This document shows, in pieces, positions 1-42,068 of a stretch of 42,068 nucleotides of DNA. The stretch is from a virus. Position numbers and translations under genes: made by a program. The stretch is from positions 1-42,068 of the IMG/VR virus record IMGVR_UViG_3300018469_000156. The stretch is one strand, 5' to 3'. Within the stretch, counting starts at the first letter, position 1, and each line of letters starts with the position of its first letter. Under the pieces are notes generated by a model. The model worked only from the letters and a program-made list of their open reading frames with translations, was not told where the DNA came from and searched no databases.

Positions 1-101
1 GTTTTCAAACGATGCCCGATCAGGATTTCGTCATGCCCCCCCGGCCTGCCCCCGTTAACCTTTCTGTTACAATCGACCCGCCGCGTTAACCTTCGTTAAT
101 A
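1..101. other. Left terminal non-coding segment, possible cos/terminase site
   Basis: No gene starts here. Joined to the right end (42034-42068), this makes a gap of about 136 bp between the HNH gene and terL, where HK97-like phages carry cos. The first six bases (GTTTTC) are the reverse complement of the last six (GAAAAC), so the joined ends form a 12-bp palindrome. GTTAAC-type words cluster at 54-59, 85-90, 95-106 and 111-116 and run into the 3' end of the HNH gene. A terminase-binding or packaging role is inferred from position only. Confidence 0.4.
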
Positions 102-473
102 TTAACCTTTGTTAACGATCGTAGCGGTGGCTGATAATCCCCGGTTGGCCGGGTGCCGCGGGTCGCTCGGCCAGCCATCGGCCCCGAGCTCGGGTGAGTA
201 GCCGTCGCGCTCTTCGCGGTTGGCTGCGTTGTCGTGGCACTCGGCGCATAGGCACTCGAAGGGGCCGGACCAGAACCGCTGCTCGTCGCCCTGCCACGGT
301 GGGTTGTGGTGCACGACGTTGGCCGGGGTGATGCGGCCACGCGCATGGCAGCGGGCGCACAGCGGGTGGCGGGCGAGCTCATAGCGGCGGACACGCTGCC
401 AACGGTACAGGTTGTAGAGCCGACGGGCGGCGGGGCTGCGTCTATCCGGCATGGGGTAATCTAGCGCCGCCAC
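102..473 (-). CDS. HNH endonuclease next to terminase (HK97 gp74-like position)
   Basis: A 123-residue protein with a Cys4-type HNH fold: CARC near residues 39-42, VVHHNPP near 53-59 supplying the catalytic histidines, then a second zinc pair in CLCAECHD. In HK97-like phages an HNH protein beside cos works with the terminase in genome packaging. Here it is the last leftward gene before the window end, and joining the ends puts it directly before terL. The ATG at 473 is the first start after the leader. Downstream GTTAAC repeats overlap its last codons. The family call is firm; the packaging role comes from context. Confidence 0.85.
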   Translation of the reverse strand: MAALDYPMPDRRSPAARRLYNLYRWQRVRRYELARHPLCARCHARGRITPANVVHHNPPWQGDEQRFWSGPFECLCAECHDNAANREERDGYSPELGADGWPSDPRHPANRGLSATATIVNKG

Positions 474-479
474 CGGGGT

Positions 480-494
480 GCCTGTGTAACAGGC
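480..494 (-). promoter_or_regulatory. Perfect small hairpin in the late leader
   Basis: GCCTGT (480-485) and its complement ACAGGC (489-494) form a 6-bp stem around a 3-base loop. It lies between the promoter candidate at 523-552 and the HNH start at 473. There is no T-run after it, so it does not look like a classical terminator. It could be an RNA element read by the NusG-like protein, or chance. Confidence 0.3.
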
Positions 495-522
495 CCGGCG
501 AAGGTGGCTGGCGACCGCAATG

Positions 523-552
523 CGTATCGCCGATATGATTGATCCATGTCAA
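523..552 (-). promoter_or_regulatory. Candidate late promoter, leftward
   Basis: Read leftward, a perfect -35 box TTGACA (552-547) overlaps the stop codon of the nusG-like gene. With 17-18 bases between, it is followed by CGATAC or GATACG, a weak -10 match. It stands just before the HNH-terL late block. A strong -35 with a poor -10 is common in Alphaproteobacteria. Not proven. Confidence 0.4.
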
Positions 553-1034
553 GCCCTTTCCACGCTGGCGGTGCGGGTTTCGATCACGGCGCCGTTGTCG
601 AGGCGGGCGCGGATGCGCTCGCCGTCCTGGCGCTCGACCTCGGCGAGGAGGTCGAGTGAACCGATGATGATGCGAACCAGGTCGTGCTCGCCGAACTCGA
701 TGAGCACGCTGTCATCGTCGGGTTGTGACATGAGGCGCTCCACAAAACCGTGTGGCAGTGGCAGTGGCCGATCGAGGTACACCGGCAGCAGGTGACGGAC
801 ACCGACCGCTTTGTTGACGCGCTGCCAGCCGGGCTGGTCGAGGTCGAGCTGCACGAAGACATAGCCGGTGAAGCGCGGTCGCCACCGCCGCTCGCTGTCA
901 CCGGGACGGCGGACGACCGGCGACATCGGCAGGAACACCCACAGCCGCAGCCGGCGCAGATGCAGCGCCGCCGTGCTTTCGTGGCCGGCGAGCGTCTGCA
1001 CCGCGTACCAGGACGCGGCGTCGACCGCGGTCAT
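549..1034 (-). CDS. NusG/RfaH-like transcription antitermination protein
   Basis: A 161-residue protein. The N-terminal half is a NusG (NGN) domain: WYAVQTLAGHE at about residues 9-19, then the GYVFVQ strand and a region ending VRHLLPVYLD. A KOW-like C-terminal strand region follows from about residue 115. Such proteins bind RNA polymerase and alter pausing or termination. The ATG at 1034 overlaps the preceding stop (ATGA). It is the last gene of the early leftward block, immediately before the candidate late promoter, the place held by Q in lambda. That it switches on the late genes is inferred. A longer frame reaching 1733 is just the open opposite phase of the next gene. Confidence 0.8.
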   Translation of the reverse strand: MTAVDAASWYAVQTLAGHESTAALHLRRLRLWVFLPMSPVVRRPGDSERRWRPRFTGYVFVQLDLDQPGWQRVNKAVGVRHLLPVYLDRPLPLPHGFVERLMSQPDDDSVLIEFGEHDLVRIIIGSLDLLAEVERQDGERIRARLDNGAVIETRTASVERA

Positions 1035-1234
1035 TCGGCGGCCTCGGCCAGGTGTTCGAGTTGCGCCGCGGCATCGAACAGCAGCCGCGCCCCTCGTGGA
1101 TTGTCGCCGGCGGCTTCGAGGTCGCCGAAAGCGGCCAGGATGGCGGCGATCGTGCGCATGCGCTCGGCGAAGCTTTTGCCGGCGCTGAAATTCAGGATGG
1201 CCATCCTGAAGCGTTCCTCGAGCTCGGCGCTCAT
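1031..1234 (-). CDS. Hypothetical phage protein, 67 aa
   Basis: A small, mainly helical protein (MSAELEER... to ...HLAEAAE) with no family I recognise. ATG at 1234 overlaps the stop of the replication gene, and its own stop overlaps the nusG-like start; both are ATGA junctions, so the three genes are probably translationally coupled. The 18 bp around each junction (1031-1048 and 1231-1248) are identical, so both this protein and its upstream neighbour end in the same residues, AEAAE. Confidence 0.7.
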   Translation of the reverse strand: MSAELEERFRMAILNFSAGKSFAERMRTIAAILAAFGDLEAAGDNPRGARLLFDAAAQLEHLAEAAE

Positions 1235-2046
1235 TCGGCGGCCTCGGCGTGCTGCTGCTGGCTCTGACGCAACCGGGACAACTGGTCGACGGCGCGGCGG
1301 ATCTCGGGCGGCGTGGCGGCACGGCAACCACATGCCCGGCTGGTCTCGATCGCTTCCCATGCCGGCATCTTCGCGCCGATGCCGCCGGGCAGTGACTCAC
1401 CGACGAACACTGCCAGATTGTTGTGCCACCGCTCGCGCTTGTTGCACCGGATGGCATCGCGATACGCCACCGGGTCGTGGACGCCGTTGCGCGGTGGCTG
1501 GAGCGTGCCGCGGACCACCTCGACGAGCTCGTCGAGCGCGATGAACCCACCGTCCGAAGGCTCCTCCCTCGCGCGCGCGCTCGCGCAGGCGGAGCCAAGA
1601 TACCCTTTAAGGTTATTAATATAACCCTCTGACTGTGGCTGTGCCTGTGTCCGAACAGAAACCCGAACGGTGTTCGAACGGGTGTTCGGTTGTGCGGTGC
1701 CGTCCCGCGCTCGGCGCGATTCCGCAGACGCAAGGCCAGCCCTACGTTTTTGCTCGGTTAGATCGCCTGCGTGGGCACGTTCGGCATCGATACGTTTTTG
1801 TCGCCAATACCCTTCACGGATTTTGAAGAAAGGTCCCAAAATTTTTCGCAGATTTTTCCACTTGTGGGGTGAGGCTTTGACGATCGCGGCGAGTTGACGG
1901 TCGTTATCCGGCGGCGGGCCGTTAACCCAGTAGTCCATGATGAGCAGCAGATAGGCGCCGTGCTCCTCTGTAGTCAGGCGCGAGGTGTCGCGCAGATAGT
2001 CACCGATATAAAGCGGCATCCAGTTGTTGTCGTGAGCTGCTGCCAT
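1231..2046 (-). CDS. DUF1376-type phage replication protein
   Basis: A 271-residue protein. Residues about 8-40 hold the DUF1376 signature (MPLYIGDYLRDT, then LTTEEHGAYLLL and MDYW), found in phage and prophage proteins of replication modules; the fold is winged-helix-like. Basic linker sequence follows, then a C-terminal region that may contact a helicase. The ATG at 2046 shares bases with the previous stop (ATGA). It lies downstream of the helicase and VRR-NUC genes, which fits a role in starting replication. The exact function is inferred from family and context. Confidence 0.75.
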   Translation of the reverse strand: MAAAHDNNWMPLYIGDYLRDTSRLTTEEHGAYLLLIMDYWVNGPPPDNDRQLAAIVKASPHKWKNLRKILGPFFKIREGYWRQKRIDAERAHAGDLTEQKRRAGLASAESRRARDGTAQPNTRSNTVRVSVRTQAQPQSEGYINNLKGYLGSACASARAREEPSDGGFIALDELVEVVRGTLQPPRNGVHDPVAYRDAIRCNKRERWHNNLAVFVGESLPGGIGAKMPAWEAIETSRACGCRAATPPEIRRAVDQLSRLRQSQQQHAEAAE

Positions 2047-2258
2047 CAGCAACCGTTCCCCGCTTCCGGATGGGCCAGATACCACACTGCCAGACGCCGC
2101 CGTATCACCTCCCACAGCGCCTCGTCGAGCAGTGCCACATCGAGCGCCTTTGCTGCCATACGCGGTGACACCTGGCGCGATTGCCACTCCCGGATCTGCT
2201 CGTCGGCGACTGCCAGAGCGGCGCGGTATCCGGTGATGACGCGGGCACCGTCAGGCAC
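2046..2258 (-). CDS. Hypothetical protein, 70 aa, GTG start
   Basis: The start is GTG at 2258, with a GAGGGA ribosome-binding sequence about ten bases upstream inside the previous gene. The protein is helical with several Trp residues (REWQSR, LWEVIRRR, WYLAH). No family is recognised. It overlaps its upstream neighbour by 8 bases and the replication gene by an ATGA junction, so it is part of the same operon. Confidence 0.65.
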   Translation of the reverse strand: MPDGARVITGYRAALAVADEQIREWQSRQVSPRMAAKALDVALLDEALWEVIRRRLAVWYLAHPEAGNGC

Positions 2259-2445
2259 TGCCGCGGTCCCTCAGATCGAGCAGTGTCTGTAAGACCGCGC
2301 GCATGGTGGCGATCTCTCGCCACGCCAGTTCCTGCCCCATGTGCCCGGCCGCGATACGGCGCGGGTAGACGCGCTCGCGCATCGCGATCTCGCGCTTCAC
2401 ACACGCGATCATGTCGTCAACGGAGGGCGGGAAGAGCTCGGTCAT
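2251..2445 (-). CDS. Hypothetical protein, 64 aa
   Basis: A short helical protein (MTELFPPSVDDMIACVKRE, then REIATMRAVLQTLLDL). No family recognised. The ATG at 2445 overlaps the preceding stop as ATGA. Its place between the helicase-associated protein and the DUF1376 protein makes it a likely minor replication-module protein, but nothing in the sequence shows a function. Confidence 0.65.
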   Translation of the reverse strand: MTELFPPSVDDMIACVKREIAMRERVYPRRIAAGHMGQELAWREIATMRAVLQTLLDLRDRGSA

Positions 2446-3077
2446 GGCACGATCTCGGCGAGGAACATCTCGCGTTCCTCTTGCGTGGCGTTCTTCCAGG
2501 CGCGTCGAAGCTTCGTTAGTGGCAGTGTGTCCACATTGATTCCGGCCGCCCTGGCAGCGGCGGTTGGCGTCTTGTGATCGCCGCGCACATAGGCTTCGAG
2601 GATGTCGGGATGCTCGCGCGCGAGGCGGCGAAGGAGGTAGTCGGAGCTGTTGCCCCGCCCAACAACCTTCGTTACGTCGTAACTAAGGTTCACTCCTGCT
2701 TTCTGGTTCTCATCCGCGATCGCCTTCTCGGCTTCAGCGGTGCAGCGGCGCAGCTTTCTCACCAACGGATCGTCTTCGCCCTTATAGGCGGCGATCAGCT
2801 TGCCGACGCTGACGCAATCAACCCCAGCGGCATACCGCAGATACTTGTCAGGCGTCCGACAAGGCTTCCCTTCCGGAAATACATTCCAGGGCTTCGGCTC
2901 CCCGGCATCGAGAGCCATCTCGACTAATTCAACGAGCGGATCAACACCGTACTGTTCGGTTCTTTCGACGGCGTTCAAGATCCTCAGCCCCAGCCGTTCC
3001 GCCCATGCGGGCGTTCCGGCCGGGACCGCTTCGAGCGGACCAAGCATCGGTGGATACTGATGTCGCTCAAAGCTCAT
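2442..3077 (-). CDS. Hypothetical protein, 211 aa, downstream of the helicase
   Basis: Start ATG 3077 is chosen because it forms an ATGA junction with the helicase stop; an ATG at 3098 is also open. The protein is soluble. The last third (about residues 130-195) looks helical, with DYLLRRLAREHPDILEAYV followed by a possible helix-turn-helix at TAAARAAGI, which suggests nucleic-acid binding. No family is recognised. Base composition is less GC-rich than most of the window, like the helicase gene it is coupled to. Confidence 0.65.
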   Translation of the reverse strand: MSFERHQYPPMLGPLEAVPAGTPAWAERLGLRILNAVERTEQYGVDPLVELVEMALDAGEPKPWNVFPEGKPCRTPDKYLRYAAGVDCVSVGKLIAAYKGEDDPLVRKLRRCTAEAEKAIADENQKAGVNLSYDVTKVVGRGNSSDYLLRRLAREHPDILEAYVRGDHKTPTAAARAAGINVDTLPLTKLRRAWKNATQEEREMFLAEIVP

Positions 3078-4957
3078 GAAGTCCACATCTCTAAGCACTT
3101 GATCATCGCTTCCAGGCGCGGCACATCGTGGCAGGATCGAGTCTTCCCCTTAATGCCCGCACGCTGCTTTGCCTCGGAGGTAATGTGTGTCCGATGCCGA
3201 ACCCACGATTCCCGGTCGACACCGTAATCGCACTTGGAGTTTGCGTATTTCATCGTCAATTCGTTGATGCGGTTGTACAACCCCTCGCGATCGCTGCTGA
3301 CATCATCAACAACGCTTTCCTCAACACCTTCATCGTCTTCAGTAATCGTGATCTGACCGCTGTCAAGTCGGCGGGCAATTTCCACACGATCGTAAATCAA
3401 CGCCAGCTTTGGTTGTTGTCGCAACACTCTACTGACCAGGTCATCCTTGGCGGAGCCGATTGCGTCCAAATGCAGGTCGGTTACGCCGGCATTAAACGGA
3501 TTAGAAATATCGGGATCAGGAGGTGGATCGCTGGGGTCACGTTCCTCGTCTTCGAGGCGCACCTTGTTGATGAGTGACGCGAGGTCGCCGCCCTGGCTGG
3601 CCACGACGTACTCATAGAGGCTCTCCGTGAGGAAATCGTTTGGTATTATTAATGTGCCATTGGTCGCGAGCGGCTTGCCATTGGTATCATCCCACGGCGT
3701 GGCAATCCGTAGCCATCGCTGTATGCCTCCCGATGATGTGCGGATAACCGATAGATCCAGGGCGGTTTTAATGCGCCCCGCGTCGAGCCCCACGCCGCCC
3801 ATTTGCTTAACGATCAGCGCATCACCGAACCCGGGCACCTCGTCCGTTCCAACAAAGCGATTGATGCGCGCCGCCGCTTCGTCCTGCTTCATACCGCGCT
3901 GCATCGCGGTAACCACGATAGGGGCGACGCCGGTTTTCTGTCGCCACACAGTCTCGATTATGTTTTTTACTTGGTTAGTATGCCGTTCGTCCTCGGCCTC
4001 ATTTTGAGCATCATTCCCGACAAAGATGATGGCAGCGCTGGTTGGCGCCACATGCCTGCGCGTCATAACATCGTCGACCAGGAGCTCCGCGGCTTGGCGG
4101 ATTACGTCAGGATCACGCACTGCTTTTGATAAGGCTTTGCGCACAGCAGCTGCGTCTTTAACGGCGCTGATTACCTGTCCATCGGAATAGTAAGAAAACC
4201 AACGAGCTTGGATTAATGCGAGATAACCCTTCGTCCAGGCGGCGCCACGGCTAAACTCGTAGTCCGCTTCCATTTCGTAGGCGACGCGCTCGGCAGCATA
4301 AACTTGGAATATTGGTTCGCCGGCCGCGTCATGGCCGGGAACGCGGTAGTTCACCGCTTGCCGGGTCAGTTCAGTTACGCGAAAGCCAAACGGCGCGATA
4401 TTGTCGGAGCGGTGTTTTGATCCAGTAAGCAGGACGACGTGCGCGCCGGCCGCTTCTAGCCGTGCGGCAATCTTGCCCCACCCGGCCTGCTCAGAACTGA
4501 CGAGATGCCCCTCGTCGATATGGACGACCAATAGCCGCCCCTGCCTTTTAAGCTGAGCCGAAACCTCTTCAAGCTGGATCAGCCCAGCCTCCTGTGCCGC
4601 GGCTGCGATGGTCATTGACCAGAGATCGCGGTTGGGAGACGCGAGATAAAAATCCCAATCAAACGGCGTTTCCAGCTTATCCGGCGTGTATCGCGCGATG
4701 TGTAGACGCTCGCACATCTTGGTCGTCTTGTGCTTGTTGATCAGTTGATCGCGCAGAAACAACCACGGCGACAACGCAACAGAAACGCCGCTAAACCGTT
4801 CGGCCACTTCTAGAGCCGCCGCCCTGATCACATCGGACTTGCCGGTGCGTGGCGGCATAACAATTGCCGTAGTCGAATGCCCCTCGGTAATCCGGCGCAC
4901 AATCGTATCAACTGCGAGCGAGATCTCCAGGCGAGACGCCGTGAACGTCTTCGGCAT
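3074..4957 (-). CDS. DEAH-type superfamily 2 helicase/ATPase
   Basis: A 627-residue SF2 helicase. Walker A is PPRTGKS (residues 35-41), Walker B is HIDEGH (about 146-151, a DEAH variant) and motif III is LLTGSK (about 177-182). The second RecA domain has QMGGVGLDAGR (motif V region) and GGIQRWLRIATPW (motif VI region). It probably unwinds DNA in phage replication or repair, with the nearby VRR-NUC and HNH nucleases. The ATG at 4957 has AGGGAG eight bases upstream. The 5' end overlaps the HNH gene by about 50 bases. Composition is visibly more AT-rich than the flanks, suggesting acquisition by transfer. Confidence 0.85.
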   Translation of the reverse strand: MPKTFTASRLEISLAVDTIVRRITEGHSTTAIVMPPRTGKSDVIRAAALEVAERFSGVSVALSPWLFLRDQLINKHKTTKMCERLHIARYTPDKLETPFDWDFYLASPNRDLWSMTIAAAAQEAGLIQLEEVSAQLKRQGRLLVVHIDEGHLVSSEQAGWGKIAARLEAAGAHVVLLTGSKHRSDNIAPFGFRVTELTRQAVNYRVPGHDAAGEPIFQVYAAERVAYEMEADYEFSRGAAWTKGYLALIQARWFSYYSDGQVISAVKDAAAVRKALSKAVRDPDVIRQAAELLVDDVMTRRHVAPTSAAIIFVGNDAQNEAEDERHTNQVKNIIETVWRQKTGVAPIVVTAMQRGMKQDEAAARINRFVGTDEVPGFGDALIVKQMGGVGLDAGRIKTALDLSVIRTSSGGIQRWLRIATPWDDTNGKPLATNGTLIIPNDFLTESLYEYVVASQGGDLASLINKVRLEDEERDPSDPPPDPDISNPFNAGVTDLHLDAIGSAKDDLVSRVLRQQPKLALIYDRVEIARRLDSGQITITEDDEGVEESVVDDVSSDREGLYNRINELTMKYANSKCDYGVDRESWVRHRTHITSEAKQRAGIKGKTRSCHDVPRLEAMIKCLEMWTS

Positions 4958-5159
4958 ATTTCACTCCCTTTTTTAAATTACATTGCGGACAGGTTGCCTG
5001 GAGTTCGGAAAGTACTGTCCGACCTGTGACCGAAAACGGGACGGTATGATCTGCGTGAAACTTGCGAATAGGGATCGGCGCACCACAGATCGCGCATCGT
5101 CCTTTTGCTCGACGATGGAGCAACACGCGTTCCAATTTGGTAGGCCGGCGCCGCTTCAT
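4908..5159 (-). CDS. Small HNH endonuclease, 83-84 aa
   Basis: CAICG then FHADHTVPFS gives the first zinc Cys pair and the catalytic His; TCPQCNLKKG gives the second Cys pair and the last HNH motif. It is a minimal stand-alone HNH nuclease domain. Start is ATG 5159, overlapping the upstream stop as TGATG; GTG 5162 directly before it is an alternative. The 3' end overlaps the helicase start by 50 bases. It may act with the helicase in DNA processing; a homing role is possible but there is no sign of an inserted intron. Confidence 0.8.
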   Translation of the reverse strand: MKRRRPTKLERVLLHRRAKGRCAICGAPIPIRKFHADHTVPFSVTGRTVLSELQATCPQCNLKKGVKYAEDVHGVSPGDLARS

Positions 5160-5437
5160 CACTCGAACTCGAACGTCGTCTTTTGTTCTTTCTTGCGCGC
5201 CAGCTTCCGCTCAACCTCATTCAGGTGAAGCTGGAGCGCGTTGACGATCTGGCTCGCTTCGCGCTCGCTGTATTCGTTCTCGGTCGACGACAGCCGGCCG
5301 ACCAGCCGCAGCGCATCGAGCGCGCGCTGCACCCGTCCCGGCGCGAGTCGCATGAAGCGGTCATGCTTGGTCTCCGCCACTCTCGGGCGCGGCGGGATTG
5401 CCGCGCCATTGCCGCCGTTTAAACGTAGCTCGCTCAT
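5159..5437 (-). CDS. Hypothetical protein, 92 aa
   Basis: The ATG at 5437 is preceded by a strong AAGGGAAGGG ribosome-binding site, so the shorter start is preferred to 5497. The C-terminal half is a charged helix likely to be a coiled coil (EREASQIVNALQLHLNEVER then KLARKKEQK). No family is recognised. It is the first gene of the leftward block that runs through helicase to the nusG-like gene, just downstream of the palindromic control region. One palindrome copy (CGTTTAAACG, 5416-5425) lies within its codons for RLNG. Confidence 0.65.
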   Translation of the reverse strand: MSELRLNGGNGAAIPPRPRVAETKHDRFMRLAPGRVQRALDALRLVGRLSSTENEYSEREASQIVNALQLHLNEVERKLARKKEQKTTFEFE

Positions 5438-5603
5438 TGCCCTTCCCTTTCTTCGCGTCGCCCAGTATCCGGTGGCAGGATCATCGCGCGAAGTCAAATA
5501 AAAAATCGGCGTACATTGTACCGTTTAAACGCAATATTTTGTTGTCGTGTCCCAGATCGTACCGTTACATCCCTTTTCGTCCCGTGTACTCCAGGTTTAC
5601 TTA
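5438..5603 (-). promoter_or_regulatory. AT-rich control region with palindromes, possible promoter/operator or origin
   Basis: This 166-bp gap is clearly AT-richer than its surroundings. GTACATTGTAC (5511-5521) abuts the palindrome CGTTTAAACG (5522-5531); the second palindrome recurs at 5416-5425 inside the next gene. Just right of the gap, TATCTCGTCC and TATCTTGTCCC are tandem near-repeats at 5605-5625, and TCGTCCCGTGT lies at 5577-5587. TACAAT, read leftward in the first palindrome, could be a -10 box. It could be the operator-promoter of the helicase operon, or an iteron-bearing origin. Confidence 0.45.
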
Positions 5604-5933
5604 CTATCTCGTCCTATCTTGTCCCGATTGGTTCAGCGCGTCGACGATCGCCTCGGCGCATTCCCGGCTCGGGACGTGGCCGGCGATGGCGCGCCCGTCG
5701 CCGCAGACGACGGTGTACGGCCATTCGAGCGCGCCGTTCGGGCCGTGCATCATGCCGACACGGAACGGGCCGTCGGGCATTGGGTCGCCGCGGGCGATCT
5801 CGCCGCGGCCGAGTTTGCTAACTTGCGCAGAAACGCAAGTTGGCGCATCGGCGGCGTTTTCTGCGCTCTCGTGATTAGCTCGGGCGAGATCGAGGTCGAG
5901 TTGCGGCGGCGCTTCGAGGATGGCGCGCGTCAT
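5604..5933 (-). CDS. Hypothetical protein, 109 aa
   Basis: A soluble protein with a compact middle part rich in Gly and Pro (DGPFRVGMMHGPNGALEWPY then TVVCGDGRAI). It ends in SRECAEAIVDALN, typical of small phage proteins of unknown role. ATG 5933 overlaps the preceding stop (ATGA). It is the last gene of the first early block before the 5438-5603 control region. No family or function recognised. Confidence 0.6.
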   Translation of the reverse strand: MTRAILEAPPQLDLDLARANHESAENAADAPTCVSAQVSKLGRGEIARGDPMPDGPFRVGMMHGPNGALEWPYTVVCGDGRAIAGHVPSRECAEAIVDALNQSGQDRTR

Positions 5934-6295
5934 GCTGCCGGCTCCATAAAGTCGAAGCCTGGGCCTGGTCGGTAGGTCAGCCAGACATCGCGCGGCGCCG
6001 TCTTTTCGTCGGGGTCGAAGACGCGGCCGGCGTTTTCGAGCGCTGCCGCAAAAGCAACGGTTCGTGGTGCAGTTGGCTCGGCTCGCCCATTAAAATACCG
6101 GCGCGCAAGCGGCTTCCAGTTGCCCCCGAGATTGTCCTCGTCTTCGTTGGGGAATGCGGCCGTCAAGAATTGCGAGATGGCTGTGCAGACCGTTGCCGAA
6201 GTGGCATAGCCAAGGTCGCGGGCGATGCTGCGTTGCGTGCGCCCGATGACAATCCATTGGTAGGCGGCCCATTCGGCCCATTGGTCGGGCGTCAT
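5930..6295 (-). CDS. HTH-containing hypothetical protein, 121 aa
   Basis: Start ATG 6295 forms an ATGA junction with the nuclease gene. After WAEWAAYQWIVIGR, residues about 19-45 (RTQRSIARDLGYATSATVC) look like a helix-turn-helix, followed by a second helix ending in SQFLTAAF. The C-terminal half (WLTYRPGPGFDF) is unlike any family I know. It may be a regulator or DNA-binding replication accessory. A small-terminase role was considered because none is visible elsewhere, but position and sequence do not support it. Confidence 0.6.
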   Translation of the reverse strand: MTPDQWAEWAAYQWIVIGRTQRSIARDLGYATSATVCTAISQFLTAAFPNEDEDNLGGNWKPLARRYFNGRAEPTAPRTVAFAAALENAGRVFDPDEKTAPRDVWLTYRPGPGFDFMEPAA

Positions 6296-7029
6296 GGCCG
6301 CCCCTTGGGCAACGGCAGCAGGCATTGCGGGACCTCGGCGCCGTTCTTCACGTTCGCGCCGATCGCCTTGATCGCGACGTCGTAGCTGTCGCGGGAGTCC
6401 TGTTGCTGCCACTCCGGAGGGAGGCCAACCCGCCCGGAGACGGGTTGACCATCCTCGCTTACTAGCGGACGATCTTGATTCTGACGCGCAGAACCACGAT
6501 AATCCTCAGCGAGAGCTTGCGACGCTTGGGCATCGCATCCTCCACCGAAGCGCCGGTCCTCGCACGACCGGCGTTTCACGTTAGCAGCGCCGCTTGCGCC
6601 GTGGAACGGCCGCAGCGGCACGCCCCACTGAACCAACTGCTCCAGCACCTCCATCACCGACGTGCAGATCGCGATGCCGCCAACGGCGCCGGTCGCCACC
6701 AGCAGCGGGAACACGTCCTCCTGGCCGGCGAGCACCCGAGGGGCGCCGCGCTTGGTGCGGACGATGCGGGTCCGCGATAACCTGCCGCCCCGCCGCTTCA
6801 ACTCCACCAACCACAACCGGCCGTGCAGCACCCAGATATCGGGCAGGCCGCGCTTCAGCCCGGCCCGGCTGTGCCTTGCCTGCTGCTGCGGCGTCAACAC
6901 CGAGGCGCCAGCCGGGTAGCATGCCCAAAACGCAGGCGCCAGCAGCAACAGATCGAGCGCCTTGGCGACCGCCTCGTGAATGTCACGCTCGGCCGGCTCG
7001 GGCGCGGTCAGGCGGAAGCGGGCCGCCAT
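6292..7029 (-). CDS. VRR-NUC domain nuclease with a C-terminal extension
   Basis: Residues about 10-140 form a PD-(D/E)xK nuclease of the VRR-NUC type: GLPDIWVLHG carries the active-site Asp and LWLVELKRRGGRLS the ExK pair, followed by the typical helix (AGQEDVFPLLVATGA) and strand (GGIAICTS). Phages often place such nucleases beside an SF2 helicase in the replication module. The last roughly 95 residues, after about residue 145, are not part of the domain and look low in structure. They may be a true extension or the result of an old frameshift or fusion. ATG 7029 overlaps the previous stop. Confidence 0.8.
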   Translation of the reverse strand: MAARFRLTAPEPAERDIHEAVAKALDLLLLAPAFWACYPAGASVLTPQQQARHSRAGLKRGLPDIWVLHGRLWLVELKRRGGRLSRTRIVRTKRGAPRVLAGQEDVFPLLVATGAVGGIAICTSVMEVLEQLVQWGVPLRPFHGASGAANVKRRSCEDRRFGGGCDAQASQALAEDYRGSARQNQDRPLVSEDGQPVSGRVGLPPEWQQQDSRDSYDVAIKAIGANVKNGAEVPQCLLPLPKGRP

Positions 7030-7220
7030 CAGGCGCCCTCCGGCGGCACCTCTGCCGGCGCCACGAAATTAACCTTGGGGCCGCCCTTGCGGCGCCGCAG
7101 AGGCGGCAGCGGCTCGCCGCGGGCAATCGCCTCGCAGTCAGCCCAGAAGCGCAGCCCGATCGTGCGCCACGGCTCGGGATGCGCGGCCCAATCGATCACG
7201 GGCGTGGTGGCGGCGCGCAT
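7029..7220 (-). CDS. Hypothetical protein, 63 aa
   Basis: A small basic protein (RTIGLRFWADCEAIARGE, then PPLRRRKGGPK). No family is recognised. ATG 7220; its stop overlaps the start of the VRR-NUC gene, so the two are probably translated together. It is 17 bases downstream of the first gene of the leftward block. Confidence 0.55.
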   Translation of the reverse strand: MRAATTPVIDWAAHPEPWRTIGLRFWADCEAIARGEPLPPLRRRKGGPKVNFVAPAEVPPEGA

Positions 7221-7237
7221 CGTGCGGCCTCGCCCGG

Positions 7238-7564
7238 CTAGGCCGACGCCGAGCGCGAGCCGCCCGGCGTGTTCCCGGGATTAGGAACTTTGGGCCGGGC
7301 GCGACCGGCGGTGAATTTCGGCACGGTCGCGATCGGCTGACCGGGGACCGAAATCGGCCACAGCGCATTTTGCGGCCAGTTGTTCACGAGCCACGTCGCG
7401 GCTTGTTCGAGAGTGCGGGCGTTGATGCCCTGGCCGCGTTGCAGGCGCAGGAAAGCCTTGTCGTTGCTCGGCCCACAGGCACGCTTGCCGATGCCGTAGA
7501 GCGACAGCCCAGTGGCCTGCGAGTAGGCCCTGGCAAGCAGCAGCAGTTGATCGGCGTTCAGCAT
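7238..7564 (-). CDS. Hypothetical protein, 108 aa, first gene of the early leftward operon
   Basis: The N-terminal half is helical and resembles a compact DNA-binding fold (ADQLLLLARAYSQATGLS then LYGIGKRACG, FLRLQRG, TLEQAATWLVNNWP): the phage and prophage homologues I recall are annotated only as hypothetical. The C-terminal tail is Pro/Arg-rich and disordered. ATG 7564. It is divergent from the XRE repressor, so it is the likely first gene under repressor control, similar in position to cro or an early gene. Confidence 0.6.
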   Translation of the reverse strand: MLNADQLLLLARAYSQATGLSLYGIGKRACGPSNDKAFLRLQRGQGINARTLEQAATWLVNNWPQNALWPISVPGQPIATVPKFTAGRARPKVPNPGNTPGGSRSASA

Positions 7565-7789
7565 GGCGCCCGCAGGCTACCCGCATTTAAATCGTGTTCG
7601 CAAGGCAGATCGTCGCCGATATGCCCTAAACTGCGGAAAGCCACTGGGAACCGGGCGCGACATAGTGGCGGGGGGGATTTTTCTCCGTTTCTTTTGGTTG
7701 GTGATGTATTAGAAGGGGCGACCAATACCGTGAGTATTGAGCGGGGAACCTTCAGACTGCCGTCAGGCCTTCGAGCCGAGGGAAAGAAG
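7565..7789. promoter_or_regulatory. Divergent early/repressor control region
   Basis: This 225-bp gap separates the leftward early operon from the XRE repressor. It contains a perfect inverted repeat, CAATAC (7723-7728) and GTATTG (7734-7739) with a 5-base spacer, about 50 bases upstream of the repressor start. Homopolymer stretches occur at about 7671-7684. No convincing -35/-10 pair could be fixed. The inverted repeat is a candidate operator; this is inference. Confidence 0.45.
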
Positions 7790-8377
7790 ATGACGCAAGA
7801 GGGGACGGAAGCTAGCAAGCCGGGCGAAGAGCCTCGCAACGACAACGGCGACGACGGGACAACGGGTGACGCGCGCCGCCCGCGACGGCACCGTAAGCAG
7901 TATTGGAACGACAGGGGATTTCGCGATCGGGTTCAGGAGTTGGCCCAGCAGCAGAACGTCGCGGTCGCCGATGTCATGGTGGCGTGCGGCTGCGCGGTCG
8001 ATTACGTCTACAAATCGGCCGATGCGCGCAACACCAACATCGTCATGGCGATCGCCGATTATTTCGGGGTATCGCCGGCCGACCTGGCGAGATGGACGAG
8101 TGAGGACGCGCTGCAGTCGACCACGAACGATACCCCGCCGAATGCATCGCCGCCCCGGGCAACCGCCGAGGAAGACCGCGAGATGCGTCGCCTGACCGCC
8201 GTCGTGCGGCTGTTTTCCGAACAGACGGTTGGGATGCTCTATGTCGTGTTGGCAATGACGCGGCCCGACATCGATGTGCGGGCGATTGCCGATGCGATCG
8301 GCCTCGACCACAGCAAAATCGCGGCCGCTATGGGGGGAGGCGCGACCGGCTCCCGTGGGCGCCGGCGCACCGAATAA
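7790..8377 (+). CDS. XRE-type HTH transcriptional regulator, probable phage repressor
   Basis: A 195-residue protein. An acidic/basic disordered N-terminus (about residues 1-40) is followed by an XRE-like helix-turn-helix at about 45-105 (RVQELAQQQNVAVADVMVAC then YVYKSADARN and IADYFGVSPADLARW). The C-terminal part (about 125-180) is helical and may dimerise. No S24 peptidase (RecA-cleavable) domain is visible, so induction would not be through LexA-like self-cleavage. ATG 7790 has GAGGGAAAGAAG before it; a GTG at 7731 is an upstream alternative. It is divergent from the early operon, as expected for a repressor. Confidence 0.7.
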   Translation: MTQEGTEASKPGEEPRNDNGDDGTTGDARRPRRHRKQYWNDRGFRDRVQELAQQQNVAVADVMVACGCAVDYVYKSADARNTNIVMAIADYFGVSPADLARWTSEDALQSTTNDTPPNASPPRATAEEDREMRRLTAVVRLFSEQTVGMLYVVLAMTRPDIDVRAIADAIGLDHSKIAAAMGGGATGSRGRRRTE

Positions 8378-8388
8378 CGATAAGATTC

Positions 8389-8712
8389 CTAGTTAGGGAT
8401 GATCCAGGGGAGCTCCGGAAGGGCCGCGAAATGCGTCGGCTCCATCAGTTCGCCGCCAGGTTCGGCGACGAAGTTTACGCCGTCCCAGCGACCTTGTTCA
8501 CAGGGGCCGTGACCGGGCCGCGCCGGCGATAGCATATAGTTTTGAGATGGTTCACCCGGCCGAGCCGGGAAGACGGCGATCGGCCACCAATCCGACGACA
8601 CGTGGTAGACCTCGCCCTCGTCGGCGCTCTCATCGGCCGACGGCGGAGTGTCGGTGGCGCGGATGTAACTCCTTGCGATGGACATCTTTTGCATAGCCTC
8701 CGAGTTGTTCAT
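8389..8712 (-). CDS. Hypothetical protein, 107 aa
   Basis: A soluble acidic protein with several Trp and Pro residues (SSDWWPIAVFPARPGEP, PELPWIIPN). No family is recognised. It is convergent with the repressor gene (11 bases between stops) and divergent from the integrase operon, so its promoter must lie in the palindrome-rich 8713-8916 region. The isolated orientation suggests a lysogenic-conversion or regulatory gene, but nothing confirms it. Confidence 0.5.
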   Translation of the reverse strand: MNNSEAMQKMSIARSYIRATDTPPSADESADEGEVYHVSSDWWPIAVFPARPGEPSQNYMLSPARPGHGPCEQGRWDGVNFVAEPGGELMEPTHFAALPELPWIIPN

Positions 8713-8916
8713 TCGGCCCGTTTATGCGTTAAACGCAGACTCCATCCCGTGGTCAGTTGACCCAGGTTAGGGATTGCGACGGCGCAATGACAAGCGGTCC
8801 AAACGAATGCCACCAAAAATTTTTGGAATAGACGGCGGACGGAAATCCCCCTAACCTATGCCGTTGAACGCATATTGTCTGCCCTCAACCGTGGCTCCAC
8901 CGGAGGCTGTCCCCCA
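8713..8916. promoter_or_regulatory. Integrase-operon control region with three palindromes
   Basis: Three inverted repeats lie in 204 bp. TGCGTT-A-AACGCA (8725-8737) is perfect with a one-base centre. CCAAAAATTTTTGG (8813-8826) is a perfect 14-bp palindrome. ATGCCGTTGAACGCAT (8858-8873) is an imperfect relative of the first (CGTT-N-AACG core). The first and third look like two copies of one operator, placed next to each of the divergent genes. GGAGG at 8902-8906 serves the start at 8917. Confidence 0.5.
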
Positions 8917-9252
8917 ATGCCTCTCCCCACCGACCGATTGCCCAGCATCGATGATGTCGCCGCGCACCTCGACATCACGCCGGCCTCGGTGCGCAAGATC
9001 GTGCGCAAGTACCGCGTGCCGGTACTCAGCACCGGGCGCCACATTCGCTTTGACGACATCGCCCTCAATGCGCTCTGGGAGGCGCTGCGGGCGCGCTCGA
9101 CCGCTGATGTCGTCGTGCCAGTACGTTTGCCGGCGGTTAGTGGACGGCGTTATTTGCGGCTGAACGATCGGCAGGATGTTTTCGATCGCGTGCGGGCCAA
9201 GCTGGTGGAGGGGAGCCGCCGCGACCGCACAAGCCGGCCCAGGAGTTCGTAA
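8917..9252 (+). CDS. Helix-turn-helix (excisionase-family) protein, 111 aa
   Basis: Residues about 8-50 match a MerR/excisionase-type winged HTH: LPSIDDVAAHLDITPASVRK, then VPVLSTGRHIRFDDIALNAL, with the usual turn and wing. The C-terminal half is basic and probably unstructured. The ATG at 8917 has GGAGG eleven bases upstream. It is the first of two small HTH genes directly before the integrase, so it is a candidate recombination directionality factor or operon regulator acting on the palindromes just upstream. Confidence 0.65.
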   Translation: MPLPTDRLPSIDDVAAHLDITPASVRKIVRKYRVPVLSTGRHIRFDDIALNALWEALRARSTADVVVPVRLPAVSGRRYLRLNDRQDVFDRVRAKLVEGSRRDRTSRPRSS

Positions 9253-9623
9253 TGGCGTTGGCTCCGCTCCACACCCTCGAAGAACTCTGCGAATTGCTGC
9301 ATCTGAAGCCGCCAACGATGCGCGAGTTTCTGCGCGCCATCGGGTTTGAGGCAATCCAGGGTTCCGACACGCTCCTTTTCACCGACGAAGACATCATTGT
9401 CATTCGCGAGGCCCGCCGCAAATGCCGCTCACGCTCATCCCCCGCAAGGGCACCGACAACTGGTATCTCCGCGGCAGCGTCCGAGGCCAACCTGTCTACG
9501 AAACTACGGGAACTGCAAACAAGGAACTCGCCGAGGCGATCCGCATTAAGCGCGAAGCGCAGATCCTCGAAGAGTCGGTCCTCGGCCCCCGAGTCAGTCG
9601 TACCTTTCGGGAAGCCGCAGTAG
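9252..9623 (+). CDS. xis: Second HTH/excisionase-like protein overlapping the integrase
   Basis: The first roughly 57 residues form an HTH_17-like domain (TLEELCELLHLKPPTMREFL, then DTLLFTDEDIIVIREARRK), the size and fold of phage excisionases. The remaining 66 residues are Ser/Arg-rich and lie in a frame that overlaps the integrase gene for 202 bases, so this tail may have little function. The ATG at 9252 shares a base with the upstream stop (TAATG). Directly before int, it is the best Xis candidate; the name is provisional. Confidence 0.6.
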   Translation: MALAPLHTLEELCELLHLKPPTMREFLRAIGFEAIQGSDTLLFTDEDIIVIREARRKCRSRSSPARAPTTGISAAASEANLSTKLRELQTRNSPRRSALSAKRRSSKSRSSAPESVVPFGKPQ

Positions 9624-10552
9624 GCTATATCGAGAGCGTCAATCCCGGCCGCAGCCAGATCGAGGCGGTGGTCGGGCACCAGCGCCAGGACGGGACGCTG
9701 TCGCCCTCCCTAGTTCAAGATTTCGGTCCCCTTCTGTGCAGCCGGATCGATCAGGCGGCGGTCGACAAGGTGATCCGGCGGCGCTTTGCCGGCAGGTCGC
9801 CTGCCACGGTGCAGCGTTCTTTCCTGATGCCGCTAACGGCCGTGCTGAACTGGGCCGCAAAAGGGCAGCGCAAATGGTGCGATGTGCCGACCTTTGAGCG
9901 GCCGGCCGGAACGATCAGCCGGGGACGCACCCGCTGGGCCAGCGAGGAAGAAGCAGACCGGCTCCTCGAAGCATGCTCGCCGCATTTGTGGCGGCTGGTT
10001 CTTTTCCTCGTCCTGTCGGGGGCACGTGTTGGCGAGGCTCTCTCGCTGCGCTGGGATGATGTCGACCTCGGCGCCAACTGGGCGATCTTTCGCAACACCA
10101 AGAGGAATAAGCGCACCGGCCGGAGCGAGGGCGAAGACCGCGGCGTGCCGCTGCACAGCCAAGTCGTCGCGATGCTGGCGAACCTCGCGCGGCCGAAATC
10201 GGGAGAGGGGTTTGTGTTTCTGACCCCGGTGGGTCTGCCCTATGCCGAGCGCGACGGCGGCGGCCACATCAAGACGGCGTGGCGGCTGACTTGCGCCCGC
10301 GCCGGCATTGCCGATCTGCGGGTCCACGACCTGCGCCACACCTTTGCGACGTGGCTCCTGGTCAAGAGAATCCCCGCCGACATCAGAGAAGAAATCATGG
10401 GTCATCGCAGTCAGCGAATGAGTTCGCGCTATGCCCATGTGCCGGTGCCGGAACTCGTGCAGGCCGTGCAAGTACTCTCTACTTGTGCAAAATCCGTGCA
10501 GTCGGCCCGGCCGTACCCAGGAAAGCGCCTATTAGATCAAGGTGTTGCATAA
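9422..10552 (+). CDS. int: Tyrosine-type site-specific integrase
   Basis: A 376-residue phage integrase. The N-terminal arm-binding and SAM-like core-binding regions span about 1-160. The catalytic domain carries the full set: Arg202 (SGARVGEAL), Lys227 (NTKRNKR), His302-x-x-Arg305 (VHDLRHTFA), His328 (MGHRS) and nucleophile Tyr337 (SRYAHV). It recombines attP with a host tRNA gene. The stop lies a few bases from the tRNA-Thr 3' fragment, and 18-bp repeats flank that fragment, one of them inside the int 3' end. The gene starts within the HTH gene in a -1 phase. Confidence 0.95.
   Translation: MPLTLIPRKGTDNWYLRGSVRGQPVYETTGTANKELAEAIRIKREAQILEESVLGPRVSRTFREAAVGYIESVNPGRSQIEAVVGHQRQDGTLSPSLVQDFGPLLCSRIDQAAVDKVIRRRFAGRSPATVQRSFLMPLTAVLNWAAKGQRKWCDVPTFERPAGTISRGRTRWASEEEADRLLEACSPHLWRLVLFLVLSGARVGEALSLRWDDVDLGANWAIFRNTKRNKRTGRSEGEDRGVPLHSQVVAMLANLARPKSGEGFVFLTPVGLPYAERDGGGHIKTAWRLTCARAGIADLRVHDLRHTFATWLLVKRIPADIREEIMGHRSQRMSSRYAHVPVPELVQAVQVLSTCAKSVQSARPYPGKRLLDQGVA
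10485..10502 (+). repeat. Left copy of 18-bp repeat, candidate integrase arm site
   Basis: The sequence GTGCAAAATCCGTGCAGT is repeated exactly at 10709-10726. This copy lies inside the last codons of int, about 55 bp left of the tRNA-like core. Direct repeats on both sides of the crossover core are what arm-type integrase sites look like. Binding is inferred. Confidence 0.55.
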
Positions 10553-10555
10553 TGA

Positions 10556-10612
10556 CAGAGCGCATCCTTGGTAAGGGGGAGGTCGTAGGTTCGATACCCA
10601 CCGGCAGCACCA
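10556..10612 (+). other. attP: attP core: 3' part of tRNA-Thr(GGU)
   Basis: The segment reads as the 3' portion of a tRNA: end of the D stem (AGAGC), anticodon loop TTGGTAA (anticodon GGU, Thr), variable loop, T arm with GGTTCGA, acceptor strand CGGCAGC and CCA at 10610-10612. No matching 5' half precedes it; the int stop does. Integrating phages carry such 3' tRNA pieces in attP so that the host tRNA is rebuilt. Two mismatches appear, one in the anticodon stem (A.G) and one in the T stem (A.C). Confidence 0.8.
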
Positions 10613-10708
10613 CTTTTCCCCTTATAAAATCAGCTACTTACGGAAATCCGACGGGAACGGATAGCGGACGAGATCCACCCGCTAAAAGTCCGAATCGGAT
10701 ACAAATCC

Positions 10709-10726
10709 GTGCAAAATCCGTGCAGT
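10709..10726 (+). repeat. Right copy of 18-bp repeat, candidate integrase arm site
   Basis: Exact copy of 10485-10502, about 97 bp right of the tRNA CCA end. The half-unit AATCCGTGCA occurs twice in tandem here (10703-10712, 10714-10723). A separate inverted repeat TCCGAATCGGA (10689-10699) and CGGAAATCCG (10641-10650) lie between core and repeat and could bind the excisionase or a host factor. Confidence 0.55.
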
Positions 10727-10821
10727 TGGTGCAGCCGTCCCCGATACGTTCGCACGACCGCATCGACGCCTTCCTCGCCGGGCTGGTGCTCGCCGGAATC
10801 ATCGTCGGCCTGTCGATCTGA
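10720..10821 (+). CDS. Possible small membrane peptide, 33 aa
   Basis: A GTG-started frame (10720, or GTG 10729) ends with one hydrophobic segment (AFLAGLVLAGIIVGLSI) and stops in a TGATG overlap with the next gene. The overlap and the well-formed membrane segment argue for a real peptide. The lack of a ribosome-binding site and the position on an attP arm repeat argue against it. Function unknown. Confidence 0.35.
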   Translation: MQLVQPSPIRSHDRIDAFLAGLVLAGIIVGLSI

Positions 10822-11045
10822 TGAATGCCACCTTCAAACACGGGAGCGTCGCCGAGTTCGACCAGATGGAGTTGGCGATCGTCATGCTGGAGAGCGCCAT
10901 GCGTTTGGAACGGCCGCCCGGCATGACCGCACTCGAGGCACTTGAATCGATGGAACCGGACGCACGCGCGCTGTGGCTGCGGGCCGCGGCGGCGGCGCTC
11001 CAATATTTCGAGCACGCGATCAACAACGCGAGCCCCATACAATGA
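10821..11045 (+). CDS. Hypothetical protein, 74 aa
   Basis: A helical protein (DQMELAIVMLESAMRLE then DARALWLRAAAAALQYFEHA). No family is recognised. It is the first sure gene of the rightward recombination operon and overlaps the exonuclease start by ATGA, so the two are probably translated together. Confidence 0.6.
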   Translation: MNATFKHGSVAEFDQMELAIVMLESAMRLERPPGMTALEALESMEPDARALWLRAAAAALQYFEHAINNASPIQ

Positions 11046-11944
11046 GCGACGGCATCGTCCGTGAGTCCTGGAAGATCAGCAGCCGCGGGGAGTGGCTCGA
11101 TCGACGGCGTGGGCTGATGACGGCAAGCCGCATCGCCGTGCTCTGGGACGCGCACCCATACCTAACCCGCGATCAGGTCATCGCCGAGATGATGGGCCAG
11201 AACCACGGCGACAATCCTGCGATGCGACGCGGGCGCATTCTGGAGCCGGCCGTTGCTGAGGCGGTCAAGGAAGAGCGGCCGGATTTGACGCCGTTGCGCA
11301 AGGCGACGACGTTTCACACTTGCCCCGATCATCGTCTCGGCGCGACGCCGGACTATGTCGTGGATCGGCCCGAGGGCGTCATCAATATCCAATGCAAAAC
11401 GGTGAACCCGAGCACCTTCGAGCAGTGGCGGGGCACCTTCCCGCTTGGTTATCAGATTCAGGTCGCGACCGAGAATCTCGTGCTCGACAGCATCACCGGA
11501 TGGCTCGCGGTGCTGGTCACGTCGAGCGGCTATCCGCTGCACCTGAAGGAGATCCCACGACACGCCGCAGCCGAGCGAAGGATCATCACCGACCTGGCGG
11601 CATTCTGGGCCGATTTCGATGCGGGGCGGTTGACCAAAGCTGCGCCGAGCGCGGAGCTGGCGGCTGCCTATGATGACGGCAGCCACATAGATTTATCGGC
11701 CGACAACGAGTTGCCGTCGCTGCTCGAGGACCGCGCCGCGCTGAAAGCGACGGTCAGCGACGCCGACAAAAGATTGAAGGCGATCGACGACACCATCAGG
11801 GAGCGCGTAGGAGCGGCCAGGACGGCATGGTTGCCCGGCTGGCTGATCCGCCTGGGGACGATCGAAGCACGCGCCTACACGGTGCCGGCGCGCTCCTACC
11901 GGCGACTCGACGTGCGGCCGACACGCGAGGACGAGGCGGCATGA
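11042..11944 (+). CDS. YqaJ/lambda-exonuclease-type recombinase nuclease
   Basis: A 300-residue protein. Its N-terminal 200 residues match the YqaJ viral recombinase family of PD-(D/E)xK 5'-3' exonucleases: LDRRRGLMTASRIAVLW, then NPAMRRGRILEPAV, LGATPDYVV (metal-binding Asp) and NIQCKTVNP (catalytic Lys). The position usually held by Glu in the ExK motif is Gln here. It would resect double-stranded DNA ends to make 3' tails for the Bet annealase encoded downstream, as in lambda Red. The C-terminal 80 residues include a likely coiled coil and a basic tail. ATG 11042 gives an ATGA overlap. Confidence 0.85.
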   Translation: MSDGIVRESWKISSRGEWLDRRRGLMTASRIAVLWDAHPYLTRDQVIAEMMGQNHGDNPAMRRGRILEPAVAEAVKEERPDLTPLRKATTFHTCPDHRLGATPDYVVDRPEGVINIQCKTVNPSTFEQWRGTFPLGYQIQVATENLVLDSITGWLAVLVTSSGYPLHLKEIPRHAAAERRIITDLAAFWADFDAGRLTKAAPSAELAAAYDDGSHIDLSADNELPSLLEDRAALKATVSDADKRLKAIDDTIRERVGAARTAWLPGWLIRLGTIEARAYTVPARSYRRLDVRPTREDEAA

Positions 11945-12192
11945 ACGCCCCCGGCTATTGGCTGTACGAGACCAGCGGCGTGCTGCAACCGGCGGTCAGG
12001 TCGTATTTACGCGGTGACGACTTGTCAGCAGGTCAGATTGCGGCGCTGCGCGCGTATCTGCGGCAATGGATTTACGCGCCAGTTTGGGAAGATGTCGCCG
12101 AATTACGCGCATCGACCGACGGCCTGACGAGCCGCGCGGCGATTGCCGCTTGGCTCGATCGTGCCAACGAGCTCGGGATTGATCCGCTATGA
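11941..12192 (+). CDS. Hypothetical protein, 83 aa
   Basis: A mixed helical protein (LSAGQIAALRAYLRQWIYAP, then VWEDVAELRAS and AAIAAWLDRANELGI). The shape resembles small phage proteins often found between exo and bet genes, with no assigned function. ATG 11941 overlaps the exonuclease stop and its own stop overlaps the next start, both ATGA. Confidence 0.65.
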   Translation: MNAPGYWLYETSGVLQPAVRSYLRGDDLSAGQIAALRAYLRQWIYAPVWEDVAELRASTDGLTSRAAIAAWLDRANELGIDPL

Positions 12193-12446
12193 CCGATCGA
12201 AATGGACGCACCGTCGCGGGATATTTCAACTTCCCCGGCCCGCGGCCGTTGCCCGACCCGCCACCCGACCCGTTCGTGCGCCTGCCGGAGATCGCAGGCC
12301 GGCTCGGCGTCGAGCCCCTGCCCGCGGAAGCGCCGCACCCGGGATTCCAGATCGCCCTTCAAGACGGGCGCCGCTATGACCTCTTCGAGCTCCTGGCCGC
12401 CCTCCTCGACCGCATGGATGAGGTGCATGTCGGTTCGGGCCGCTGA
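12189..12446 (+). CDS. Hypothetical protein, 85 aa
   Basis: A Pro-rich N-terminal half (FPGPRPLPDPPPDPF) is followed by a short folded part (DGRRYDLFELLAALLDRMDE). No family recognised. ATGA coupling to the gene before it. A frame one base-phase away (12202-12453) is also open but lacks the coupled start. Confidence 0.55.
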   Translation: MTDRNGRTVAGYFNFPGPRPLPDPPPDPFVRLPEIAGRLGVEPLPAEAPHPGFQIALQDGRRYDLFELLAALLDRMDEVHVGSGR

Positions 12447-12462
12447 CTGCTAACGAGGCGGC

Positions 12463-12588
12463 ATGATCACCGCCCCGTTGCTCGCCTGCGCCGCGATGCG
12501 GCACCCGGCGGCGGCCGTCCGCATGCTGTGGGTTGTTGTGCTCGTGGGCGCGGCGCTGCTGTGCATAGGAGCGGAGACGCCGCCATGA
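12463..12588 (+). CDS. Small single-span membrane protein, 41 aa
   Basis: The start is ATG 12463 after a GAGG site. The product has one hydrophobic span (MLWVVVLVGAALLCIGA) after a short N-terminus with Cys and Arg, and ends GAETPP. Its stop overlaps the next start as ATGA, which supports it being translated. Possible roles include a lysis or membrane-modifying peptide; nothing specific can be shown. Confidence 0.5.
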   Translation: MITAPLLACAAMRHPAAAVRMLWVVVLVGAALLCIGAETPP

Positions 12589-12803
12589 CCTGCGAGACAT
12601 TGCGCGAGCTCGACGCCGTGCCGCCGGTCACGCGGATTGAGTCCGACGAGGCCCGCTTCCTGCGCATCCGGCGCCGGCATTCGGGCGCCGGCAGGACCTG
12701 CTGCGACTGGTGCCTGCTGGTCGAGCGCATCGAGCGGCTGGAGGAGCACCGGGTCGAGGCGGAACGGATTATCCAGGCATTAGAGGAGGAGCGCCGGCCA
12801 TGA
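12585..12803 (+). CDS. Hypothetical protein, 72 aa, Cys-containing coiled coil
   Basis: The N-terminal half holds CCDWC (a possible metal or disulfide site). The C-terminal 30 residues form a charged coiled-coil heptad pattern (LVERIERLEEHRVEAERIIQ then ALEEER). No family recognised. The end of the gene carries the first copy of a 23-bp block that includes the ribosome-binding site of the next gene. Confidence 0.6.
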   Translation: MTCETLRELDAVPPVTRIESDEARFLRIRRRHSGAGRTCCDWCLLVERIERLEEHRVEAERIIQALEEERRP

Positions 12804-12805
12804 CA
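12783..12805 (+). repeat. 23-bp duplicated translation-start block, copy 1
   Basis: A GAGGAGGAG ribosome-binding sequence, a GC spacer, ATG and the next five bases are repeated exactly at 13016-13038, before bet. Both copies place the Shine-Dalgarno about nine bases from the ATG. It probably spread by local duplication and gives both genes the same initiation strength. Confidence 0.8.
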
Positions 12806-13012
12806 GACGGGGAATTGCTCGCCTATATGGGCGACGACGCGGCCAAATGGGCGGCGGAGTTCTGCAAGATTGCTCGCGACCACGGGCACAATATCGATGA
12901 GGGATGGATGATCGCTTGGTTTGCCAACGCGATCGAGCATTCCTCGGATATTCGCAAGCTCGAAACTCTTCGTTTCCACAACGAAGAGCACCGCTTGGGC
13001 CGTCTGCAGTGA
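12800..13012 (+). CDS. Hypothetical protein, 70 aa
   Basis: A helical acidic protein ([20 protein letters not shown] then [20 protein letters not shown]). The [17 protein letters not shown] region is of the type seen in small phage proteins next to recombination genes; no function is known. ATG 12800 overlaps the previous stop and uses the first copy of the 23-bp start block. Confidence 0.6.
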
Positions 13013-13015
13013 TGG

Positions 13016-13038
13016 GAGGAGGAGCGCCGGCCATGACA
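13016..13038 (+). repeat. 23-bp duplicated translation-start block, copy 2 (bet start)
   Basis: Exact copy of 12783-12805. It supplies GGGAGGAGGAG and the ATG at 13033 for the bet gene, which fixes that start rather than the longer frame opening at 12904. Confidence 0.8.
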
Positions 13039-14157
13039 AACGTAGTGCCCGCGCCGCACGCAATTCAACGCACGACACAATTCTCGCCGGATCAAGTCGA
13101 ACTCATCAAGCGCACGATCGCCAAAGGCGCGACCGACGACGAGTTGCAGCTATTCCTCAACCAGTGCCGGCGCACCGGGCTCGACCCGTTCTCGCGGCAG
13201 ATTTACGCCATCAAACGCTATGACAGCGCCCAGCGGAGGGAGGTTATGGGGATACAGACCTCGATTGACGGGCTGCGCCTCATCGCCGAGCGCACCGGCA
13301 ACTACGCCGGGCAACTCGGCCCGGAATGGTGCGGCACCGATGGCGCGTGGCACGACGTATGGCTCGCCAAGGAGCCGCCAGCCGCCGCCAAGGTCGCCGT
13401 GCTGTGCCGCCACTTCACCGAGCCATGCTGGGCGGTTGCGCGGTTCGATTCCTACGCGCAGCGGACGCGCGATGGCGGGCTGGTGCGCATGTGGGGGACC
13501 ATGCCCGATGTCATGTTGGCAAAATGCGCCGAGGCCCTGGCGCTGCGCAAAGCTTTCCCGCAGGAACTCAGCGGGCTCTACACCAACGACGAGATGGCGC
13601 AGGCCGACAGCCACGAGCCGCCGCCGGAACCGCAATCGGTGGTGGCCGAGCTCGATTCGTTCGCCGCGAACGAACCGGACCCGCCGGATGCCGACACGCT
13701 GCGACTCGCGGCCGAAGCGGCGGCGATCGGCGGACTCGCAATGCTTCGTGAATTCTACCGCCCGCTTAGCCCAGCGGCGCGCGAGCTGCTGGCGCCCTAC
13801 GTTGACGAGCTGCGCCGCATCGCCGAAGCGGCCGACGCGCGGTTGCGCGACGCCGACCCGTTTCACCTGCTGCCGGTCGAGGCGATCCCGGATGCCGATG
13901 CGCCCGAGCTGCCGAGATCGGATATGTGGAACGACGCGGAATATACGGTCGCGCTGCGCGGCGGCGAGGCCGGGCCGCAGTGGAAGGACTGGAGCACCCG
14001 GATGGCGCACCTGGCGAGCGAAGCCGCGACGCTCGCCGAGCTCGACAAGCTGGGCGCCGACAACGCCGACACGATGAGCCGGGCGCGGCGCGAATCCGGC
14101 GACGACTGGCGGCACGTCCGCGACGCGGTCGACGCGCGGCGGGCCAAGCTGACGTGA
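13033..14157 (+). CDS. bet: Bet/Red-beta-type single-strand annealing protein
   Basis: A 374-residue annealase of the phage Bet family. Residues about 15-190 hold the conserved core ([71 protein letters not shown]). The C-terminal 180 residues are variable and acidic/Ala-rich, longer than in lambda Bet. It would anneal single strands made by the YqaJ-type exonuclease upstream. The pair forms a Red-like recombination system. The ATG is set by a strong ribosome-binding site. No SSB gene was seen beside it. Confidence 0.9.
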
Positions 14158-14176
14158 CGACCGCGGGAGGTTGGGT

Positions 14177-14440
14177 TTGAATGAGACGGCAAAACTGCTC
14201 ACCTATATTATCCATCTACATCGTCGAGGGTTGCCCTTCCCGCCTCGCAAGGAGGTGGCTGCGCAGCTCGGCATCGCCATCCCGACGATCGACGCCATCA
14301 TTTCGGAGCACATAGCAGCGGGCACTCTGACGGCTGAATATCGCTTTATCGAGAACGATGATGGAGTGAGCCGCTTCGCGAAGAGGAGGGAGCGCTACCT
14401 GATCCCGGCGCAAACCCGCTTGGAGGCTTTTGGGCAATAA
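14177..14440 (+). CDS. Winged-HTH protein, 87 aa, TTG start
   Basis: TTG 14177 is preferred because GGGAGG (14165-14170) sits six bases before it; TTG 14171 would leave no spacing. Residues about 18-50 form an HTH (PRKEVAAQLGIAIPTIDAII then SEHIAAGTL) followed by a wing-like segment (AEYRFIENDDGVSRF) and a basic tail. A regulator or primosome-type DNA-binding protein is possible. It ends the rightward recombination operon, facing a terminator that belongs to the opposite strand. Confidence 0.6.
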   Translation: MNETAKLLTYIIHLHRRGLPFPPRKEVAAQLGIAIPTIDAIISEHIAAGTLTAEYRFIENDDGVSRFAKRRERYLIPAQTRLEAFGQ

Positions 14441-14467
14441 AAACGGCCCGCCGGGGGAAGCGGGCCG
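14439..14467 (-). terminator. Intrinsic terminator for the leftward RHH gene
   Basis: CGGCCCGC (14444-14451) pairs perfectly with GCGGGCCG (14460-14467) around an 8-base loop. Read leftward, the stem is followed by five T residues (complement of 14439-14443). It lies 28 bases past the stop of the RHH gene at 14495. On the plus strand there is no T-run, so it works leftward. Confidence 0.8.
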
Positions 14468-14494
14468 CAAGTCGCGTGGTGTTCTGGCTTGCCG

Positions 14495-14701
14495 CTATAA
14501 ACACACGTCCCCGCCAGGAAAGCTGTCCGCTGCCGCACCGGCAGGCGGAGGATCATGGGCCAGGAACTGCTCGATCATATACACGATCGCCGCGCTGCGG
14601 GTTGGCGGCACCCGTTGCTGGTTGCGCCAAGCATCAATCCTTGCGACTAGCTCCGGCTCGACCCGGACATCGATGTGCGCGGTTTTTCTGCGTCTGATCA
14701 T
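14495..14701 (-). CDS. Ribbon-helix-helix (CopG/Arc-like) protein, 68 aa
   Basis: The start HIDVRVEPELVARIDAWRNQ is a typical RHH beta-strand plus first helix. RSAAIVYMIEQFLAHD is the second helix, and the tail is Pro/Gly-rich. Such dimers bind short inverted repeats and repress. Its gene stands alone on the minus strand with its own terminator and is divergent from a small-gene operon; a perfect 11-bp inverted repeat lies between them. The ATG at 14701 has no clear ribosome-binding site; a promoter candidate would start the mRNA at or near the ATG. Confidence 0.7.
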   Translation of the reverse strand: MIRRRKTAHIDVRVEPELVARIDAWRNQQRVPPTRSAAIVYMIEQFLAHDPPPAGAAADSFPGGDVCL

Positions 14702-14707
14702 GCCGGA

Positions 14708-14736
14708 ACGATAGGGCCACGTCGGGCCACATCAAA
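14708..14736 (-). promoter_or_regulatory. Candidate promoter of the RHH gene, possibly leaderless
   Basis: Read leftward, TTTGAT (14736-14731), 17 bases, then TATCGT (14713-14708). With a usual 6-7 base step, transcription would begin at about the ATG at 14701, giving a leaderless mRNA. This would explain the missing ribosome-binding site. Prediction only. Confidence 0.35.
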
Positions 14737-14813
14737 GGAGATTCGCGCACCGCTGGCGTGCGCGCGGCGGAAGGCGCTCGGCTGATCCCGTTAACCATCT
14801 TTCTCCCTGGACA

Positions 14814-14838
14814 CCAATGTAGCGAAACGCTACATTGG
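14814..14838. promoter_or_regulatory. Perfect 11-bp inverted repeat, candidate operator
   Basis: CCAATGTAGCG (14814-14824) is followed after AAA by its exact complement (14828-14838). It lies 20 bases upstream of the first gene of the 14859-15774 operon and between divergent genes. No T-run follows, so an operator is more likely than a terminator. The binder could be the RHH protein or the XRE protein at 15565. Confidence 0.65.
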
Positions 14839-14858
14839 GTTGGTCAGATAGGAGAGAG

Positions 14859-15071
14859 ATGATGAACATCAAAGAGATTATCGAGGGTTGCCGGCTCGGC
14901 GGGATCAGCTTGGAACAGCGCCTCGCGACGATCGAAGACAGCACGATCCCGGCGATGCGGGCCGAGGCGGCGCTGATTAGCGCCGAGTTGGCCCGGCGCG
15001 GCAACGAGCGGGCCACCCATGATCACTATCACATGAGCCGCGGCGAGCGGCAGATGTACGGCTACGAATAA
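14859..15071 (+). CDS. Hypothetical protein, 70 aa, first gene after the inverted repeat
   Basis: Two consecutive ATGs (14859, 14862) follow a GGAGAGAG ribosome-binding site. The product is helical (MNIKEIIEGCRLGGISLEQR then AEAALISAELARRGNE) with a His-rich end (ATHDHYHMSRG). No family recognised. Being first in a small-gene operon under an inverted-repeat operator, it is a candidate accessory or host-interaction protein. Confidence 0.6.
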   Translation: MMNIKEIIEGCRLGGISLEQRLATIEDSTIPAMRAEAALISAELARRGNERATHDHYHMSRGERQMYGYE

Positions 15072-15079
15072 AACGACGA

Positions 15080-15103
15080 GGGCGGCGGTTGCAGCCGCCG
15101 CCC
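15080..15103 (+). terminator. Strong hairpin between small genes, attenuator-like
   Basis: GGGCGGCGG (15080-15088) and CCGCCGCCC (15095-15103) form a perfect 9-bp GC stem with a 6-base loop. It lies 9 bases past the stop of the preceding gene. It lacks a T-run, so it may only weaken read-through or protect the mRNA end. Confidence 0.5.
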
Positions 15104-15140
15104 ATCGCTTAACGCAGACTAGAGAGAGGGACTTTATAGC

Positions 15141-15329
15141 ATGACCTACGCCCGCGAAGGACGCGCCTTTTACAGCGTCATCACCAACAAGGTCGCCGTC
15201 GAGTACGAGCTGCCGATCGAGGGCGACCTCGGCGAGGGCAGCGAGGAGGCGCGGCAATACGAGGAACTGCTCGACCTCGCCGACATGCACCGTGTCGGCA
15301 TTCACCGCAGCAGTTATCCGCTGCTATGA
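15141..15329 (+). CDS. Hypothetical acidic protein, 62 aa
   Basis: A small acidic protein (VEYELPIEGDLGEGSEEARQ, then YEELLDLADMHRVGI). Size and charge are like many anti-defence proteins that mimic DNA or bind nucleases, but no family is recognised. The ATG at 15141 has GAGAGAGGG upstream. Just before it is AACGCAGACT (15111-15120), which also occurs in the integrase control region (8732-8741). It is coupled to the next gene by ATGA. Confidence 0.6.
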   Translation: MTYAREGRAFYSVITNKVAVEYELPIEGDLGEGSEEARQYEELLDLADMHRVGIHRSSYPLL

Positions 15330-15568
15330 GCGACATTCCCCGCCGCGACCCGCTCGGCCCGATGACGCCCGACGAATTTCGGATATGGACATGGGCCGAG
15401 ATGGCCCGCATCGACCAACTCCACGCCGATGCCGAGCGCAAACGGCAGGAGATGCAATTGGCCCCCAGCCTGTTCCGGCTGGAGGCATGGAAGGTCGGGT
15501 TGGCAGGCATGGCCGCAGGCGCCGGTCTGTTTGCCGCCGGCGCCGCCTTTTTCAAGCTGCTGACATGA
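15326..15568 (+). CDS. Small protein with C-terminal membrane span, 80 aa
   Basis: The N-terminal 50 residues are charged and helical (TPDEFRIWTWAEMARIDQLH then ADAERKRQEMQ). The last 25 form a Gly/Ala-rich hydrophobic segment (GLAGMAAGAGLFAAGAAFF), typical of a tail-anchored membrane protein. It could be holin- or accessory-type; there is no endolysin nearby to support a lysis cassette. ATGA coupling on both sides. Confidence 0.6.
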   Translation: MSDIPRRDPLGPMTPDEFRIWTWAEMARIDQLHADAERKRQEMQLAPSLFRLEAWKVGLAGMAAGAGLFAAGAAFFKLLT

Positions 15569-15774
15569 CCGGCGCCGACCTCGCCGCCACGCTCGCCGCG
15601 CTCGGGCTCACGCAGGAGCAATTCGCCGAGCACATCCACCGCAGCCGCTGCACGGTCAATCGTTGGTGCAATGGCCGGCAGCCGGTGCCGGCGTGGCTCA
15701 CGCTGGCGCTCGACCGGATGCAGAACAAAAACGGCGCCGAAGCGGTGGTGGACGAAAACCGCTCCGACGCCTGA
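15565..15774 (+). CDS. XRE-type HTH regulator, 69 aa (Aca-like position)
   Basis: Residues about 4-52 form a compact XRE helix-turn-helix (LAATLAALGLTQEQFAEHIH, RSRCTVNRWCNGRQPVPAWL). The protein is little more than this domain. It closes an operon of three tiny genes whose promoter region carries a perfect inverted repeat. That layout, small unknown genes followed by a small HTH regulator with an operator upstream, is typical of anti-CRISPR loci. The regulator call is good; the Aca role is a hypothesis. Confidence 0.7.
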   Translation: MTGADLAATLAALGLTQEQFAEHIHRSRCTVNRWCNGRQPVPAWLTLALDRMQNKNGAEAVVDENRSDA

Positions 15775-15800
15775 CCAAGAACCGGGTAGGAGCCCGATCA

Positions 15801-16181
15801 ATGGCTGACGAACCTTTTGCCACACAATACCAACCGACGCAGCCGCCTCCCCGCCGGGCGCGGCGCGGCAACCAATCGTGGTTGCTACTTGGCGCGCTCG
15901 CGCTGGGCTTAATTGGTTTCAGCCTTGCGAGAAATGATTCGCCAGCAGTGAGCACGCCGTCGACGCCGACGGGGAAAATCGACACCCGCCTTGCCGCTAG
16001 CGAGGAGGCGACCTTTGCTAAGGTCGTGCGCGAGAATGGCTATATATGCGGTCACGTCATAACCTCGCAGCGCTGGCTCGATGGAACCGGCTTGAGCCTG
16101 ACCTGCGATAAGTGGACCTACGACTTCCACCAGAAAGCCGGCCGCTGGGCGCTCACAGCCCGGAAAGGGTGGGGCCAGTGA
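15801..16181 (+). CDS. Membrane-anchored protein with periplasmic domain, 126 aa
   Basis: A cytoplasmic Pro/Arg-rich N-terminus (about 1-25) leads to one membrane span (WLLLGALALGLIGFSLA, about 27-43), then a Ser/Thr/Pro linker and a periplasmic domain with two Cys (YICGHVITSQRW, LSLTCDKWTYDF). It resembles no family I can name. An envelope function such as superinfection exclusion is plausible because the next real gene encodes a superinfection immunity protein. ATG 15801 follows a GTAGGAG site. Confidence 0.6.
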   Translation: MADEPFATQYQPTQPPPRRARRGNQSWLLLGALALGLIGFSLARNDSPAVSTPSTPTGKIDTRLAASEEATFAKVVRENGYICGHVITSQRWLDGTGLSLTCDKWTYDFHQKAGRWALTARKGWGQ

Positions 16182-16237
16182 GCGACAACGTCATAAACGC
16201 GCCGGAACGGGCGCCGGGCGGGTGGCCACGCACATGA
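16178..16237 (+). CDS. Possible 19-aa coupling peptide, GTG start
   Basis: A GTGA overlap starts a 19-codon frame (begins VSDNVINAPERAP) that ends in an ATGA overlap with the immunity gene. Being wedged exactly between two genes by start-stop overlaps suggests it is translated, perhaps only to carry ribosomes on to the next gene. It could equally be chance. Confidence 0.35.
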   Translation: MSDNVINAPERAPGGWPRT

Positions 16238-16470
16238 CAATGACCGAAGCCAGCCTTGGACTTCTGATCGGCGTGCTCGCCCTCGGCCCCCTCTATTTCC
16301 TGCCCACGATCGTCGCCCTCGACCGCAGGCACCAGCAACGCTGGCCGATCGTTATCCTGAACGCCCTCCTCGGGTGGACGCTCATCGGTTGGATCGTCGC
16401 GCTGGCATGGAGTGCAAGCCACCAGCCGTCCGGCACGCTGCAATTGCGCCGCGAATGGAAGGCCCAATGA
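16234..16470 (+). CDS. Superinfection immunity family membrane protein (Imm_superinfect)
   Basis: A 78-residue protein with two membrane spans: GLLIGVLALGPLYFLPTIVA and VILNALLGWTLIGWIVALAW, joined by a short basic loop (DRRHQQRWP). The YFLPTIVALDR and NALLGWTLIGWI motifs are those of the family named after T4 Imm, which blocks DNA injection by related phages. Start ATG 16234 is coupled to the preceding frame; ATG 16240 and GTG 16222 are alternatives. Here it would protect the lysogen or infected cell from superinfection. Confidence 0.85.
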   Translation: MTMTEASLGLLIGVLALGPLYFLPTIVALDRRHQQRWPIVILNALLGWTLIGWIVALAWSASHQPSGTLQLRREWKAQ

Positions 16471-16694
16471 GCGACAACGACGCCGATCTGCGAGAAGTAG
16501 CGGTCGCGCTCGCGAATAACTGGCGCGATTATGCAAGCGACCCGGAGCAGTTCACCCTGGCGTGCGACGACATATTCTACGCCCTCGTCACCATCCGCAA
16601 CGCCGCCTTAGCAACAGCGAAGTTTTCTGCGCTGGTCGATGAACTGCACGCGGCGCGCGCGGAGATTGAGCTGCGCGCGTTAACGGGTGGCTGA
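16467..16694 (+). CDS. Hypothetical protein, 75 aa
   Basis: A helical acidic protein (LREVAVALANNWRDYASDPE then FSALVDELHAARAEIELRAL). No family recognised. It is coupled to the immunity gene by ATGA and is the last rightward gene. Its 3' end overlaps the 3' end of the leftward late operon by 15 bases, so the two transcription units meet tail to tail here. Confidence 0.6.
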   Translation: MSDNDADLREVAVALANNWRDYASDPEQFTLACDDIFYALVTIRNAALATAKFSALVDELHAARAEIELRALTGG

Positions 16695-16922
16695 ACGAGC
16701 CGCATCGTCCAACAGGTTCCGCACCACGTCGCACGGCTCTATGACCGACAGCACCCGCCCGTCAGCCAGCCAGATTACGCAGCGCGCCGCCGAATTGGCC
16801 ACTTTTGGCCCGGCGCGCGCCGCTGCGTGCAGCGAGGTGATCTGCCCCACGGCGACCTGCACCGCCCCGCCATCGGCCCGGTGCAGCAGCACCAGAGCCA
16901 CCGCGGCGACCAGGATGATCAC
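16680..16922 (-). CDS. Small membrane or secreted protein, 80 aa, end of the late operon
   Basis: An N-terminal hydrophobic stretch (MIILVAAVALVLLH) is a signal or anchor; the rest (QITSLHAAARAG, ARCVIWLADGRVLSVIE, two Cys) would be periplasmic. Last gene of the late operon, a place where siphophages often keep lysis genes. No spanin or lysis motif can be claimed. Its ATG at 16922 overlaps the preceding stop (ATGA). Confidence 0.55.
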   Translation of the reverse strand: MIILVAAVALVLLHRADGGAVQVAVGQITSLHAAARAGPKVANSAARCVIWLADGRVLSVIEPCDVVRNLLDDAARSATR

Positions 16923-17116
16923 CGCAGCAGCGGTGCCGGCGCCATGCCGGCAACCGCCAGCAAAAACCAGATCAGGATAACCACCGTGATCACGATAAGC
17001 ACGACATGCGCCAGCCTATCGATCGGCGGCGGCAACGGGATGAGCACGCTGATCACGTACCATATCGTGCCGACGATCAGCAGCAGGACGAGCAGCGTGA
17101 TGAGCAGCGTCAGCAT
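16919..17116 (-). CDS. Two-span membrane protein, 65 aa (Thivi_2564-like)
   Basis: Two hydrophobic segments (LTLLITLLVLLLIVGTIWYV and VVLIVITVVILIWFLLAVAG) flank PLPPPIDRL. The pattern of a first span, a short Pro-rich turn and a second span is that of the Thivi_2564 family of small phage and bacterial membrane proteins. A holin-like role is possible, given its place at the end of the late genes, but no endolysin gene was found. ATG 17116 is taken instead of the longer frame to 17323. Confidence 0.6.
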   Translation of the reverse strand: MLTLLITLLVLLLIVGTIWYVISVLIPLPPPIDRLAHVVLIVITVVILIWFLLAVAGMAPAPLLR

Positions 17117-17120
17117 AGCC

Positions 17121-17366
17121 CTATGTCCATTTGAGCGCCGCCACGAGCGCCGCATCGCGGGCGTCCTGGTCGGCACGCTGCACGATGGCCCGCCACTCGG
17201 CATCGCGCTGCCACACCACCGCCGGGCGCATCGGTTCGAGCGGCCCGTCCGGGTCGAGTCCAGCAACGCGCACGCAAACCTGGCGGTCGATCCGCTCCTG
17301 CGCCTCGGAAACCCACCGCGCATGGGCGGCCTCGATCACGCAGCGCGGGGTATCGACGTCACGCAT
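17121..17366 (-). CDS. Hypothetical protein, 81 aa
   Basis: A mixed protein with regular Trp and Arg residues (HARWVSEAQERIDRQVCVRV, AVVWQRDAEWRAIVQRAD). ATG 17366 has GGGAGG nine bases upstream within the previous gene. No family recognised. It overlaps the upstream coiled-coil gene by 8 bases and belongs to the distal late operon. Confidence 0.6.
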   Translation of the reverse strand: MRDVDTPRCVIEAAHARWVSEAQERIDRQVCVRVAGLDPDGPLEPMRPAVVWQRDAEWRAIVQRADQDARDAALVAALKWT

Positions 17367-17562
17367 TGGATGATCCTCCCGGCGGCCCAGTGAGCCGCTC
17401 CAGTTCGTGCCGGCACTCGGCGAGCTCGACCTGTAGGTCGTTCGCCAACCTGGCCGCATTGTCGCGCTGCTGGCGGAACAGGTCCGCCACCCGCATGGCG
17501 CGCTCGAGGTCGCGCTTCATGTCGTCGATCGACGGCGGTTCGCGCCCGGTGTCGTCAAGCAT
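17359..17562 (-). CDS. Coiled-coil hypothetical protein, 67 aa
   Basis: Nearly all of it is one charged helix with heptad spacing (DDMKRDLERAMRVADLFRQQ then LANDLQVELAECRHELERL). This is typical of small phage tail-end or Rz-like helical proteins, but no membrane segment is present. It overlaps both neighbours by 8 bases. Confidence 0.6.
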   Translation of the reverse strand: MLDDTGREPPSIDDMKRDLERAMRVADLFRQQRDNAARLANDLQVELAECRHELERLTGPPGGSSNA

Positions 17563-17857
17563 TGGCCGCCTCCTCTAGTTCGGCGGGCGCCTCCTCCTCG
17601 ACGGCTGGCGCCTTCGCCGCGGCGGCCGCCGCCTTGGCCTCCTCGTAGGCAGAGCGCCATTCGGCGTCCATCTGCTGTTGCGCGTAGGACGCCGCGGCAT
17701 TGTCCATGACGTACTGGACATACGCGGTGTCGTCGGCGAGCGCGCCGACCGGCTCGCCGGCGTCGTTCGTCGGCAGGCTCGCGTTGTACTGCTCGCGCGC
17801 CCAGGTGATGCCGGCCAGTTGGTCGGCGTCCTCGATCGTGACGGTAAAATCAGCCAT
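17555..17857 (-). CDS. Hypothetical tail-associated protein, 100 aa
   Basis: The N-terminal 70 residues (MADFTVTIEDADQLAGITWA then REQYNASLP, YVMDNAAASYAQQQMDAEW) resemble small proteins often encoded right after phage tail-fibre genes. The last 30 residues are an Ala/Glu-rich helix. Three bases after the fibre stop. A fibre-assembly or chaperone role is possible; not shown. Confidence 0.6.
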   Translation of the reverse strand: MADFTVTIEDADQLAGITWAREQYNASLPTNDAGEPVGALADDTAYVQYVMDNAAASYAQQQMDAEWRSAYEEAKAAAAAAKAPAVEEEAPAELEEAANA

Positions 17858-17860
17858 GCC

Positions 17861-19585
17861 CTATCCTCCCAGCCCCACATTCGCGACCAATTGCGCACCC
17901 GATGTCATCACGCGGTTGCCGGTGCCGGTGTTCGCCACGCCGACGAAAAGCCCGTTGCCGTAGGTGACGCCGAGCCAGGCGTTGGTGTCGGCCGGCGAGG
18001 CGCGCGCGGTCCAGGTGATCCCGTCGGGCGAGGTGGCGATGCGATTGGTGCCGACGTTCGCCACGGCCACGAAGGCCCCGGCGCCATAGGTGACGGCGGC
18101 CCACTGATTGAGCGTGATCGTGCGCGCCGTCCAGTTGATCCCGTCGGGCGAGGTCATCACCCTTGTGGCGGCGCCGCTGTTTGCGACCGCAACATAAAGC
18201 CCGTTGCCGTAGGTGACGCCGAACCAAGCGCTGTCGGCGGCCGACGTGCGCGATGTCCAGGTGATCCCGTCGGGGCTGGTCATCACGCGGTTGCCGGTGC
18301 CGCTCTGCGATGTGGCGACGAACAGGCCGTTGCCGTAGCAGACCGCGCGCCATTGCAGCGCTGCTGCGCCGGTGCGTATCGTCCAGGTGATGCCGTCGGG
18401 CGAGGTTTGCACCAGATCGGCGCCGGTGCCGACCGACGCGACGGCGACGAACAGCCCCTTGCCATAGGTGACGCCTTGCCAGTTGGTCGTCTCCGATGCC
18501 GAGGCGCGCGCGGTCCAGGTGATCGCGTCGGGCGAGGTCATTACCCGCGTCGCGGCGCCGGACGAGGACACGGCGACGAACAGGCCGGCGCCATACGTGA
18601 CGCCGGTCCAGTTCCATGCCGTGGCGGCGGTGCGCGCGGTCCAGTTGATGCCGTCGGGCGAGCTCATCACACGCCCGCCGACGCTGCCGGTGGTCGCCAC
18701 GGCGACGAATAGCCCGTTGCCATAGCAGACCGATGTGAACGTGTCGTCGACCGGGTTGGTGCGCGACACCCAGAGCCGGGCGGCGGTTTCGAGCCCGGTC
18801 GAGCCCAGCCGCATAAGCTCGACGCCGCCGCGCACAAGGCTCACGTCGCGCGCCGCGCCCGTGCCGGCATGCACGGTTCCATACCGGGCCACACCCGACA
18901 CCGTCCAATCGCCGAGGAGCGCACGCTCGTAATCGGTCAGCGATATTTCCATGTTGTTCGTGTACGCCGTCGCCGCCGTCTTCCCGACCGCGAGGTTGCC
19001 GTCGGGAATTGTCGTCGCGATGCCGAAATAACTGCTCTGCGGCGTCTCCGTGCCGGTTGCCACATATGACCGCAGCGTCCCGGCACCCGAGGTGAGCCGC
19101 GCGTAGCGCACGCCGCTGCGCCAGAAATCGACCAGCCCGCCTGACAGGACTTCGACTGACGACAGATTGGCGCGGATCGCCGCCGGGTCGCCGGCAACCG
19201 CCGCGGCACCATTGGCGGCGCCGATAAACAGGCTGGCGGCGGTTGTCGCGCTGTCGCCCGGCACCAGCAGATAGCCGCGCCCGGTGCTGGTCGCGCCGTC
19301 CGCGGTGCCGCTGCGCGGCGCGGCGAAGCTGATCGCGGCGTTGTTGTAGCTGGCGCCGATGCGGTAGGCGACCACGTCCGTCGCGCCGGTCAGAGTGGAG
19401 TCCTGAATGGTCACGTCGTCGAGCGTGACGATCCCGTCGCCCACCGCGGCAGTAATGTCGGCGAGCAGTGCCTTGCGTGTGTCGTAGCCGCTCGGTGCCG
19501 CGCCGTTGACGACCGAGAGCTCGAGCAACGCCGACCCGAGATAGGGCGGCGTCCCGGCGGGGAGCTCAGAGATACGGTACGCCAT
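17861..19585 (-). CDS. Tail fibre protein with a C-terminal seven-unit beta-propeller
   Basis: A 574-residue structural protein. The first 250 residues are fibre-like, including DRxxLLGDWTVSG-type segments and GTGAARDVSLVRGGVELMRL, a module shared with the large spike. From about residue 275 to the end there are seven YGxGLFVAV units and six SPDGITW-type units, spaced about 43 residues: a repeat of the BNR-like propeller kind, in which seven blades would close a ring. It is a good candidate for the receptor- or glycan-binding tip. ATG 19585 follows the hub gene by two bases. Confidence 0.8.
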   Translation of the reverse strand: MAYRISELPAGTPPYLGSALLELSVVNGAAPSGYDTRKALLADITAAVGDGIVTLDDVTIQDSTLTGATDVVAYRIGASYNNAAISFAAPRSGTADGATSTGRGYLLVPGDSATTAASLFIGAANGAAAVAGDPAAIRANLSSVEVLSGGLVDFWRSGVRYARLTSGAGTLRSYVATGTETPQSSYFGIATTIPDGNLAVGKTAATAYTNNMEISLTDYERALLGDWTVSGVARYGTVHAGTGAARDVSLVRGGVELMRLGSTGLETAARLWVSRTNPVDDTFTSVCYGNGLFVAVATTGSVGGRVMSSPDGINWTARTAATAWNWTGVTYGAGLFVAVSSSGAATRVMTSPDAITWTARASASETTNWQGVTYGKGLFVAVASVGTGADLVQTSPDGITWTIRTGAAALQWRAVCYGNGLFVATSQSGTGNRVMTSPDGITWTSRTSAADSAWFGVTYGNGLYVAVANSGAATRVMTSPDGINWTARTITLNQWAAVTYGAGAFVAVANVGTNRIATSPDGITWTARASPADTNAWLGVTYGNGLFVGVANTGTGNRVMTSGAQLVANVGLGG

Positions 19586-19587
19586 GC

Positions 19588-21372
19588 CTACGCCTCCACG
19601 CGCCGCATCAACGCGGTGTCATCGCCTTCGTAGTCAGGCGTGCCGGATTCCGAAATCCAGGCGGTGACGCGCGAGGTCGGCGTCGAGCGGTGCCGGATCT
19701 CGAAATCGTAGTCGGTGCCGCTGTTGAGCCCGTCGACCGCAGCGGCGAGCGCGCCGGGCGCCACCGGCAGCGCCAGCCACTCGGTCGCGGCGGCCGGCTT
19801 CCATCGCGCGTCGACTTGCAAAAAATCTTCCGGCGGCTCGTCCCAGGTCAGCACCGCACGGCTGCCCGTCAGCGTCACGACAAAACCCGTCGGCAGCGGC
19901 AACGTGCGTTCCGGCACGATCGGCGGCGCCACGCGCAACGCCGGCGCGCCGCCCTCGCGGGTGGCGACCCCGTCCCAGGCGTAGGCCTCGGCCGTCATCG
20001 ACCGGAAGGTGAATTGAAGGCCCGTTAGAATCGTCGCCTCGACGATCATCTTGATGTCGGTGACCTCGACGGTTTCGCCGGCGATGCCGAGCTCGGCGCA
20101 GGTCAGGATGGCGAACCGCTCGCCGAGCAGGTTCATTGCGCGAAGGTTGCAGCTCATCGCGCCCGACCATTGCGGGTTAAGCCGGTGCGCCATGATCTTT
20201 TGCAGGCGCCGGCATTGGCTATGCGACGGCGCCGGGAAAAAGTCGAAGTCGGCAGCGATCTCGCCGCGCACCGCGACATCGGCCTCGTCGACCCACGGCT
20301 CGGCGTCGGTTTCGAGAAAGTCGCCAGCGGGGTCGGTGTAGCGGGCGCGGATCGTGTTGGCGCTCTGCATGATATCGACACCGCGTTTCACCTCGGTGAA
20401 AGCTACGATGCAGCTATCATCGATGACGACGGTCGGCTCTTCCCAGACGCCGACCTTGAGCGCCAGCCCCTGACCGGGCGTCGAGAACAAAATCCCATCG
20501 CAAGCTTGCAGAAACCGTTGCAGCACGTCGGCGGGCCGCTCGTCGAAGCGATAGGTGTTCCAGATCCGATAGCGCGGCTCTGCCCCGGTCGGTGACGGCA
20601 TCACCGCGCCGCAGGCCGCGATGGCGGCGTGCCAGTGCGCGAAGGCGTTGCCGATATACGCCGCCGGGATGCGCATCCCGTCAGGGTGCGTCAGGTAGTC
20701 GACGATGATCCTGGCCGCATTATCGGACCAGGAATAGTCCGGCAGAAACCCAAAATCATTGACATCCGGCACCGGGACGCCGCGCTGTACTTGCCGGTAA
20801 TTTGTGTTCGTCCCTTGCGGGTACATATCGGCAAAGTTCTCTGACTTCACTTGGTGCATAAGCATGTACGCGGACACGACACCGCGGCCGAGGTGGTCCG
20901 GCGTCCAGTTGGCGGGAAACTCGCTTTCCAGCAACGGGTAGCGGTGTCCGGCATCACCGCCGAGGCTCCACTCGAGCCGCACCTTGAAGCCGTCGGCCAC
21001 ATAGGGCGAGCTGGTGACGTTGCCCGCGCCGTCGACCGTGACGAGATTGTCGTCGATCCAGTGCTCTTCGACCGCATCGATCCCGCCCTGACCGAGCGCG
21101 ATGACGCGGTGCAGGATCCCCGCTTTCGAGTTCATAAAGATGAGCGGGCCACTGACCTTGACGCGGCCATAGCTTCGGAACCGCGACGCGGTCGCCTGCC
21201 GGAAGACGGTCTGCCCGTCGCTCGGCCGCGGTTGCGGCGGCGAGAACAGCGCCTGCGCCGCGAAGCTGATGCCGATGCTGACCGCCAGCAGGATCGCGGC
21301 GGCGACGTAAGGCGCGGTCGCACCGAAGCCGGCTGCGACCAAGCCCGCGATAAGCGCAGCCTCGATGCCCAC
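19588..21372 (-). CDS. Central tail hub / tip attachment protein (gpJ/GTA-hub-like)
   Basis: A 594-residue protein. A hydrophobic Gly/Ala N-terminus (about 5-45) is followed by a long mixed domain (YGRVKVSGPLIFMNSKAG, NFADMYPQGTNTNYRQVQRG, WSDNAARIIVDYLTH, RYRIWNTYRFDERPADVL), then a C-terminal fibronectin-III-like domain (about 500-580). This is the layout of phage tip proteins that form the hub below the tail tube and attach fibres. It starts with GTG 21372, three bases after the NlpC-like gene. It lies after NlpC-like and before the fibre gene, as in GTA-type tails. Confidence 0.8.
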   Translation of the reverse strand: MGIEAALIAGLVAAGFGATAPYVAAAILLAVSIGISFAAQALFSPPQPRPSDGQTVFRQATASRFRSYGRVKVSGPLIFMNSKAGILHRVIALGQGGIDAVEEHWIDDNLVTVDGAGNVTSSPYVADGFKVRLEWSLGGDAGHRYPLLESEFPANWTPDHLGRGVVSAYMLMHQVKSENFADMYPQGTNTNYRQVQRGVPVPDVNDFGFLPDYSWSDNAARIIVDYLTHPDGMRIPAAYIGNAFAHWHAAIAACGAVMPSPTGAEPRYRIWNTYRFDERPADVLQRFLQACDGILFSTPGQGLALKVGVWEEPTVVIDDSCIVAFTEVKRGVDIMQSANTIRARYTDPAGDFLETDAEPWVDEADVAVRGEIAADFDFFPAPSHSQCRRLQKIMAHRLNPQWSGAMSCNLRAMNLLGERFAILTCAELGIAGETVEVTDIKMIVEATILTGLQFTFRSMTAEAYAWDGVATREGGAPALRVAPPIVPERTLPLPTGFVVTLTGSRAVLTWDEPPEDFLQVDARWKPAAATEWLALPVAPGALAAAVDGLNSGTDYDFEIRHRSTPTSRVTAWISESGTPDYEGDDTALMRRVEA

Positions 21373-21375
21373 GGT

Positions 21376-21873
21376 TCAGACCCGCCAGGCGGCAAGCACG
21401 CGCATCTGCCCGGCGGGGATCATTGCGATGCCGTCATCGAGTCGCATTACCCAGCCGCGCTCCGTTCGGATTGCACACGTCTGATGAGTGCCTGACATCG
21501 GCGCGACGACCGCGACATCACCGGGCCGCGGGTCGCGGGTCAGACGGAAGCCGGTCCGCCGCATTGCGAGCCCGGCGAGGCGCACCATACTGCCCTGTGC
21601 GCGGACCAGAGCGGCCGCCTCCGCGTCGGTGCTGTAGCCGCGCCATTGCGCGATGGGGTCAACGCCGCGCCGCAACACGATCCAATCACAGCACAGTGCG
21701 CAGCAGTCTGCTTTTCCGCGACTAAAGGGAATGCCGGCCTGTTCTTTGAGATATGCCGCCAACGCTTCGGCGGTGTTCGTGATTGTGCTATTAGGATCGG
21801 GCCAGACTGTGGTTACAGCCGCAATCTGGCCCTGGCCACAATGACCTGTGTGGGGGCCACTTATGGTTGGCAT
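21376..21873 (-). CDS. NlpC/P60-like (DUF6950-type) tail assembly protein
   Basis: A 165-residue protein. GKADCCALCCDWIVLRRGVD carries the active-site Cys region. DPRPGDVAVVAP then GTHQTCAIR is the His strand of NlpC/P60 cysteine peptidases; RMRVLAAWRV closes the domain. Such proteins sit in the tail tip and may cut peptidoglycan during entry. The ATG at 21873 is preferred (AGGAA before it); 21891 is also open. The HNH gene on the other strand begins inside its first codons, so its leader and start context were affected by that insertion. It is the only visible cell-wall hydrolase candidate. Confidence 0.75.
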   Translation of the reverse strand: MPTISGPHTGHCGQGQIAAVTTVWPDPNSTITNTAEALAAYLKEQAGIPFSRGKADCCALCCDWIVLRRGVDPIAQWRGYSTDAEAAALVRAQGSMVRLAGLAMRRTGFRLTRDPRPGDVAVVAPMSGTHQTCAIRTERGWVMRLDDGIAMIPAGQMRVLAAWRV

Positions 21874-22513
21874 TGTTCCTATTCCCGCCAAATATCGGTT
21901 TCAAGTGTTGACCGGAAAGCAATTCGGTCGGTGGACCGTCCTTGGCTGGTCCGGCAAAATCCATCGCTCGTATATACTATGGGTCTGTCGATGCGCATGT
22001 GGGCACGAAGACCTTGTCCATTCGACGAATTTGATCAAGGGACACTCGCGGAGTTGCGGCTGCATACGAAGGCTCTCACGCGAGGTGCCAAATATCAGCC
22101 AATCGCCTGAATATCCGGTATGGCAATCCATGCTGTCGCGCTGCCATCATCCGGCAAACAAAAGTTTTCCAAACTATGGCGGGCGTGGCGTCTATGTCTG
22201 TGATCGATGGCGGTTCGGGGAAAACGGCATTGCAGGGTTTCTCTGTTTTCTTACTGATCTCGGCCCCCGCCCGTCACCGCGGCATCAAATCGACCGCACC
22301 GACAACAATGGACCATACGATCCGGCGAATTGCGGGTGGAGGACGAGGTTAGAAAACACACGAAACAGGCGGAATACAAAAGTTGTCACCTATCGCGGGC
22401 AATTAATGCCACTAGCGAAAGCCTGTGAGTTGGCCGGGCTCCCCTACAATCAGGTTTGTACTCGGATCATGCGAGGGTGGCTTGACGACCGCGCGCTGAA
22501 CACGCCGTTATGA
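21863..22513 (+). CDS. HNH homing endonuclease inserted antisense in the tail operon
   Basis: A 216-residue protein. N-terminal Cys motif region (RCACGHE then SRSCGCIRR), then WQSMLSRCHHP, YGGRGVYVCDRW and the HNH core HQIDRTDNNGPYDPANCGWR with RNRRNTKV. A short C-terminal DNA-recognition helix region follows (GQLMPLAKACELAGLPYNQV). This is the common free-standing phage homing-endonuclease type. It is the only plus-strand gene within the late operon, has lower GC than its flanks, and sits in the gap between spike and NlpC-like genes. Start ATG 21863; GTG 21848 is an alternative. Confidence 0.85.
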   Translation: MVGIVPIPAKYRFQVLTGKQFGRWTVLGWSGKIHRSYILWVCRCACGHEDLVHSTNLIKGHSRSCGCIRRLSREVPNISQSPEYPVWQSMLSRCHHPANKSFPNYGGRGVYVCDRWRFGENGIAGFLCFLTDLGPRPSPRHQIDRTDNNGPYDPANCGWRTRLENTRNRRNTKVVTYRGQLMPLAKACELAGLPYNQVCTRIMRGWLDDRALNTPL

Positions 22514-22532
22514 TGACGCAATCGTCCACGGG

Positions 22533-25500
22533 TCAGGCGAGCGCGAGATTGCCGCTGCGCACCACGCCGTCGCTGCCTTTGAGCCGGAACGTCAACTGCG
22601 TGTTGCTGGTCGCCTGGATCATCATGTCGCCGTTATTGGCCGGCGTGACCGAGGCGGGCGGCCGCTGCACCACCGGCACATTGAAGGTGGCAGCCGCAAC
22701 ACTCATCCCAGTACGCGCGAACGTCAGGACCGGGATGGCGGTCACCATCGAATCGTTGAATATGCGCAGTATCAGATTGCCGCCCTGCGCGGTCATCGAC
22801 CAAAATCTGGTGTCGGCCGCCGCGTCGGTTTCCTCGATCAACAGGTGATCGACGCCGGCGCCGCCGGTCGAGGCGCTGTGCAGATTGCCCACCGGCGATG
22901 CGGTGCCGACCCCCAGCTTGCCGACGATGCCGCCCGTCGTGATCTGGAGCCCGCCGGCAACCATGCGCATCACTTCGACGCCGCCGCGCACGAACGAAAC
23001 ATCGCGCGCGATGCCGGTGCCTAGCTGACTGCTGCCATAGGTTGCGGCGTTCGACAGCCACGACCCCATGTAGCACCATTCATTATTCGTGCTGTCGGTG
23101 AAGGTGTTGTAGAGGCGCGCCCCTTGCGGGCTGGTGCCGTTGCGGATCTCCAGGCGGTTGGCGGCGCCGCGCTGTAGGATCACGTCGGCGCCGAGCATCA
23201 GCGAACCGGCGATCGCGGCATTGGTTGGGCCTGGGTCGGTCGTCGGGGCGGTGCCGACCGCGAACCCGCCCGACGAAAAGAACCGCGCGCGGTCGGCGGT
23301 CCCGCCGGCCTGGTTCATGGTTCGGATTGCGATGCCGGCCGGAACGACGCCGGCCGATACAGTGCCCTCGACGACCGCGCGGATCTGCGTGCCCAACACC
23401 GGGATCGTCCCCGCAGGAGGCGCACCGTCGTCGCCGTAGAACCCGATGTCGCCGAGGGTGTCGCCGGCCAGGACCGCGCCGGGGACCGTGATTGTGCCTC
23501 GGCTCTTGCCCAACCGCATCCCCGGCGCCGCGGCGCTGTTGACGAACCGCGAGCCGACAATGTCCGAAGTCGAGCCGCCTGCGGTCGTGCCCATGAACGA
23601 AATCTGGCCGGGGCCGCCACCGACAGTCGGCGGCACGCCGCCCACGGTAAGCGTGCCCGGCGCGGTGCCTGACAATGCCAGCGACGTGCCGGCCGCGCCG
23701 GTCGGCGTCAGCCGCATGACCAGCGTCGGGGTGGGGGCCGGCCCGACGTAGAACCGCATGTCGCCGGCCAGGGTGACCAGCGACATGCCGTTGCTCAACT
23801 GCGTGCCCGAGACCAGCGCGCTGGCATCGGCCGGCAGGTATGCCAGCGGCGCGCCGCCATTGGTAAAAGCGGTGCCCGAAACGATCAGGCGAAACCCGGC
23901 CTCGACGCCGGCCCCGTTGCGCACGCCGAGCGAGGCAATCGCGTTGGCGCCCGTGCTCCAGTTCTGGATCGTGAGCCGCGTCGCATCATCCTGGTCGATG
24001 CGGTAAAAGCTCTCGGCGGTGGTGTAGCCGGACCAGCGCAGGTATTCGGCGTTGTCGTGCCACAGCGACACCTGGCCGCGCGACATGATCTCGATCGACG
24101 ATTGCAGCTTGCGCAACGATGCGGCGTCGCCGATCAAGGCCGGGTTGTCGGTACAGGCTCCGAGGAAGAAGCTGTAGGAGCCGGTGAACTCACTCCCCGG
24201 CACCACCGCATACGCTGCGGTCAGCGACCCGCCGGGTGCCGTATCCAGCTTCGGGGCGGCCCAGCGATGGATGGCGTTGCCCAGCACGTCCATTGCGACA
24301 CTGGCTTGCGTCCTGGCGAGCAGCGCCGGCAGGGAGATCGTCAGCGACGTCGCGCTAGGGAAGCCGGTGACTATGGTGTCGGCGCTGAACTGCGAACCGG
24401 TAAGCTTCTGCCCCGCACGGATCGTGGCGGTATCGACCGACACGTTGGTGAGCGTGGTGCTCCCGACCGCGCTGTCGGCCAGGAAATGCTGGTCGTTATA
24501 GCTGCGGTACGCGCGCGTCGTCGTGAACATCGGCAGGCCGAGCGGGCGATAATTCACGCCGTCGGCGGTGCTGGCCGCTTCCTCAAAGTTGAGCACGCCG
24601 TTGCCGACGCGAAAGTTCTGCCCCTGGATATCGTACTGCACGGCGTTGGTGATCAGGTGGAATGCGTTGTTGGTTATCCCCAGCTCTTGGAGGTATTTCG
24701 GCTGGTTGTCCTGTAGTCCGCCCTGCGTATAGGCGCACCGCATGCCGGCAAAAAACCCGCCTTCGTTGGCTTCGTACCCGCTGACGCCATTACGGAACCC
24801 GCCGAAATCGCACCAGCCGATCAATGACCCCGGCCCCTGGTATGGCTGATCGGAGTTGCGGATTTGACCTGTCGGTGGATTTATCTTGGTCCCGGTGGCG
24901 ACCTGATCGTCCGGCATGACAAATTGGACGATGCCGTTTGTCTGCTCCGGCGAGCGGATCAATGCCTGAACCTGGGTTCCCATCGGCGCCTTGTCGACCC
25001 GGATCGAGTTTGCCCCGAGAATTTCCACGACCCGCGTGAAGGGCGGCAGCACGGCGGCGGTGATGTGCGTGCCGATGCGGAGTTCCGACGCCGGGATAGT
25101 CATATTGGTGATGGCGAAACTTGCCGCATCCGCGTCGGCGCGAAACGGCCTGCACCCGTGCATGTACTTGCGTACTTTAAGGCGCGTGCCGACAAACCCG
25201 AAATTTGCGCCGCCCTTGAACCGCGAGCCGTTCTGATTGCCGGCGACGGTGAACATATTGCGGATGGACGCATTGCTAGGTGCCGTCGTGAGATATTGGC
25301 AGGCATCCTCGTTAGCGGCCAGTTGCGCCGTACCGGAGGTAATAAGCGGCCCGGCATAGGGGAGCGACAGGACAACGCTCGTGGAGCTGGGCACCGCCAG
25401 GATGGCGCTGCTGTTGATGGTATCGTCGTAAAAGAGCTGTCCCGTACCCTCAAGGTTTATGCCGCCTAAGTACTTGGTCAGCCTGTGCTCGGTCGCCAGC

Positions 25501-28500
25501 GTGATCAGCGTGCCGTCGTGCACCGTGACCTGTGTGCCGGTTGCGGAGATTAACGCAGGCTGGCTCAACGTTACCGCGGTCGTGCTGATAACGGCGGCGA
25601 CCGTGGTCCCGGCCGCAAACGCCGGCCCCTCCAGCACCTGTCCTTCGTACATCCTGAACTGGCCGCCGTAGGGCGGCGGGTGCGACGAAATTATCGGCGG
25701 GTTTATGTTGTCGAGATGCGTGTTGCCATAAGTGTTGCCGGTGAATATGCGTGTGTTTGCCCGCTCAATGCTAATAATTGGATATCGTTGTGTGCCCCCG
25801 AAACCGAACGTGTTGCCGACAAAATAACTTTCCCAAGGCAGCTCGACGACAAGCAATAGGGCCTGCCCCAGTGTTTCCTCTGCCGCCTGGTCAAGCGTTA
25901 TCGTCGTCGGCGTCACCGTCACGATACGCGCGAACCGCGGCAATGCCGATGTCGGGACAAAGTCCTCGTCGTCGATAAATAAGGCGCCGGTGACGACGTC
26001 GTCTTTCTTCAAAGAGGCGTAATCGCCGGCAACCTCGGTGATGTTTGTGATGATTGGCGAGCCTTCGAAGAGATCGCCCCGGAAGCGGATGTGGCTGCCA
26101 CGGACCAGAAACGACGGCCCGGTGGAGGTGGTCGAATTGCAGCCGACCAGTTCGATGCCGCCCTCGTCAAAATAATCATAGCCGATGTTGCCGCCAGTAA
26201 TGCGTTGGCCGAATGCGCGGTAATCCCGCAGCGAGATCGACGCGCCGACATCGTTGTCGCGCAGCCAGCCGCCGAAAATAGTCGGGTTGGACGCAAACCC
26301 GCCGATGAAGGCGGACTTGGAATGCCTGATGCCGGTAGCTTTGCCGGTCACGTTCAGATCGAACAGACGCGCCTGACCGCCGGCCATCTGCACGCCAACC
26401 CCGCGACGGCTGCCGGTGCTGGAGAGCCGGAGGGATTCTATGTGCGTCTCGTTGTGCGCGATCTCCAGCGTGGTATCGACCAACTGCGACATCACCCCGT
26501 GGCCTTTGACCGACCAGCCATAGCCGCCGGACACGATGGTGGCGTCGGCGGTGCGGAACATGCCGCCCGGTATTTCCGCCAGCCGCAGGTCCGGGTTCAT
26601 CCGGGAATCGGCCGGCCCGAGCGGGTGCTCCGGGCTCACCGGGTACCATTTCGACGCGATGTCATCGAAAAATGCCTGGATTGCCGTTGTCTCGATCGCG
26701 TTGTTGCCAACGGCATAGTCGCGCAGATTAAGCGCGTCGCCCGCCTGGGCGACGAGCGTGCGGCTGAGAAGCGCGGGCTGGGTGAGCAGGTCGTTGCCGT
26801 GCGCGGGGCGCGCGGCTGCGGCGGTAATCAGGCTCTCGATCGCGAGCTCGGTCGAGTTACTCGCGTCCTTGTACATGTGCGCGATGGCGTCGGTCTCGCT
26901 GCCGATGCCGCCGCCGCCGTCCAGGGTCACGTCGGTGACGTGCGAGCCGCCGTACAGATCCACGTACGGCCGGAAATACAGCGTGCCCGGCGGCGCTGCG
27001 TGGTCGACCTCGGCGGCATCAGCGAACGGTGCCAGCGCAATTCGCGCCGTGCGCTCCTCGGTGCCGTCGGCGATGACCAGCGCGATGGCATCGATCGTGA
27101 CCGCGCCGTTGGCCGCATAGGTGTCGGTCATCCATTGGAGGCCAAGAATGACGGAATCATTGAGCGGGTCGATCGGGTTGGTTTGCCGCCGCACTTTCCA
27201 CCCTACGGTGTAGGTATGCCCCACCTCCATCAGCATGGCCGGCACCAGCGCGACGGTCTGCGGGTCGGCCGCGACCGCAGCATCGACGCGCACGACCTGG
27301 GTGGAGCCCGCGGTCACAATCCACGCCGGATCGATCGGCGTCGCGGCGGCCGCCGAGCCGGTCTTGCTGGAGCCGTAGACAGCGGCGGCCTGGCCGATCA
27401 GCCTGAGCGCCTCATCGGCGGTGGCTTGTGCGGCGTCGGCCGCTTCCTGCGCTGCGGCAGCGTCAGCGAGCGCCTCATCGGCGGTGGCTTGTGCGGCGTC
27501 GGCATCTGCCTGCGCCGCCGCTGCCGCGCTCTGAGCTGCGTCGGCATCGCTCTGTGCGGCCTCCGCGGCGCCTAGCGCGCCAGCGGCATCGAGGATCGCC
27601 TGGTCGGCATCCTCTTGCGCGGCGGCGGCGGCGGCGAGCGCCTCGTCGGCATCGGCCTGTGCCGCCGCAGCGCCGCCGGCGACGATCGCATCGGCGGCGG
27701 TGACGAAGGCGGTCGTGGCAAGCTGCGTTGTCGATGTGCCAGAGGCCGCTGTCGGCGCCGTGGGCGCGCCGGTAAGCGACGGGCTGGCGAGCGGGGCCTT
27801 GAGATTTAATGCCACCTGGGTGGCGCTTGAAATCGGCTTGTTGAGGTCGGCGGTGTTGTCGGCGGCGGCCAGACCAACCTGGGCTTTCGTGACCGCGTGC
27901 GGGTTGCTCGTGCTTCCCTCGTGCAGATCGAGGTCGCCAGCGACAGCGGCGGTGGCGGCGGTGCCGGTGTTGAGCGCCGCCTGCGTCGCGTTCGAGATCG
28001 GCAGGTCAGCCGGTGCCAGATTGGCGACATTGCCCAACCCGACGTCCGTCTTATCGACGCCATGTGGGTTGTTGGTGTTCGCGGTATGCGCCGCCAGATC
28101 GTCGGCAACGTCAGCGGTCGCTGCCGCGCCGATGCTGAGCGCGGTCTGCGTCGCGTTCGAGATCGGCAGGTCCGCTGGTGCCAGGTCCGCGACATTGCTG
28201 AGGCCGACATCGGCCTTGTCGACGGCGTGCGGGTTATCGGTGCGGCCGACGTGCGCTTCGAGATCGGCGGCGACGGCGGGAACATCGGCGGCATTTACCG
28301 CGCCCTGCACAAACGCGGTCGAGGCGATCTGAGTCGTCACCGTGCCGAGCGGCGCGGTCGGCGCGGTCGGCGTCCCGGTCAATGCCGGCGAGGCGAGCGC
28401 CGCCTTCAGCGCCAGCGCTGCCGCCGTCGCGTCCGAAATCGGCATCGCCGCGGGCGACAGGTTTTGCACATTGCCCAGACCAATTTGCAGCTTGGTCGTG

Positions 28501-28616
28501 GCGTGCGGGTTCATCGCATCGGCGACGTGCTCCGCAATCGCCGCGCGGGCGGCGGCATCGTAGTTGCCGCGGTAAATCTTGACGGTGCGCGCGGCGTAGT
28601 CGATGGCGGCTGTCAC
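22533..28616 (-). CDS. Giant tail spike/fibre, 2027 aa, with fibre repeats, coiled coil and beta-helix
   Basis: About residues 25-300 hold phage-fibre repeats (NPHAVTKAQVGLG, LPISNATQAAL). About 310-430 is an Ala/Asp-rich heptad coiled coil (AAQADADAAQATADEA). About 600-900 looks like a pectate-lyase-type right-handed beta-helix (GGMFRTADATIVSGGYGWSV, NDVGASISLRDYRAFG). At least five copies of a GT-rich beta module are interspersed between about residues 860 and 1440. The C-terminus has GKLGVGTASPVGNLH and a shared GTGIARDVSFVRGGVEVMR segment. It probably binds and may cut host polysaccharide. It starts with GTG 28616 after GGGGG. No autoproteolytic S74 chaperone was recognised. Confidence 0.85.
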   Translation of the reverse strand: MTAAIDYAARTVKIYRGNYDAAARAAIAEHVADAMNPHATTKLQIGLGNVQNLSPAAMPISDATAAALALKAALASPALTGTPTAPTAPLGTVTTQIASTAFVQGAVNAADVPAVAADLEAHVGRTDNPHAVDKADVGLSNVADLAPADLPISNATQTALSIGAAATADVADDLAAHTANTNNPHGVDKTDVGLGNVANLAPADLPISNATQAALNTGTAATAAVAGDLDLHEGSTSNPHAVTKAQVGLAAADNTADLNKPISSATQVALNLKAPLASPSLTGAPTAPTAASGTSTTQLATTAFVTAADAIVAGGAAAAQADADEALAAAAAAQEDADQAILDAAGALGAAEAAQSDADAAQSAAAAAQADADAAQATADEALADAAAAQEAADAAQATADEALRLIGQAAAVYGSSKTGSAAAATPIDPAWIVTAGSTQVVRVDAAVAADPQTVALVPAMLMEVGHTYTVGWKVRRQTNPIDPLNDSVILGLQWMTDTYAANGAVTIDAIALVIADGTEERTARIALAPFADAAEVDHAAPPGTLYFRPYVDLYGGSHVTDVTLDGGGGIGSETDAIAHMYKDASNSTELAIESLITAAAARPAHGNDLLTQPALLSRTLVAQAGDALNLRDYAVGNNAIETTAIQAFFDDIASKWYPVSPEHPLGPADSRMNPDLRLAEIPGGMFRTADATIVSGGYGWSVKGHGVMSQLVDTTLEIAHNETHIESLRLSSTGSRRGVGVQMAGGQARLFDLNVTGKATGIRHSKSAFIGGFASNPTIFGGWLRDNDVGASISLRDYRAFGQRITGGNIGYDYFDEGGIELVGCNSTTSTGPSFLVRGSHIRFRGDLFEGSPIITNITEVAGDYASLKKDDVVTGALFIDDEDFVPTSALPRFARIVTVTPTTITLDQAAEETLGQALLLVVELPWESYFVGNTFGFGGTQRYPIISIERANTRIFTGNTYGNTHLDNINPPIISSHPPPYGGQFRMYEGQVLEGPAFAAGTTVAAVISTTAVTLSQPALISATGTQVTVHDGTLITLATEHRLTKYLGGINLEGTGQLFYDDTINSSAILAVPSSTSVVLSLPYAGPLITSGTAQLAANEDACQYLTTAPSNASIRNMFTVAGNQNGSRFKGGANFGFVGTRLKVRKYMHGCRPFRADADAASFAITNMTIPASELRIGTHITAAVLPPFTRVVEILGANSIRVDKAPMGTQVQALIRSPEQTNGIVQFVMPDDQVATGTKINPPTGQIRNSDQPYQGPGSLIGWCDFGGFRNGVSGYEANEGGFFAGMRCAYTQGGLQDNQPKYLQELGITNNAFHLITNAVQYDIQGQNFRVGNGVLNFEEAASTADGVNYRPLGLPMFTTTRAYRSYNDQHFLADSAVGSTTLTNVSVDTATIRAGQKLTGSQFSADTIVTGFPSATSLTISLPALLARTQASVAMDVLGNAIHRWAAPKLDTAPGGSLTAAYAVVPGSEFTGSYSFFLGACTDNPALIGDAASLRKLQSSIEIMSRGQVSLWHDNAEYLRWSGYTTAESFYRIDQDDATRLTIQNWSTGANAIASLGVRNGAGVEAGFRLIVSGTAFTNGGAPLAYLPADASALVSGTQLSNGMSLVTLAGDMRFYVGPAPTPTLVMRLTPTGAAGTSLALSGTAPGTLTVGGVPPTVGGGPGQISFMGTTAGGSTSDIVGSRFVNSAAAPGMRLGKSRGTITVPGAVLAGDTLGDIGFYGDDGAPPAGTIPVLGTQIRAVVEGTVSAGVVPAGIAIRTMNQAGGTADRARFFSSGGFAVGTAPTTDPGPTNAAIAGSLMLGADVILQRGAANRLEIRNGTSPQGARLYNTFTDSTNNEWCYMGSWLSNAATYGSSQLGTGIARDVSFVRGGVEVMRMVAGGLQITTGGIVGKLGVGTASPVGNLHSASTGGAGVDHLLIEETDAAADTRFWSMTAQGGNLILRIFNDSMVTAIPVLTFARTGMSVAAATFNVPVVQRPPASVTPANNGDMMIQATSNTQLTFRLKGSDGVVRSGNLALA

Positions 28617-28628
28617 GATGAGTACCCC

Positions 28629-29003
28629 CTACACGACATTGACCGGGACCGGCTCCGACGCCGTGATGCCGTCGATCGCGAGATAGAGTTGCAGCAGTTG
28701 CCCGTATGGCATCAGGGCGGTGTCTTCGGCAGCGAGCGACAGCTCAACCTGGCCCGGCGCATCCACGACCGGCGCGACCGTCACCGCCTGCTCGCCGACA
28801 GCCCAGCGTAGTTCAGCCGTCACCGTCTTGCCGGTGAGATCGGTCGGCGTATTTGAATCCTCGAAGAACACCGCGTACCACTGCCACGCCTCGTCGCGCA
28901 CCAGCGGAATGGCGTCGTCGACCAGCGGCACGTCGCCGACCGTCGATATCGCCAACGGCGTGACCGGAACGGGCGCTTGTTCTTCGGTGATGCGGTCGGA
29001 CAT
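28629..29003 (-). CDS. Tail/baseplate-associated hypothetical protein, 124 aa
   Basis: A beta-rich acidic protein (WQWYAVFFEDSNTPTDLTGK, VTAELRWAVGEQAV, LLQLYLAIDG) that resembles the short BppU-like N-terminal domains found next to fibre genes in siphophages. It may be a collar linking the distal tail to the giant spike encoded next. ATG 29003 with GAGG before it. The family match is weak. Confidence 0.55.
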   Translation of the reverse strand: MSDRITEEQAPVPVTPLAISTVGDVPLVDDAIPLVRDEAWQWYAVFFEDSNTPTDLTGKTVTAELRWAVGEQAVTVAPVVDAPGQVELSLAAEDTALMPYGQLLQLYLAIDGITASEPVPVNVV

Positions 29004-29013
29004 TTTCGCCGCC

Positions 29014-29604
29014 TCAATAATCAGGAAATACTATACTGAGATTTACTAGCTGGCTCGTGTATTCGCAGAACAGGTCTCCGGGGAACCGGGCCTGTTGCTC
29101 CATGTTCGTGTATCGCCCCGCCGCCGGGCGGGCGCGGCCGACGAACATACCTTCCGCGGGAAGCGTCAGGATGCGGCGCGCGCCGACCTCGCTCGAGGCG
29201 GCGTCGCGGGTGACGCGCGGTTGCTGGCAGAACCCGAACCAGATCAGCCGCGGCGTCGATATCGTGGCCCAGGCGCCATCGAACAGTTGGATCGACACCG
29301 CAACGACGCGACCTTGCACGATGTCGGTGTCGTCGATCGCTTTCGCGAGCAGATCGGCCGGCGAGTCGGCCACGCCGCTGAGCGTGAACGTGACCTGATT
29401 GGCCTGCGTACCGCGCGCTTCTTCCAGCCCCTCGATGTTGCCGACGTCGCCGCAGCCGATATAGGTTTTGCCGGCAAAGGTGCGGTTGCCGTGCCCATTC
29501 CACAGATACGTCGGCGCGCCGACCCAATCAAAGTCGACGAGCAGGCCCATGCGGACTGTCGTCTCCGAGAGAACGGCAATCTCTTCAGGCGAAAAAAGCG
29601 GCAT
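29014..29604 (-). CDS. Distal tail protein, DUF2163/GTA-like
   Basis: A 196-residue protein. The pattern VRMGLLVDFDWVGAPTYLWN, then GNRTFAGKTYIGCGDVGNI and the beta-rich rest (LIWFGFCQQPRVTRD, GDLFCEYTSQLVN) is that of distal-tail proteins in phages and GTA-like elements of Alphaproteobacteria. It would form the ring below the tail tube together with the product of 29608-30195. ATG 29604, three bases past the upstream stop; two Cys near the end. Confidence 0.7.
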   Translation of the reverse strand: MPLFSPEEIAVLSETTVRMGLLVDFDWVGAPTYLWNGHGNRTFAGKTYIGCGDVGNIEGLEEARGTQANQVTFTLSGVADSPADLLAKAIDDTDIVQGRVVAVSIQLFDGAWATISTPRLIWFGFCQQPRVTRDAASSEVGARRILTLPAEGMFVGRARPAAGRYTNMEQQARFPGDLFCEYTSQLVNLSIVFPDY

Positions 29605-29607
29605 GGG

Positions 29608-30195
29608 CTAGCTGGGGTCTTCCAGAAATTTCACCGCGCCGGTGGCGAAGCGGCCGGGCGTGATGGTGAGGCTCATCTCGTCATCGCTCGCCAACCGGCA
29701 CTTGCAGTAGGGCTGCAAGAAATTCAACGCGACGGCGTCGGGGTAGGCATCGCGCAGCGGCGGTCGGATGTGGCAGAGATAATCGTCGCCGGCGCTCGAC
29801 TCGATCCACCAGATGCGGTGCAGCCGGGCCTCGCCGACCGAGAAATGCCGCCCGTTTTTTACCGTGTCGCCGACCCGCCGGACGGTGACGATGGTCTGGC
29901 CGGCGGCGGTGGCGCCGACCAGGCTGCCGGGAGTTGCCCCGTCGGTATCGCCGACCAGCGGCACGTATATCGGATTAGCCGCGCCGTCGAGAGAGGCCTC
30001 GACCGCATCCCACGACGCGAGCTCGTGCTCGGTCGATATCAGGATGCCATCGTATTCGATGACCCAGATATGCGCGTTCGTCGAGACGCGCTGCGTGAAG
30101 CCGGACGCCGACGTTGTCCCGGCCGTGGTTCGCGCCCGCAGCCGGCGGATGACGTCGCGCGGGCGCAGTACTGTGTGCGGCCAGGAATCGGTCAC
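29608..30195 (-). CDS. Distal tail protein, 195 aa, GTG start
   Basis: Beta-rich (PHTVLRPRDVIRRLRARTTA, NAHIWVIEYDGILISTEHEL, ARLHRIWWIESSAGDDYLCH) and between tape measure and DUF2163-like genes, as is usual for distal-tail proteins of GTA-type tails. The start GTG 30195 overlaps the tape-measure stop as GTGA; the longer frame to 30942 is antisense-phase background. No precise family can be named. Confidence 0.65.
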   Translation of the reverse strand: MTDSWPHTVLRPRDVIRRLRARTTAGTTSASGFTQRVSTNAHIWVIEYDGILISTEHELASWDAVEASLDGAANPIYVPLVGDTDGATPGSLVGATAAGQTIVTVRRVGDTVKNGRHFSVGEARLHRIWWIESSAGDDYLCHIRPPLRDAYPDAVALNFLQPYCKCRLASDDEMSLTITPGRFATGAVKFLEDPS

Positions 30196-32288
30196 AGTTG
30201 ACGGTCCCGTGCCTGCGCCGACATCGAGCCGAAATTGCGGGCCGTCCGCTTCTGCGACTCCAGCACCGCCACATTCACGATCTGCCCCGACGCGGTGACG
30301 ATGCGCTGGTCGGCGACGCCGGCGACCCAGCCTTCCGACGGATTGAGGTTGATGTTGATGACTTCGCCGCCGCCGCGGCCGACGTGGTTCTGGCGAGTGA
30401 CATCGACCATCTCGCCGGGGGACGCCCTGAACGCCACCATTTGGCTGTCGATCGACCCGGCGCCACCGACGCGGAAGCTGCCGCCGGATGCCATCCCCGG
30501 ATAGCCGAGCCCGCCGGTGGCCGCGAGCCCCGTGCCGCCGGCGCCGCCGATCCTGAACATCCCGCCGAGCGCCGTCGTGAGGATGCCGCCCAGCCCGCCG
30601 CCGCCCTCCGGCCCCTCCATGATCATCTTGAAGGCGCGGCTGGCGAGCATCTTGCCGAAGTCCCGCATCAAGGATGAGAGCGCGTTCTTGAACCGGAACG
30701 TCCCCTCGATGACGCTGTCGAAGATGTTGGAGAACGAGCTTTCGATCACGCTGCCGAAATCCCGCACGCCTTCTTTCAGCCGGTCGAATACCGACTTCGC
30801 CTTCTGGTGGTCGATCGCCTCCATCTTCGTGAGGTGGCGTTCGTGCTCTTGCGCCACGGTGTCGTCGATCTTCTGCTGCGCCTCGCGATCGCCTTCGGCC
30901 GCCTCGCGCTTCCTGGCGTAGTACTCTTGGTCCGCGGTCCACTTCTGCGCCACCAGATCGCGTTCGAGCTGGATCGCCTCGGTGGCGCTGATCTTTTCGA
31001 GATCGAGTTGCTGGGAGATGCGCTGTTTGTTGCGGTCAAATTCGAGATCACGAATCTCTTGCGCCTGCTCAAGCTGTGCGAGTTCCTCTTCGCGCACCTC
31101 TCGGATGTGATCGGCAAAGGCGTCGTAGTCGCTGTCGTCAGCCGCGGTCGCGCTTTTACCGCCGCCGCCGCCGCCTTTCCTGACGATGCCGGCTTTGGGC
31201 TTAACCTGTCCCTTATTGGCGCCCGGCTTCTCGGGAGGCACATCACTTGGCTTGGCCGCCGGTGGGCCGGGATATGTTATGTCTGATGGTATCGGGGCCA
31301 CCGTCACGGGCGTCCCGCCCTTGCCTGCGGTTTTGTCCGCTTCCTTCTGGGCTGCCTCGGCTTCTTTAACCGTCAGCAGCGGTTCCAGCCCCAAAGCGGC
31401 GCGCGTTGCCGCCGCCGCCCGCTTGGGCGCCTCGTCCAGCCACTTCGCCAGGGCATCCAGGTCATCCAGATATCCGACCAGCGTCTCGATGGGGCCGAGC
31501 AGACCGTCGGCTCGTTCCTCGCCTACACGGAGCTGCCGGGCGAAGAGCCCCATGCTTTCGGCCGCTTTGACGAGGTGCGGTTGCAGGAGCACGAAGGCGC
31601 GATTAACGAGACCTTGTATCGAAACCGTCGTCTCTTTGAACTGTGCGTTGAGTTCGGCCCCTGACCTTTTAGCCTCTTCGGCGGCCGGGTCTAATGCTTT
31701 GAATTTCGCGATGTGCTCATCAACGGCCTTACTGCCGCCTTGCAGGATCTCGATCACGCTCGCAAAGCTCTTGCCGAGAAGCGCCTGGAAAACGCGCGTT
31801 TTTTCGCCGCTGTCCCGATATGCGTTCCACCGATCCGCCAGCAGCTTGAGTTGGGCGGTCGTGTCACTGCCGACGCGATTGAGATCCTGCATGGTGATGC
31901 CGATCGCGGCGAAATTGTCTTTCGCGCCTTCCGCACCACCGCGGGCATCCTGCACGGCGGCGTTCATTCTCGTCATGCCGGCGGTCGCTTCGGCCAGCGA
32001 GCCGGTGGCGAGTGTAAAAGCGCCTTGCAGCTCGACGACTTTTTCGAGCGTTGTCCCTAGTGTCAGCGCGAGGTCTTCGGCTTCATCGCCGGCCGCCGCC
32101 ATCGATTGCGCCCAGCCGAGCACCTGTCTGCCGGCCTCGACTACGGCAAGTCCCTTAATTGCCGAAAAGGCGGTGGTTGCGTTCTTGCTGAAGGTTTGGA
32201 GTTTGCGGTCGACTTGGCGCAATGCCTGGTCAAACGACGCCGTCTGCATGCCCAGCGAGATAAACAGATTGCCGAGTTCGCTAGCCAA
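30192..32288 (-). CDS. Tape measure protein, 698 aa
   Basis: The N-terminus (GNLFISLGMQTASFDQALRQ then DRKLQTFSKNATTAF) is typical of tape measure proteins. Long helical stretches follow, with a Lys/Pro/Gly-rich linker at about 320-380 and a charged coiled coil at about 395-500 (RKREAAEGDREAQQKIDD). A Gly-rich C-terminal part comes last (GGGLGGILTTALGG, MASGGSFRVGGAGS). It sets tail length and is ejected with DNA; at about 0.15 nm per residue the tail would be near 100 nm, a siphovirus. The start is TTG 32288 with GGAG nine bases upstream. Confidence 0.9.
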   Translation of the reverse strand: MASELGNLFISLGMQTASFDQALRQVDRKLQTFSKNATTAFSAIKGLAVVEAGRQVLGWAQSMAAAGDEAEDLALTLGTTLEKVVELQGAFTLATGSLAEATAGMTRMNAAVQDARGGAEGAKDNFAAIGITMQDLNRVGSDTTAQLKLLADRWNAYRDSGEKTRVFQALLGKSFASVIEILQGGSKAVDEHIAKFKALDPAAEEAKRSGAELNAQFKETTVSIQGLVNRAFVLLQPHLVKAAESMGLFARQLRVGEERADGLLGPIETLVGYLDDLDALAKWLDEAPKRAAAATRAALGLEPLLTVKEAEAAQKEADKTAGKGGTPVTVAPIPSDITYPGPPAAKPSDVPPEKPGANKGQVKPKAGIVRKGGGGGGKSATAADDSDYDAFADHIREVREEELAQLEQAQEIRDLEFDRNKQRISQQLDLEKISATEAIQLERDLVAQKWTADQEYYARKREAAEGDREAQQKIDDTVAQEHERHLTKMEAIDHQKAKSVFDRLKEGVRDFGSVIESSFSNIFDSVIEGTFRFKNALSSLMRDFGKMLASRAFKMIMEGPEGGGGLGGILTTALGGMFRIGGAGGTGLAATGGLGYPGMASGGSFRVGGAGSIDSQMVAFRASPGEMVDVTRQNHVGRGGGEVININLNPSEGWVAGVADQRIVTASGQIVNVAVLESQKRTARNFGSMSAQARDRQL

Positions 32289-32294
32289 TGAGGA

Positions 32295-32552
32295 TCACTC
32301 CGGGGAGGGTCGGCGTTCGACGGTACCGCCGAACAGGGCGTTAAGGCGCCGGGCGACGGCGATCTGTTGTTCGGGCGTCTGGGCCGGGCGGTGCGCCGCG
32401 CCGCGGGCGCCGGTCTCGGGATCTTGCATCAGGCGGGAGAGCGGCGGCGGGCGGCGCATATTACTGAGCGTGGCACTGTGCCAGGCGAGCCACGCGCGAT
32501 GGTTCTGATCGACCCGAGCCCGCACCGCCGCGGCATCGAAGTGCCATTGCAC
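32295..32552 (-). CDS. Tail assembly chaperone, downstream (T-like) part, expected from a -1 frameshift
   Basis: The only start codon in this frame is GTG 32552, but the frame is open upstream to 32765 and already looks coding there: HLRYWLALGYDEALFW just before the GTG is the classic beginning of the tail-chaperone domain. No ATG, GTG or TTG precedes it. The frame is -1 to the upstream chaperone gene (32594-32980), which it overlaps. The domain is therefore probably made as a fused product by ribosomal frameshifting, as in lambda G-GT. No canonical slippery heptamer is in the right phase. Confidence 0.7.
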   Translation of the reverse strand: MQWHFDAAAVRARVDQNHRAWLAWHSATLSNMRRPPPLSRLMQDPETGARGAAHRPAQTPEQQIAVARRLNALFGGTVERRPSPE

Positions 32553-32593
32553 CTCTCGCGGCGTGCAGCGCCAGAACAGCGCCTCGTCGTAGC

Positions 32594-32980
32594 CTAGGGC
32601 GAGCCAGTAACGGAGGTGGCTTTCCCAATCGCCGGCACCCTGGCCGGCTTCGGAGGGCGCGAGCCGTTGGTGTCCTTCGGCTCCGGTGTCGCCCGCGTAT
32701 GCGAGGTGACGAGCAGCTCGACGGCGTGCGCGATGGTGAGCTCGTCGATCATCGCGCCGGCTTCCTCAGCGGATATCTCGGCACCGACAACGGCGCGGCG
32801 AAACACCGTGCGAATGACGTTCATCGTCGGGTTTTCGACGCAGCGGGCAATGATCTCCTGAAAACTCAGGCCGAGTTCGTCCTCGAGACCGCAGATTTCA
32901 TTGACCCCGAATCGAAGGATGCGCTCCTGGCCGCATGCGGTGAAGCCGACCTCGCCCCGCAACGGATTGGCAGCAGGCAT
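32594..32980 (-). CDS. Tail assembly chaperone, GTA gp10-like, 128 aa
   Basis: Begins MPAANPLRGEV, then FGVNEICGLEDELGLSFQEI and a middle helical part (VIRTVFRRAVVG, EAGAMIDELTIAHAVEL). This is the family of GTA-gp10-like tail chaperones that hold the tape measure before tube assembly. The C-terminus is basic and Pro-rich. ATG 32980 is chosen over a longer frame (33097) that overlaps the tail-tube gene. Probable upstream partner of the -1 frame at 32295-32765. Confidence 0.75.
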   Translation of the reverse strand: MPAANPLRGEVGFTACGQERILRFGVNEICGLEDELGLSFQEIIARCVENPTMNVIRTVFRRAVVGAEISAEEAGAMIDELTIAHAVELLVTSHTRATPEPKDTNGSRPPKPARVPAIGKATSVTGSP

Positions 32981-32985
32981 GATCT

Positions 32986-33408
32986 CTAACCAAAAAACGC
33001 CGGCTTGCCGGTCAGCTTGAAGTTCGCCGTGGCGGACATCTTGTCGTCGAGCGGTGCGTCGAACTCGTGGCTGGCACAGAACGCCGACATGCTCCACGCC
33101 TCGCCGCCCGGCCAGGTGATGCGGATATTGCCGGGCACGTCGGCGTCGAACAGCGCACGGATCGCGTCCTCGTCGGCACCGCCGGGGACGAAATTCATCG
33201 TCACGGTCACCTCGCCGGGGTCCTTCAGCCCTCCCACAAATTCCCGGTAACGCTCGGGCGATGCCATATGCGTGGCGTCGACCGAGTCCTTGGTCATGTT
33301 CGGCCCAGTCAACGCGGTGACCTCGGCCAGCGCCCTGAAAACCTCGGGAGCGCCGCCGTCGCCGATGGCAAAGATTGAGCCATGACCAATTTTCGCGCCG
33401 GTTGCCAT
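32986..33408 (-). CDS. Major tail tube protein, 140 aa
   Basis: The pattern FRALAEVTALTGPNMTKDSV then DATHMASPERYREFVGGLKD, GEVTVTMNFVPG and a beta-rich end (ITWPGGEAWSMSAFCASHEF, SATANFKLTGKPAF) is that of lambda V/GTA-like tail tube proteins. They stack as hexameric rings to form the tail. ATG 33408 follows a perfect AAGGAGG site. It lies between DUF3168 and chaperone genes, as in most siphophages. Confidence 0.85.
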   Translation of the reverse strand: MATGAKIGHGSIFAIGDGGAPEVFRALAEVTALTGPNMTKDSVDATHMASPERYREFVGGLKDPGEVTVTMNFVPGGADEDAIRALFDADVPGNIRITWPGGEAWSMSAFCASHEFDAPLDDKMSATANFKLTGKPAFFG

Positions 33409-33418
33409 TGCTGCCTCC

Positions 33419-33814
33419 TTATTCGGTGTGCCAGACGATGAAGTCCATCGATACCCGATGAATCTGCTCGTTGGGCGGCGAGCCGGGCTCCGAAAGATCC
33501 TGCTCCAATTCGAGGAAGGCGCCCTGGATCTCGACGCCGTCGAGCTCCGCGCGCAGCCCGCCGAGGGCATGATTGACCGCCCGACCCGTGGCGGTCGCGT
33601 CCTTGTTCGATCGCGCCCAGCAATCGACCTGCACGCGCGCCTCCACGACGCCCGACGGCGCCGTCATCGCGTAGTTTCGCCTACCGCTGATCTGGTGCAG
33701 CACAATCGCCGGGAACTCGCCCTTGCGCTCGCGCACCACCCAGGTGACGCGCGGGCCGACCAGCGCGGCGATGCCGGCGTCGGCCATCAGATAGGCGCGG
33801 AGCTGTTCTTTCAT
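33419..33814 (-). CDS. DUF3168 tail completion protein, 131 aa
   Basis: MKEQLRAYLMADAGIAALVG, then PAIVLHQISG and the strand ARVQVDCWARSNKDAT are signatures of the DUF3168 family (tail terminator/completion, GTA gp8-like). It caps the tail tube and joins it to the head. The ATG at 33814 overlaps the stop of the HK97 gp10-like gene as ATGA. The gene ends with TAA ten bases before the tail-tube start. Confidence 0.85.
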   Translation of the reverse strand: MKEQLRAYLMADAGIAALVGPRVTWVVRERKGEFPAIVLHQISGRRNYAMTAPSGVVEARVQVDCWARSNKDATATGRAVNHALGGLRAELDGVEIQGAFLELEQDLSEPGSPPNEQIHRVSMDFIVWHTE

Positions 33815-34311
33815 CGCTTGCGGCGTTTCGCCGAGCGCGCCGCGGCCTTCTGGATCTCGGCCCAGAGATCCTTGGCGAGTCCGTCGAGCGTGCCGTGCTT
33901 CAGTGCATCCCAACTGCTACGCATGTACGGCACCGGCTGCGGATTATTGATCGAACCGAACTCGACCATGTGCGCTTGCGGCAGGCGCGGCGTCACGACG
34001 AACACCTCGGCCGGCGTGCCGCCCGCGGCCTTGGCGGCGGCGCGCCCGGCCTTGCCGCCGCCAGCGCCGGCGAAGGCGCGCGCCGCGGCGGTTCGATGCC
34101 CGCGCGGCCGCTTGGTCGTGGCGATGATGCCGGCCTTCAGCGCGCCCGACCGCACCGGCACTTTGGCCTTTGCGGCGTCGCGGATCGGCTCGGCCCGCTG
34201 CATCAACACTCGTTGCTGGACCCGCCGAGCCGTCGATTTCGACAAATTCTTGAGCGCGGCCTCGATCTCTTTCAGCCCATCGATGCGGACGGTGATGCCA
34301 CCCGCTGCCAT
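33811..34311 (-). CDS. HK97 gp10-like tail/neck protein, 166 aa
   Basis: ITVRIDGLKEIEAALKNLSK, then VPVRSGALKAGIIATTKR and a C-terminal HMVEFGSINNPQPVPYMRSS pattern match the HK97 gp10 family of tail completion proteins. An Ala/Gly/Lys-rich insertion (about residues 78-100) separates the halves. It is basic, with a Lys/Arg tail. ATG 34311 is ATGA-coupled to the head-closure gene. Confidence 0.85.
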   Translation of the reverse strand: MAAGGITVRIDGLKEIEAALKNLSKSTARRVQQRVLMQRAEPIRDAAKAKVPVRSGALKAGIIATTKRPRGHRTAAARAFAGAGGGKAGRAAAKAAGGTPAEVFVVTPRLPQAHMVEFGSINNPQPVPYMRSSWDALKHGTLDGLAKDLWAEIQKAAARSAKRRKR

Positions 34312-34643
34312 CAGTCCGTCCTCGCCGCTGCGGTAATTTCGATCCCCTCGCGCCGCCCGATTTCCTTGATCGCGGTGATGTCGAACTCGCGCCCCTCGAA
34401 AACGAGGCGGTCGCGCGGCGTCAGGTCGAGCCAGCGGCGCGACCAGCGTATCTGGAAGCGGCCAGTCACCGTCGAGCCGACCTCCATCGCGGCGATCCGC
34501 TCGCTGTCGCGGATGTCCTGCTTGCCGGCCCAGACGATCGCCAGGTCGCGCCACTGCGGGATCGCCTCGCCGAAATCATTCGTCACCGTCTCGCAACGGC
34601 GCAGCGTCACCCGGCCGGCGCCGAATGTCCCGGCGGGGGTCAC
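34311..34643 (-). CDS. Head closure (head-tail joining) protein, 110 aa
   Basis: The sequence RCETVTNDFGEAIPQWRDLA, IVWAGKQDIRDSERIAAMEV and WLDLTPRDRLVFEGREFDIT matches the SPP1 gp16/HK97 gp7-like head-closure family, a small beta-barrel ring below the connector. The start is GTG 34643, overlapping the connector stop as GTGA. Position between connector and gp10-like genes agrees. Confidence 0.85.
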   Translation of the reverse strand: MTPAGTFGAGRVTLRRCETVTNDFGEAIPQWRDLAIVWAGKQDIRDSERIAAMEVGSTVTGRFQIRWSRRWLDLTPRDRLVFEGREFDITAIKEIGRREGIEITAAARTD

Positions 34644-35221
34644 ATGCCGATCCTCGCGTGCCCGATCAGCAGCGCGTGGACCGCATACGGCACTTCGGCA
34701 TAGGTCCCCGCGGCCACCGCCTCACGCTGGGCGTACCAGTGCCCGACCAGCAGCAGCATGGCTTGCCGGATCGGCGCCGGCACCGCGGCTGGGGCATCGC
34801 CGGCGACAAACTCGACCGTCACCGCGTCGTCGCGCGCGACCGTTGCCGGCCAGGCGTCGCTCGTGGTGCGCGCGATGCGCGGCCCGAGCTCGGCGTGCAC
34901 CAGCCGATAGAGCGTGTCGCTCAAGAGCCGCGAGACGTTGCCAGCATCGTAGTAATTGATCGACGTCACCGATCGCACCGGCTGCAAGCCGAGCGGCAGG
35001 ATGATCGGGTCGGTGAACACCGGATAGAATTGCTGCCAGGATTGCGTGACGAGAGCGCGCGTCAGGATGCCGGTGCAGCCCTCGAAGTAGCCGGTCGCGG
35101 CGTCGATGTAGAGTTGCAGCGTCGGGTCTTCGTCGGTGTGGTCGATGCGCAGATGCGCGCGTACTTCAGCCAGGCTCACCGGCGATAACGCGGGAGCGGT
35201 GGTGCGAACCGGCGTCAGCAT
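34640..35221 (-). CDS. gp6-like head-tail connector protein, 193 aa
   Basis: SLAEVRAHLRIDHTDEDPTL, QLYIDAATGYFEGCTG and a C-terminal PIRQAMLLLVGHWYAQREAV are signatures of HK97 gp6-type connectors, which form a ring under the portal. A beta-rich insert in the middle (WQQFYPVFTDPIILPLGLQP, VRSVTSINYYD) is usual for the longer GTA-like members. ATG 35221 shares the ATGA with the collagen-like gene. Confidence 0.85.
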   Translation of the reverse strand: MLTPVRTTAPALSPVSLAEVRAHLRIDHTDEDPTLQLYIDAATGYFEGCTGILTRALVTQSWQQFYPVFTDPIILPLGLQPVRSVTSINYYDAGNVSRLLSDTLYRLVHAELGPRIARTTSDAWPATVARDDAVTVEFVAGDAPAAVPAPIRQAMLLLVGHWYAQREAVAAGTYAEVPYAVHALLIGHARIGM

Positions 35222-36123
35222 CAGGCGCTCCGGATCAGCAGCGGATAGAAGTCCGCGGTAAGGATCGAGCCGTCGGACAGCGTCAGCGTCAGAATGCCGG
35301 CATCATCGACGGCGAGGCTGCGCGGCGCCGGCCCCGGCAGAGCGGGATAGCCGCGCTCGCCATCGGCACCCCTTGGCCCCGGTGGGCCGGCGCGCCCGCT
35401 CCTGGCGAGCAATTGCCAGCCATCGCCGGGACAGGCGCCGGGAGCGTCGCACAGCGCGACAAAGGACGATCCGTCCCGCACAACCACATCGAGGCCTTCA
35501 TACGCTCCAGCGGCCTCCCACGCGCCCCGCACGCGAAATGAACGGCCATCGGCGCCATCGTTTCCGGCGGCGGCGAGACAGATCCAATCCTCGCCCGGCG
35601 GTTCGGTGCCGGTGTCGCGGATCGCCTGCCAGGTGGCGCCCCGGTGCGTCACGGCGGCGGCGGCGTAATGCACCCGCGCTTTCCACGGCGCGACGCTTGG
35701 CAAGTGCCCGACGGGACCCATTGGACCCGGCGGCCCGACGACGCTTTCGCCAGGGAGTCCAAAGGGTCCCGCCGGACCTGGGGGACCAATAACGCTCTCG
35801 CCATCGGCACCCTTTGGCCCTGGCGGTCCGATGATACTTTCCCCCGGTGGTCCCATTGGACCGGGCGAAGCGGCGAGGCGCGCTGCCTGATCGAGGATCA
35901 TCTGTTCCGCGGTGCGGAACCGCATCTCGAATTCGGCCCGCGCCGCACGCAATTCCGCGACCGCGGCGTCGGTGCGCAACTGCACCTCTCGCTCGACGCG
36001 GGCGGCGAAGTGCCCGAGCTCGTCTGCGAGGGCGTCGAGTTCGGCGTCAAGCCGTGCGCTGCTGGGCATTGAGGGTGCGGCGGAATCTGGCGGGCGTGCG
36101 GAGGGCGCGGTCGGTGTCTGCAT
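35221..36123 (-). CDS. Collagen-like repeat protein in the head gene cluster, 300 aa
   Basis: A coiled-coil stretch (about 25-80) is followed by Gly-X-Y collagen-like repeats (about 85-145: [20 protein letters not shown] and so on), a globular part with a carbohydrate-binding-like [20 protein letters not shown] motif, and a short second collagen stretch at about 255-272. Trimeric collagen-like phage proteins usually form fibres. Placed between portal and connector, this one may be a head or neck fibre. ATG 36123 has GAGGCCGAGG before it but overlaps portal by 77 bases; ATG 36069 is the alternative. Confidence 0.75.
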
Positions 36124-37459
36124 CCTCGGCCTCGTCCTCGCTGTCGGTATCGTTCGCGGGCACTGGTGCCGGCGCAGGCGTGGCCGGCGGCGGTTTCATG
36201 TCCGAGCCGTAGGACAACGGCACGACCTGCTGCTGCACCCTGGGCTCGGCGCCGACGCCGCCCGGCACGCGCCCGAGATCGACCAGCGCACGCGCCTCGT
36301 CGGGGCTGTAGATGCCGCCGATCACGGCCAACTGAAGCCCCTCCATCTGCTCCTTGAACGCGCTGCGCAGGAGGCCGCGCGTGTCCATTTCCAGCCACTC
36401 GTAAGGCAGCCCGCGCAACCCGAAAAACTGGCCGACGCCCTCCTCGAAATGGTTGAGGCAGAAGCCCAACCCGGAGGCGAGCCAGGAGGCGTAAAGGCTC
36501 TCGGTCGAGCTCACCGCCTGCGCGTTGAGGCCGAGGATCGGCAGCGGTATCCGGTACGCCAGCGCGATGTTTTCACCGCTCATCTTGAGCAATTCGGCGA
36601 GCTGCGCGTCGTGCGCCGACATCGTGACCGGCTTCGCTTTCAGGCCCCACGACAGCACCGGCGAGCGGCCGGCATTGTCGCCGGTCGTCTGCCGCTGGAA
36701 CTCATCGCCGAGCTCGCCCGCCTTGCCGGCCGGCAGGTTGGCGTCGGTCTCGAGAATAAACCGCGGCGTGGCGCTGTTGAGGTAGAGCCGCGCCTGTTGC
36801 GACAGCGCCGCGCCCGACAGCGCGAGATCGAGCGCCGCGGCCATGACCGGCGACACGCCTACCAGCGGATGCGTCGGGGTATGCAGGCGAAGGTGCAGCA
36901 CGTTGCGGGCCGGCTGCGGCTCGCCGAGGTTGACGCCGCGGGCCATGAGATAGCCGGCAAGATCGGCGTTGGCGGTCAGCGCGTAGTACACGCCGCCGCC
37001 GGGACGGTCGGAAAAGGCCGGCGTCCCTTTGTCCATCAGGTGCAGCGAGTCAATCTCGCCGCGGTTGTTGCGCAGTGCCAGCGCGTAGGCGTTGCCGTCG
37101 CTGTAGAGGCGTCGGATCAGGTTAAGCACCAGGTCCGAGATCGACGAGTAGTCGTTCGGGTCGCGCAAGACCCGTGCGAGATCCGAATTGGTGACCTGCT
37201 CCTTGCCGCCGTCCGGCAGCGCCCGCCAGTGCGCGCCGGGGAGGCTCGCCGTGGTCTGGCTGTAGCTGGCGACGCACGCCTCGACCATCGCCGAGGCGCC
37301 CGTGTAAGAGCGCACGTCCTCGCCGCGCTGCCAGTAATTCCACGGCGTGCCGGCCGGGAGCCAACCGTTCGATAAGAGGTATGGCCCCGGACGGTACTGC
37401 CCCTCGAGCGGCGCCGCGCGGCGCAGCGGCGCGAGCATGGTTTGCAGCCAGGAGTACAT
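36047..37459 (-). CDS. Portal protein, HK97 family, 470 aa
   Basis: The core sequence [60 protein letters not shown] and [11 protein letters not shown] is typical of the phage_portal (HK97/lambda-like) family. It forms the dodecameric DNA channel at one vertex. The acidic, Pro-rich C-terminus (about 410-470) is outside the core. ATG 37459 is ATGA-coupled to the Pro-rich gene. It lies downstream of the capsid gene, contrary to the usual order. Confidence 0.9.
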
Positions 37460-37755
37460 CAGCGGGTGGGGTATCCGGGGCCGCGTTGCGCTTCCATCGA
37501 CCGGCGCTCTTCCTCCCGCTTGGATTCCGGCTCCGGCCGGCGCTTCACCCGTTGCCCTTCGGGCGCCCCGGCGTCGTACTCGCCGGTCTTGATCGCGTCG
37601 GCCTCCTCCTGCGTCGGGGTCGGCGGCGGCGGCGGTGCGTTCGGGTCGACAGTGTGCGGCCCCGGTTCCGGCGGCGCGTTCGGGTCGGTGTTGGGCGCCG
37701 GCGCCGGCCGCGGCGTCGGTTGCGGTTGCGGCGTGGGATTGGTGGTGACGGCCAT
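37459..37755 (-). CDS. Pro-rich low-complexity protein, 98 aa
   Basis: The N-terminal half is almost only Pro, Thr, Asn and Ala (TPQPQPTPRPAPAPNTDPNA). The C-terminal half is charged (QRVKRRPEPESKREEERR). No fold is expected; it may be a linker, a decoration-binding or scaffold-like protein. AAGGAGA precedes the ATG at 37755. Its stop overlaps the portal start. No family recognised. Confidence 0.55.
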   Translation of the reverse strand: MAVTTNPTPQPQPTPRPAPAPNTDPNAPPEPGPHTVDPNAPPPPPTPTQEEADAIKTGEYDAGAPEGQRVKRRPEPESKREEERRSMEAQRGPGYPTR

Positions 37756-37766
37756 GCTGGTTCTCC

Positions 37767-38186
37767 TTACGGGATGGTGATGGCGTTGGAGGGCGGCGCT
37801 GCCGTCGAGCCTTCGGCATTGGTCGCGGTGACGACGCAGGAAATCGCGTGCCCTGAATCGTCGACAATGACCGTGTAGTTGCCGCTGTTGCTGCCGACGT
37901 TGGTCGCGTCGCGCTTCCACTGGTAGGTGTATGTCGGCTCGCCGGTCCAGTTGCCCATCGTGCAGTGCAAAATATCGCCGACCACGGCGGCGCCTTCAGA
38001 CCCCGGCCCATAGACCAGCGGCACATCCTTGACTTGCGGCGGCGCCAGCGCCGGCACGTCGTCCGGGCCGGCGCCGTGCGTCCGCGCCTTGATGAAATCG
38101 GCCCGCGCCTGGGTCGGCGCCGGCGCGCCTTCAGGCTCCGGGTCGCCTTCGCGATACCGCGGCACGCTGCGTTCGGGTGTTTGCAT
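37767..38186 (-). CDS. Ig-like domain protein, possible head decoration, 139 aa
   Basis: After a disordered N-terminus (about 1-45) comes an Ig-like beta-sandwich: GDILHCTMGNWTGEPTYTYQ, then WKRDATNVGSNSGNYTVIV and HAISCVVTATNAEGS, with the two core Cys and the central Trp. Such domains are common on phage capsid or tail proteins and bind carbohydrates or decorate the head. Placed between capsid and portal genes, a decoration role is likely. ATG 38186; a hairpin separates it from the capsid gene. Confidence 0.8.
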   Translation of the reverse strand: MQTPERSVPRYREGDPEPEGAPAPTQARADFIKARTHGAGPDDVPALAPPQVKDVPLVYGPGSEGAAVVGDILHCTMGNWTGEPTYTYQWKRDATNVGSNSGNYTVIVDDSGHAISCVVTATNAEGSTAAPPSNAITIP

Positions 38187-38198
38187 CGATTGCCCTCA

Positions 38199-38226
38199 AC
38201 GAGGAAGGCGGGGCCGAAGCCCCGCC
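38199..38226 (-). terminator. Stem-loop after the capsid gene, partial terminator
   Basis: Read leftward, GGCGGGGC, loop TTCG, GCCCCGCC (38226-38207) is a perfect 8-bp stem with a stable UUCG tetraloop, followed by TTCCTCGTT. It lies 11 bases after the protease-capsid stop. With its imperfect T-run it would let some transcripts pass, raising capsid mRNA over downstream genes. Confidence 0.65.
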
Positions 38227-38237
38227 GCCTGAATGTG

Positions 38238-40163
38238 CTACGCCCAGTTGACGCCGGTGCCGATGAACTGGACCATTCCCGTCCGGCGCATCGCCCAGTT
38301 GACGTTCGCGACCATCCGGATGGCGATCTGAGCCGTCTGGAACATCGACTGCGTCGGTGTCGCCAGCACGCCCGAACCTTGGGCGCCGGTGGCGATATTT
38401 AACGGCGTGGTATCTTCCATGTGCACGGTGGCAACTTCGCTCACGTCGAACTCAGGCGCGCCGGTGACCGACACAAAATCGGCGGCGTCGATCATGTAGA
38501 CGGCGCCCGCGGTGATGCTGGTCGAGGCAATCACGGTGAACATGTCGGTGAATTGCTGCGACCAGCCGAACGGTACGCCGCTCGGTCCCGGTGCGAACAC
38601 CAGTTGGTTGCGCTGCTGCGGATTCATCAGAAATGCCAGCCGCCGGCCGGCATTCGCCGCGTAAAACGGCGCCGTCAATTTGTTGAGGTCGCCGAGGAAC
38701 GCGGCGTAGCCGCCGCCGGCGGTGGCGGTCAGCGAGACGACGCCGTTGGTCAGGCCGGCCGGCCGGGTGGTCGACACCGCCACGGCATCGAGCAGCAGCG
38801 CGTCGATGTTGATCTGCGTGTCGTCGATGATGGCGTCGCGGATTATGGTCTCGATGTCGGGATTGCTGTAAGCCGCGATCTCGCGGCTGAACACCGAGAT
38901 GCCGCCGACCTTGTGCGGATAGAGCGTGATGCTCGTCAACCCCAGGCGCCGCACCGGGATCGGCGCCGCCTCGGCAACGAAACTGCCGCCGATCGACGGC
39001 GTCGCGGCGCGCGACGGGATTTTGATCGCACCCGCGTTTGGCCCGAAATTCAGCGGCATCCCCATCGCCGCGAGCGGCGGGAACACCTGGTTCGGCATCA
39101 GGGAATTGACGAACTCGCCCTGTCCCGTCTGCACCAGTTCGAGCGCCCATCCGGCGGTTGTCGTCGTTGCCCCGGCAATGGCGGCACGGGTGACGGTCGC
39201 GGTGTGCTCGTCGTTGGGGAACCGCTCCGCGAGGACTTGCTCCAGCGGCGCCCGCTGCGCCACCGACAGGAACCGCGCGACGCAGTGGTTGGCATACAGG
39301 TCGCCGGGCGAGCGATCCTTGCCGGGGATGCCGAGCGGCCGGCGGGCAATCGCCGGCGCCGCCACCGGCGGCAGGATCTCCTGTTGCTGCACGGTGCGCT
39401 GGCCGAGCCGCCGCTCGGATTCCTTGAGCGAAGCGAGCCGCGCCTCCTGCTCGTCGATCTCGGCGATCAACCCGCGGGCGATCTCGACGTCGTGGTCGGG
39501 GTCGTGCGTATGTTCCGACAGTTGGTCGCGTGCCGCGTTGAGCCGCGATTGCCGGTCTTCGATTTGCCTACTGATGGTAATTGGTTCTGACATGTGGCGA
39601 ACCCCTGGTCGGGGTTTCGGATCGGCAGGCGTGCCGCGGGTTGCCGCTTGCCTCGTTACAGCCTGCGGGCCGAAGGCAATGGCGATCGTCTCGTCGGAAA
39701 TGTTCAGCGACCGCGCCAGTTGCAGCGCGGCCGGGTTGGCGGGAACCGGGACGATGCTGGTTTCGAGCAGTTCCTGCGCGATGTACCGCACGCCGCGTTC
39801 CGGGTGCTCCGGGTCGAGCGGCACCGGCTTTGCGAGCGGCTGGAAGCCGACCGACACCGCCGGCAGCAATCCTTGCGCGATGAGGCGCAGCACCTCGTCG
39901 ATGCGCGCCGACGTGCCGGCCTTGGCCGGCTCCAGCGTGCCGACCAGGCGGTCGTCAACATCGACGTGCACGTCGGCCCAGCGGCCGATGACGAAGTCCT
40001 TCTGGTGGTTGAACAACGCCACCGGGTTCTGCCGGAAATTCTCGAGCTCCCAACCGGCCGGGTCGATCACGTCGCCGAGGCGGTCGCGCGTGGCGTCGGA
40101 GAGCACATAGCTCGAGCCCGTGCCGGCGCGCTTGCCGGGCGCGGCTTTGCGAATGACTTGCAT
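38238..40163 (-). CDS. Fused prohead protease - HK97-fold major capsid protein, 641 aa
   Basis: Residues 1-190 are an S78-type prohead protease (ALFNHQKDFVIGRW with His53; LLPAVSVGFQPL with Ser104). From Met191 (MSEPITISRQIEDRQ) a coiled-coil delta-like domain (to about 265) leads to the HK97-fold capsid protein (about 290-641: GEFVNSLMPNQVFPPLAAMG, FSREIAAYSNPDIETIIRDA, AFLMNPQQRNQLV). Normally these are two genes. An internal ATG (39593) with AGGGG upstream could also give capsid alone. Processing after assembly would remove the delta domain. ATG 40163 starts the fusion. Confidence 0.9.
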   Translation of the reverse strand: MQVIRKAAPGKRAGTGSSYVLSDATRDRLGDVIDPAGWELENFRQNPVALFNHQKDFVIGRWADVHVDVDDRLVGTLEPAKAGTSARIDEVLRLIAQGLLPAVSVGFQPLAKPVPLDPEHPERGVRYIAQELLETSIVPVPANPAALQLARSLNISDETIAIAFGPQAVTRQAATRGTPADPKPRPGVRHMSEPITISRQIEDRQSRLNAARDQLSEHTHDPDHDVEIARGLIAEIDEQEARLASLKESERRLGQRTVQQQEILPPVAAPAIARRPLGIPGKDRSPGDLYANHCVARFLSVAQRAPLEQVLAERFPNDEHTATVTRAAIAGATTTTAGWALELVQTGQGEFVNSLMPNQVFPPLAAMGMPLNFGPNAGAIKIPSRAATPSIGGSFVAEAAPIPVRRLGLTSITLYPHKVGGISVFSREIAAYSNPDIETIIRDAIIDDTQINIDALLLDAVAVSTTRPAGLTNGVVSLTATAGGGYAAFLGDLNKLTAPFYAANAGRRLAFLMNPQQRNQLVFAPGPSGVPFGWSQQFTDMFTVIASTSITAGAVYMIDAADFVSVTGAPEFDVSEVATVHMEDTTPLNIATGAQGSGVLATPTQSMFQTAQIAIRMVANVNWAMRRTGMVQFIGTGVNWA

Positions 40164-40186
40164 GGAGAGTTCCCGAGAAGGGAGGT

Positions 40187-40393
40187 TTAGTCGGCGGCCA
40201 ATGGCCCGTAGCGGCGCTCGTATTCGGCGCGTGCCCAACTGTCGCCGTGTTGCGCCAGCGTCTTGAGGCTTTGCTTCAGGTCCCGAAGGATCTCCTCGTG
40301 CACCACAGCCTCGATCTGCGCCGTGCTGTAGCCCGCGATCTCGTGGCGATACCGCTCGATCAGCGCGACGACAAAGTCCTCGCGAAGCAACAT
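40187..40393 (-). CDS. Hypothetical protein, 68 aa, between terL and protease
   Basis: A helical protein (LLREDFVVALIERYRHEIAG, HEEILRDLKQSLKTLAQHG). No family recognised. Coupled to terL by an ATGA overlap. The gene takes the place where the portal usually stands. A role in packaging or scaffolding is only a guess. Confidence 0.6.
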   Translation of the reverse strand: MLLREDFVVALIERYRHEIAGYSTAQIEAVVHEEILRDLKQSLKTLAQHGDSWARAEYERRYGPLAAD

Positions 40394-42033
40394 CAGCCGA
40401 TCATCGCGCCGATATCGAGCGGCACCGCGGCGCGCTTGGCGAGGCCGAGCGCCATCACCGCGGCGACCGCGCCGTCCACCCGCACCGGGCCGCGGCCGTT
40501 GGATTTTTCCTTGTCGATCTTGCGGTTGCCGGCCGGGTCGCTGACGATCACGGCGCCGGCGAAACTCGCGCCCAGCACCTGATTGCCGCCGTGCCGCAAC
40601 CGCCCGGTCAGCGCCAGCTCGGCAAACCAATCGATCGCCGGCGACATGTCCTTGTACCCCTGTCCGATCGGCATCAGCGGCGCCGGAAAATCAGCGTCGG
40701 CCTCGACCAGATCGGTCTTGAAATCATCGATCCGCCAGCGGTCGTAGCCGAGCGCCAGGATGTCGAACTCGCGGCTCAGCTCGACCAGCGCCTTCGCGAC
40801 AAACCCGAACCGGATCGTCGGCCCCGGCACCAGCGTCAACTCGCCGGACTTGATCCACAACCGGAACCTGTCCTGCTCCTGCTGCCGCCGCCCCGCCATC
40901 GCCCCGTCCGGGGTCCAGAAAAACGGCAGGAGGTCGTAGCTCGGCTCCGCGTCGTCATCGGGAAACGCCAGCACCAGCGACGTGAGATCGTGCTTGCCCG
41001 AGAGGTCGAGCGCGGCGTAGCACTGCCGGCCCGCGAGCGCCGCGCGGTCGACCGGCACGGCGCCGAGCGCCCACACCTCGCGGGTCACGATGCGCTCGTC
41101 TTCCCGCGCGTCGATCCGCTGGTTTAGCCGCAGATTGCGGAACCCGGCCTCGAACGCCGGGATGCGGCGGGCGCGCTCCGCGGAATCGCGCATTTCGGCA
41201 AGGCTCAGAAACTTACCGAGCGCCGGGTTGCACGCCTTCCATGTCCCCTCCGCGAACGGGTCGGCTTCTTCCGGCGCGGCCAGCAGTTGGACGTAGAGGC
41301 TGGCGTCGTCGCCGCGTAGTCCGTCGTCGATCAGTTGCGACAGCGGGTGGCTGTCATCCGGCGCCTGGGTCGAGATCACGATCCCGAGAGCTTCGCGCCG
41401 CTTGCCCAGCCCGTTGATCAGGTTGTCGAGGAGAACCCTGTCCTTCGCCTGCGCCAGTTCGTCGTAAGCCCACAACGTCGGCGACAGGCCATGCGCCCGC
41501 CTGGCATCGGCCGAGAGCGCCTCGAAGGTCGAGCCATTCGCCGGGCCGCCGGGATCGATGACCTCAATCCGCTTGGTGAACCGCACGACATTGCAGATAT
41601 CGGCAAACTCCGGGACGGCAAACACCGTCGCCGCCATCTCCGCGAAAATAATCGCCGCCTGCTGCCGGTCCATCGCGGCCGAGTAAATCTCGCCGCGTAG
41701 TTCCGCCTCGGGTCCGAGCAAATGACACAAGCACAACCCCGCAACCATCCCCGATTTGCCATTCCCCTTCGGGTGGCTCAACACCCCCAAGCGCCGCCGC
41801 CGAAGTCCATCCTTGTCGAGATTACCGTAGATCTCCTCTACGAACCGCCGCTGATCCGGCAATAACCGCAACCGCTCCCCAGTCAACGGACCCTTCGTGA
41901 TCGGCAGCCACTGAAGAAACGCAATCACCCGCTCGGAACGCGAAAGACCGCGTTTCTTCCACGGCAAGCTCTTCGATCGCGGAAATGCTTCCGTTGCTTC
42001 CCATTGCGGACTTATCCGTCCCCGCAGGCCCAA
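40393..42033 (-). CDS. terL: Terminase large subunit
   Basis: A 546-residue protein: ATPase with Walker A HPKGNGKS (residues 87-94) and Walker B LWAYDELAQ (Asp191-Glu192), then an RNase-H-like nuclease domain starting at AALDLSGKHDLTSLVL (Asp343) and continuing to LGYDRWR. It is of the HK97-like Terminase_1 type. It packages DNA into the prohead and cuts it. TTG 42033 is chosen because GGAGGGG lies seven bases before it; no ATG is near. Only 35 bases remain to the window end. No small-subunit gene lies upstream; across the junction comes the HNH gene. Confidence 0.95.
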   Translation of the reverse strand: MGLRGRISPQWEATEAFPRSKSLPWKKRGLSRSERVIAFLQWLPITKGPLTGERLRLLPDQRRFVEEIYGNLDKDGLRRRRLGVLSHPKGNGKSGMVAGLCLCHLLGPEAELRGEIYSAAMDRQQAAIIFAEMAATVFAVPEFADICNVVRFTKRIEVIDPGGPANGSTFEALSADARRAHGLSPTLWAYDELAQAKDRVLLDNLINGLGKRREALGIVISTQAPDDSHPLSQLIDDGLRGDDASLYVQLLAAPEEADPFAEGTWKACNPALGKFLSLAEMRDSAERARRIPAFEAGFRNLRLNQRIDAREDERIVTREVWALGAVPVDRAALAGRQCYAALDLSGKHDLTSLVLAFPDDDAEPSYDLLPFFWTPDGAMAGRRQQEQDRFRLWIKSGELTLVPGPTIRFGFVAKALVELSREFDILALGYDRWRIDDFKTDLVEADADFPAPLMPIGQGYKDMSPAIDWFAELALTGRLRHGGNQVLGASFAGAVIVSDPAGNRKIDKEKSNGRGPVRVDGAVAAVMALGLAKRAAVPLDIGAMIG

Positions 42034-42068
42034 CCGCCCCTCCGAAGTGACAAAATTAAATGGAAAAC
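42034..42068. other. Right terminal segment with terL ribosome-binding site
   Basis: Holds the GGAGGGG site for terL (about 42035-42041 read leftward) and AT-rich sequence. The last six bases (GAAAAC) complete a 12-bp palindrome with the first six of the window when the ends are joined. Whether this is the physical genome end or only where a circular assembly was cut cannot be decided from sequence alone. Confidence 0.5.

Follow-up and report, generated by a model that had tools for sequence, protein, structure and literature searches.

A candidate autoregulated accessory operon in a temperate phage, with a palindrome in its promoter and a small XRE-type regulator

The stretch between positions 14,814 and 15,774 of the window, a term that denotes here the complete 42,068-base IMG/VR virus contig analyzed, fairly likely belongs to a rightward accessory operon, p70-p62-p80-XRE69-p126-Imm78-p75, that is autoregulated by the XRE-type protein XRE69 via a palindrome in its promoter. 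The observations underlying this reading are the repeat, the register of the promoter, the open reading frames, the helix-turn-helix (HTH) domain and the recurrence of the operator together with XRE operons. Autoregulation by XRE69 is supported by this anatomy as well as by related contigs in which the operator recurs ahead of an XRE gene and of other cargo.

The window originates from a temperate phage that encodes an integrase, a YqaJ recombinase and RecT (Table 1). The small-gene operon is located between RecT and a series of large genes on the minus strand, starting at about 17.5 kb, that presumably represent the structural half as judged from their size and order. In the stretches fetched from RecT-based kin phages, p70, p62 and XRE69 are all absent, such that no close synteny is available for comparison.

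Table 1. Features of the operon, its promoter region and its surroundings in the window.
Feature	Positions	Strand	Remarks
Integrase	9422-10552		PF00589
YqaJ recombinase	10973-11944		
RecT	12904-14157		
Ribbon-helix-helix (RHH)-like ORF	14701-14495	-	68 aa, divergent; weak phrog_4738 match (E 0.028)
Sigma-70-like promoter	14808-14836	+	TGGACA-17-TACATT; consensus scan, 9/12
-35 box	14808-14813	+	TGGACA
-10 box	14831-14836	+	TACATT
Perfect inverted repeat, putative operator	14814-14838		CCAATGTAGCG-AAA-CGCTACATTGG; 11-bp arms, 3-nt spacer
p70, helical orphan protein	14859-15071	+	coding GC pattern; Shine-Dalgarno-like GGAGAGAG
Hairpin between p70 and p62	15080-15103	+	G+C-rich, 9-bp stem, without U tract
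p62, acidic orphan protein	15141-15329	+	pI 4.7
p80	15326-15568	+	ATGA overlap with p62
XRE69	15565-15774	+	69-aa XRE/HTH_31 (HTH_3) protein; ATGA overlap with p80
p126	15801-16181	+	same gene run, 26 nt past XRE69
Imm78	16234-16470	+	superinfection-immunity family membrane protein
p75	16467-16694	+	final gene of the run; ATGA overlap with Imm78

With regard to the promoter, the original prediction of a perfect 11-bp inverted repeat 20 bp upstream of the first small gene is exact, the start of p70 lying 20 bp beyond the end of the repeat. The element occurs once in the window, is the longest perfect short-loop repeat found in a scan with loops of up to 12, and is the only perfect one combining arms of at least 11 with a loop of at most 12. 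As a mean of 0.5 repeats with arms of at least 11 is found anywhere in windows simulated with matching dinucleotide composition, the length of the repeat alone is unremarkable and its position counts more. The repeat fills the spacer of the sigma-70-like promoter, the -10 box being provided by the right arm of the repeat.

All four ORFs from p70 to XRE69 (70, 62, 80 and 69 aa) exhibit coding-type codon-position GC, in agreement with the predicted presence of a 70-aa and an acidic 62-aa small protein, both of which are indeed orphans. No match of known function was found for p70, p62 or p80 in PHROGs, Pfam, NCBIfam or PADLOC, and neither p70 nor p62 has relatives in IMG/VR viral contigs. A single-sequence AlphaFold2 model of p70 features three helices over residues 2-70 (pLDDT 81) and retrieved no PDB entry with E <= 0.001, while the model of p62 is of the beta-beta-alpha-beta type and of low confidence (pLDDT 58). 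The protein p80 consists of a hydrophilic N-terminal helix and one C-terminal hydrophobic segment that is probably located in the membrane. While p62, p80 and XRE69 are tightly coupled, p70 and p62 are separated by a 69-nt gap containing a strong hairpin (z -2.8 for an 81-nt stretch), a possible attenuator or mRNA-stability element. Due to this hairpin p70 may be partly uncoupled, and hairpin and gap together count against the reading of a single transcript, as they could separate p70 from the remaining genes.

XRE69 matches HTH_31 (PF13560) with 4.1e-8 and 33.9 bits, above the Pfam gathering cut-off of 27; no relatives were found in GenBank phages and plasmids. The 69-aa XRE regulator that had been proposed to close the operon is thus borne out as a regulator of this type, whereas its terminal position is not, given that p126 starts 26 nt later. 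The genes after XRE69 are mostly joined by 4-nt overlaps. p126 comprises an N-terminal hydrophobic segment and, as judged from its sequence, probably a periplasmic domain; it belongs to no Pfam family and returned nothing below E 0.19 in PHROGs. It is followed by a 19-codon ORF and by Imm78, which provides the only annotated function in the gene run, superinfection immunity. Imm78 is recognized by PF14373 (2.2e-19, 69.5 bits; Pfam gathering cut-off 27.9, passed) and by phrog_1039, 'immunity to superinfection' (8e-22), and a 46-bp stretch of its gene shares 91% identity with genes of Gordonia phages that bear the annotation immunity to superinfection.

To follow the operator beyond the window, the core of the palindrome was searched in IMG/VR viral contigs, where many matches are located inside long ORFs and therefore look like chance. 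In five cases (L025/L046, L028, L061, L060 and L059) the palindrome occupies a promoter position: its right arm contains TACATT, which is preceded by a TTG -35 box at a distance of 16-17 nt. In four of these, L059 being the exception, the palindrome precedes an operon consisting of cargo and an XRE gene coupled by short overlaps. The cargo amounts to about 90 aa in L025/L046, 51 aa in L028, 102 aa in L061 and 203 plus 62 aa in L060. The latter contig (11568-12814) presents, in this order, the operator, a 203-aa protein without Pfam match, a 62-aa ORF and the XRE gene, and thus a second, unrelated cargo set. Among L025, L028 and L061 the XRE proteins share 68-81% identity and the operator is unchanged, whereas the cargo bears no real similarity and the operator is flanked by different DNA. 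Such retention of regulator and operator with different cargo and flanks is what one would expect if the operator is bound by the XRE protein. XRE69 itself, as far as sequence comparison goes, is a distant relative of the regulators in L025, L028, L060 and L061; it shares 33% identity over 48-49 aa with those of L060 and L025 as well as an R-x-T motif in the presumed recognition helix.

The association between operator and XRE genes exceeds chance only modestly: when placement was tested across the record set, 1.1 pairs within 1 kb were expected and four observed (P 0.015), three of which are related to one another. None of 289 genomes taken from the class contains the operator core, and TGTAGCGNNNCGCTACATT yielded a single match among 398 genomes of the phylum, located upstream of an HxlR-like regulator gene (L072, 1500-1520). 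In L059 (10102-10880) the palindrome lies between two divergent RHH genes, one of the Arc family at 9e-10. As it also adjoins RHH and HxlR-like genes, the palindrome has to be regarded as an operator type and not as a mark exclusive to XRE genes.

For the operon in the window we infer binding, repression, timing and cargo function as follows. After DNA entry, host RNA polymerase would read the sigma-70-like promoter until XRE69 has accumulated and binds, presumably as a dimer, to the palindromic operator. Bound XRE69 would exclude RNA polymerase and thereby limit its own operon and cap the dose of the cargo, which makes XRE69 a probable autorepressor. Expression would then consist of a burst after DNA entry followed by a low level, as in acr-aca operons. 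The cargo would most likely serve host takeover or superinfection exclusion at the membrane via p80, p126 and Imm78.

Superinfection exclusion or lysogenic conversion, with p80, p126 and Imm78 blocking DNA entry of competing phages at a level set by XRE69, is the leading guess for the functional half of the preferred explanation, albeit a tentative one with somewhat less than an even chance. It is suggested by the membership of Imm78 in PF14373 and phrog_1039 and by the single hydrophobic segment in each of p80 and p126, all encoded in one co-directional run. On the other hand, p70 and p62 are soluble-looking orphans, membership in PF14373 does not equal proof of exclusion, and Imm78 is only one gene of the run, situated downstream of the 14,814-15,774 stretch. 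The presence of this immunity gene and of further membrane proteins in the operon at the same time argues against the original prediction of an anti-CRISPR or anti-defense operon, in which p70 and/or p62, perhaps also p80, would inhibit CRISPR-Cas or another defense system and XRE69 would represent a new family of repressing Aca proteins. In operons of this kind a small HTH protein is combined with a single inverted repeat (IR1) inside the core promoter (PMC9410906), and the window fits that pattern with one perfect repeat in the promoter core, small orphan cargo ORFs, a small XRE protein and a temperate phage as source. The similarity to the systems of phages JBD30 (Aca1) and ZF40 (Aca2) comprises a small HTH gene that shares its operon with small ORFs and the perfect repeat within the core promoter; in the JBD30 acr promoter, the repeat ATTAGGCACA-A-TGTGCCTAAT likewise has a right arm that resembles a -10 box. 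The Aca-like wiring noted originally thus finds support in the position of the repeat and in the kin contigs, which keep XRE gene and operator while swapping cargo, with binding as its presumed element. However, the operator sequences are unrelated, XRE69 could not be aligned with Aca1 or Aca2, the two Aca proteins covered by the direct comparison, and showed no BLASTP similarity to them, and a PDB search with XRE69 listed no Aca protein, while a control query with Aca2 retrieved its own entries. Furthermore, the regulator is not the last gene of its run, p80 is also found in several settings where no XRE gene adjoins it, the cargo has no match in PHROGs, PADLOC, NCBIfam or Pfam, and no known acr gene is located nearby. 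Autoregulation is a generic property of small XRE proteins, and only 15% of Aca-like homologues adjoin known or candidate acr genes (PMC9410906). The anti-defense claim is accordingly not supported, and we consider a true acr-aca-type operon improbable. The same low expectation applies to the proposal that TGTAGCG-NNN-CGCTACATT plus a small XRE gene forms a portable cassette, an undescribed Aca-like system whose swapped cargo, including p70 and p62, would be new anti-defense proteins.

The repeat lies in the intergenic region from which the RHH-like ORF diverges, and this ORF is therefore a second candidate regulator, such that the palindrome could be the operator of this protein instead of XRE69. 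We regard this as unlikely, though less so than the acr-aca reading: the arrangement in L059 agrees with it, yet the RHH assignment in the window is weak and in L025, L028, L060 and L061 the operator is accompanied by an XRE gene, with no RHH gene seen beside it. A toxin-antitoxin system of the HigBA type, in which p80 or p62 would act as the toxin and the XRE protein as its antitoxin, would account for the toxin-first order, the 4-nt overlap of the XRE gene with its upstream partner and the promoter palindrome, through which HigBA-type operons are autoregulated, much as XRE69 probably represses its own operon. A weak match to the HigA model (TIGR02607, 1.5e-4) points in the same direction, but its score of 21.5 is far below the cut-off of 47.7, no toxin homologue and in particular no RelE/HigB-type neighbor is present, and the gene preceding the XRE gene is not conserved in the kin operons, unlike a toxin. 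On the basis of the HigA score and of this cargo turnover the toxin-antitoxin reading was rejected as very improbable.

Aca genes have served as bait for the discovery of anti-CRISPRs. If XRE69 represses via the operator described here, the combination of operator and XRE gene could likewise be used as bait for new phage cargo genes; if the cargo is ordinary, the locus adds one more autoregulated accessory operon.

The family of p80 deserves a separate description. The protein had been put forward as an 80-aa membrane-tailed unknown protein, and the hydrophobic C-terminus is present; it does not stand isolated, however, as 14 copies of the family were aligned. The family occurs in other phages and in one Rhodospirillaceae contig; a search of GenBank phages and plasmids with p80 found no relatives. 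Throughout the alignment of the 14 copies, I-D, R, Q, A-P and G-A are invariant and the C-terminal hydrophobic segment is shared. An XRE gene adjoins only some of the family members, and p80 is therefore not tied to XRE69. In one such case, L008, the XRE protein lacks the R-x-T motif and no operator of the type described was found upstream of its gene. Another contig (L016, 4389-5353) carries two diverged p80-family genes about 500 bp apart.
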